Assembly (NCBI RefSeq): GCF_003933965.1
Contig: NZ_RSAJ01000025.1
Span: 1 to 33,238 of the forward strand
Direction: 5' to 3'
DNA length: 33,238 nucleotides
Origin: Streptomyces sp. RP5T
Lineage (GTDB): Bacteria; Actinomycetota; Actinomycetes; Streptomycetales; Streptomycetaceae
How positions within the stretch are numbered: the stretch's first letter is position 1; every line of letters starts with the position of its first letter. The notes beneath the pieces are model-generated. The model made no database searches. It had not been told where the DNA came from and saw only the letters and a program-made list of their open reading frames with translations. This document shows positions 1-33,238 of this stretch, piece by piece. Made by a program: the position numbers and the translations under genes.

Positions 1-1226
1 GGGTAGACGTGGGCATGGATGTCCCGGCCGTCCGGCCCGGTGAAGACGCGGATCTGGGGCTCGGGGTAGTGCACGGGGTCGACCGGGTCGTCATGCCCGG
101 CGCCGATCACCCGGGCGCGGCCGGTGGGGGCGCCCCCGCCCGACGTGGTCCGGGCGTCGGGGCGGGTGTCCAGCTCCACGACCTCGTAGGCGGTGCGCGG
201 GCTGGCGCCGACGGCGACGACCCGTTCGCCGTGCACCGCGAGGGTGGGCGCGAACTCGGTCCAGGGACCGGCCGCGTCGACGAGTTCGCCCGTCTCGGGG
301 TCCAGGAGGCCGAGCGCGGTCGAGCCGGCGCCGTGCACGACGGCGATCAGTCCGCTGTCCAGCGGGGCGAACCAGCGGTGGCCGAGCTTCCACAGGGCGC
401 CGCCGAACTCCTCCTCGCGCGGGCAGAGTTGTTCGCCGTCACGGTAGAGGTTCCACCAGCCGGTGCGGTCGCTCGCGTACAGGAGCCGGCCGTCGGGCGA
501 CCAGTCGGCCTGGGCGATGGACTCCTCAGGGCCGCCGGCCACCGTGCGGGGCTCGCGGAGGCTGCCCTCGTGGACGTCGGCGACGATCAGCTCGGTGCCG
601 TCCCAGGGCATCCGGGGGTGGTCCCAGGCGAGCCAGGCGGCACGCGAGCCGTCGGGTGAGACACGGGGTCCGGTGACGAACCGGTGCCGGTCGTCGGTGA
701 GTTCACGCACCGCGTCCCGGTCCTGCGCGGCCGAGCCGTCCAGCGGCACGGCGGCCAGGACCCGGCGGACGTCGGTGGGGCCGTCCCCGGTGAACTCCTC
801 CAGGACGCACCACACTTCACCGAGCTCGTACCTCAACTGCGGCTCGGCCCAGCGCAGTCCGCCGCCGACCGGGGAGACGGGCGTGAGGGGGCGCGGCTCG
901 CCACCGGGTTCGTACCGGTACAGCCGCTGGTCGGCGAAGTTCACGAACACCACGAGCGGTGCGCCGGCCACCGCCGTGCCGGCCCAGGGGTGGCCGCCGT
1001 ACTCGATGACCCGGCTGCGCACGTTCCACGGCGCGGGCAGTACCGGCTCCTCCCGGCCGTCGGCGTGTCTGCGCACCAGGGTGCGGCGGCCACCCTCGGT
1101 GGGCCGGGGTTCGGTCCACCACACCTCGTCCCCGACGAAGCCGAGCCATTCGGGGTGCCCGTCGTGCGCCGCGGCGAGCGCCGCGTCGATGGGCGAGGGC
1201 CAGGAACCGTATGGTGACGTCCGCAC
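1..1226 (-). CDS. S9 family (prolyl oligopeptidase-like) peptidase, partial at left edge
   Basis: Translating the minus strand from GTG at 1226 gives an open frame of 408 codons that runs off the window. The visible part is the N-terminal beta-propeller of an S9 acyl-aminoacyl-peptidase/prolyl-oligopeptidase-like enzyme. It has repeated blade motifs such as WSPDGRLLYASDRTGWWNLY and VSPDGSRAAWLAWDHPRMPW, typical of PD40/S9 propellers. The catalytic alpha/beta-hydrolase domain with Ser-Asp-His would lie beyond position 1 and cannot be checked. There is no signal peptide, so it is probably cytosolic. A GGGGGAG tract lies just upstream of the GTG, and the gene starts 16 nt after the M20 stop, so it is the third gene of the M55-M20-S9 operon. 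The family trims N-terminal residues or acyl-residues from short peptides; the exact specificity is not visible. Confidence 0.88.
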   Translation of the reverse strand, partial: MRTSPYGSWPSPIDAALAAAHDGHPEWLGFVGDEVWWTEPRPTEGGRRTLVRRHADGREEPVLPAPWNVRSRVIEYGGHPWAGTAVAGAPLVVFVNFADQRLYRYEPGGEPRPLTPVSPVGGGLRWAEPQLRYELGEVWCVLEEFTGDGPTDVRRVLAAVPLDGSAAQDRDAVRELTDDRHRFVTGPRVSPDGSRAAWLAWDHPRMPWDGTELIVADVHEGSLREPRTVAGGPEESIAQADWSPDGRLLYASDRTGWWNLYRDGEQLCPREEEFGGALWKLGHRWFAPLDSGLIAVVHGAGSTALGLLDPETGELVDAAGPWTEFAPTLAVHGERVVAVGASPRTAYEVVELDTRPDARTTSGGGAPTGRARVIGAGHDDPVDPVHYPEPQIRVFTGPDGRDIHAHVY

Positions 1227-1242
1227 GTTCTCCCCCACTCGC

Positions 1243-2547
1243 TCAGGCCGTCCGCAGGAAGCGGTCGAGTACCCGCACGCCGAAGTGCAGTGCCTCGACG
1301 GGGACGCGCTCGTCGACCCCGTGGAAGAGCGCCTGGTAGTCGAAGCCCTCGGGCAGCTTCAGCGGCGCGAACCCGTACCCGGTGATGCCGAGGCGGGAGA
1401 ACTGCTTGGCGTCCGTGCCGCCGGACATGCAGTACGGCACCACGTACCCCTCGGGCGCGAACTCCTCGACCGCGGCCCGCATGCGGGCGTACGTCGGCGA
1501 GTCGACCGGTGCCTGGAGGGCGACCTCGCGATGGCTGTACTCCCAGTCCACGTCGGGCCCCGTGAGCAGGTCCAGGGTCGTACGGAACTCGTCCTCGCCG
1601 CCGGGCAGATAGCGGCCGTCGACGTGGGCCACCGCCTCCCCGGGGATCACGTTGAGCTTGTAACCGGCTTCCAGCATGGTGGGGTTGGCGCTGTTGCGCA
1701 CGGTCGCCTCGACCAGCTTGGCCGCCGGGCCCAGCTTCTCCAGGAGTCCGTCCACGTCGGTGAGGTCGGGCTCGATGCCGTAGAGCGCGGCGAGTTCGGC
1801 AAGGGCGGCGCTGACCGTCGGGGTGAGCCTGAGCGGCCACTCGTGCTCGCCGATGCGGGTCACTGCGGCGGCGAGCCGGGTGACCGCGTTCTCCTTGTTG
1901 ACCTTGGAGCCGTGTCCGGCGCGGCCGCGCGCGGTGAGCTTGAGCCAGCCGGTGCCGCGCTCCCCCGCCGCGATCGGGTAGATCTGCCGCCCGGAGCCGT
2001 CGTGGAAGGTGAACGCCCCGGACTCGCTGATTCCCTCCGTGCAGCCCTCGAAGAGCTCCGGGTGCTCGTCGGCGAGGAACCCGGAGCCGTCCTCGGCGCT
2101 GGCCTCCTCGTCCGCGGTGAACGCGACCACGAGGTCCCGCCGGGGCCGTACGCCCTGGCGGGCCCAGCTCCGCACGACGGACAGGATCATCGCGTCCATG
2201 TTCTTCATGTCGACCGCGCCGCGCCCCCAGACGACCCCGTCGCGGACCTCCCCGGAGAAGGGGTGCACGCTCCAGTCGGCGGCCTCGGCGGGCACCACGT
2301 CCAGATGGCCGTGGACGAGCAGCGCGTCCGCCGTCGGGTCGGTGCCCTCGATCCGGGCGACGACGTTCGTCCGGCCCGCGGTGCGCTCCAGCATCAGGGG
2401 TTCGAGGCCCGCGCCGGCCAGCTGCTCGGCCGCGTACTCGGCGGCGGGGCGCTCCTGGCAGTCACCGCCCCCGCGGTTGGTGGTGTCGATGCGGATGAGG
2501 TCGGAGGTGAATCGGACGACCTCGTCCAGTGCCTGCTGGTCAGCCAT
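1243..2547 (-). CDS. M20 family metallopeptidase (ArgE/DapE/carboxypeptidase-like)
   Basis: A 434-aa cytosolic zinc hydrolase of the M20 family. HGHLDVVP (His81 metal ligand, Asp83), GRGAVDMKN (Asp113 bridging ligand) and TADEEASAEDG (Glu147 general base, Glu148 ligand) are all present, so the active site looks intact. The dimerisation/lid domain lies between about residues 200 and 330 (RGRAGHGSKV region). The ATG at 2547 is preceded by a strong GGAGGAG and overlaps the end of the upstream M55 gene by 8 nt, implying translational coupling. The open frame continues upstream to 2841, but that stretch lies inside the M55 gene and is not used. M20 members hydrolyse N-acyl amino acids, dipeptides or succinyl-diaminopimelate; automatic labels such as dapE or argE would be over-specific. 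The setting between a D-aminopeptidase and an S9 peptidase argues for peptide or cell-wall peptide catabolism. Confidence 0.93.
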   Translation of the reverse strand: MADQQALDEVVRFTSDLIRIDTTNRGGGDCQERPAAEYAAEQLAGAGLEPLMLERTAGRTNVVARIEGTDPTADALLVHGHLDVVPAEAADWSVHPFSGEVRDGVVWGRGAVDMKNMDAMILSVVRSWARQGVRPRRDLVVAFTADEEASAEDGSGFLADEHPELFEGCTEGISESGAFTFHDGSGRQIYPIAAGERGTGWLKLTARGRAGHGSKVNKENAVTRLAAAVTRIGEHEWPLRLTPTVSAALAELAALYGIEPDLTDVDGLLEKLGPAAKLVEATVRNSANPTMLEAGYKLNVIPGEAVAHVDGRYLPGGEDEFRTTLDLLTGPDVDWEYSHREVALQAPVDSPTYARMRAAVEEFAPEGYVVPYCMSGGTDAKQFSRLGITGYGFAPLKLPEGFDYQALFHGVDERVPVEALHFGVRVLDRFLRTA

Positions 2548-3373
2548 ACTGCTCCTCCACGGCGGCCGAGACGATGGTGGTGACCGCCTTGAAGGTACGG
2601 ATCGCCGCGTACATGGTCTCGTTCGTGTACGCCACCTTCCGCACCCCGATCCGCTCCACACCCGGCACCACGGTGGCGGCCATCGCGAGGTGCTCGGCGT
2701 CGAACTCGACGGCGATCGTGAACGGGCCCGCCTGGACGGGTTCCTGACGGACCGCCAGCCGCGCGGCCTCCTTGGCGGCGGCCCGGATGTCGGCGGCCGT
2801 GCGGGCCGGTGTACGGCACACGGCCGCGTACCGCGAGACATGGTCCTTGACGGCGACCTTCAGCGCCCCGGGCGCGTACCCGAGGGCGTCCTCGCAGGCG
2901 ACGTCGTCCCCGGTGACCAGGACGACGGGGACGCCGTACTCCGCCACCACGTGCGCGTTGAGGTACCCCTCGCTCGCGGGGACGTCGTTCAGCCACACCC
3001 CGGTGACGGAGTTGGCGAGGTAGGTGTGGGCGAGGACGCCCTCCTGGCCCGCGCCCGCGTGGTAGCCGAGGAAGGCGATGCCGTCGACGTCGCCGTGCTG
3101 GACGCCCTCGACCATGGACAGCGACTTGTGCCTGCCGGTGAGCATCTGCGCGCGCTCGTCGAGCCGCTCCAGGAGCAGGTTGCGCATGGTCCAGTGGGCC
3201 TCGTTGACGAGCACCTCGTCGGCGCCCCCGTCGAAGAAGCCCAGCACGGCGGCGTTCACGTCCGAGGTGAACATCGACCGGCACCGCTCCCACTGCGGGG
3301 TGCCCGGCAGCACGTCGGCCGGCCAGGTCACACCGGTGGCGCCCTCCATGTCGGCGCTGATCAGGATCTTCAT
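2540..3373 (-). CDS. M55 family zinc D-aminopeptidase (DppA-like)
   Basis: A 277-aa protein matching the whole length of M55 D-aminopeptidases such as Bacillus DppA. It starts MKILISADMEG, giving Asp8 and Glu10, followed by NEAHW (His60), GYHAGAG (His105), AHTY (His116, the likely catalytic His) and ASEGYLN (Glu135). These reproduce the family's di-zinc ligands and active-site His, so it should be active. DppA-type enzymes form ring-shaped decamers in the cytosol and remove N-terminal D-residues such as D-Ala from short peptides. It is the first gene of a minus-strand operon with the M20 and S9 genes, which suggests salvage of D-amino-acid-containing (peptidoglycan-derived) peptides. It has no good Shine-Dalgarno. 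A TAACGT hexamer ending 8 nt before the ATG suggests a leaderless or near-leaderless mRNA. Confidence 0.93.
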   Translation of the reverse strand: MKILISADMEGATGVTWPADVLPGTPQWERCRSMFTSDVNAAVLGFFDGGADEVLVNEAHWTMRNLLLERLDERAQMLTGRHKSLSMVEGVQHGDVDGIAFLGYHAGAGQEGVLAHTYLANSVTGVWLNDVPASEGYLNAHVVAEYGVPVVLVTGDDVACEDALGYAPGALKVAVKDHVSRYAAVCRTPARTAADIRAAAKEAARLAVRQEPVQAGPFTIAVEFDAEHLAMAATVVPGVERIGVRKVAYTNETMYAAIRTFKAVTTIVSAAVEEQYG

Positions 3374-3381
3374 GGTCCGCC

Positions 3382-3410
3382 ACGTTACGCGCCGCGAGGG
3401 TTTACGTCGC
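3382..3410 (-). promoter_or_regulatory. Predicted promoter of the M55-M20-S9 operon
   Basis: On the minus strand the -35 candidate GCGACG (plus 3405-3410) and the -10 candidate TAACGT (plus 3382-3387) are 17 bp apart. The -10 ends 8 nt before the ATG at 3373. Transcription would begin at or next to the start codon, which fits the missing Shine-Dalgarno. Seen by eye only. Confidence 0.45.
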
Positions 3411-3416
3411 CCATGA

Positions 3417-3455
3417 GGGGTGAGGCGAGCCCCATGGCGCTCACCCCCGCCTCAC
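3417..3455. repeat. Interlocked inverted repeats between divergent promoters
   Basis: Two perfect 8-bp inverted repeats share sequence. GGGGTGAG (3417-3424) pairs with CTCACCCC (3440-3447), and GTGAGGCG (3420-3427) pairs with CGCCTCAC (3448-3455). A further GAGC/GCTC pair (3427-3430/3439-3442) lies within them. The block sits in the 146-bp gap between the divergent M55 operon and the acyltransferase, upstream of both predicted start points, so an operator is more likely than an RNA hairpin. Confidence 0.45.
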
Positions 3456-3476
3456 AGGTGACTCATGGAAGACGCG

Positions 3477-3482
3477 TATCCT
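3477..3482 (+). promoter_or_regulatory. Candidate -10 box (TATCCT) of the acyltransferase gene
   Basis: TATCCT matches the TANNNT actinobacterial -10 pattern and would place the transcription start near 3490, about 30 nt before the GTG. No convincing -35 is seen 17-18 bp upstream. Confidence 0.35.
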
Positions 3483-3519
3483 CCCTCGCGGGTTCCACAG
3501 GAGACGGTCAAGGAGAAGA

Positions 3520-4635
3520 GTGAGCGACACCGCACAGCCCGTCCGGTCGGCACGGCCCACGACGGCGACGAGTACCCCGGAGAGCCCGGCCGGGCGTCCC
3601 CGGCAGCGTGACGCGTTCTTCGACAACGCCAAGTACCTGGCGATCGTGCTCGTCGCGATGGGTCACGCGTGGGAGCCGCTGCGCGGCGACAGCCGCGCCG
3701 TCACCGCGCTGTACACGCTCGTCTACGCCTTCCACATGCCCGCGTTCATCATCATCTCGGGCTATTTCTCCCGCTCCTTCGACGCGAGCCCGGCGAAGAT
3801 CAAGCGGCTGGTGACCGGCGTCGTCGTCCCGTATGTCGTTTTCGAGACGGCGTACACCTTTTTCACCCGCTGGTCGGACGGTGTCCCGGACCGGGCGATC
3901 ACTCTCCTGGACCCGCTGTACCTGACCTGGTTCCTGGCCGCCCTGTTCATCTGGCGGCTGACCACTCCGATCTGGCGCAGCGTGCGGTGGCCGCTGCCGA
4001 TCGCGCTCGCGGTCGCCGCGCTCGCCACCCTCAGCCCGTCCATCGGCGACGACCTCGACCTCCAGCGCGCCCTGCAGTTCCTGCCGTACTTCGTGCTCGG
4101 CCTGTGTCTGCGCCCGGCGCACTTCTCGCTGGTGCGCCGGTGGCGGGTGCGGCTGCTCGCGGTCCCGGTGTTCGCGGGCGCGGTGGTGTTCTCGTACTGG
4201 GCTGTCCCGCGCATGGACTACGCGTGGTTCTTCCACCGCGACGCCGCCGAGCACTTCGGGGTGCCCGCCTGGTACGGCCCGCTGATGACCCTGGCCCTCT
4301 TCGGCTGCTCGCTGGTCCTGGTCGCCTGCTTCCTGTCCTGGGTGCCGGGGCGCCGCATGTGGTTCACGACCCTGGGCGCGGGCACCCTCTACGGCTATCT
4401 GCTGCACGGTTTCGTCGTCCAGGCCGGGCAGCACTTCGACTGGGCCGGCCATCGCTGGGCGCACACCCCGCTCGGCGAGATCGCCGTCACGCTCGTCGCG
4501 GGCGCGGTGGTGACCGTGCTGTGCACCGCGCCCGTGCGCCGGGTGTTCCGGTGTGTGATGGAGCCGCGGATGGAGTGGGCGTTCCGCAGGACCGCGCCCG
4601 CCACGGACGCGGAGCCCGCCCAGCCGCGTCGATAA
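3520..4635 (+). CDS. Acyltransferase family 3 membrane protein (fucose-4-O-acetylase-like)
   Basis: A 371-aa integral membrane protein. After a hydrophilic N-terminal tail of about 30 residues comes RDAFFDNAKYLAIVLVAMGH (ending at His49), the characteristic start of acyltransferase-3 proteins. About ten hydrophobic segments follow, including AFHMPAFIIISGYFSRS with the family's F-x-M-P-x-F-x-x-x-S-G-Y motif, and a final helix near GYLLHGFVVQAG. The closest subgroup by motif is the fucose-4-O-acetylase-like acetyltransferases, which move acyl groups onto sugars or other acceptors at the membrane; the substrate is not evident. The GTG start at 3520 is chosen because AAGGAG lies 4 nt upstream. 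It is transcribed alone, divergent from the peptidase operon and convergent with the methyltransferase. Confidence 0.9.
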   Translation: MSDTAQPVRSARPTTATSTPESPAGRPRQRDAFFDNAKYLAIVLVAMGHAWEPLRGDSRAVTALYTLVYAFHMPAFIIISGYFSRSFDASPAKIKRLVTGVVVPYVVFETAYTFFTRWSDGVPDRAITLLDPLYLTWFLAALFIWRLTTPIWRSVRWPLPIALAVAALATLSPSIGDDLDLQRALQFLPYFVLGLCLRPAHFSLVRRWRVRLLAVPVFAGAVVFSYWAVPRMDYAWFFHRDAAEHFGVPAWYGPLMTLALFGCSLVLVACFLSWVPGRRMWFTTLGAGTLYGYLLHGFVVQAGQHFDWAGHRWAHTPLGEIAVTLVAGAVVTVLCTAPVRRVFRCVMEPRMEWAFRRTAPATDAEPAQPRR

Positions 4636-4668
4636 GGCGCCGCACGTCCGGTGGATGCGGTCGATCAG

Positions 4669-4697
4669 GAGGTCGACGGGCGGCGGGGGCCGACCTC
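4669..4697. terminator. Possible hairpin terminator between convergent genes
   Basis: GAGGTCG (4669-4675) and CGACCTC (4691-4697) form a 7-bp stem with a G-rich 15-nt loop. It lies in the 208-bp gap where the acyltransferase and methyltransferase genes converge. There is no U-tract, so assignment as a terminator is weak. The rest of the gap shows nothing recognisable. Confidence 0.3.
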
Positions 4698-4843
4698 GAC
4701 TCCCACGCCGTCGCGCGGGCGGCCGCGGAACGTATGGCCTCCGCCGGGGCCGGACGGCCGGTGAGCCGTGGCCGACGATAGTGGACGCCCTGCTCGTGGG
4801 AGGGCGGCCACCACGGGTCACACCATGCCGGCTCAACCGGTCG

Positions 4844-5569
4844 TCAGGCCGTGCGGCCCACCACCCACCACTTCGACGGCAGTTCGATCCGGGTGCCGTC
4901 GGACCGGTACTCGGTGGTGATGAGCGGCAGTTCACCGCTCGCGACGATCGCCAGCCCCGCCGCCCCGAGGTACACGGGCACCGCCTCGTCGGCCACCTCA
5001 CCGGGCGCGATGCCGTGCCGGAAGACGGGGGCCAGCTTCGCGGGCGGCCCGTCGGGACCCTGCGCCAGGCCCACCAGGACGGACTTGGCGGCCTCGGACA
5101 GCTCGACGAGGAAGGCCCGCCCGCGCGCCCCGACGAGCGTGGCGATTCCGTCGACCAGCTGCTGCCGGTCCTCGGGCGCTGCCTGGTGCAGCACGCCCCG
5201 CATGTAGACGTTGGCGTCGCCGAGTTCGGCGTGCAGGTTCTCCGGCTCGCTCTTGTCGCAGGCGTCCAGCAGCCGGTACGTCACCTGCCCGTCGGGGTCG
5301 GCGTCGCGCGCCCGGTCCAGGGCGGCGGCGGACAGGTCGACGCCGACGACCTCGGTGAAGTGGGCGGCGAGGAACCGGCTCTGGGTGCCGTTCCCGCAGC
5401 CCAGGTCCACGAGGGGCAGCCCGGGATCGGCCAGGAGCGGCTCGAAGTGGGCGAGGTGGACCCCCGCGGTCAACACCGGCTCCGCATCCCAGAACACGGC
5501 CCCCTGCCGCCCCGGGGCCTCCCGCCAGAAACCCTCCCAGGACTCGCGGTACCGACCAGTCACGCCCAT
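4844..5569 (-). CDS. Class I SAM-dependent methyltransferase
   Basis: A 241-aa methyltransferase. The SAM-binding motif I is VDLGCGNGT at residues 54-62, followed by VVGVDLS (motif II acidic residue at about 78) and RLLDACD. The C-terminal part has the usual alternating strands, ending ELPSKWWVVGRTA. The substrate cannot be told. The ATG at 5569 is chosen because GGGGAG lies 8 nt upstream. An earlier in-frame ATG at 5662 has a purine tract directly against it with no spacing and is unlikely. The chosen start overlaps, by 10 nt and out of frame, the end of a Trp-rich small ORF (5560-5655), suggesting coupled translation. Confidence 0.88.
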   Translation of the reverse strand: MGVTGRYRESWEGFWREAPGRQGAVFWDAEPVLTAGVHLAHFEPLLADPGLPLVDLGCGNGTQSRFLAAHFTEVVGVDLSAAALDRARDADPDGQVTYRLLDACDKSEPENLHAELGDANVYMRGVLHQAAPEDRQQLVDGIATLVGARGRAFLVELSEAAKSVLVGLAQGPDGPPAKLAPVFRHGIAPGEVADEAVPVYLGAAGLAIVASGELPLITTEYRSDGTRIELPSKWWVVGRTA

Positions 5570-5655
5570 GCCCAACTCCCCAGGATGCGCCACAAACCCG
5601 CCACACTTGACGGCCAGTACGGTGTATCGCGCCGGGGGCAGGCGGACAAGCGCAT
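5560..5655 (-). CDS. Small ORF, 31 aa, Trp-rich, overlapping the methyltransferase start
   Basis: A short minus-strand frame starting at ATG 5655, with AAGGA 7 nt upstream, and ending at TGA 5560-5562, inside the methyltransferase start region. It encodes 31 residues with four tryptophans (positions 14, 22, 28, 30), the last three within the C-terminal ten. Such density is far above chance in a high-GC genome. It is either a leader peptide that couples translation of the methyltransferase to Trp-tRNA or ribosome passage, or a chance frame. No family is recognised, and no separate promoter or attenuator stem was found. Confidence 0.4.
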   Translation of the reverse strand: MRLSACPRRDTPYWPSSVAGLWRILGSWAWA

Positions 5656-5708
5656 GGCGCATTCCTTCACTGTCAGTTCGACGAAAGCGCGCCCCTGCGC
5701 GAGACCGC

Positions 5709-8177
5709 TCAGCGGCGCGGCAGGGTCATCTCGAACCAGACGGTCTTGCCGGCCTTCGTCCGGCTGGCGCCCCACTCCCTGGCCAGGGTGCTGACCACTC
5801 TGAGCCCCCGCCCCTGCTCGTCGGTGGGCCCCGCGCTCAGCAGGTTCGGCAGATCGTGGTCGTCGTCGTCCACCTCGCACAGCAGGGTGTCCTCCCGGAC
5901 GAGCCGCAGCTCGACGGGCCGGCTGTGCGAGTGCCGCAGGGCGTTGGTGACGAGCTCGCTCACCATCAGCTCCGCGCCGTCGGCCAGCTTCGCGAGCCCC
6001 CAGTCGTGCAGCTGCTCCCGCACCACCGCCCGGGCCCGCCCCGCCTCGGCCGGATCCAGCGCGATCCGCCACTCGGCGACGTCGTCCGCCCCGATGCCGT
6101 TGAGCCGGGCCATGAGCAGCGCCACGTCGTCCTTGCGTCCGCCCCGCGGGTTGAGGGCCCGGACGATCGCGTCGCAGGCGTCGTCCATGGAGGCGGCCGG
6201 GTGGGCGGCGGACTCGGTGAGCGTGGCGAGGCCCACGCCGATGTCCTCGCCCCGCACCTCCACCAGCCCGTCGGTGCACATCAGCAGCCGGTCCCCGGGC
6301 TCCACCCGCACGCGCACCGCCTCGAAGGGCACCCCGCCGACGCCGATGGGCGCGCCGGTGGGCAGGTCCAGGAGTTCGCTGCGGCCGTCCGCGGCCCGCA
6401 CGATCACCGGCGGGATGTGTCCCGCGTTGGCGATGTGCAGCTCGCTCGCGATCGGGTCGTAGACGGCGTACAGGCAGGTCGCGAGGTAGGTGTCGCCGAG
6501 CCGCTGGGCGAGGTCGTCGAGGTTGCGCAGCAGCTGGGCCGGCGGCAGGTCGAGCGCCGCCATGGTCTGTACGGCCGTGCGCAACTGGCCCATCATGGCA
6601 GCGGAGTTGAGCCCGTGCCCCATGACGTCCCCGACGACCAGGGCGGTCCGCGCGCCGGGCAGCTTCACGGAGTCGAACCAGTCGCCGCCGACCCGGCCGA
6701 GGAGCGTGCCCGGCAGATAGCGGGTGGCGATGTCGCAGCCCGCCATGCGTGCCGGGATGTGCGGCAGCATGCTGTCCTGGAGCGTCTCGGCGACGGACTC
6801 CTGGAAGGTGTACATGCGCGCGTTGTCGAGCACGAGGCCCGCGCGGGCGGCGAGTTCGGCGCCGGTGACCCGGTCCATGTCGTTGAACTCGACGCGCTCG
6901 GGGTGCCGGAGCAGGATCATGAACCCGAGGACCACGTTGCGGGCCTTGAGCGGGACGACGAGCATGGAGCGGCCGGTGATCAGCGGCCGGATGTCCCGCT
7001 TCTCGAACTGCGAGGCGATCGCGTGCCCCATCTGTTCGCTGATGCGCGGCACGAGGACCGGTTCACCGGTGGTCATGCACTGGAAGAACGGGGTGTGCGC
7101 GGGGAACGGCATGGCCTCGCCGACCGGCACCACGTCGTCCCAGCGGCCCGGCTCGTCGGTGTGTTCCAGGGCCACCCGGTGCCACATGGTGGTGGTGTCG
7201 GGCACTCCGTCGGGGAACCCCTCGCCGGCGACGACCTGTTCGCGCAGATAGGTGCCGGCCACGTCGGTGAAGCGGGGCACGACGGCCCGGCTGACCTCGA
7301 CGATGGTCCGTGACAGGTCGAGGGAGGTGCCGATCTTCCCGCTGACCTCGTTGAGGAACTCCAGCCGCTCGCGCACGGCGACGTACTCGAGGTCCTCGCC
7401 CTCCTCCGGCTCATCCTGCGGCAGCGGCAGGCCCGCCGCGGCCGCCCGGGCCGCCCGCTCCCGGCGGGCCCTGCGCTCGGCGCGGCGGGGCACGCCCCAG
7501 TCGGGGGTGACGGGCACCCGGTCGTTCTGGCTGAACTCCAGCACCGGATAGCCCAGTTCGAGGACCTGCGCGACGATGCGGGCGCTTTCGCCGACACTCA
7601 TGCTGGGGAGGATCTCGGGGAGCCTGCGGGCGAGTTCCTCGGCGCCGGGGAAGTCGGTGTGCAGGGCGAAGGCGGGCGCGATCCGCTCGACGGCCGTGCC
7701 GCCGTCGTCCGGGTCGGCCTCCCGCTGGAGTCCGGCGGCGTCGGCGGCCAGCACCAGCAGGCGCTCCGGGCCGGGGCCCACCAGCGGGTAGGCCCACCAC
7801 AGGACGTCGACGCGGTCCGCGCCGGGCGCGGTGAGGCGGGCGCGGCCCGCGGCCGGGTAGGAGAGCCGGCCGTCGAGGGAGGACTCCAGGTCGGGTCCGA
7901 GGCCGTCGTAGGCCGCGTGGACGGCGTAGGACCGGGTGTCCGGCTCGTCGGGGAGGGCTCCGGAGACGGGCAGCAGGTCGGCGGCGGAGCGGCCGATGGC
8001 CTCCTCCTTGCCGGCGCCGAACAGCCGGCTCGCGCCCCGGCTCCAGTGGGAGACCAGGCCGTCGCGGTCCACGACCACCACGGCCAGCGGGACCCGGCCG
8101 GTCGCGGCGAGTCCGTCCGCCGCGCCGCTCCCGGCTCCGCGGCTGGGAGGTGCGCCCCTCTCGGTGCCACGGTCCAT
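5709..8177 (-). CDS. PAS-GAF-PP2C (SpoIIE/RsbU) phosphatase with C-terminal HATPase domain
   Basis: An 822-aa cytosolic signalling protein. In order: a PAS sensor (about residues 28-150, VVVVDRDGLVSHWSRGASRLFG), an Arg-rich linker (230-250), a GAF domain (about 275-455), a PP2C-type SpoIIE/RsbU phosphatase (about 460-690) with metal motifs GGDWFD (497-502) and GDVMGHG (516-522), and an RsbW-like HATPase_c domain (about 700-820) with ELVTNALRHS and DEQGRGL. This layout is common in Streptomyces and joins a putative anti-sigma kinase and an anti-anti-sigma phosphatase in one chain. It probably controls a partner-switching cascade, but no sigma factor, STAS or anti-sigma gene is adjacent. ATG 8177 is chosen; a GGAGAGAGG tract lies about 10 nt upstream. 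It is 132 bp downstream of the MFS gene on the same strand. Confidence 0.93.
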   Translation of the reverse strand: MDRGTERGAPPSRGAGSGAADGLAATGRVPLAVVVVDRDGLVSHWSRGASRLFGAGKEEAIGRSAADLLPVSGALPDEPDTRSYAVHAAYDGLGPDLESSLDGRLSYPAAGRARLTAPGADRVDVLWWAYPLVGPGPERLLVLAADAAGLQREADPDDGGTAVERIAPAFALHTDFPGAEELARRLPEILPSMSVGESARIVAQVLELGYPVLEFSQNDRVPVTPDWGVPRRAERRARRERAARAAAAGLPLPQDEPEEGEDLEYVAVRERLEFLNEVSGKIGTSLDLSRTIVEVSRAVVPRFTDVAGTYLREQVVAGEGFPDGVPDTTTMWHRVALEHTDEPGRWDDVVPVGEAMPFPAHTPFFQCMTTGEPVLVPRISEQMGHAIASQFEKRDIRPLITGRSMLVVPLKARNVVLGFMILLRHPERVEFNDMDRVTGAELAARAGLVLDNARMYTFQESVAETLQDSMLPHIPARMAGCDIATRYLPGTLLGRVGGDWFDSVKLPGARTALVVGDVMGHGLNSAAMMGQLRTAVQTMAALDLPPAQLLRNLDDLAQRLGDTYLATCLYAVYDPIASELHIANAGHIPPVIVRAADGRSELLDLPTGAPIGVGGVPFEAVRVRVEPGDRLLMCTDGLVEVRGEDIGVGLATLTESAAHPAASMDDACDAIVRALNPRGGRKDDVALLMARLNGIGADDVAEWRIALDPAEAGRARAVVREQLHDWGLAKLADGAELMVSELVTNALRHSHSRPVELRLVREDTLLCEVDDDDHDLPNLLSAGPTDEQGRGLRVVSTLAREWGASRTKAGKTVWFEMTLPRR

Positions 8178-8309
8178 GGCCCAGGCCCTCTCTCCGCAAG
8201 ATCTGTGCCGCCTGCTCCACCGTACGGCGCCGGGCCTTCACGGTGTGCGGCAACGCGGGAATTGGCCCGGACCGGGTCGCACCGGCGCGCGCCCCGCGCT
8301 GATGGGCCG

Positions 8310-10658
8310 TCAGTCGTCGTGTCCCAGAAGGAGATCGCGCTCGGTACGGCCGCTCCCGGCCACCTGGAGCACGGTGGCGACCGGCGGGTAACCGGTGGCG
8401 ATGACGGTGTAGTCGCCGCCGGTCAGGTCGGCGAAGCGGAAGGTGCCGTCGGGGCCGGTCGTGAGGCTGTCCACCACGTTTCCCGCGACGTCCAGGAGCG
8501 TCACGCGCGCGTCCTCGACGGACCGTCCGCGCCCGGCCCGCACGGTGCCGTGCAGCACCGCGCCGCCGGTGAGTTCGACGTCCTGCCGGGTCTCGCGGGC
8601 CGTGCGGACGGTGACGGGGAGCGCGGCGGGCCGGTACCCGGGCGCGGCGGCGGCGAGGGTGTAGTCCCCCGCGACCAGCTCGGTGACCTCGTAGGAGCCG
8701 TCGTGGCCGCCGCGGGTGGTGGCCACGACCTCGCCGTGCGCGTCGGTGAGGGTGACGGTGGCGTCCGGTACCGGTGTGCCGTCGGTGAGCACCCGGCCGG
8801 TGAGCCGTCCGGCACCGCCGAGGACCAGGTCCAGTTCGACGGGGTGCTCGTCGACCGTCACGGAGACGGCCTGCGGCTGGTGACCGCTCGCGGCGGCGAT
8901 GAGGACGTACGACCCCGGTCCGGGCGCCGCCAGCGTGAACCGTCCGTCCTCGGAGCCGGTCCCGCGCCCGATCTGTGCTCCGGCCACGTCGATGAGGGTG
9001 AGGGCGGCCCTCGGCACCACGGTCCCGTCGGAGCGCCGCACCGTGCCGCGTACGGGGGCCGCGGCGGTGCGCGGCGCGCGGGCCTGCGGGATCGCGGGGG
9101 TCTCCGGGTCGGCGTGCGGGGCCACCAGCGGTTTCTCCTTGAGGAAGAGGGCGATGAGCAGGCCGAGGACGAGCACCGGCACCAGGAGGAGGAAGATCCC
9201 CGGCAGGGCGTCGGCGCAGGCCCGGACGTAGCCGTCGCGCAGCGCCGGGGGCAGGGCGTGGACGAGCTGCGGGGTGAGGGACTCGGGGTCGGGCAGCCCG
9301 CGCGCGCCGGGGAGCCGTTTCTCCAGCGCGCCTTCGAGCCGGTCGGCGAAGAGGGTGCCGACGACCGCCGCTCCGACGCTGCCGCCGATCTGCCGGAAGT
9401 AGTTGTTGGCGCTGGTCGCGGTGCCGAGGTCGGCGGGGCGGACGGAGTTCTGCACGGCGAGGATCAGCACCGGCATCACCATCCCGATCCCGGCGCCGAG
9501 GACGGCCATCCAGAGGCTGTAGTGCAGCCGGGGGGTGTCGGCGTCGAGCCGGGACAGCAGCCACATGCCGGTGACGGAGAGGGCGCAGCCGAGGACCGGC
9601 CAGATCCGGTAGCGCCCGGTGTGGCTGACGACCTGTCCGCAGACGACGGAGGCGCCGACGATCCCGGCCATCATGGGCAGCATCATCAGGCCGGACTCGG
9701 TGGCGCTCACCGCGTCGACCATCTGGAGGAAGGTCGGCAGGTAGCCGGCCGCCCCGAAGAGCGCGACGCCGGTCACCAGGCCCACCAGAGCGGTGACGTT
9801 GAAGACGGAGTCCCTGAACAGCCGCAGCGGGATGAGGGGTTCGGCGGCGAAGCGCTCGGCGACCAGGAAGAGGGCGGTCGAGGCCACCGCTCCGGCTCCG
9901 AGACCGAGGATCACCCGCGAGTCCCAGGCGTACTCGCCGCCGCCCCAACTGGCCAGCAGCACCAGGCAGGTGGAGGAGACGGCGAGCAGCAGGGCGCCGA
10001 GGAGGTCGAGCCGGGGCCTGGCCTGCGGCTTGGGGAGCTTCAGTACGACGGTGACGACGGCCAGGGTCAGCAGTCCGAAGGGCACGTTGACGTAGAAGCA
10101 CCACCGCCAGGACAGGTGGTCGGTGAACCAGCCGCCCAGCAGTGGTCCCGCGACCGAGGCGAGTCCGAAGGCGGCGCCGATCAGGCCCATGTAGCGGCCG
10201 CGCCGCCGGGGCGGCACGATGTCGGCGATGATCGCCTGCACGCCGGTCATGAGACCGCCCGCGCCGACGCCCTGCACCGCGCGGAAGGCGATCAACTGGT
10301 CCATGGTCGCGGCCCGTCCGGCCAGCGCGGAGCCGACGACGAAGACGAGGATCGCGAACTGGAAGACGCCCTTGCGGCCGAGGAGGTCGCCGAGCTTGCC
10401 GTAGACCGGCAGCCCGATCGTGGCGGTCAGCAGATAGGCGGTGATCGCCCAGGACATCCGGTCCAGGCCGTGCAGTTCACCGACGATCCTGGGCAGCGCG
10501 GTGGCGACGATCATCTGCTCCAGCGCGGCGAGGAGCAGCGCGAGCATCAGTCCGAAGAAGATCAACCGCACCCGGCGCGGGCCGAGTTCGACGGCCGGTG
10601 CGGGTGCCTGCGGCGGCGCTTCGAGCCGTTCCCCGTGCGTCGCAGTCGTCACGCCCAC
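8310..10658 (-). CDS. DHA2/EmrB-QacA MFS exporter fused to three carboxypeptidase-regulatory-like repeats
   Basis: A 782-aa protein. Residues about 25-520 are a drug:H+ antiporter-2 type MFS transporter, with [18 protein letters not shown] (motif D1-like), [10 protein letters not shown] (motif A) and [12 protein letters not shown] (motif B). The C-terminal 240 residues are three tandem beta-sandwich repeats of about 75 aa, each beginning G-x-V and ending in a G-x-Y-x-(V/L)-x-A turn: [15 protein letters not shown]-like, [16 protein letters not shown] and [17 protein letters not shown]. Most DHA2 transporters end near residue 500, so this is a fusion. An even-numbered helix bundle with both ends on the same side would put the repeats in the cytosol. 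GTG 10658 is chosen because AGGGGAG lies 6 nt upstream; the frame is open to 10709. Substrate unknown; export of a toxic small molecule is the family role. Confidence 0.92.
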
Positions 10659-10679
10659 GTCCCGCTCCCCTCGTCGCGC

Positions 10680-10735
10680 CTGCCACGCATTTCCCGCACA
10701 ACGCGACAACTACGAGCAAGCGCGACGAGTTACGG
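10680..10735. promoter_or_regulatory. Possible operator/promoter region of the MFS gene
   Basis: On the minus strand two related blocks, TAACTCGTCGCG and TAGTTGTCGCG, lie in direct orientation 8 bp apart. They also contain an imperfect inverted AACTCG/CGTAGTT pair. The block is about 50 bp upstream of the MFS GTG. No clear -10/-35 pair is evident. Binding by a regulator is only a suggestion. Confidence 0.25.
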
Positions 10736-10806
10736 CAGGCCGGGCGGCCGGACGGAGATCCACTCGAACCGGTGACCGGGACCAACGTCCGCCGGGGGCC
10801 GGGGAC

Positions 10807-11250
10807 TTACTTCTCGACCTCGGCGGCGAGCCGGTCGAGCAGGGAGTCGTAGATCCGGCCGAGGCCCTTGGGGGCGAAGGTCCTCTCGAAGAAGCCGCCG
10901 ATGCCGCCCGCGCCCTGCCAGACGGTGGTCACGACGACGCGGGACTTGCCCTCGCCGGCCGGGGTGACCCGCCAGGTGGTGACCATGGAGGAGTTGCGGT
11001 CCTTCTCGACGAGCTCGCCGTCGGTGGGCTCGGTGACCTCCAGGAGACAGTCGCGGATCCGCTTGCTGGTGGCCTGGAGCTTCCAGTGGACGAGGGTGCC
11101 CTCGCCGTCGCCGCCCTCGCGCACCTCGTACTCGCTGAACTGCTCGGGCAGGATCCTCGAGCGCGTGCCGCTGTAGTCGGCGACGGCGTCGAACACCTTC
11201 TCCGCGTCCGCCGCGACGATCCGCTCCGTAGTGGCCTCGACCTGCGCCAT
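10807..11250 (-). CDS. SRPBCC (START/polyketide cyclase-like) family protein
   Basis: A 147-aa protein of the SRPBCC helix-grip fold. It opens QVEATTERIVAADAEKVFDAVADY, the usual first strand and helix of the family, and ends in a long helix (GRIYDSLLDRLAAEVEK). These small proteins bind a hydrophobic ligand in a central cavity; the ligand is not predictable here. The ATG at 11250 is chosen for its near-perfect GGAGGAAG 3 nt upstream; the frame is open to 11355 but has no comparable start. It is divergent from the radical SAM gene across 134 bp that contain a LexA-like box. Confidence 0.88.
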   Translation of the reverse strand: MAQVEATTERIVAADAEKVFDAVADYSGTRSRILPEQFSEYEVREGGDGEGTLVHWKLQATSKRIRDCLLEVTEPTDGELVEKDRNSSMVTTWRVTPAGEGKSRVVVTTVWQGAGGIGGFFERTFAPKGLGRIYDSLLDRLAAEVEK

Positions 11251-11338
11251 CGACTTCCTCCAGGACTTCAAGTTCTCGGGCTTGGAGCAAGCCAACCACC
11301 CCCGGCCACGGCCGCCCAAATCGGGGTTGCGCAGAAAA

Positions 11339-11354
11339 TCGAACAAGTGTTTCA
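11339..11354. promoter_or_regulatory. Candidate LexA (SOS) box upstream of the radical SAM gene
   Basis: TCGAAC-AAGT-GTTTCA resembles the actinobacterial LexA operator TCGAAC-N4-GTTCGA. The left half is perfect, and the right half matches at four of six positions. It sits 30 bp before the ATG of the Rv2578c-type radical SAM gene, inside the divergent promoter region. The spacing would allow repression of the radical SAM gene and possibly the SRPBCC gene. Confidence 0.5.
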
Positions 11355-11384
11355 CTCGATGGGCAGTGCTACCGAGGAGGCCTC

Positions 11385-12422
11385 ATGCGCTGGGAGAACC
11401 TCACCGAGTCCGCGGAACACGGACGGGCCGACGCCGCTCTCTTCGGCGCCGACGCGGTGGTCAGCCGTACCTTCGACACGCCCGAGTTCGCCGGGATCAC
11501 GTTCCACGAGATCCGGGCCCGCTCGATCATCAACCGGGTGCCGGGCGCCTCCCGCATGCCCTTCGAGTGGACGGTGAACCCCTACCGCGGCTGCTCCCAC
11601 GCGTGTGTGTACTGCTTCGCCCGCAAGACCCACAGCTATCTCGACCTGGACACCGGCCTCGGCTTCGACTCTCAGATCGTGGTCAAGGTGAACGCCCCGG
11701 AGCTGCTGCGCCGCCAGCTGGCCTCGCGCCGCTGGACCGGCGACCACATAGCGATGGGCACCAACGTCGACTGCTACCAGCGCGCGGAGGGCCGCTACCG
11801 GCTCATGCCGGGCATCCTCGCCGCCCTGCGCGACCGGGCGAACCCCTTCTCGATCCTGACGAAGGGCACGCTGATCCTGCGCGACCTCGACCTGCTGGTA
11901 GAAGCGGCCGCGGTGACGGACATCGGGGTCTCGGTCTCGGTCGGCTTCACCGACCCGGGGCTGTGGCGCACCGTGGAGCCGGGCACCCCCGCCCCCGAGC
12001 GGCGCCTGGACGTCGTACGGACCCTGGGGGAGCACGGCATCGGGTGCGGGGTGCTGATGGCGCCGGTGATCCCGTTCCTGAGCGACGGCCCGGCGCAGCT
12101 GCGGGCGACCGTGCGCGCGATCGCGGCCGCGGGGGCCACCTCGGTCACCCCGCTGGTGCTGCATCTGCGGCCGGGCGCCCGTGAGTGGTTCATGGCCTGG
12201 CTGAACCGGGAGCACCCGTATCTGGTACGCCGTTACGAGCGGCTCTACGCGGACGGCGCCTACGCCCCCAAGTGGTACCAGCGCCGGATCACCCGTCAGG
12301 TCCATGAGCTGGCGCAGGAGTACGGCATCGGTCCGGCGGGCGCGGGGATGCCCCGGCGGATCCGGGAGCCGGAGCCCGAGGCCGCTGCGGTGTCCGAGCC
12401 GGTCCAACTCACGTTGATCTGA
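11385..12422 (+). CDS. Rv2578c-family radical SAM protein (SplB-like)
   Basis: A 345-aa protein with the cluster motif Cys70-x3-Cys74-x2-Cys77 in NPYRGCSHACVYCFARK, so it should bind a 4Fe-4S cluster and SAM. It belongs to the group related to spore photoproduct lyase and labelled Rv2578c family: an N-terminal FHEIRARSIINRVPG segment, then a TIM-barrel core with GTNVDCYQRAEGRYRLMPG and STLTKGTLILRDLDLL-like strands. The C-terminus (residues about 310-345) is a charged tail ending in VQLTLI. The reaction is not established; repair of DNA photodamage is the family suggestion. ATG 11385 follows GAGGAGG with a 4-nt spacer. A LexA-like operator lies 30 bp upstream, consistent with a damage-response role. 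Confidence 0.88.
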   Translation: MRWENLTESAEHGRADAALFGADAVVSRTFDTPEFAGITFHEIRARSIINRVPGASRMPFEWTVNPYRGCSHACVYCFARKTHSYLDLDTGLGFDSQIVVKVNAPELLRRQLASRRWTGDHIAMGTNVDCYQRAEGRYRLMPGILAALRDRANPFSILTKGTLILRDLDLLVEAAAVTDIGVSVSVGFTDPGLWRTVEPGTPAPERRLDVVRTLGEHGIGCGVLMAPVIPFLSDGPAQLRATVRAIAAAGATSVTPLVLHLRPGAREWFMAWLNREHPYLVRRYERLYADGAYAPKWYQRRITRQVHELAQEYGIGPAGAGMPRRIREPEPEAAAVSEPVQLTLI

Positions 12423-12443
12423 GAGCGTTCGAGCGCATCGGAC

Positions 12444-12468
12444 TGACCAAACGGGTCAAGTCTTGTCA
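12444..12468. promoter_or_regulatory. Inverted repeat and -35-like TTGTCA upstream of the secreted hydrolase
   Basis: TGACC-AAACG-GGTCA (12444-12458) is a perfect 5-5-5 inverted repeat, followed 4 bp later by TTGTCA (12463-12468), a plausible -35. No matching -10 was found at 17-18 bp. The 135-bp gap before the hydrolase gene holds nothing else recognisable. Confidence 0.3.
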
Positions 12469-12557
12469 TAACACGTTCTTCCGGGCGCGCATTCCGGGAC
12501 GATGCCGCGTGAGCCGTGACCCGCGCGGCCCGCCACCCTCCGTCCTGGGAGGACCCC

Positions 12558-14153
12558 ATGAGAAAGCGCGCAGCCGTGCTGTGCGGTGCCGCGGCCGTCG
12601 TGGCCGGGACCTTCACCGCGGTCCCCGCCGACGCCGGCCCACTGCGGAACACCCCGACCCCTTCGACCGCCCCGGCCGCTCACGCCGCGAAACCCACCTG
12701 GAGGAAATGCGGCACCGCCGACTATCCGACGCTCCAGTGCGCGTCCCTCAAGGTGCCGCTCGACCACGCGCACCCGCGCGGACAGCAGATCACCCTGGCG
12801 CTCTCCCGCGTCCCGCACACCGCGAAGCGGTACCAGGGCCCGCTGCTGGTCAACCCCGGCGGCCCTGGCGGCAGCGGCCTGACTTTCGCCGGGTTCATCG
12901 CCTCCGGCCTGCCCAAGGCCGTCGCGGCGCAGTACGACGTCATCGGCTTCGACCCGCGCGGGGTGGGCGCGAGCAAGCCCGCCCTGGACTGCGAGCCGGG
13001 CCACTTCAACCCGGTGCGCCCGGACTCCGTGCCGAGCACACCCGCCATCGAGCGGGCCAACCTCAGGCGCGCCCAGTCCTTCGCCGCGGCCTGCGGGCGC
13101 AAGTACGCGAACGTCCTGCCGTACATCGACACCCTCAGCACGGTGCGGGACATGGACGCGATCCGCCGGGCCCTCGGCGCCGGGAGGATCAACTACTTCG
13201 GCTACTCGTACGGCACCTATCTGGGCGCGGTCTACGCGAAGCTCTTCCCGCACCAGGTCAGGCGCCTGGTCCTGGACTCGATCGTGGACCCGACCGGCGT
13301 CTGGTACGACGACAACCTCGCGCAGGACCACGCCTTCAACGACCGGCACCGCGCGCTGATGGCCTGGATCGCCAAGTACGACGCCACGTACCGGCTCGGC
13401 ACCGACCCGGAGAGCATCGAGGCCAAGTGGTACGCGATGCGGGCGGCCCTGGCCAAGAAGCCCGCGGGCGGCAAGGTCGGCGCCTCCGAACTGGAGGACA
13501 CCTTCATCCCGGGCGGCTACTACAACGGCTACTGGCCGTACCTGGCCGAGGCGTTCGCGGCATACGTGAACGGCAAGAACGCCGATCCGCTGGTCGAGGC
13601 GTACGAGCACTTCGCCGCCGTGGACGCGTCCGGGGACAACGGCTACAGCGTCTACACCTCGGTGCAGTGCCGTGACGCCTCCTGGCCGCGCGACTGGCGC
13701 CAGTGGCAGAAGGACAGCTGGGACGCGTACGAGCAGGCCCCGTTCATGACCTGGAACAACGCCTGGTACAACGCGCCGTGCGCGTTCTGGCCCACCGCGT
13801 CGCTGGGCCCGGTGAACGTCGCCAACGGCAAGCTGCCGCCGGCGCTGCTCTTCCAGGCGACGAACGACGCGGCCACCCCGTACGAGGGTGGCGTCACGGT
13901 CCACCGGCTGCTGGCGGACTCCAGTCTCGTCGTCGAGCGGGGCGGCGGGAACCACGGCATCACGCTGAGCGGGAACACCTGCCTGGACAAGTACCTGACC
14001 GCGTATCTGACCGACGGCAGGGTGCCGCGCGGCGGCGGCGAGGCCGACGCGGTGTGCGAGGCGCTGCCCGACCCGAAGCCGCTGACCTCCAAGGCGGCCT
14101 CCGCGTCCTCGCGCGGCGCGACGCTGCACGGGCTGCTCGGTCCCCGCGGCTGA
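12558..14153 (+). CDS. Secreted alpha/beta hydrolase, tripeptidyl aminopeptidase (Tap/SlpD/SlpE) family
   Basis: A 531-aa exported peptidase. A signal peptide spans about residues 1-26 (MRKR, then a hydrophobic core, then AVPADAG as a probable signal-peptidase I site). The mature part has LLVNPGGPGGSG (oxyanion region, 97-107), VIGFDPRGVGAS (128-139), the nucleophile elbow GYSYGT (Ser217), Asp437 in ATNDAATP and His466 in GGNHG: a complete catalytic triad. The C-terminal TAP-like domain has paired cysteines (Cys475, Cys500). This family removes tripeptides from the N-terminus of secreted proteins or hydrolyses peptides outside the cell. ATG 12558 is preceded by GGGAGG. A small hairpin (GAGCG-N5-CGCTC, 14152-14166) overlaps its stop and may be a weak terminator. 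Confidence 0.93.
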   Translation: MRKRAAVLCGAAAVVAGTFTAVPADAGPLRNTPTPSTAPAAHAAKPTWRKCGTADYPTLQCASLKVPLDHAHPRGQQITLALSRVPHTAKRYQGPLLVNPGGPGGSGLTFAGFIASGLPKAVAAQYDVIGFDPRGVGASKPALDCEPGHFNPVRPDSVPSTPAIERANLRRAQSFAAACGRKYANVLPYIDTLSTVRDMDAIRRALGAGRINYFGYSYGTYLGAVYAKLFPHQVRRLVLDSIVDPTGVWYDDNLAQDHAFNDRHRALMAWIAKYDATYRLGTDPESIEAKWYAMRAALAKKPAGGKVGASELEDTFIPGGYYNGYWPYLAEAFAAYVNGKNADPLVEAYEHFAAVDASGDNGYSVYTSVQCRDASWPRDWRQWQKDSWDAYEQAPFMTWNNAWYNAPCAFWPTASLGPVNVANGKLPPALLFQATNDAATPYEGGVTVHRLLADSSLVVERGGGNHGITLSGNTCLDKYLTAYLTDGRVPRGGGEADAVCEALPDPKPLTSKAASASSRGATLHGLLGPRG

Positions 14154-14210
14154 GCGCCTGACGCTCCGTCGGGGACGGGCGTTGTCAGTGCCGTGGTCCA
14201 CCATGGACGC

Positions 14211-14609
14211 ATGAGTGAGCTGACGAGGATTCCCGCCCCCGCCGGGGTCGCCCCCGCCGCCCAGTACTCCCACGTGGTGCTGGGCAGCGGTCGCTTCGTG
14301 GCGGTCTCGGGCCAGGTCGCGGTCGACGAGGACGGCAGGCCCGTCGGGATCGGCGACGCCGCCGCCCAGGCCCGCCAGGTCTTCGAGAACCTCCGCCGCT
14401 GCCTGGCCGCCGCCGGGGCGGGATTCGACGAGGTCGTCAAACTCACCTACTTCGTCACGGACATGGCGCACCTGCCGGCCATCCGCGCCGCGCGTGCCGA
14501 GCACATACCCGACGACCGGTTGCCGGCGGCCTCGGCGGTGCAGGTGGCGGCGCTGGTGCGGCCGGAGTTCCTGCTGGAGGTCGAGGCGTTCGCGGTGCTG
14601 GGCGGGTAA
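14211..14609 (+). CDS. RidA/YjgF/UK114-fold protein lacking the signature arginine
   Basis: A 132-aa protein with the complete RidA (YjgF/YER057c) fold: VSGQVAVDEDGRPVG, QARQVFENLRRCLAAAGAGFDEVVKLTYFVTD and the C-terminal LLEVEAFAVL strand. Active RidA imine deaminases have a PARS motif whose Arg (Arg105 in E. coli) holds the substrate carboxylate. Here the motif reads PAAS, with Ala107 in place of Arg, so enamine/imine hydrolysis of the RidA type is not expected. It therefore belongs to one of the Rid-related subfamilies of uncertain function and is not named ridA. The ATG at 14211 has no Shine-Dalgarno; CACCAT lies exactly 6 nt before it, suggesting a leaderless transcript. The GNAT gene follows 41 nt later. 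Confidence 0.88.
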   Translation: MSELTRIPAPAGVAPAAQYSHVVLGSGRFVAVSGQVAVDEDGRPVGIGDAAAQARQVFENLRRCLAAAGAGFDEVVKLTYFVTDMAHLPAIRAARAEHIPDDRLPAASAVQVAALVRPEFLLEVEAFAVLGG

Positions 14610-14638
14610 AGGGGAGGCCGGCGACGGGAGAGGCCGCC

Positions 14639-14644
14639 TAGCGT
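14639..14644 (+). promoter_or_regulatory. -10 box (TAGCGT) giving a leaderless GNAT mRNA
   Basis: TAGCGT matches TANNNT and ends exactly 6 nt before the GNAT ATG at 14651, with no Shine-Dalgarno present. Transcription would start at the A of the ATG. The -35 region is not convincing. Confidence 0.45.
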
Positions 14645-14650
14645 GCCCCC

Positions 14651-15178
14651 ATGGACGACCCCCTCCTCATCCGCGAGATGACCCTCGCCGACTGCGACCG
14701 TGTCTCCGAGATCCGGATCCGGGGCTGGCAGAGCGCCTACCGGGGCCTCATGCCCCAGCCGTTCCTCGACGCGCTCAGCGTGCCCGAGGACGCCGAGCGC
14801 CGCCGGGCCCGGTTCGGACAGGGCGGCGGCAGCGTGGTGGACCTGGTCGCCGAGCGGGCCGGCGAGATCCTCGGCTGGGCCTGCCACGGCCCCTACCGCG
14901 AGGGCGAAGTCCGCACCCGGGACGCCGAGTTGTACGCGATCTACGTGGACGCGCGGCGGTACGGCAGCGGTCTCGGCCACGCCCTGCTCCAGGAGTCCGT
15001 ACGCCGCTGCACGTCCGCCGGCCACCCCCGCATGCTCCTGCGGGTCCTCAAGGGCAACACCCGCGCCCGGCACTTCTACGAACGCCACGGCTTCTCGGCC
15101 GACGGCGCCGAGGATCCCTACGAGGTGGACGGGGTCGCGGTGCCCGAGGTGCGGTACGTCAGGGACCTGTCCCGGTGA
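14651..15178 (+). CDS. GNAT family N-acetyltransferase
   Basis: A 175-aa single-domain acetyltransferase. LYAIYVDARRYGSGLGHALL (about 94-113) carries the acetyl-CoA-binding motif R-x-x-G-x-G/A, here RRYGSGLG at 102-109. It is followed by LRVLKGNTRARHFYERHGF (motif B, with the Asn-x-Arg-Ala-x-x-Phe-Tyr signature). The N-terminal IREMTLADCDRVSEIRIRGWQSAYRGL is typical of the RimI-like/GNAT group that includes many stress-related N-acetyltransferases. The acceptor is unknown. The start is leaderless-looking (see the -10 at 14639). The 3' end overlaps the 3' end of the convergent HEAT-repeat gene by 20 bp. Confidence 0.92.
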   Translation: MDDPLLIREMTLADCDRVSEIRIRGWQSAYRGLMPQPFLDALSVPEDAERRRARFGQGGGSVVDLVAERAGEILGWACHGPYREGEVRTRDAELYAIYVDARRYGSGLGHALLQESVRRCTSAGHPRMLLRVLKGNTRARHFYERHGFSADGAEDPYEVDGVAVPEVRYVRDLSR

Positions 15179-15758
15179 CACCTCCCCGCTGCCGTGGGAT
15201 GCGCGCCAGCGCCCGCACCGCCGCCTCCGCGAGCGCCGGATGGGCGAGGGCCTCGTTGAGCACGGGTCTGGCGCGGGCGTCGGCCAGGGCGCCGAGGCCG
15301 TCCACGCAGGCGAGCGCCACCCGGCGGTAGGGGTCGTGCGGGCGCAGCCTGCGCTCCAGGGTGGTGATGAGGGCGGGGACGGACTCGGGGGCGCGCAGCT
15401 CGGCGAGCAGCCGGACCGGGTGCAGGGCGTAGGCGACCCGCAGTTCGTTGGTGGCGAGGGCGGCTGCCGCGCGGGCCGTGCGCGGGTCGCCGAGCCGGGC
15501 GAGGGCGTACGCGGCGGCGGCGCAGCGGGGCGGGTCGCGGTGGTTCAGCAGCAGGACGAGCGACTCGAAGGCCCGGCGGTCCCCGGCGAGGCCGAGCCGG
15601 AAGGCGGCCAGCTCCCGGGCCCACAAGGGCTGTCCGGGTTCGGTGAGCACACCGGCCAGCCGGTCCGGGTCCTCGGTCGCCACCAGCCGGTCGAAGGCCG
15701 CCGACGCTCTCGCCTCCTGCCGTAAGCGTTCCGTGAGTGATCGCAACTCTTCGTCCAT
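15159..15758 (-). CDS. HEAT-repeat (PBS lyase-like) protein
   Basis: A 199-aa all-helical protein. Repeats of about 30 residues are visible, for example PLWARELAAFRLGLAGDRRAFESLVLLL, PPRCAAAAYALARLGDPRTARAA, RVAYALHPVRLLAELRAPESVPALITTL and YRRVALACVDGLGALADARARPVLNEAL, which are HEAT/EZ-HEAT units. Such scaffolds mediate protein-protein contacts; there is no catalytic motif. The last codons overlap the end of the GNAT gene by 20 bp tail to tail. On the minus strand TAACCT lies 7 nt before the ATG with no Shine-Dalgarno, so translation is probably leaderless. Confidence 0.85.
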   Translation of the reverse strand: MDEELRSLTERLRQEARASAAFDRLVATEDPDRLAGVLTEPGQPLWARELAAFRLGLAGDRRAFESLVLLLNHRDPPRCAAAAYALARLGDPRTARAAAALATNELRVAYALHPVRLLAELRAPESVPALITTLERRLRPHDPYRRVALACVDGLGALADARARPVLNEALAHPALAEAAVRALARIPRQRGGVTGTGP

Positions 15759-15765
15759 GAACCCG

Positions 15766-15771
15766 AGGTTA
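15766..15771 (-). promoter_or_regulatory. -10 box (TAACCT) of the HEAT-repeat gene
   Basis: On the minus strand TAACCT (TANNNT) ends 7 nt before the ATG at 15758 and no ribosome site is present, so the mRNA is predicted to be leaderless. Confidence 0.4.
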
Positions 15772-15821
15772 GGGGGCCCGCCCGGGGCGCGGGACGTACA
15801 TCACAAATCCGGGGGCTGGCG

Positions 15822-15869
15822 CGCTCGTTACCCACCGGTTAAGCTCAGACGAGCGAGTTACCCACTCGC
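15822..15869. promoter_or_regulatory. Promoter/operator block upstream of the 3-hydroxyacyl-CoA dehydrogenase
   Basis: GCGAGT-TACCC-ACTCGC (15853-15869) is a perfect 6-5-6 palindrome. A second, larger inverted repeat, CGCTCGT (15822-15828) with ACGAGCG (15849-15855), overlaps its left end. TTACCCAC occurs twice in direct orientation (15829-15836 and 15859-15866 area, the first followed by CGGTTAA). TAAGCT (15840-15845) is a candidate -10, placing the transcription start near 15852, directly on the palindrome, as for a repressor site. The adjacent TetR regulator is a candidate ligand-responsive repressor, but this is inference. Confidence 0.5.
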
Positions 15870-15924
15870 GGAACCCCTTGCGGTGGCCTGGTGACGCAGC
15901 CGCCGCGAGAGCAGCAGTCGGTTC

Positions 15925-16099
15925 GGTACCTCGGGTACCACCAGCACGACCCGGCCTGGGACAGGGCCGGTCGGATCCACCGTTGCGCGGGCGTGTGCGA
16001 TGCCCGCGAGCACGGTCCGGGCGTGTGCGCTCGCAGCCCGGCAACACCCGCATCCAGCAGGTTCTTTCCGCACCCGGTGCGCCCCTCGGCGTGCCGGGT
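15925..16099 (+). promoter_or_regulatory. Structured 5' leader of the 3-hydroxyacyl-CoA dehydrogenase mRNA
   Basis: The 380-bp gap 15759-16138 holds no convincing gene. If transcription starts near 15852 the leader is about 285 nt. Hairpins seen: GGTACC-TCG-GGTACC (15925-15939); CCGGCC/GGCCGG (15951-15970), extendable past a bulge; CGCGGGC/GCCCGCG (15986-16008); CCGGGC/GCCCGG (16017-16041); and a 12-bp stem with a CCUC tetraloop (16072-16083 with 16088-16099, two G-U pairs). The third and fourth share the 12-nt direct repeat CGGGCGTGTGCG (15988-15999, 16018-16029), putting GUGUGCG in both loops. No U-run follows the last stem, which ends 27 nt before the TGGAG ribosome site. Confidence 0.4.
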
Positions 16100-16138
16100 C
16101 GCGCTCCCAGTCGTCACCCTCATTCCTGGAGTTCCGCG

Positions 16139-17944
16139 ATGGCCACTCCCCTGTCCGACCCCTCTCTGTCCCCGCTCAGGACGATCGCCGTCGTCGGCCT
16201 CGGCACCATGGGCACCGGCATCGCCGAGGTCCTCGCCCGGGCCGGCCGCGAGGTCGTCGGCATCGACGTCAGCGAGGCGCAGGCCGCCAAGGCCGTCGCC
16301 ACCCTGGAGGCCGCGACCGCCCGTGCCGTGGAGCGCGGCCGGCTGACCGAGCAGGAGCGCGCGGACGTCCTCGCCCGCGTCCGCACCTCCACCGATCTGC
16401 GCACGGCGGCCGACGCCGACCTCGTCATCGAGGTGGCTCCGGAGTCGTACGAGATCAAGCACCAGATCTTCCGCGAGCTCGACGCGATCGTGCGCCCGGA
16501 GACGATCCTCGCGACCGGCACCAACGCCCTGTCCGTGACCCGGCTGGCCGCCGACTCGGCCCGCCCGGAGCGGGTGCTGGGCCTGCACTTCTTCAACCCG
16601 GCGCCCGCGATGAAGCTGGTCGAGGTCGTCTCCTCGGTGCTCACCGCCCCCGCGGCCGTCACCGCGGTCACCAACCTCGCCCTCGACCTCGGCAAGGAGC
16701 CCGTCGCGGTCGGCGACCGGCCCGGTTTCGTCGCCGACGGACTGCTGTTCGGCTACCTCAACCAGGCGGCCGCGATGTACGAGGCGAAGTACGCCTCCCG
16801 TGAGGACATCGACGCGGCGATGCGGCTCGGCTGCGGCCTGCCCATGGGCCCGCTCGCCCTGCTCGACCTGATCGGCGTCGACACCGCGCGCACGGTCCTG
16901 GAGGCCATGTACGCCGAGTCCCACGACCGGCTGCACGCCCCCGCCCCGATCCTCAAGCAGCTCAGCGAGGCGGGTCTGACGGGCCGTAAGTCGGGACGCG
17001 GCTTCTACACGTACGAGGCCCCGGGCAGCGCGACGGTCGTGCGGGACGCGCTGACGCCCCTGGAGAGCTCCGAGAAGGTCGCGGGCCGCGAGGTCCGCTC
17101 GGTCGGGGTCGCCGGTTCCGGGACCATGGCGTCCGGGATCGCGGAGGTGTTCGCCAAGGCCGGTTACGAGGTCGTGCTGGCGGCCCGCAGCGAGGAGAAG
17201 GCGCAGACGGCGAAGGCCCGTATCGGCAAGTCGCTCTCGCGCTCCGTCGACAAGGGCCGCATGAGCGCCGAGGCGGCCGCCCAGACCCTGGACCGGATCA
17301 CCGCGGCGGGCTCCTACGAGGCGTTCGCGGACGTCGACCTGGCCGTCGAGGCCGTCGCCGAGGACCTGGAGATCAAGCAGCAGCTGTTCGCCGCCCTGGA
17401 CAAGGTCTGCAAGCCGGGTGCGGTCCTGGCCACCACGACCTCCTCGCTGCCCGTCGTCGCCTGCGCCCGTGCCACCTCGCGCCCGCAGGACGTGATCGGC
17501 ATGCACTTCTTCAACCCGGCGCCGGCGATGAAGCTGGTCGAGGTCGTCCGCACTGTCCTGACGGCCGAGGACGTCCATGCCACGGTCCGTGAGGTGTGCG
17601 GCAGGATCAAGAAGCACGCGGTCGACTGCGGCGACCGCGCGGGCTTCATCGTCAACGCCCTGCTGTTCCCGTACCTGAACAACGCGATCAAGATGGTGCA
17701 GGAGCACTACGCGTCCCTCGACGACATCGACGCGGCGATGAAGCTGGGCGGCGGGTACCCGATGGGTCCCTTCGAGCTCCTTGACGTCGTCGGTCTCGAC
17801 GTCTCGCTCGCGATCGAGAAGGTCCTGCACCGCGAGTTCCGCGACCCGGGTCTGGCTCCGGCCCCCCTCCTGGAGCACCTGGTGGCCGCGGGCTGCCTCG
17901 GCCGCAAGACCGGCCGTGGCTTCCGCGAATATGCCCGCCGCTGA
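16139..17944 (+). CDS. Tandem-duplicated 3-hydroxyacyl-CoA (3-hydroxybutyryl-CoA) dehydrogenase
   Basis: A 601-aa protein made of two 3HCDH modules (residues about 13-300 and 320-601), each with an N-terminal Rossmann domain and a C-terminal 3HCDH domain; the usual enzyme is one module of about 285 aa. Module 1 has VVGLGTMGTGIAEV (Gly20/22/25) and Asp43 after the second strand, as NAD enzymes do. Module 2 has GSGTMASGIAEV (Ala331 as third position) and Arg350, an NADP-like pattern. Both keep HFFNPAPAMKLVEVV with the catalytic His/Glu (150/162, 456/468). Module 1 reads GTNALS and FVADGLL where module 2 keeps TSSL (435-436) and FIVNALL (Asn506). Likely role: reduce acetoacetyl-CoA to (S)-3-hydroxybutyryl-CoA upstream of crotonyl-CoA and Ccr. 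ATG 16139 follows TGGAG. The frame is open upstream to 15878 but that stretch is low-complexity. Confidence 0.92.
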   Translation: MATPLSDPSLSPLRTIAVVGLGTMGTGIAEVLARAGREVVGIDVSEAQAAKAVATLEAATARAVERGRLTEQERADVLARVRTSTDLRTAADADLVIEVAPESYEIKHQIFRELDAIVRPETILATGTNALSVTRLAADSARPERVLGLHFFNPAPAMKLVEVVSSVLTAPAAVTAVTNLALDLGKEPVAVGDRPGFVADGLLFGYLNQAAAMYEAKYASREDIDAAMRLGCGLPMGPLALLDLIGVDTARTVLEAMYAESHDRLHAPAPILKQLSEAGLTGRKSGRGFYTYEAPGSATVVRDALTPLESSEKVAGREVRSVGVAGSGTMASGIAEVFAKAGYEVVLAARSEEKAQTAKARIGKSLSRSVDKGRMSAEAAAQTLDRITAAGSYEAFADVDLAVEAVAEDLEIKQQLFAALDKVCKPGAVLATTTSSLPVVACARATSRPQDVIGMHFFNPAPAMKLVEVVRTVLTAEDVHATVREVCGRIKKHAVDCGDRAGFIVNALLFPYLNNAIKMVQEHYASLDDIDAAMKLGGGYPMGPFELLDVVGLDVSLAIEKVLHREFRDPGLAPAPLLEHLVAAGCLGRKTGRGFREYARR

Positions 17945-18039
17945 GCCCGTCGGCGACTGGTTCACGGACGGCGAGGACTGGGGCGGGCTGCTCGGTCCGG
18001 GCAGTCCTCCCCCGCCCACGGGATCCGGCGACACCCCGC

Positions 18040-18057
18040 CGGTCCCGGGCGGGACCG
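18040..18057. terminator. Hairpin between the dehydrogenase and TetR genes
   Basis: CGGTCCC-GGGC-GGGACCG is a perfect 7-bp stem with a 4-nt loop (18040-18046/18051-18057), 95 nt past the dehydrogenase stop. No T-run follows. It could end dehydrogenase transcription before the TetR promoter or act as an operator. Confidence 0.4.
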
Positions 18058-18078
18058 ATCCCGGACACGCGCACCAAC

Positions 18079-18098
18079 CTGCGCACATGCAGTACGTT
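18079..18098 (+). promoter_or_regulatory. Predicted TetR gene promoter and small inverted repeat
   Basis: TACGTT (18093-18098, TANNNT) ends exactly 6 nt before the ATG at 18105, with no Shine-Dalgarno, indicating a leaderless mRNA. CTGC-GCACAT-GCAG (18079-18092) directly abuts the -10 and could be an autoregulatory site. The hexamer TACGTT is identical to the predicted -10 of ccr. Confidence 0.4.
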
Positions 18099-18104
18099 CG
18101 GGTC

Positions 18105-18920
18105 ATGTCCCAGCCCGCCAGGTCGTCCCGTACACCAGCCACGTCCGACGCGCCGGAAAGCGCCGCAGGCAGTCGCGCGGCCGCCCAGCGGCTCAAGATG
18201 CGCCGAGAACTGGCCGCCGCCGCGATGGAGCTGTTCTCCACCAAGGGGTACGAGGCGACGACCGTCGACGAGATCGCGGCCGCGGCAGGTGTCGCCCGCC
18301 GCACCTTCTTCCGTCACTTCCGTTCCAAGGAAGAGGCGATCTTCCCCGACCACGACGACACCCTGATCCGGGCGGAGGCCGTGCTCAACGCGGCCCCCGC
18401 GCACGAGCATCCGCTCGACACGGTGTGCCGCGGCATCAAGGAAGTCATGAAGATGTACGCGGCCCGGCCGGAGATCTCGGTCGCCCGCTACAAGCTGACG
18501 CGCGAGGTGCCGACGCTGCGGGAGGCGGAGATCGCGTCGGTGGCCCGCTACGAGCGGCTGTTCACGCGGTATCTGCTCGGGCACTTCGACGAGCACGCGC
18601 ACGACGACGACGCCAACGACGACCCCCTGCTCGCGGAGGTCGCCGCGTCCGCCGTGGTCACGGCCCACAACCACGTGCTGCGGCGCTGGCTGCGGGCCGG
18701 CGGGCAGGGGGACGTCGAGGCCCAGCTGGACCACGCCTTCGCCATCGTGCGCAAGACGTTCGGGACGGGGATCGGGGCGGGACGGGACACCACGACCGCG
18801 ACGCGGCCGGCTCCCGCCGCGGTGACGTCCACGGGCGAGGTGCTGGTGACCGTCGCCCGCACCGACGCACCGCTCGACGAGGTGATGCGGGCCATCGAGC
18901 AGGCGCTCAAGGAGCGCTGA
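18105..18920 (+). CDS. TetR family transcriptional regulator
   Basis: A 271-aa regulator, longer than the usual 190-220 aa. A disordered N-terminal tail (1-25) precedes the DNA-binding domain (about 28-75): RRELAAAAMELFSTKGYEATTVDEIAAAAGVARRTFFRHFRSKEEAIF is the canonical TetR_N helix-turn-helix. The C-terminal ligand domain contains an acidic, His-containing stretch HFDEHAHDDDANDD (161-174). It ends in an extra segment (about 225-271) with STGEVLVTVARTDAPLDEVMRAIEQAL, absent in most TetR proteins. Its place between the dehydrogenase and ccr, on the same strand, makes it the best candidate regulator of this pathway, probably sensing an acyl-CoA; that is inference. The start is ATG 18105 (leaderless). 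An upstream in-frame ATG at 18087 would place the -10 inside the gene. Confidence 0.92.
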   Translation: MSQPARSSRTPATSDAPESAAGSRAAAQRLKMRRELAAAAMELFSTKGYEATTVDEIAAAAGVARRTFFRHFRSKEEAIFPDHDDTLIRAEAVLNAAPAHEHPLDTVCRGIKEVMKMYAARPEISVARYKLTREVPTLREAEIASVARYERLFTRYLLGHFDEHAHDDDANDDPLLAEVAASAVVTAHNHVLRRWLRAGGQGDVEAQLDHAFAIVRKTFGTGIGAGRDTTTATRPAPAAVTSTGEVLVTVARTDAPLDEVMRAIEQALKER

Positions 18921-18942
18921 GCGGTTCTTCGACGCTGTGACG

Positions 18943-18969
18943 ACGGCCACCCTTCGGGGTGGCCGTTTT
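18943..18969 (+). terminator. Intrinsic terminator after the TetR gene
   Basis: ACGGCCACCC-TTCG-GGGTGGCCGT is a perfect 10-bp stem with a UUCG tetraloop, running straight into TTTT. It lies 22 nt past the TetR stop and separates the TetR unit from ccr. Confidence 0.9.
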
Positions 18970-19032
18970 GGCATGTCAGAGCCCCTTTTCCCCTACCTTT
19001 CAGCCCCCGTTCGATCGATCATCGCTCATTTG

Positions 19033-19077
19033 TTACGTAAAGATTTCACCTGAGAGCAATCTCTGGCACTCAGTGCC
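19033..19077. promoter_or_regulatory. Palindromic sites upstream of the ccr promoter
   Basis: TTACGTAA (19033-19040) is an 8-bp palindrome. GGCACT-C-AGTGCC (19065-19077) is a perfect 6-1-6 palindrome directly abutting the predicted -35 at 19078. TGGCAC recurs 22 bp downstream (19064 and 19086), two helical turns away. Position fits a regulator that touches RNA polymerase. No known Streptomyces operator was matched with confidence. Confidence 0.45.
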
Positions 19078-19106
19078 TTGCGGGGTGGCACGCGGTGTCT
19101 TACGTT
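19078..19106 (+). promoter_or_regulatory. Predicted ccr promoter
   Basis: TTGCGG (19078-19083), a 17-bp spacer and TACGTT (19101-19106, TANNNT). Transcription would start near G19111-G19113, about 195 nt before the ccr GTG. It probably drives ccr and the genes behind it. Confidence 0.55.
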
Positions 19107-19108
19107 GA

Positions 19109-19302
19109 AGGTGTCCGGGCGGCCGGCGTGCAGAGACCTTTCGCACGTCGGCTGTCCCAGCAACTCATCGAGCTGCCCGCCCGGACGCCTGCGTCACAGG
19201 CAACCTCCCGCGCCACAAAGCGCTGCCGCACAGCAAGACCGCCGAACCGACGGCACCGACGTAACCCTCAGCGTCTCCCCTCAAGACGCCATTCGCCGGA
19301 GG
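19109..19302 (+). promoter_or_regulatory. Structured ccr 5' leader with three-way-junction potential and anti-SD stretch
   Basis: P1: GTCCGGGCGG (19113-19122) pairs perfectly with CCGCCCGGAC (19177-19186); including upstream bases it extends to 14 pairs with one G-U (19109-19122/19177-19190). Inside it, P2 is CCGGCGTGC (19123-19131) with GCACGTCGG (19143-19151), one G-U. P3 is CAGC (19158-19161) with GCTG (19172-19175). Together they form a three-way junction. GCCTG-CGTCA-CAGGC (19187-19201) competes with the outer pairs of P1. CCTCCCGCG (19204-19212) can pair with the ribosome site, CGCCGGAGG (19294-19302), with one mismatch. GCGTCT/AGACGC (19271-19289) is a further stem. Along with the palindromes and terminator this accounts for the 389-bp gap 18921-19309; no gene is seen there. 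Confidence 0.45.
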
Positions 19303-19309
19303 CAACACC

Positions 19310-20653
19310 GTGACCGTGAAGGACATCCTGGACGCGATCCAGTCGCCGGACTCGACGCCGGCCGACTTCGCCGCCATGCCGCTCCCCGAGTCGTACCGCG
19401 CGATCACCGTGCACAAGGACGAGACGGAGATGTTCGCGGGCCTGGAGACCCGCGACAAGGACCCGCGCAAGTCGATCCACCTCGACGACGTGCCGCTGCC
19501 CGAACTCGGCCCGGGCGAGGCCCTGGTCGCCGTCATGGCATCGAGTGTCAACTACAACTCGGTGTGGACCTCGATCTTCGAGCCGCTGTCCACCTTCGGG
19601 TTCCTGGAGCGCTACGGGCGCACCAACGAGCTGGCCAAGCGGCACGACCTGCCGTACCACATCATCGGCTCCGACCTCGCGGGTGTCGTCCTGCGCACCG
19701 GCCCGGGCGTCAACGCCTGGAAGCCCGGTGACGAGGTCGTCGCGCACTGCCTGTCCGTCGAGATGGAGTCCTCGGACGGCCACAACGACACCATGCTCGA
19801 CCCCGAGCAGCGGATCTGGGGCTTCGAGACCAACTTCGGCGGCCTCGCCGAGATCGCGCTCGTCAAGTCCAACCAGCTGATGCCGAAGCCGGACCACCTC
19901 AGCTGGGAGGAGGCCGCCGCCCCGGGCCTCGTGAACTCGACCGCCTACCGGCAGCTCGTCTCCCGCAACGGCGCCGGCATGAAGCAGGGCGACAACGTCC
20001 TGATCTGGGGCGCGAGCGGTGGACTCGGCTCGTACGCCACCCAGTTCGCGCTCGCCGGTGGCGCCAACCCGATCTGTGTCGTCTCCTCGCCGCAGAAGGC
20101 GGACATCTGCCGGGCGATGGGCGCCGAGGCGATCATCGACCGCAACGCCGAGGGCTACAAGTTCTGGAAGGACGAGCAGACCCAGGACCCGAAGGAGTGG
20201 AAGCGCTTCGGCAAGCGCATCCGCGAACTGACCGGCGGCGAGGACATCGACATCGTCTTCGAGCACCCCGGCCGCGAGACCTTCGGCGCCTCCGTGTTCG
20301 TCACCCGCAAGGGCGGCACCATCACCACCTGCGCCTCCACCTCGGGCTACATGCACGAGTACGACAACCGCTACCTGTGGATGTCGCTGAAGCGGATCAT
20401 CGGCTCGCACTTCGCCAACTACCGCGAGGCCTGGGAGGCCAACCGGCTCATCGCGAAGGGCAAGATCCACCCGACCCTGTCGAAGGTCTACTCCCTGGAG
20501 GAGACCGGCCAGGCCGCCTACGACGTGCACCGCAACCTCCACCAGGGCAAGGTCGGCGTGCTGTGCCTGTCCCCCGAGGAGGGCCTGGGTGTGCGCGACG
20601 AGGAGAAGCGCGCCCAGCACATCGACGCCATCAACCGCTTCCGCAACATCTGA
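19310..20653 (+). CDS. ccr: Crotonyl-CoA carboxylase/reductase
   Basis: A 447-aa zinc-free MDR-superfamily enzyme that reductively carboxylates crotonyl-CoA to (2S)-ethylmalonyl-CoA using NADPH and CO2, the defining step of the ethylmalonyl-CoA pathway. It is full length. The NADPH-binding Rossmann region is near LIWGASGGLGSYATQFA (231-247). The four residues known to hold CO2 in characterised Ccr/Ecr enzymes are present: Asn81 (SSVNYN), Phe172 and Glu173 (WGFETNFGG) and His367 (IIGSHFANY). It therefore should carboxylate and not merely reduce. GTG 19310 follows GGAGG with a 7-nt spacer. It leads a tight run of genes: meaA begins 17 nt after its stop. Besides carbon assimilation, the product supplies ethylmalonyl-CoA for polyketide synthesis. 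A terminator, palindromes and a long structured leader precede it. Confidence 0.97.
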   Translation: MTVKDILDAIQSPDSTPADFAAMPLPESYRAITVHKDETEMFAGLETRDKDPRKSIHLDDVPLPELGPGEALVAVMASSVNYNSVWTSIFEPLSTFGFLERYGRTNELAKRHDLPYHIIGSDLAGVVLRTGPGVNAWKPGDEVVAHCLSVEMESSDGHNDTMLDPEQRIWGFETNFGGLAEIALVKSNQLMPKPDHLSWEEAAAPGLVNSTAYRQLVSRNGAGMKQGDNVLIWGASGGLGSYATQFALAGGANPICVVSSPQKADICRAMGAEAIIDRNAEGYKFWKDEQTQDPKEWKRFGKRIRELTGGEDIDIVFEHPGRETFGASVFVTRKGGTITTCASTSGYMHEYDNRYLWMSLKRIIGSHFANYREAWEANRLIAKGKIHPTLSKVYSLEETGQAAYDVHRNLHQGKVGVLCLSPEEGLGVRDEEKRAQHIDAINRFRNI

Positions 20654-20670
20654 GACACCCGGGGTCATAG

Positions 20671-22719
20671 ATGACTGAGCGTCAGCCCGCCGAAGGCAAG
20701 CGGGAGAAGGACCGGCCGTGGCTCATGCGGACCTACGCCGGTCACTCCACGGCCGAGGCGTCCAACGAGCTGTACCGGCGCAACCTCGCCAAGGGGCAGA
20801 CAGGGCTCTCCGTGGCCTTCGACCTGCCGACGCAGACCGGCTACGACTCCGACCACATCCTCGCCCGCGGCGAGGTGGGCCGGGTCGGCGTGCCGATCGC
20901 GCACCTCGGTGACATGCGCCGGCTGTTCCAGGACATCCCCCTGGAGCAGATGAACACCTCGATGACGATCAACGCCACCGCCATGTGGCTGCTGGCGCTC
21001 TACCAGGTCGTCGCCGAGGAGCAGGGCGCGGACATCACCCAGCTCCAGGGCACGACCCAGAACGACATCGTCAAGGAGTACCTGTCCCGGGGGACCCACG
21101 TCTTCCCGCCGGGGCCGAGCCTCCGGCTGACGACCGACATGATCGCGTACACGGTCTCCCACATCCCGAAGTGGAACCCGATCAACATCTGCAGCTACCA
21201 CCTGCAGGAGGCGGGCGCCACGCCGGTCCAGGAGATCGCGTACGCGATGTCGACGGCCATCGCGGTCCTGGACGCCGTCCGGGACTCCGGCCAGGTGCCG
21301 CAGGAGCGCATGGGCGACGTGGTCGGCCGGATCTCCTTCTTCGTGAACGCGGGCGTCCGCTTCATCGAGGAGATGTGCAAGATGCGCGCCTTCGGCCGCA
21401 TCTGGGACCAGGTCACGCGGGAGCGCTACGGCATCGAGAACCCCAAGCACCGCCGCTTCCGCTACGGCGTCCAGGTCAACTCCCTCGGGCTGACCGAGGC
21501 GCAGCCGGAGAACAACGTCCAGCGGATCGTGCTGGAGATGCTGGCCGTGACGCTCTCGAAGGACGCACGCGCGCGTGCCGTCCAGCTGCCGGCCTGGAAC
21601 GAGGCCCTCGGCCTTCCCCGGCCCTGGGACCAGCAGTGGTCGCTGCGGATGCAGCAGGTGCTGGCCTACGAGAGCGACCTGCTGGAGTACGAGGACGTCT
21701 TCGCCGGCTCGCACGTCGTCGAGGCGAAGGTGGGCGGGCTGGTCGAGGAGTCCCTCGCGGAGATCGAGCGGATCCAGGAGATGGGCGGCGCGATGGCCGC
21801 CGTCGAGTCGGGCTACCTCAAGTCGCAGCTCGTCTCCTCGCACGCCGAGCGCCGGGCCCGGATCGAGTCCGGCCAGGAGAAGATCGTCGGCGTCAACATC
21901 TTCGAGACGACCGAGCCGAACCCCCTGACGGCCGACCTGGACACCGCGATCCAGACGGTGGACCCGGCCGTCGAGGCCCGGGTGATCGCCGGGCTCCAGC
22001 ACTGGCGCGACACCCGCTACCAGCCGCCCTTCAACCACCCGCGCCCCTGCAAGGCGCTGGAGAAGCTGAAGGAGGCCGCCAAGGGCACGGCCAACCTCAT
22101 GGAGGCCACCCTGGAGTGCGCCCGCGCGGGCGTGACGACCGGCGAGTGGGCGGGGGCCCTGCGGGAGGTGTTCGGCGAGTTCCGGGCGCCCACGGGCGTC
22201 TCCTCGGCGCCGGTCGCGGTGCCCGCGGAGGAGGGCTCGGCGATGGCCGACGTCCGCCGCAAGGTCGACCTGACGGCGAAGGACCTCGGTGTCGGCAAGC
22301 TCCGCTTCCTGGTCGGCAAGCCGGGCCTGGACGGGCACTCCAACGGGGCCGAGCAGATCGCCGTACGCGCGCGTGACGCCGGCTTCGAGGTGGTCTACCA
22401 GGGCATCCGGCTGACCCCGGAGCAGATCGTGGACGCGGCCCTGGCCGAGGACGTGCACGCGGTCGGGCTGTCCATCCTGTCCGGCTCGCACGCCCAGCTG
22501 GTGCCGGACGTCCTGGACCGGCTCCGTGTGGCCGGTGCCACAGATATACCGGTGATCGCCGGTGGCATCATCCCCCATGGTGACGCCGAACAGCTCAGGG
22601 CTGCCGGCGTGGCCGCGGTCTTCACCCCGAAGGACTTCGACATCACCGGGATCATCGGCCGCATCGTCGACGAGATCCGGTACGCGAACAAGCTCGACCC
22701 CCTGGAGGTCCCCGCATGA
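20671..22719 (+). CDS. meaA: Ethylmalonyl-CoA mutase, adenosylcobalamin-dependent (MeaA)
   Basis: A 682-aa single-chain B12 mutase converting (2R)-ethylmalonyl-CoA to (2S)-methylsuccinyl-CoA. The N-terminal TIM-barrel substrate domain (about 1-500) includes LSVAFDLPTQTGYDSD and TTQNDIVKEYLSRGT. The C-terminal cobalamin domain (about 540-670) has KPGLDGHSNGAEQIA, the D-x-H-x-x-G motif with His556 as the cobalt ligand, and LSILSGSH. It resembles methylmalonyl-CoA mutase, but the short form and the position beside ccr, lyase and hydratase identify the MeaA/Ecm type. It starts 17 nt after ccr with only a weak ribosome site, so it is probably translated by coupling. Its stop shares ATGA with the lyase start. 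No cobalamin riboswitch is seen in the small gap. Confidence 0.96.
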   Translation: MTERQPAEGKREKDRPWLMRTYAGHSTAEASNELYRRNLAKGQTGLSVAFDLPTQTGYDSDHILARGEVGRVGVPIAHLGDMRRLFQDIPLEQMNTSMTINATAMWLLALYQVVAEEQGADITQLQGTTQNDIVKEYLSRGTHVFPPGPSLRLTTDMIAYTVSHIPKWNPINICSYHLQEAGATPVQEIAYAMSTAIAVLDAVRDSGQVPQERMGDVVGRISFFVNAGVRFIEEMCKMRAFGRIWDQVTRERYGIENPKHRRFRYGVQVNSLGLTEAQPENNVQRIVLEMLAVTLSKDARARAVQLPAWNEALGLPRPWDQQWSLRMQQVLAYESDLLEYEDVFAGSHVVEAKVGGLVEESLAEIERIQEMGGAMAAVESGYLKSQLVSSHAERRARIESGQEKIVGVNIFETTEPNPLTADLDTAIQTVDPAVEARVIAGLQHWRDTRYQPPFNHPRPCKALEKLKEAAKGTANLMEATLECARAGVTTGEWAGALREVFGEFRAPTGVSSAPVAVPAEEGSAMADVRRKVDLTAKDLGVGKLRFLVGKPGLDGHSNGAEQIAVRARDAGFEVVYQGIRLTPEQIVDAALAEDVHAVGLSILSGSHAQLVPDVLDRLRVAGATDIPVIAGGIIPHGDAEQLRAAGVAAVFTPKDFDITGIIGRIVDEIRYANKLDPLEVPA

Positions 22720-23681
22720 CCACGCCCGTCAACCGTCTGCGTCCGCGACGCTCCTGCCTCGCGGTCCCCGGGAGCAACCCCCGCTTCCTGGAGAAGGCGC
22801 AGGGCCTCCCGGCGGACCAGGTCTTCCTCGACCTGGAGGACGCGTGCGCCCCGCTCGCCAAGCCCGAGGCGCGGCACACCATCGTCAAGTTCCTCAACGA
22901 GGGCGACTGGACCGGCAAGACGAGGGTCGTGCGCGTCAACGACTGGACGACCGAGTGGACGTACCGCGACGTCGTCACGGTCGTCGAGGGCGCCGGCCAG
23001 AACCTCGACTGCATCATGCTGCCGAAGGTGCAGACGGCCGAGCAGATCGTCGCGCTGGACCTGCTGCTGACCCAGATCGAGAAGACGATGGGCTTCGAGG
23101 TCGGCAAGATCGGCATCGAGGCGCAGATCGAGAACGCGCAGGGCCTCAACAACGTCAACGAGATCGCGACCGCCTCCCAGCGCGTCGAGACGATCATCTT
23201 CGGCCCGGCCGACTTCATGGCGTCGATCAACATGAAGTCGCTGGTCGTGGGCGAGCAGCCGCCCGGCTACCCGGCGGACGCCTACCACTACATCCTGATG
23301 AAGATCCTGATGGCCGCCCGCGCCAACAACCTCCAGGCGATCGACGGCCCCTACCTGCAGATCCGCAACATCGACGGCTACCGCGAGGTCGCCCAGCGCG
23401 CCGCGGCCCTCGGTTTCGACGGCAAGTGGGTGCTGCACCCGGGCCAGGTCGAGGCGTCCAACGAGATCTTCTCGCCCTCCCAGGAGGACTACGACCACGC
23501 CGAGCTGATCCTGGACGCGTACGACTACTACACGTCCGAGGCGGGCGGCAAGAAGGGCTCGGCGATGCTCGGCGACGAGATGATCGACGAGGCCAGCCGC
23601 AAGATGGCGCTGGTCATCTCCGGCAAGGGACGCGCGGCCGGCATGCAGCGCACCTCGAAGTTCGAGATTCCGGAGGCGTGA
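22716..23681 (+). CDS. HpcH/HpaI (CitE-like) lyase: L-malyl-CoA/beta-methylmalyl-CoA lyase
   Basis: A 321-aa TIM-barrel Mg-dependent lyase. CLAVPGSNPRFLEKA opens the barrel. LDLEDACAP (38-46), VVRVN with the CoA-binding Arg73, IEAQIENAQG with metal-binding Glu139 and FGPADFMAS with Asp166 match the Mcl/CitE family. In the ethylmalonyl-CoA pathway it cleaves beta-methylmalyl-CoA to glyoxylate and propionyl-CoA, and can also condense or cleave malyl-CoA. Length agrees with bacterial Mcl1 (about 320 aa). Its ATG overlaps the meaA stop (ATGA, 22716-22719). The lyase-MaoC-acyl-CoA dehydrogenase order also occurs in mycobacterial Rv2498c-Rv2500c-type clusters, which act on hydroxymethylglutaryl/itaconyl-type CoA esters, so a broader substrate range is possible. 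Confidence 0.92.
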   Translation: MTTPVNRLRPRRSCLAVPGSNPRFLEKAQGLPADQVFLDLEDACAPLAKPEARHTIVKFLNEGDWTGKTRVVRVNDWTTEWTYRDVVTVVEGAGQNLDCIMLPKVQTAEQIVALDLLLTQIEKTMGFEVGKIGIEAQIENAQGLNNVNEIATASQRVETIIFGPADFMASINMKSLVVGEQPPGYPADAYHYILMKILMAARANNLQAIDGPYLQIRNIDGYREVAQRAAALGFDGKWVLHPGQVEASNEIFSPSQEDYDHAELILDAYDYYTSEAGGKKGSAMLGDEMIDEASRKMALVISGKGRAAGMQRTSKFEIPEA

Positions 23682-23683
23682 GC

Positions 23684-24190
23684 ATGCAGTTCGGACGCAC
23701 CTACGAGGAGTTCGAGGTCGGGGCGGTCTACAAGCACTGGCCCGGGAAGACGGTCACCGAGTACGACGACCACCTCTTCTGTCTCCTCACCATGAACCAC
23801 CACCCGCTCCACATGGACGTCAACTACGCCGAGAAGACGACGGACTTCGGCAAGAACGTCGTGGTCGGGAACTACATCTACTCCCTGCTGCTCGGCATGT
23901 CGGTGCCGGACGTCTCCGGCAAGGCGATCGCCAACCTGGAGATCGAGTCGCTGAAGCACGTGGCGCCGACCTTCCACGGCGACACGATCTACGGCCAGAC
24001 GACCGTGCTCGACAAGTGGCCCTCCAAGTCGAAGAACGACCGCGGGATCGTGTACGTCGAGACCAAGGGCTACAAGCAGGACGGCACGCTGGTCTGCGTG
24101 TTCCGCCGCAAGGTCATGGTGCCCACCGAGACCTACATCAAGGAGCGCGGCGGCGAGCAGCCCGGCCGCCCGGAACTTCAGGAGGGCTGA
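23684..24190 (+). CDS. MaoC-family (hot-dog) hydratase, probable mesaconyl-CoA hydratase
   Basis: A 168-aa single hot-dog protein. The helix carrying the hydratase motif reads TMNHHPLHMDVNYAEKT (37-53). Against the usual G-D-x-N-P-x-H signature, Asn38 takes the Asp position and His40 the Asn position, while Pro41 and His43 are kept. By context it would hydrate mesaconyl-CoA to beta-methylmalyl-CoA. The mesaconyl-CoA hydratase of proteobacteria is a double-hot-dog protein about twice as long, so this is either a dimeric analogue or a distinct subfamily. ATG 23684 starts 2 nt after the lyase stop with GGAGG 7 nt upstream. The acyl-CoA dehydrogenase follows after 5 nt. Confidence 0.87.
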   Translation: MQFGRTYEEFEVGAVYKHWPGKTVTEYDDHLFCLLTMNHHPLHMDVNYAEKTTDFGKNVVVGNYIYSLLLGMSVPDVSGKAIANLEIESLKHVAPTFHGDTIYGQTTVLDKWPSKSKNDRGIVYVETKGYKQDGTLVCVFRRKVMVPTETYIKERGGEQPGRPELQEG

Positions 24191-24195
24191 CCGAC

Positions 24196-25410
24196 ATGGC
24201 ACGCCTCGCTCAGACCCACGGCCTCACGGACGTCCAGCAGGAGATCCTGTCCACCGTCCGCGACTTCGTGGACAAGGAGATCATCCCGGTCGCGACCGAG
24301 CTGGAGCACCGCGACGAGTACCCGCAGCAGATCGTCGACGGGCTCAAGGAGTTGGGCCTGTTCGGCCTGATGATCCCCGAGGAGTACGGCGGTCTGGGCG
24401 AGTCCCTCCTGACGTACGCGCTGTGCGTCGAGGAGATCGCCCGCGGCTGGATGTCGGTCTCCGGCATCATCAACACCCACTTCATCGTGGCGTACATGCT
24501 CAAGCAGCACGGCACGCAGGAGCAGAGGGACCACTTCCTGCCGCGCATGGCGGCCGGCGACGTCCGGGGCGCCTTCTCGATGTCGGAGCCGGGTCTCGGC
24601 TCGGACGTGTCGGCCATCACGTCCAAGGCGGTCAAGGACGGTGACGAATACGTCCTCAACGGCCAGAAGATGTGGCTGACGAACGGCGGAACGTCAACTC
24701 TGGTCGCCGTTCTCGTCCGAAGTGACGAAGGACACTCCCCCGAGGAAGCGGCCGCCAAACCGCACAAGTCGATGACGACCTTCCTGATCGAGAAGGAGCC
24801 CGGCTTCGGAGAGGTCCGCCCCGGCCTCACCATCCCCGGGAAGATCGACAAGATGGGCTACAAGGGCGTCGACACCACCGAGCTGATCATGGATGGCCTG
24901 CGACTTCCGGCCGATCGGGTGCTCGGCGGGGTCACCGGCCGAGGTTTTTACCAAATGATGGACGGCGTGGAAGTGGGACGCGTCAACGTGGCGGCCCGTG
25001 GTTGCGGCGTCGCTCAGCGTGCCTTCGAACTGGGCGTCCGGTACGCCCAGCAGCGTCACACTTTCGGCAAGGCGATCGCCCAGCATCAGGCGATTCAGTT
25101 CAAGCTGGCCGAGATGGCTACCAAGGTCGAGGCCGCGCATGCGATGATGGTCAACGCGGCTCGCAAAAAGGACTCCGGGGAGCGAAACGACCTTGAGGCA
25201 GGGATGGCGAAGTACCTCGCCTCCGAATACTGCAAGGAGGTCGTGGAAGACGCCTTCCGGATCCACGGCGGCTACGGCTTCTCCAAGGAGTACGAGATCG
25301 AGCGCCTCTACCGTGAGGCTCCGATGCTGCTGATCGGTGAAGGTACCGCCGAGATCCAGAAAATGATCATCGGTCGCAGGCTGCTCGAAGAGTATCGGTT
25401 CCAGGGCTAG
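24196..25410 (+). CDS. Acyl-CoA dehydrogenase, probable methylsuccinyl-CoA dehydrogenase
   Basis: A 404-aa FAD flavoprotein of the acyl-CoA dehydrogenase family. FSMSEPGLGSDVSAI (about 132-146) and KMWLTNGG form the flavin/substrate site. QRHTFGKAIAQHQAIQFKLAEMAT and IHGGYGFSKEYEIERLYREA are C-terminal family signatures. Glu382 in IGEGTAEIQ is the catalytic base. In this cluster it should oxidise methylsuccinyl-CoA to mesaconyl-CoA. The Rhodobacter enzyme for that step is about 550 aa with an N-terminal extension that is absent here, so substrate assignment rests on context. ATG 24196 is preceded by GGAGGG (9-nt spacer). Codon choice becomes visibly less GC-biased after about position 24640. 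Confidence 0.9.
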   Translation: MARLAQTHGLTDVQQEILSTVRDFVDKEIIPVATELEHRDEYPQQIVDGLKELGLFGLMIPEEYGGLGESLLTYALCVEEIARGWMSVSGIINTHFIVAYMLKQHGTQEQRDHFLPRMAAGDVRGAFSMSEPGLGSDVSAITSKAVKDGDEYVLNGQKMWLTNGGTSTLVAVLVRSDEGHSPEEAAAKPHKSMTTFLIEKEPGFGEVRPGLTIPGKIDKMGYKGVDTTELIMDGLRLPADRVLGGVTGRGFYQMMDGVEVGRVNVAARGCGVAQRAFELGVRYAQQRHTFGKAIAQHQAIQFKLAEMATKVEAAHAMMVNAARKKDSGERNDLEAGMAKYLASEYCKEVVEDAFRIHGGYGFSKEYEIERLYREAPMLLIGEGTAEIQKMIIGRRLLEEYRFQG

Positions 25411-25491
25411 ATGTCCGGATACGGGGTGTTTTCTTGGAGAAGAAGATCACACCCCTTTCCTACGGTTCAGCCCTCGACTCGGCTTCCTGGC

Positions 25492-25522
25492 TTGCCCAGT
25501 TGTGGCCCGCGACCGGTACGAT
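25492..25522 (+). promoter_or_regulatory. Candidate promoter of psd-pssA
   Basis: TTGCCC (25492-25497) and TACGAT (25517-25522) are separated by 19 bp, somewhat long, in the 170-bp gap before psd. The start point would be near 25529, about 50 nt before the ATG. No terminator is seen after the acyl-CoA dehydrogenase, so read-through from ccr is also possible. Confidence 0.4.
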
Positions 25523-25580
25523 CCCGGAAAGCCGCCGTCCCCCGTCTAGTGCGCGGCATCATCCGCTACGAAGGTCATCC

Positions 25581-26237
25581 ATGCCCCACAGCCAAACCTC
25601 TGCACCTCGCGACAGCCTGGCAGGCGTACGCCTGGCGCGCGGAGCATCGCCGTGGCTCCTCCCGACCGTCGCCACCGCAGCACTGAGCCTGGTACGCGCG
25701 CGCAAGTCGGGCGCCGCCAAGGCCGTCGCCGTGCCCGCCACCGCGCTGGCGGCGGGCATGCTGTGGTTCTTCCGCGACCCCGAGCGCGAGATCGCCCAGG
25801 GCCGGGTCATCTCGCCCGCCGACGGTGTGGTGCAGAGCATCATGCCGTGGAAGGACGGGCGCACCCGCGTCGCGATCTTCATGAGCCCGCTCAACGTCCA
25901 CGTCAACCGCGCGCCTCTCTCCGGCACGGTGACCTCGGTCGAGCACATCCCCGGCGGGTTCGTTCCGGCGTTCAACAAGGAGAGCGAGAACAACGAGCGC
26001 GTCGTCTGGCACTTCGACACCGAACTCGGTGACATCGAGATGATCCAGATCGCCGGCGCGGTGGCCCGCCGCATCGTCCCCTACATCCCGCAGGGCACGA
26101 AGGTCGAGCAGGGTGACCGCATCGGTCTGATCCGGTTCGGCTCGCGCGTCGACATCTACCTGCCCGAGGGCGTGGAGGTCGCGGTCGAGGTCGGCCAGAA
26201 GACGGTGGCTGGGGTGACTCGCATTGACCGTGATTGA
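25581..26237 (+). CDS. psd: Phosphatidylserine decarboxylase (short type)
   Basis: A 218-aa pyruvoyl enzyme converting phosphatidylserine to phosphatidylethanolamine. One or two hydrophobic segments (about 25-66) should anchor it in the membrane, followed by FFRDPERE, typical of the short actinobacterial/archaeal-type Psd. The Asp-His-Ser self-processing triad is visible: Asp81 in SPADG, His107 in LNVHVNR and Ser188 in IRFGSRVD. Cleavage between Gly187 and Ser188 would give the beta chain and a small alpha chain with N-terminal pyruvoyl. ATG 25581 has AAGG 6 nt upstream; the frame is open back to a TTG at 25434, but that stretch contains the candidate promoter. It overlaps pssA by 14 nt. Confidence 0.96.
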   Translation: MPHSQTSAPRDSLAGVRLARGASPWLLPTVATAALSLVRARKSGAAKAVAVPATALAAGMLWFFRDPEREIAQGRVISPADGVVQSIMPWKDGRTRVAIFMSPLNVHVNRAPLSGTVTSVEHIPGGFVPAFNKESENNERVVWHFDTELGDIEMIQIAGAVARRIVPYIPQGTKVEQGDRIGLIRFGSRVDIYLPEGVEVAVEVGQKTVAGVTRIDRD

Positions 26238-27078
26238 TCCTGAGACCCAGGCGGGCTGGGTGCCCGAGGCCGACGAGGTCGACGACGAGGAGGAGATGCC
26301 TCTTTCTCTCCGCCTGTCGATAGCGGACACCCTCACCCTCGGCAACGCCACGTGCGGCTTCATGGCGGTGTACTTCACCACCACGGGCATCCTGATCCCG
26401 CACCTGACCGACAGCCAGGAGTCCGGCATGGCGCGCAACAGCGCGGCCACGGCCGTCATCCTGATGCTGTGCGCGGCGGTCTTCGACCTGTTCGACGGCC
26501 TGGTGGCGCGCAAGCTGCGCTCCTCGCCGATGGGCGCCGAGCTGGACAACCTCTCCGACCTGATCAGCTTCGGCCTCGCGCCGGCGTACTTCGTGCTCGT
26601 CTACGGCATGGTCGCCGACGACGCGTCGCAGCGGGTGGCGGCGGTGGGGGCCGTGGTGGTGCTGCTGGCTGTCGTGCTGAGGCTGGCGAGATTCTCCTGT
26701 GTCACGCCGGCGAACGGCATGTTCCAGGGCATGCCGAGCCCCTTCGGCGCGCTGACGGTGGTCGCGATCGTGCTGCTTGAGCTGCCCTTCGTGGCGACGC
26801 TCCTGGCGATCCTGGGCACCGCGTGGCTGATGGTGAGCCGGGTGGAGTACCCGAAGCCGCGGGGGCGGCTGGCGGTGGCGATGCTCTCCTGGATCGTGCT
26901 GGCGATGGGGCTGCTCGCGGCCTGGGCCTTCGGTGCCCCGAGCGGTCAGCTGCTGCTCCAGACCGGCTGCGCCCTGCAGCTCGTCATGGGCGCGGTGATC
27001 CCGCTGTTCGCCACGGCCCGCCGGGTGAACAACTTCCGCGGCAACCGGCGTGAGGCGCGGGCGGCCCAGCTGCCGTAG
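26224..27078 (+). CDS. pssA: CDP-diacylglycerol-serine O-phosphatidyltransferase
   Basis: A 284-aa membrane enzyme making phosphatidylserine from CDP-diacylglycerol and serine, the step before Psd. The CDP-alcohol phosphotransferase motif is complete: Asp88, Asp91-Gly92, Ala95-Arg96, Gly104, Asp108 and Asp112. SFG follows at 115-117, typical of PssA. About seven hydrophobic segments are visible. An acidic N-terminal tail (16-24) precedes the first. The start is TTG 26224, overlapping psd by 14 nt; GTG at 26230 is an equally possible start (overlap 8 nt). A GGGGTG tract lies about 8 nt before the TTG. It is the last gene before a 15-bp bidirectional terminator. Confidence 0.95.
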   Translation: MTVIDPETQAGWVPEADEVDDEEEMPLSLRLSIADTLTLGNATCGFMAVYFTTTGILIPHLTDSQESGMARNSAATAVILMLCAAVFDLFDGLVARKLRSSPMGAELDNLSDLISFGLAPAYFVLVYGMVADDASQRVAAVGAVVVLLAVVLRLARFSCVTPANGMFQGMPSPFGALTVVAIVLLELPFVATLLAILGTAWLMVSRVEYPKPRGRLAVAMLSWIVLAMGLLAAWAFGAPSGQLLLQTGCALQLVMGAVIPLFATARRVNNFRGNRREARAAQLP

Positions 27079-27098
27079 CGCTTGACCGTTGTACTCCC

Positions 27099-27132
27099 GA
27101 GGGGCCCGAACCGGTGACGGTTCGGGCCCCTC
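27099..27132. terminator. Strong bidirectional terminator between pssA and the ABC importer operon
   Basis: A perfect 15-bp inverted repeat: 27099-27113 pairs with 27118-27132 around the loop GTGA, core GGGGCCCGAACC. It lies 20 nt past the pssA stop and 22 nt past the convergent livK stop. No long U-run is present, as is common for Streptomyces terminators. Confidence 0.85.
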
Positions 27133-27153
27133 GTCGTGTGCCCGGCGGGCGTC

Positions 27154-28419
27154 TCACGCCCCCGGTGTGTACCCTTCCGCCGCCTCCGACGCCCCGGCCT
27201 CCCGTACGACCCTCATGCCGCCGGTGACGTTCTTGTCCGGCTGGAGGATCACACTCTCGTGGGAGGACGGGGACGTGGGGTCGGTGAAGTCCTGGGCGAC
27301 GCCGAAGCCGATGTCGTAGGAGTCGATCGACAGCAGGGCCTTGTCCACGCCCTCCCTGGTGAGGTCCTTGCTCGCGCAGGCCTTCTTCAGGGCCTCCCCG
27401 AAGGCGGACACGGCGGTCCAGCCGGCCACGATGCCGTTGTCCAGGGCGTCCTTCGGGTAGGCGGCCCGGTAGTCGGCGACCAGCTTCTTCGCCTGCGGGG
27501 TGTCCGCGCCGATCGGGAGCGAGGGGGAGGCCACGTAATAGTTCTTCATCAGCGCGGGGCCCGCCTGGGTGGCGAGGAGCTGCGGCGCGAAGGCGGAGTT
27601 GTTGCCGATGACCGGCACGGCGAATCCGCTCGCCGCCGCCACTCCGACCAGCGAGGCCGCCTGCCGCGGGCCCGCGCTGATCACGATCGCCTTGACGCCG
27701 GCCTGCTTGAGGGCGGTGACCTGGGCCGTCATGTCGTTGTCGGTGGGCTTGATCTTCTGCTCGACGACGGTCAGCCCGGACTGCTTCGCGATGTGCTTCG
27801 AGCCGACCAGCGCGCTCTCGCCGTAGTCCCCCTCGAAGTAGACGTGGCCGATCCTGTCGCCCTTCTTCACTCCCTTCTCCTTGATCAGGAAGTCGACCGC
27901 GTTCATCGTCTCGATGTCGTACGTGGATCCGATGACCCGGATGTACGGGCTGCCCAGCAGCGCGGACGACCATGCCTGCGGGAGCACCAGCCCCTTGTCC
28001 TGGCCGTCGATGCGCTGCTTGACCGCGGCGACGAACGGCGAGCCGATGAACTGCGTGAAGCCCAGCACCTTCGGCTCCAGCTCGGTGTAGCCGGAGACGG
28101 CCTTCTGCGGGTCGTAGCCGTGGTCGCGGACCGCGAGGTCCACCTTGTAGCCGCAGACGCCGCCGGCGGCGTTCAGCTGCTTCACGTACAGCTGCTGGGC
28201 CTGGGTGACGCTCTTTCCGAGGGTCGCGTAGACGCCGGTCATGTCGGTGAGCGCGCCGAGCGTGATCGTCTTCCCTGAGATGCCGTCGCCGGTCCTCACG
28301 CCGCCCGCGGCGGCCTTGTCGCCGTCGTCGGAGTCCTTGGCCTTGGAGCTGCATCCGGCCAGTACCAGCAGCGCGGCGAGCGCGCCCGCGGCGGCCCTGG
28401 CGCCGTGTGTCCTGATCAT
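27154..28419 (-). CDS. livK: Branched-chain amino acid-type ABC transporter, substrate-binding lipoprotein
   Basis: A 421-aa lipoprotein. MIRTHGARAAAGALAALLVLAGC is cut before Cys23 (lipobox LAGC), and a Ser/Lys/Asp-rich linker follows. The rest is a periplasmic-binding-protein type I fold of the Leu/Ile/Val (LivJ/K) family, with ITLGALTDMTGVYATLGKS at the start and a QAAGVKAIVISAGPR-type hinge region. It presents substrate to LivHM outside the membrane. The ligand could be an amino acid, amide, urea or an aromatic acid; the sequence does not decide. ATG 28419 follows GGGAGG and overlaps the livM stop (ATGA). It is the last gene of the operon. Confidence 0.93.
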   Translation of the reverse strand: MIRTHGARAAAGALAALLVLAGCSSKAKDSDDGDKAAAGGVRTGDGISGKTITLGALTDMTGVYATLGKSVTQAQQLYVKQLNAAGGVCGYKVDLAVRDHGYDPQKAVSGYTELEPKVLGFTQFIGSPFVAAVKQRIDGQDKGLVLPQAWSSALLGSPYIRVIGSTYDIETMNAVDFLIKEKGVKKGDRIGHVYFEGDYGESALVGSKHIAKQSGLTVVEQKIKPTDNDMTAQVTALKQAGVKAIVISAGPRQAASLVGVAAASGFAVPVIGNNSAFAPQLLATQAGPALMKNYYVASPSLPIGADTPQAKKLVADYRAAYPKDALDNGIVAGWTAVSAFGEALKKACASKDLTREGVDKALLSIDSYDIGFGVAQDFTDPTSPSSHESVILQPDKNVTGGMRVVREAGASEAAEGYTPGA

Positions 28420-29498
28420 CGTTCCTCCCTTGGATGGGTGGTGACTCGACGCCGTACGGCCGTCCCGACCAGACCGCCGGGCAGGAACAGCACCACCAGC
28501 ACGACGGCGGCGCCGTAGAGGTACCGGGATGCCTCGCCCGGTGCGATACCGCCCGTGCCGGGGTCGGAGACCAGCGGCAGCGCGTCGCTGTAGCGGGTCA
28601 GCAGCTGCGGCAGCAGGGACACGAACACGGCCCCCGCCACCGCCCCGGAGACCGAGCCGAGCCCTCCGATGACGATCATCGCGAGGTACTCGAGCGAGAG
28701 CGTGATGCCGAAGTAGTCGGGGACCGTCCGCTGGAAGACCAGCGCGAGCAGGACGCCGGCGAGGCCCGCGTACATCGACGAGAGCACGAAGACGGCGGCA
28801 CGGTGGCGGGCGACCGGCACGCCGAGCACTCCGGCGGCGATGCGGTGGTCGCGGATCGCGTTCATGGCCCGGCCCGGACGGCCGCGCAGGACGCCCCGTG
28901 CGAAGAGGGCGCCGGCCACCAGGAGGACGAGACCTGCGTACCAGAGCTTCTCCGCCGACCCGAACGGCACGGCGGCGACGAGGAGTTCACGGTCGTCGAA
29001 GGTGAGGCCGAACAGGCTCAGCGGCGGGACGTCACGGCCGTTGGCGCCGCCGGTCAGGTCGTGGGCGTTGAACATGACGTGCTGGCCGATGAAGACCAGC
29101 GCGAGGGTGGCGATGCCCAGGTAGGCGCCGCTGAGCCGCCCGGAGATGGGGCTGAACAGACCGCCGGCGGCACCCGCGACGAGCACCGCGAGCACGGCCG
29201 CGAGCCAGGTCGGCAGCCCGAGCCCGGTCAGCCCGTCGCCGCCGTCCCCCGCGAACACGCAGTAGCCGTAGGCTCCGACGGCGAGGAAGAAGGCGTGCCC
29301 CATGGAGAGCTGGCCGGTCGCCCCGGTGAGGAGGTTGATGCCGATCGCGCCGATCGCGGCGGCCATGGCGAACAGGCCGGTCTGGAGCCAGAACCGGTCC
29401 AGGTAGAAGGGCAGCGCCAGCAGGATCCCTGCTCCGGCGGCGCCGGCGTACGTACGCGACCGGACCGCCCGCAGCGGCTTGACCAGGGCCTCAGACAC
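28416..29498 (-). CDS. livM: Branched-chain amino acid-type ABC transporter permease (LivM)
   Basis: A 360-aa membrane permease with about ten hydrophobic segments. INLLTGATGQLSMGHAFFLAVGAY is the LivM signature, and RAMNAIRDHRIAAGVLGVPVARHRAAVFVLSS is the cytoplasmic loop that contacts the ATPases. LAMIVIGGLGSVSGAVAGAVF follows. It forms the channel with LivH. GTG 29498 is chosen for AAGGAG upstream and overlaps the livH end by 8 nt, so translation is coupled. Confidence 0.94.
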   Translation of the reverse strand: MSEALVKPLRAVRSRTYAGAAGAGILLALPFYLDRFWLQTGLFAMAAAIGAIGINLLTGATGQLSMGHAFFLAVGAYGYCVFAGDGGDGLTGLGLPTWLAAVLAVLVAGAAGGLFSPISGRLSGAYLGIATLALVFIGQHVMFNAHDLTGGANGRDVPPLSLFGLTFDDRELLVAAVPFGSAEKLWYAGLVLLVAGALFARGVLRGRPGRAMNAIRDHRIAAGVLGVPVARHRAAVFVLSSMYAGLAGVLLALVFQRTVPDYFGITLSLEYLAMIVIGGLGSVSGAVAGAVFVSLLPQLLTRYSDALPLVSDPGTGGIAPGEASRYLYGAAVVLVVLFLPGGLVGTAVRRRVTTHPREER

Positions 29499-30381
29499 GG
29501 GCGAGCTCCTTCGTGCCGAACAGTCCGGCGGGCCGTACGAGCAGGATCGCGACCATCACGAGGTAGGGCGCCAGGTCTCCCAACCCGCGGCCCAGGAAGG
29601 TCAGATCGCTCTGGTAGCCGGTCGCGAGGGATTCCGTGACGCCGACCAGCAGGCCGCCCACCAGCGCACCCGTCGTCGAGTCCAGTCCGCCGAGGATGGC
29701 GGCCGGGAACGCCTTGAGCGCGGCCAGCGAGGTGGCCCGCTCCAGGCCCGGCGTCGGGAACACGGTGAGGAACAGGGCGGCCACGGCGGCGAGTCCGCCC
29801 GCCACCGCCCAGGCGCCGAGCGACACCCGCCCGAGCCGTACCCCCATCAGCGCGGCCGTCTCCGCGCTCTCCGCCGCCGCCCGCATCGCGATCCCCCACG
29901 CGGTGTACCGGAACGCCAGCAGGAACGCGGTGATGAGCAGCGCGGCGGCCACGAACGCGGCGATCCGGGTGTGGGCGAGCGAGATCGGCCCGGCCGTCAG
30001 CACGGCGTCCCCCCACGGGTCGCCGAGCGTGAGGACGTCCGTGCCGATACGGCGGGTCAGCTCGGTGGTGAGCAGGATGTCCACGCCGATGGTGACGATG
30101 GCCAGGACACTGTGGTCGCTGCCCCGGTAGCGCCGCATCACCAGGAACTCCACGGCGGCCCCGACGAGGGCGGCACCGGCGATCCCGGTGAGCAGCGCGG
30201 GCCAGAAGCCGATGTCGTCGTGCAGGGCCGCGGTGACGTATCCGCCCGCCAACAGCAGGGACGCGTGGGCGAAGTTGACGACCTCGGTGGCCCGGAAGAT
30301 CACCACGAAGCCGAGTGCGATGAGCGCGTAGACCGACCCCAACGAGAGGCCGTTCAGCAGGATCTCGGCGAAGGTGCTCAT
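29491..30381 (-). CDS. livH: Branched-chain amino acid-type ABC transporter permease (LivH)
   Basis: A 296-aa membrane permease. LLNGLSLGSVYALIALGFVVIF and VNFAHASLLLAGGYV are LivH signatures. RYTAWGIAMRAAAESAETAALMGV is the coupling loop. LKAFPAAILGGLDSTTGALVGGLLVG follows, and the C-terminus ends RPAGLFGTKELARV. It pairs with LivM. ATG 30381 overlaps the livG stop by 4 nt; no strong ribosome site, so coupling to livG is expected. The longer open frame upstream lies inside livG. Confidence 0.94.
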   Translation of the reverse strand: MSTFAEILLNGLSLGSVYALIALGFVVIFRATEVVNFAHASLLLAGGYVTAALHDDIGFWPALLTGIAGAALVGAAVEFLVMRRYRGSDHSVLAIVTIGVDILLTTELTRRIGTDVLTLGDPWGDAVLTAGPISLAHTRIAAFVAAALLITAFLLAFRYTAWGIAMRAAAESAETAALMGVRLGRVSLGAWAVAGGLAAVAALFLTVFPTPGLERATSLAALKAFPAAILGGLDSTTGALVGGLLVGVTESLATGYQSDLTFLGRGLGDLAPYLVMVAILLVRPAGLFGTKELARV

Positions 30382-31151
30382 GACGCGGCCCCCAGGTATG
30401 CCTCCACGACGGCCGGATCGTTCTGTACGTCGGCGGGGGCGCCGTCGGCGATCCGGCGCCCGAAGTCCAGTACGGTCACCGCGTCCGCGAGCCGCATCAC
30501 CACCCCCATGTCGTGTTCCACCAGCACGATCGAGATGCCGAAGGAGTCGCGGACGCCCGCGATCACGGCGGCCGTCCGGCGCCGTTCGTCGGCGGTCATG
30601 CCCGCGACCGGCTCGTCGAGGAGCAGCAGGCGCGGTTCCATGCACAGCGCCCGGGCGAGTTCGGCGAGCTTCTGCTGCCCGTACGGCAGGGAACCCGCGG
30701 GCCGCGCCAGGCAGTCCGCGATGCCGACGAACTCGGCGATCTCCCGGACGCGTTCACGATGGCGCCGTTCCTCGCGGACCGCCGAGGGCAGCCGAAGTCC
30801 CGCGGCGAGGAACCCGGTCCGGGTGAGCCGGTGCCGGCCGAGGAGCAGACAGTCCTCGACCGATGCGCGCGGCGGCAGCGCGAGGTTCTGGAAGATGCGG
30901 GCGACACCGAGGGCGGCGATGCGGTGCGCGGGCATGCCGGTGAGCTCGTGCGGGCCGAAGCGGACGCTGCCCTCGGTGGCCCGGTACACGCCGGACAGGA
31001 CGTTGAAGCAGGTGGACTTTCCGGCGCCGTTGGGGCCGATGAGGGCGTGGACGGTGCCGGGGCGGACGGTGAAGCCGACGTCGTCGAGGGCGGTGAGTCC
31101 GGCGAAGCGGACGGTCAGCCCGCGGACCTCCAGGGAGTCCAACGTGGTCAC
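30378..31151 (-). CDS. livG: Branched-chain amino acid-type ABC transporter ATP-binding protein (LivG)
   Basis: A 257-aa ATPase. Walker A is GPNGAGKS (39-46); the LivG-type signature is SLPYGQQKLAELARAL; Walker B is LLLLDEPVAGM; the switch His is in VLVEHDMGVVM. It powers the importer with LivF. The start is uncertain. GTG 31151 overlaps the livF stop (GTGA). ATG 31160 lies two codons further out plus one. TTG 31142 has AAGGGG at the best spacing (8 nt). All give nearly the same protein. Confidence 0.93.
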   Translation of the reverse strand: MTTLDSLEVRGLTVRFAGLTALDDVGFTVRPGTVHALIGPNGAGKSTCFNVLSGVYRATEGSVRFGPHELTGMPAHRIAALGVARIFQNLALPPRASVEDCLLLGRHRLTRTGFLAAGLRLPSAVREERRHRERVREIAEFVGIADCLARPAGSLPYGQQKLAELARALCMEPRLLLLDEPVAGMTADERRRTAAVIAGVRDSFGISIVLVEHDMGVVMRLADAVTVLDFGRRIADGAPADVQNDPAVVEAYLGAAS

Positions 31152-31942
31152 CCCTTCCATCTCGTGAGGGTCCGGCCCGTCGTCCGGTCCGCGTCGGACG
31201 CCGCGTCCTCGTCGACCACGCCGAGGTAGCGGCGGCGGACCTCGTCGGAGGCGGCGAGTTCGGCGGCCGGGCCCGACAGGGTGACCTCGCCGACTTCGAG
31301 GACGTACGCGCGGGTGGCGAGGCGCAGGGCGAGGGCCGCGTTCTGTTCGACGAGGAGGACGGAGGTGCCCTGGGTGTTGATCTCGCGGACGGTGTCGGCG
31401 ATCCGCCGGGCCATGAGCGGGGCCAGGCCGAGGGAGGGTTCGTCGAGGAGCAGGACGCGCGGGGCGGCCATCAGGGCGCGGGCGACGGCGAGCATCTGCT
31501 GCTCGCCGCCGGAGAGGAGTCCGGCCCGCTGGTTCGCGCGTTCGGCGAGCACGGGGAACAGTTCGTGGACCCGGTCGAGGGCCGCGGACCGTCCCGCGCG
31601 GGTGCCGCCGAGGGCGCCCGCGCGGAGGTTGTCGGCGACCGTCATCCGCGCGAACACCCTTCGTCCCTCCGGTACTTGGCAGACTCCGGCGGCGACCACC
31701 CGGTCGGGCGCAAGCGCGTCGAGACGGCGGCCGTCCAGGGTGACCGTGCCCTCGGTGACCGCGCCGCCGTGGAAGGCGAGGGTGCGGCTGATCGCCCGCA
31801 GCAGCGTGGACTTGCCCGCGCCGTTGCCGCCCAGCACCGTCACCACGGCGCCCTCGGGCACCTCCAGGGACACCCGGCGCAGGGCGCGCACGGGGCCGTA
31901 TCCGACCGACAGGTCCCGGACGACCAGTCCGGCTCCGGTCAT
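31148..31942 (-). CDS. livF: Branched-chain amino acid-type ABC transporter ATP-binding protein (LivF)
   Basis: A 264-aa ATPase with Walker A GGNGAGKS (38-45), QVPEGRRVFARMTVADNL typical of LivF, signature LLSGGEQQMLAVARAL and Walker B VLLLDEPSLGL. It is the first gene of the livF-G-H-M-K operon. ATG 31942 is chosen because AAGGGGGAG lies 3 nt upstream; the GTG at 31963 has none. The C-terminal 30 residues (DEDAASDADRTTGRTLTRWKG) extend past the usual family end. Confidence 0.93.
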   Translation of the reverse strand: MTGAGLVVRDLSVGYGPVRALRRVSLEVPEGAVVTVLGGNGAGKSTLLRAISRTLAFHGGAVTEGTVTLDGRRLDALAPDRVVAAGVCQVPEGRRVFARMTVADNLRAGALGGTRAGRSAALDRVHELFPVLAERANQRAGLLSGGEQQMLAVARALMAAPRVLLLDEPSLGLAPLMARRIADTVREINTQGTSVLLVEQNAALALRLATRAYVLEVGEVTLSGPAAELAASDEVRRRYLGVVDEDAASDADRTTGRTLTRWKG

Positions 31943-32053
31943 GGGCTCCCCCTTTGTCCGCACTCGGTGTGGCGCTCACCCCAGCACCGGTGCGGGCGGG
32001 CGTCCACGGCCCGCGGCGGAATCGCTGCGGGTGCCCAGCGGGCCGGTGCCACC

Positions 32054-32071
32054 GTTGTGCTCGCGCACAAC
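32054..32071. promoter_or_regulatory. 18-bp palindrome between livF and the PucR-family gene
   Basis: GTTGTGC-TCGC-GCACAAC is a perfect 7-4-7 inverted repeat in the 181-bp divergent gap, 53 bp before the regulator ATG and 112 bp before livF. It is a natural operator candidate for the PucR-type regulator acting on itself and on the transporter. No -10/-35 pair for livF was recognised. Confidence 0.5.
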
Positions 32072-32111
32072 ACTGCGTGTCAGGGGCCTGTGCGCGGCCG
32101 GGCCCCGGTGG

Positions 32112-32117
32112 CATCCT
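32112..32117 (+). promoter_or_regulatory. -10-like hexamer (CATCCT) of the PucR-family gene
   Basis: CATCCT ends exactly 6 nt before the ATG at 32124 with no Shine-Dalgarno, the same geometry as the GNAT and TetR starts, suggesting a leaderless mRNA. The first base departs from TANNNT. Confidence 0.3.
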
Positions 32118-32123
32118 CCGGTC

Positions 32124-33238
32124 ATGGGAGGGCGACGACCGCGGACCGGTCATGACTGGAAGCTGCTCGCGGAGTCCTGCACGGCTCTGCTGGATCGGGT
32201 GCCGGAACTGGTCGACGAGCACCTGCGACAACTCACCGACCACTCCCCCCTCTACGGGCAGGTGCTGGCGTACGACCAGCAGTGGCGGGAGGCGGAGGAG
32301 GCGATACGGATCGGCATCGAGACGATCTCCGCGCCGCGGGACTCACCGCGCCGCGACCTGGAGTACGCCGAGGACGCGGGCCGGCGCCGGGCCCACCAGG
32401 GGCTGCCCCTGGACCTCCTGGTGCACGCCTACCGGAACGCCGGCTATCTGGTGTGGGACGCGCTCGTGGAGGGGACCGCCGGGCGGGAGCCGGAGCGGCT
32501 GGCGGCGCTGATGCGGTCGACGACGATGGTCTGGTCGGCGGTGGACGCGCAGGCGCAGGCCGCGTCGGAGGCGTACCGGGCCACCGAGGCGGAGCTCAGA
32601 CGGCGTACGGACGAACAGCTCCAGGCGCTGCTCGACGCCCTGCTGGAGGGGCAGGCCACTCCCGGGCTCGCGGCACGGGCGGCGGCGGGGCTCGATCTGC
32701 CGGAGCACGGGCCGTACGCGGTGGTGGTGCTGCGGGCCGAGCGGCGGGAGGCGGCCGAGCGACCGGTGCGAGGCGCCGGGTTCCGGTTCATCTGGCGTAT
32801 GCGGGCGGACGGTGAGGTGGCGGTCGTGGCCCTCGCGCCCGGCCAGGGCCTGGACGGCGTGGCGCGTGCGCTGGAGGGGCGTTGTTCGGGGCCGGGCGGG
32901 ATCAGCCCGGTGGTGCCGGGGCTCGCCGAGCTGGGCCGGGCCCGGCGGCTCGCCGAACTCGCGCTGCGCACCTGCGCGCCGGACGCCACCGCGGTCGTAC
33001 GCCTCGATCAGCGGATGCCGACCGCGCTGGTGGTGAGCCAGCCGGAGCTGGCCGACCGGCTGGTCAAGGACGTGTTCGGTGCCCTTCTGGAGCTGGAGCC
33101 CGCCGCCCGGGCCGTGCTCCTGGAGACCCTCGACGTGTGGCTGGTGTGCGAGGGTTCGGCGGGCCGGGCCGCCGGGCGCCTGTACTGCCATCGCAACACG
33201 GTCTTCAACCGGCTGCGACGGCTGGAGCAGCTCACGTC
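32124..33238 (+). CDS. PucR/CdaR-family transcriptional regulator, partial at right edge
   Basis: At least 371 residues, open at the window end. The N-terminal part (about 10-160) is an all-helical RsbRD-like sensor region (WKLLAESCTALLDRVPELV, GLPLDLLVHAYRNAGYLVWDAL). The middle (about 190-290) is a CdaR GGDEF-like domain (GPYAVVVLRAE, ISPVVPGLAELGRARRLAELAL). The C-terminus has the PucR helix-turn-helix, ETLDVWLVCEGSAGRAAGRLY followed by CHRNTVFNRLRRLEQL, cut a few residues from its end. PucR-type proteins control purine, amino-acid or sugar-acid catabolism. Divergence from the liv operon suggests it regulates that importer; an 18-bp palindrome lies between. ATG 32124 is chosen for the -10-like hexamer 6 nt upstream. 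Confidence 0.88.
   Translation, partial: MGGRRPRTGHDWKLLAESCTALLDRVPELVDEHLRQLTDHSPLYGQVLAYDQQWREAEEAIRIGIETISAPRDSPRRDLEYAEDAGRRRAHQGLPLDLLVHAYRNAGYLVWDALVEGTAGREPERLAALMRSTTMVWSAVDAQAQAASEAYRATEAELRRRTDEQLQALLDALLEGQATPGLAARAAAGLDLPEHGPYAVVVLRAERREAAERPVRGAGFRFIWRMRADGEVAVVALAPGQGLDGVARALEGRCSGPGGISPVVPGLAELGRARRLAELALRTCAPDATAVVRLDQRMPTALVVSQPELADRLVKDVFGALLELEPAARAVLLETLDVWLVCEGSAGRAAGRLYCHRNTVFNRLRRLEQLT

Follow-up and report, generated by a model that had tools for sequence, protein, structure and literature searches.

Crotonyl-CoA carboxylase/reductase, encoded by ccr, commits acetyl-CoA to the ethylmalonyl-CoA pathway. In the stretch of Streptomyces DNA analysed here (33,238 nt, hereafter the window), the sequence between the promoter and the start of this gene had been read in a first-pass annotation as a leader laid out like a riboswitch. 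This raises the question of whether the leader is a conserved RNA element and, if so, what it does. From comparison of sequences, the ccr mRNA of Streptomyces and of several related genera appears to begin with a conserved folded RNA, which probably controls how much enzyme is made.

The nearest relatives of the ccr gene of the window are from Streptomyces and are 97% identical. On its 5′ side, on the same strand, are genes for a protein with two 3-hydroxyacyl-CoA dehydrogenase units and for a TetR-type regulator. On its 3′ side are a mutase of the methylmalonyl-CoA family, encoded by the next gene and carrying a B12-binding domain, and an HpcH/HpaI-type lyase. Because of these protein families, we infer that the cluster is an ethylmalonyl-CoA pathway operon. 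By eye, a strong hairpin with a UUCG loop followed by TTTT can be seen 3′ of the TetR gene (18943–18969); our terminator scan demands five T and therefore missed this short-T hairpin. It is probably the end of the TetR transcript and therefore the ccr leader should have its own promoter. Judged by spacing from the TACGTT hexamer (Table 1), a plausible predicted start of ccr transcription lies near 19111–19113. Of 125 parsed leaders across the family, 106 have the first stem, P1, beginning 6–8 nt past the promoter match; the offset of the remaining 19 is uninformative, because there the script had probably taken the upstream operator as its anchor.

Table 1. Positions of the ccr leader elements and flanking features in the window.
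Feature	Position	Strand	Remarks
Two palindromic operators TGRCACNNNGTGYCA, one mismatch each	19064–19078 and 19086–19100		At the -35 region and between -35 and -10
-10-like hexamer TACGTT of the ccr promoter	19101–19106	+	Read in sequence; spacing to P1
P1, 5′ strand GTCCGGGCGG	19113–19122	+	Perfect 10 bp with 19177–19186; alignments, branch events
P2, optional hairpin arm	19123–19151	+	Stem 19123–19131/19143–19151 (9 bp, one G-U) plus apical stem
J, conserved unpaired UGUCCC	19153–19158	+	GTCCC in 124/125 parsed leaders, with a parser that favours GTCCC where a choice exists
P3, optional variable hairpin	19160–19176	+	Pairs 19161–19166/19170–19175
P1, 3′ strand CCGCCCGGAC	19177–19186	+	Read in sequence; alignments
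P4, hairpin GCCUG-CGUCA-CAGGC with conserved loop	19187–19201	+	P4 pattern in 81/81 loci
Proposed anti-Shine-Dalgarno CCUCCCGCG (= CCTCCCGCG)	19204–19212	+	Conserved in part of the leaders
P7, hairpin GCGUCU-CCCCUCA-AGACGC	19271–19289	+	Loop CCUC 19279–19282 complementary to GAGG 19299–19302
Ribosome site region CGCCGGAGG	19294–19302	+	Read in sequence
Shine-Dalgarno GGAGG of ccr	19298–19302	+	Read in sequence
ccr, crotonyl-CoA carboxylase/reductase, GTG start	19310–20653	+	Zinc-binding dehydrogenase domains; plasmid match to the ccr start annotated ccrA

Every element that the first-pass annotation described is present in its place in the window. Reading of the sequence bore out the perfect P1, the P2 stem with its single G-U pair and the GCCTG-CGTCA-CAGGC hairpin now called P4. 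The third stem exists too, but is better drawn with five pairs and one A-C mismatch (P3 in Table 1) than as 4 bp. Moreover, the 194-nt leader folds at -83.7 kcal/mol compared with -69.1 ± 4.4 for shuffles (z -3.3), and 0 of 200 shuffles folded as well.

A -10-like site together with the P4 pattern was found 5′ of ccr in 81/81 loci, consisting of the window and 80 loci fetched by their ccr gene (78 of them titled Streptomyces); this count used a P4 pattern, but no locus missed it. A wider collection of 224 records yielded 193 that were parsed as leaders, whilst the remaining 31 included non-ccr loci and leaders of the window's type, hereafter type I, that the promoter pattern had missed (L015, L016, L141, L147, L206 etc.). 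A set of 127 representatives was chosen by a search for GCGTCA, and constancy of the P4 loop among them is thus built in; all but L207 and L211 were parsed, giving 125. The three-way junction of the earlier reading is not a fixed feature of this set: P2 and P3 occur together in only 79 of the 125. Because P2 is absent from 30 and P3 from 16, these two stems are optional arms around a core of P1, UGUCCC and P4. P2 is variable in sequence or missing as an arm, P3 varies freely, and UGUCCC and P4 are nearly constant. The non-Streptomyces genera sampled retain P2 and often lack P3. Where the P4 stem is altered on both sides its loop is kept, as in L206 (GGUCUG-CGUCAC-CAGACC), L202 (GCCG-CGUCAC-CGGC) and L201 (GCUCG-GCGUCA-CGAGC); L207 has a P4 with a mismatch. 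A small peptide or an antisense gene was rejected as the conserved entity, given that whole arms are gained and lost regardless of frame.

Two departures from the common layout were also observed. Three minimal leaders (L204, L205 and L212) have P1 closed straight by a loop with UGUCCCCC and are devoid of P2, P3 and P4; P1 and UGUCCC are kept in all three. An additional hairpin is found between the -10 site and P1 in L146, L147 and L173, showing that P1 need not be the extreme 5′ end.

Compensatory change had been named at the outset as the decisive test of the fold, and such changes were found in P2, P3 and, in smaller number, P1 and P4, both in alignments and on a tree. In MAFFT alignment A2, made of 37 chosen P2-containing leaders and not structure-fitted, 91.0% of pair cells are paired, compared with 32–40% when partners are slid by 1–3 columns. 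Twelve pairs changed on both sides, in 54 such cells, against 3–8 and 4–21 in the slid structures; four of five measures beat nearly all shuffles and the other, further pair types, did not (75/500 as high). Alignment of 79 leaders to model R1 (82 sources minus L064, L078 and L085, which gave no match, and with 12 weak opposite-strand matches of E 0.06 to 0.8 removed by a stricter limit) gave 88.8% paired against 25–39% slid. Here 21 pairs and 140 cells changed on both sides, compared with 6–15 and 12–40 in slid structures, and each of the five measures was reached by at most 1 of 500 shuffles.

The input for the tree comprised 100 sources, made up of L206, L213 and 98 of the 127 representatives; six had no match at E 0.05 (L064, L078, L085, L201, L210 and L213); L208, an opposite-strand row of alignment A5, was removed before the branch tests. 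FastTree gave a tree of 94 leaders, in which 32 branches show a pair altered at both positions yet still paired, as counted by our own script rather than R-scape, with tree and test sharing one model-fitted alignment. A null that keeps column rates gave 3.9 ± 2.0 such branches (maximum 10 in 300) and slid structures gave 0–7. P2 had 16 compensatory branch events (null mean 1.9, maximum 7), with no single pair below 0.05, and P3 had 11 (1.7, maximum 7), with 4 of its 8 pairs individually significant. P1 had 4 (0.3, maximum 4, equal to that observed) and P4 had 1 (0.01, maximum 1). With column rates kept, 4/36 pairs were individually significant, all in P3; a cruder null, in which substitutions are spread over all columns, left 2/36. 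Of the 12 column pairs with the strongest coupling, ten are pairs of the structure. Because P1 and P4 hardly vary, each of them by itself rests on few, clean changes. In P1, both sides changed in L026 (GUUC/GAAC), L138, L143, L151 and L152 (GGA/UCC) and L158; L012 and L020 carry the 3′ half alone of the change in L026, and L076 has P1 shortened by one base per side. Judged by these alignments, the fold is well supported as a whole, and its compensatory changes beyond phylogeny, weaker under the cruder null, place it with the structured cis-regulatory leader RNAs.

The element is confined to a narrow range of genomes. Model R1 matched 163/297 family genomes in 8/17 genera, with one match per family genome among the matches listed, and 22/296 class genomes, all in the window's own genus (1/114 genera); model R2 matched 17/246 genomes in 1/103 genera, and as both runs used Infernal's stricter filters, some members were missed. 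Six own-genus genomes gave no R1 match: when read, G060, G064 and G119 proved to have the element (L209, L210 and L222, respectively) and G044 to have a variant (L201), and G098 and G116 contain no ccr at the limit used. Searching for the exact P4 motif returned 18/346 phylum genomes, being 9/10 own-genus genomes and 9 scattered others, compared with 4 phylum genomes among the matches listed for reversed-pattern controls. Within 140 family genomes, a ccr-type gene was present in 133 and the exact P4 motif in 70. The great majority of motif places (63/77) sit 79–185 nt upstream of a ccr match on the same strand, and three of the other 14 (in G006, G119 and G138:C38) also precede a ccr start when read. 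Together with the 81/81 loci, these counts give the element a steady place in the 5′ leader of one gene. It was absent upstream of the five other ccr copies that were read (L214, L215, L219, L220 and L223).

How might such a leader act on the gene? The earlier reading held that P4 is a switching helix, in competition with an outer extension of P1. However, an extension of at least 3 pairs exists in only 26/127 leaders, and we rejected this switch as a general feature. It also held that an anti-Shine-Dalgarno (anti-SD) follows P4. This stretch is present and may be real in the relatives of the window, but it was not shown to be a general mechanism and was rejected as such. CCTCC lies within 16 nt after P4 in 60/127 leaders, and pairing of the post-P4 stretch with the SD is predicted at a probability >0.5 in 48/127 (0.96 in the window). 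A run of at least 5 pairs with the SD is possible in 99/127, the mean run being 4.9 vs 4.0 for other leader windows, and the SD is scarcely less accessible than in shuffled leaders (mean 0.16 vs 0.20; lower in 17/26). Downstream sequences that could pair with J or with the P4 loop were no longer than by chance (5.42 vs 5.47 and 5.05 vs 5.03 in shuffles), and pseudoknot partners for both were rejected; the same search returned no conserved pairing joining the 5′ domain to P7. A scan needing five T returned 0 terminator-like sites in 18800–19500, and reading of the sequence found no TTTT between 19111 and 19309. These two results point away from intrinsic attenuation, and a terminator or attenuator was rejected.

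Better conserved than the anti-SD is P7, the hairpin beside the SD. Within the 50 nt that precede the SD, 103/127 type I leaders have a hairpin (at least 4 bp) that carries CCUC in the loop, compared with 15.1 expected from shuffled letters, where the shuffles preserve letters only and related leaders are not independent. P7 stems vary in step (GCGCC/GGCGC, GCGUC/GACGC, GCACC/GGGUGC) and the loop is constant. The geometry of P7 and SD in the window, with a stem of 6 bp, a loop stem of 4 bp and linkers of 2, 1 and 9 nt, would make an H-type pseudoknot feasible. The P7 loop and the SD hardly vary, so that their pairing is without covariation support. Another CCCUCA is found immediately 5′ of P7 (AACCCTCAGCG; 19265–19283 in the window), and many leaders have it further upstream as well, as either a repeated single-stranded motif or chance in C-rich sequence.

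A second type of leader is found upstream of ccr in the sister genera g3, g4, g11 and g14 (L184–L193, L198–L200, L203 and L233–L267). It shares the same kind of operators and promoter and has a different conserved start, CAC[CT][AG]GUC[AG]CGGCG, strictly matched in 44/49 loci, with L262 a near variant. A hairpin with a UGUCCG loop is present in 38/44, and its stem covaries (GCCGG/CCGGC in most, ACCGG/CCGGU in five). CCCTC is in a hairpin loop before the SD in 44/44, with a stem of at least 5 bp in 43, a count made with no shuffle control. Neither feature was seen in the six g2 and g5 upstreams read (L194–L197, L268 and L270). Type I and type II thus share two features, a loop with UGUCC and a CCCUC ahead of the SD; the shared UGUCC loop could be chance, the shared CCCUC less easily. 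A far-reaching reading of this likeness is that the two types are unrelated RNAs that follow one kind of promoter and operators and convey a common acetyl-CoA or acyl-CoA signal, for which each would use an exposed UGUCC loop together with the CCCUC-loop hairpin, found in both, that closes the ribosome site. Control of the ethylmalonyl-CoA pathway by RNA would then be of a new class, possibly with the first natural RNA sensor of an acyl-CoA; we think this reading decidedly unlikely. We know of no earlier natural RNA sensor of an acyl-CoA.

By eye, the TGRCACNNNGTGYCA operators could be recognised in those leaders of both types that were read; none were seen in g2 or g5. Nine exact TGRCACNNNGTGYCA places exist elsewhere in the genome, of which three precede, by eye, genes like those of malate synthase (L226), pyruvate phosphate dikinase (L230) and a FabG-type reductase (L232). 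Possibly, therefore, the operators mark the acetate regulon of one regulator. AccR was rejected as their owner, since its motif as printed in the available text, GTTAA-N6-TTAAC, differs (PMC10933834). The GlnR-enriched promoters of S. venezuelae include that of the SCO6473 orthologue (crotonyl-CoA reductase), according to the accessible part of one study (PMC3087709). In S. tsukubaensis, the ccr1 mRNA is reported as present during growth on acetate, and in glucose/dextrin medium as too scarce to be quantified (PMC4606968, available text). As this mRNA follows the carbon source, much of the control may be at the promoter; the carbon source is the natural signal.

To our best reading we give an even chance. 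This holds that the leader is a lineage-specific cis-regulatory RNA in which P1-J-P4 is the recognition domain, on the 5′ side, and P7-SD the module for translation, on the 3′ side, and it takes in protein and metabolite control as sub-cases. Comparison of the leaders supports it with a P1 near the predicted 5′ end, a near-invariant UGUCCC, a P4 with a fixed CGUCA(C) loop, the optional P2 and P3, and a P7 with a CCCUC loop. Transcription would begin at about 19111, and P1, J and P4 would form a recognition surface for one trans factor, a protein or else a metabolite, linked with the status of acetyl-CoA or acyl-CoA. The output would be translation initiation; in the off state a small H-type pseudoknot may form between CCUC of the P7 loop and GAGG in the SD. 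Against this reading we count the three leaders without P4 (L204, L205 and L212) and the lack of any single significant pair outside P3.

The nature of the factor divides the sub-cases. An RNA-binding protein, perhaps Ccr itself or another pathway enzyme, might recognise UGUCCC and the P4 loop and repress or activate translation, a possibility that we put a little short of even. The single-gene, single-family distribution of the element resembles that of autogenous leaders, and a constant P4 loop on a variable stem speaks for it as well; no binding protein is known, however, and the loop CGUCA is not among the Streptomyces aconitase target loops in the available text of PMC3912134. Alternatively, P1-J-P4 with P2 and P3 might act on the SD as an aptamer that binds a CoA ester, coenzyme B12 or some other pathway compound. 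Conserved unpaired nucleotides around variable arms would suit such a metabolite riboswitch, as would the position of ccr at the start of the ethylmalonyl-CoA pathway with a B12-binding domain encoded in the next gene. Yet in the samples searched the element serves one gene in one family only, which is narrow for a riboswitch class; moreover, no Rfam match was obtained, so it is not the known cobalamin class, and no conserved coupling to the SD was found. We consider a riboswitch unlikely. With a single gene served in a single family, we lean somewhat towards a protein rather than a metabolite.

Two further accounts dispense with sensing or with RNA altogether. A 5′-terminal structure might stabilise the mRNA by slowing decay or blocking 5′ entry, in keeping with P1 at the predicted 5′ end in 106/125 parsed leaders. 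Such a stabiliser, whose probability we rate as low as that of the riboswitch, leaves the invariant UGUCCC and CGUCA unexplained, and in L146 and L147 a hairpin is inserted between promoter and P1, though the inserted hairpin would itself be 5′-terminal. Conservation at the level of DNA, by transcription factor sites within the transcribed region, is suggested by palindromes in P4 and the promoter and by the two TGRCACNNNGTGYCA operators preceding the leader. However, P4 keeps its spacer whilst its arms vary in step, the reverse of a palindromic operator, P1, P2 and P3 compensate, and whole arms are gained and lost; we regard this account as very improbable.

A conserved RNA layer makes ccr regulation directly testable and offers a handle for precursor engineering, and the covariance models built here detect the element across the family. 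In the available text of PMC4606968, disruption of ccr in S. tsukubaensis abolishes growth on acetate, overexpressed ccr can supply ethylmalonyl-CoA to a polyketide, and regulation of ccr is discussed as expression level and transcription regulators only.

Is the leader a known RNA? The first-pass annotation recognised no known riboswitch class, and Rfam 15 agrees, with 0 matches at the gathering score in the window; within 18950–19330 the top score was 19.2 bits against a gathering score of 66, and the cobalamin family model gave no match up to E 5. Among the matches listed in a literature search of titles and abstracts, which took in neither supplements nor subscription papers, there was no RNA element of ccr. 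Crotonyl is absent from the main texts of transcript and RNA surveys of S. avermitilis, S. lividans, S. clavuligerus and S. coelicolor and of a comparative Streptomyces survey, and Streptomyces is not mentioned in a survey of 26 genomes. By these comparisons the ccr leader is real and, as far as we searched, undescribed.

Several known systems nonetheless resemble it in part. Autogenous protein-binding leaders, of the ribosomal protein type, likewise serve one gene in one lineage and have conserved loops in a 5′ leader near the SD, but ccr encodes a metabolic enzyme and no protein is known for it. The cobalamin riboswitch (RF00174) is also a leader RNA known in Streptomyces (PMC8079986, available text), and a B12-binding domain is encoded by the gene next to ccr; in contrast, the ccr leader fails the family model. 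The iron-responsive-like elements bound by AcnA are hairpins in Streptomyces leaders of central metabolism, with target loops given as CAGUG, CAGCG, GAGAG and GGGAG in the accessible text of PMC3912134. The P4 loop, CGUCA(C), is not CAGUG-like and lies outside those listed, so that an aconitase-type hairpin was rejected for P4, the one hairpin compared. Also alike in kind are the livJ, dauA, pntA and asfR leader motifs from a survey of 50 bacterial genomes including S. avermitilis (PMC11109978). Crotonyl and ccr are absent from its main text, and its supplement may hold a low-ranked ccr motif. As described in the available text, these motifs belong to other genes than the ccr leader, but like it they are structured, occur only or mostly in Streptomyces, serve one kind of gene each and have no ligand assigned; the dauA motif, moreover, includes the SD in a three-stem junction.
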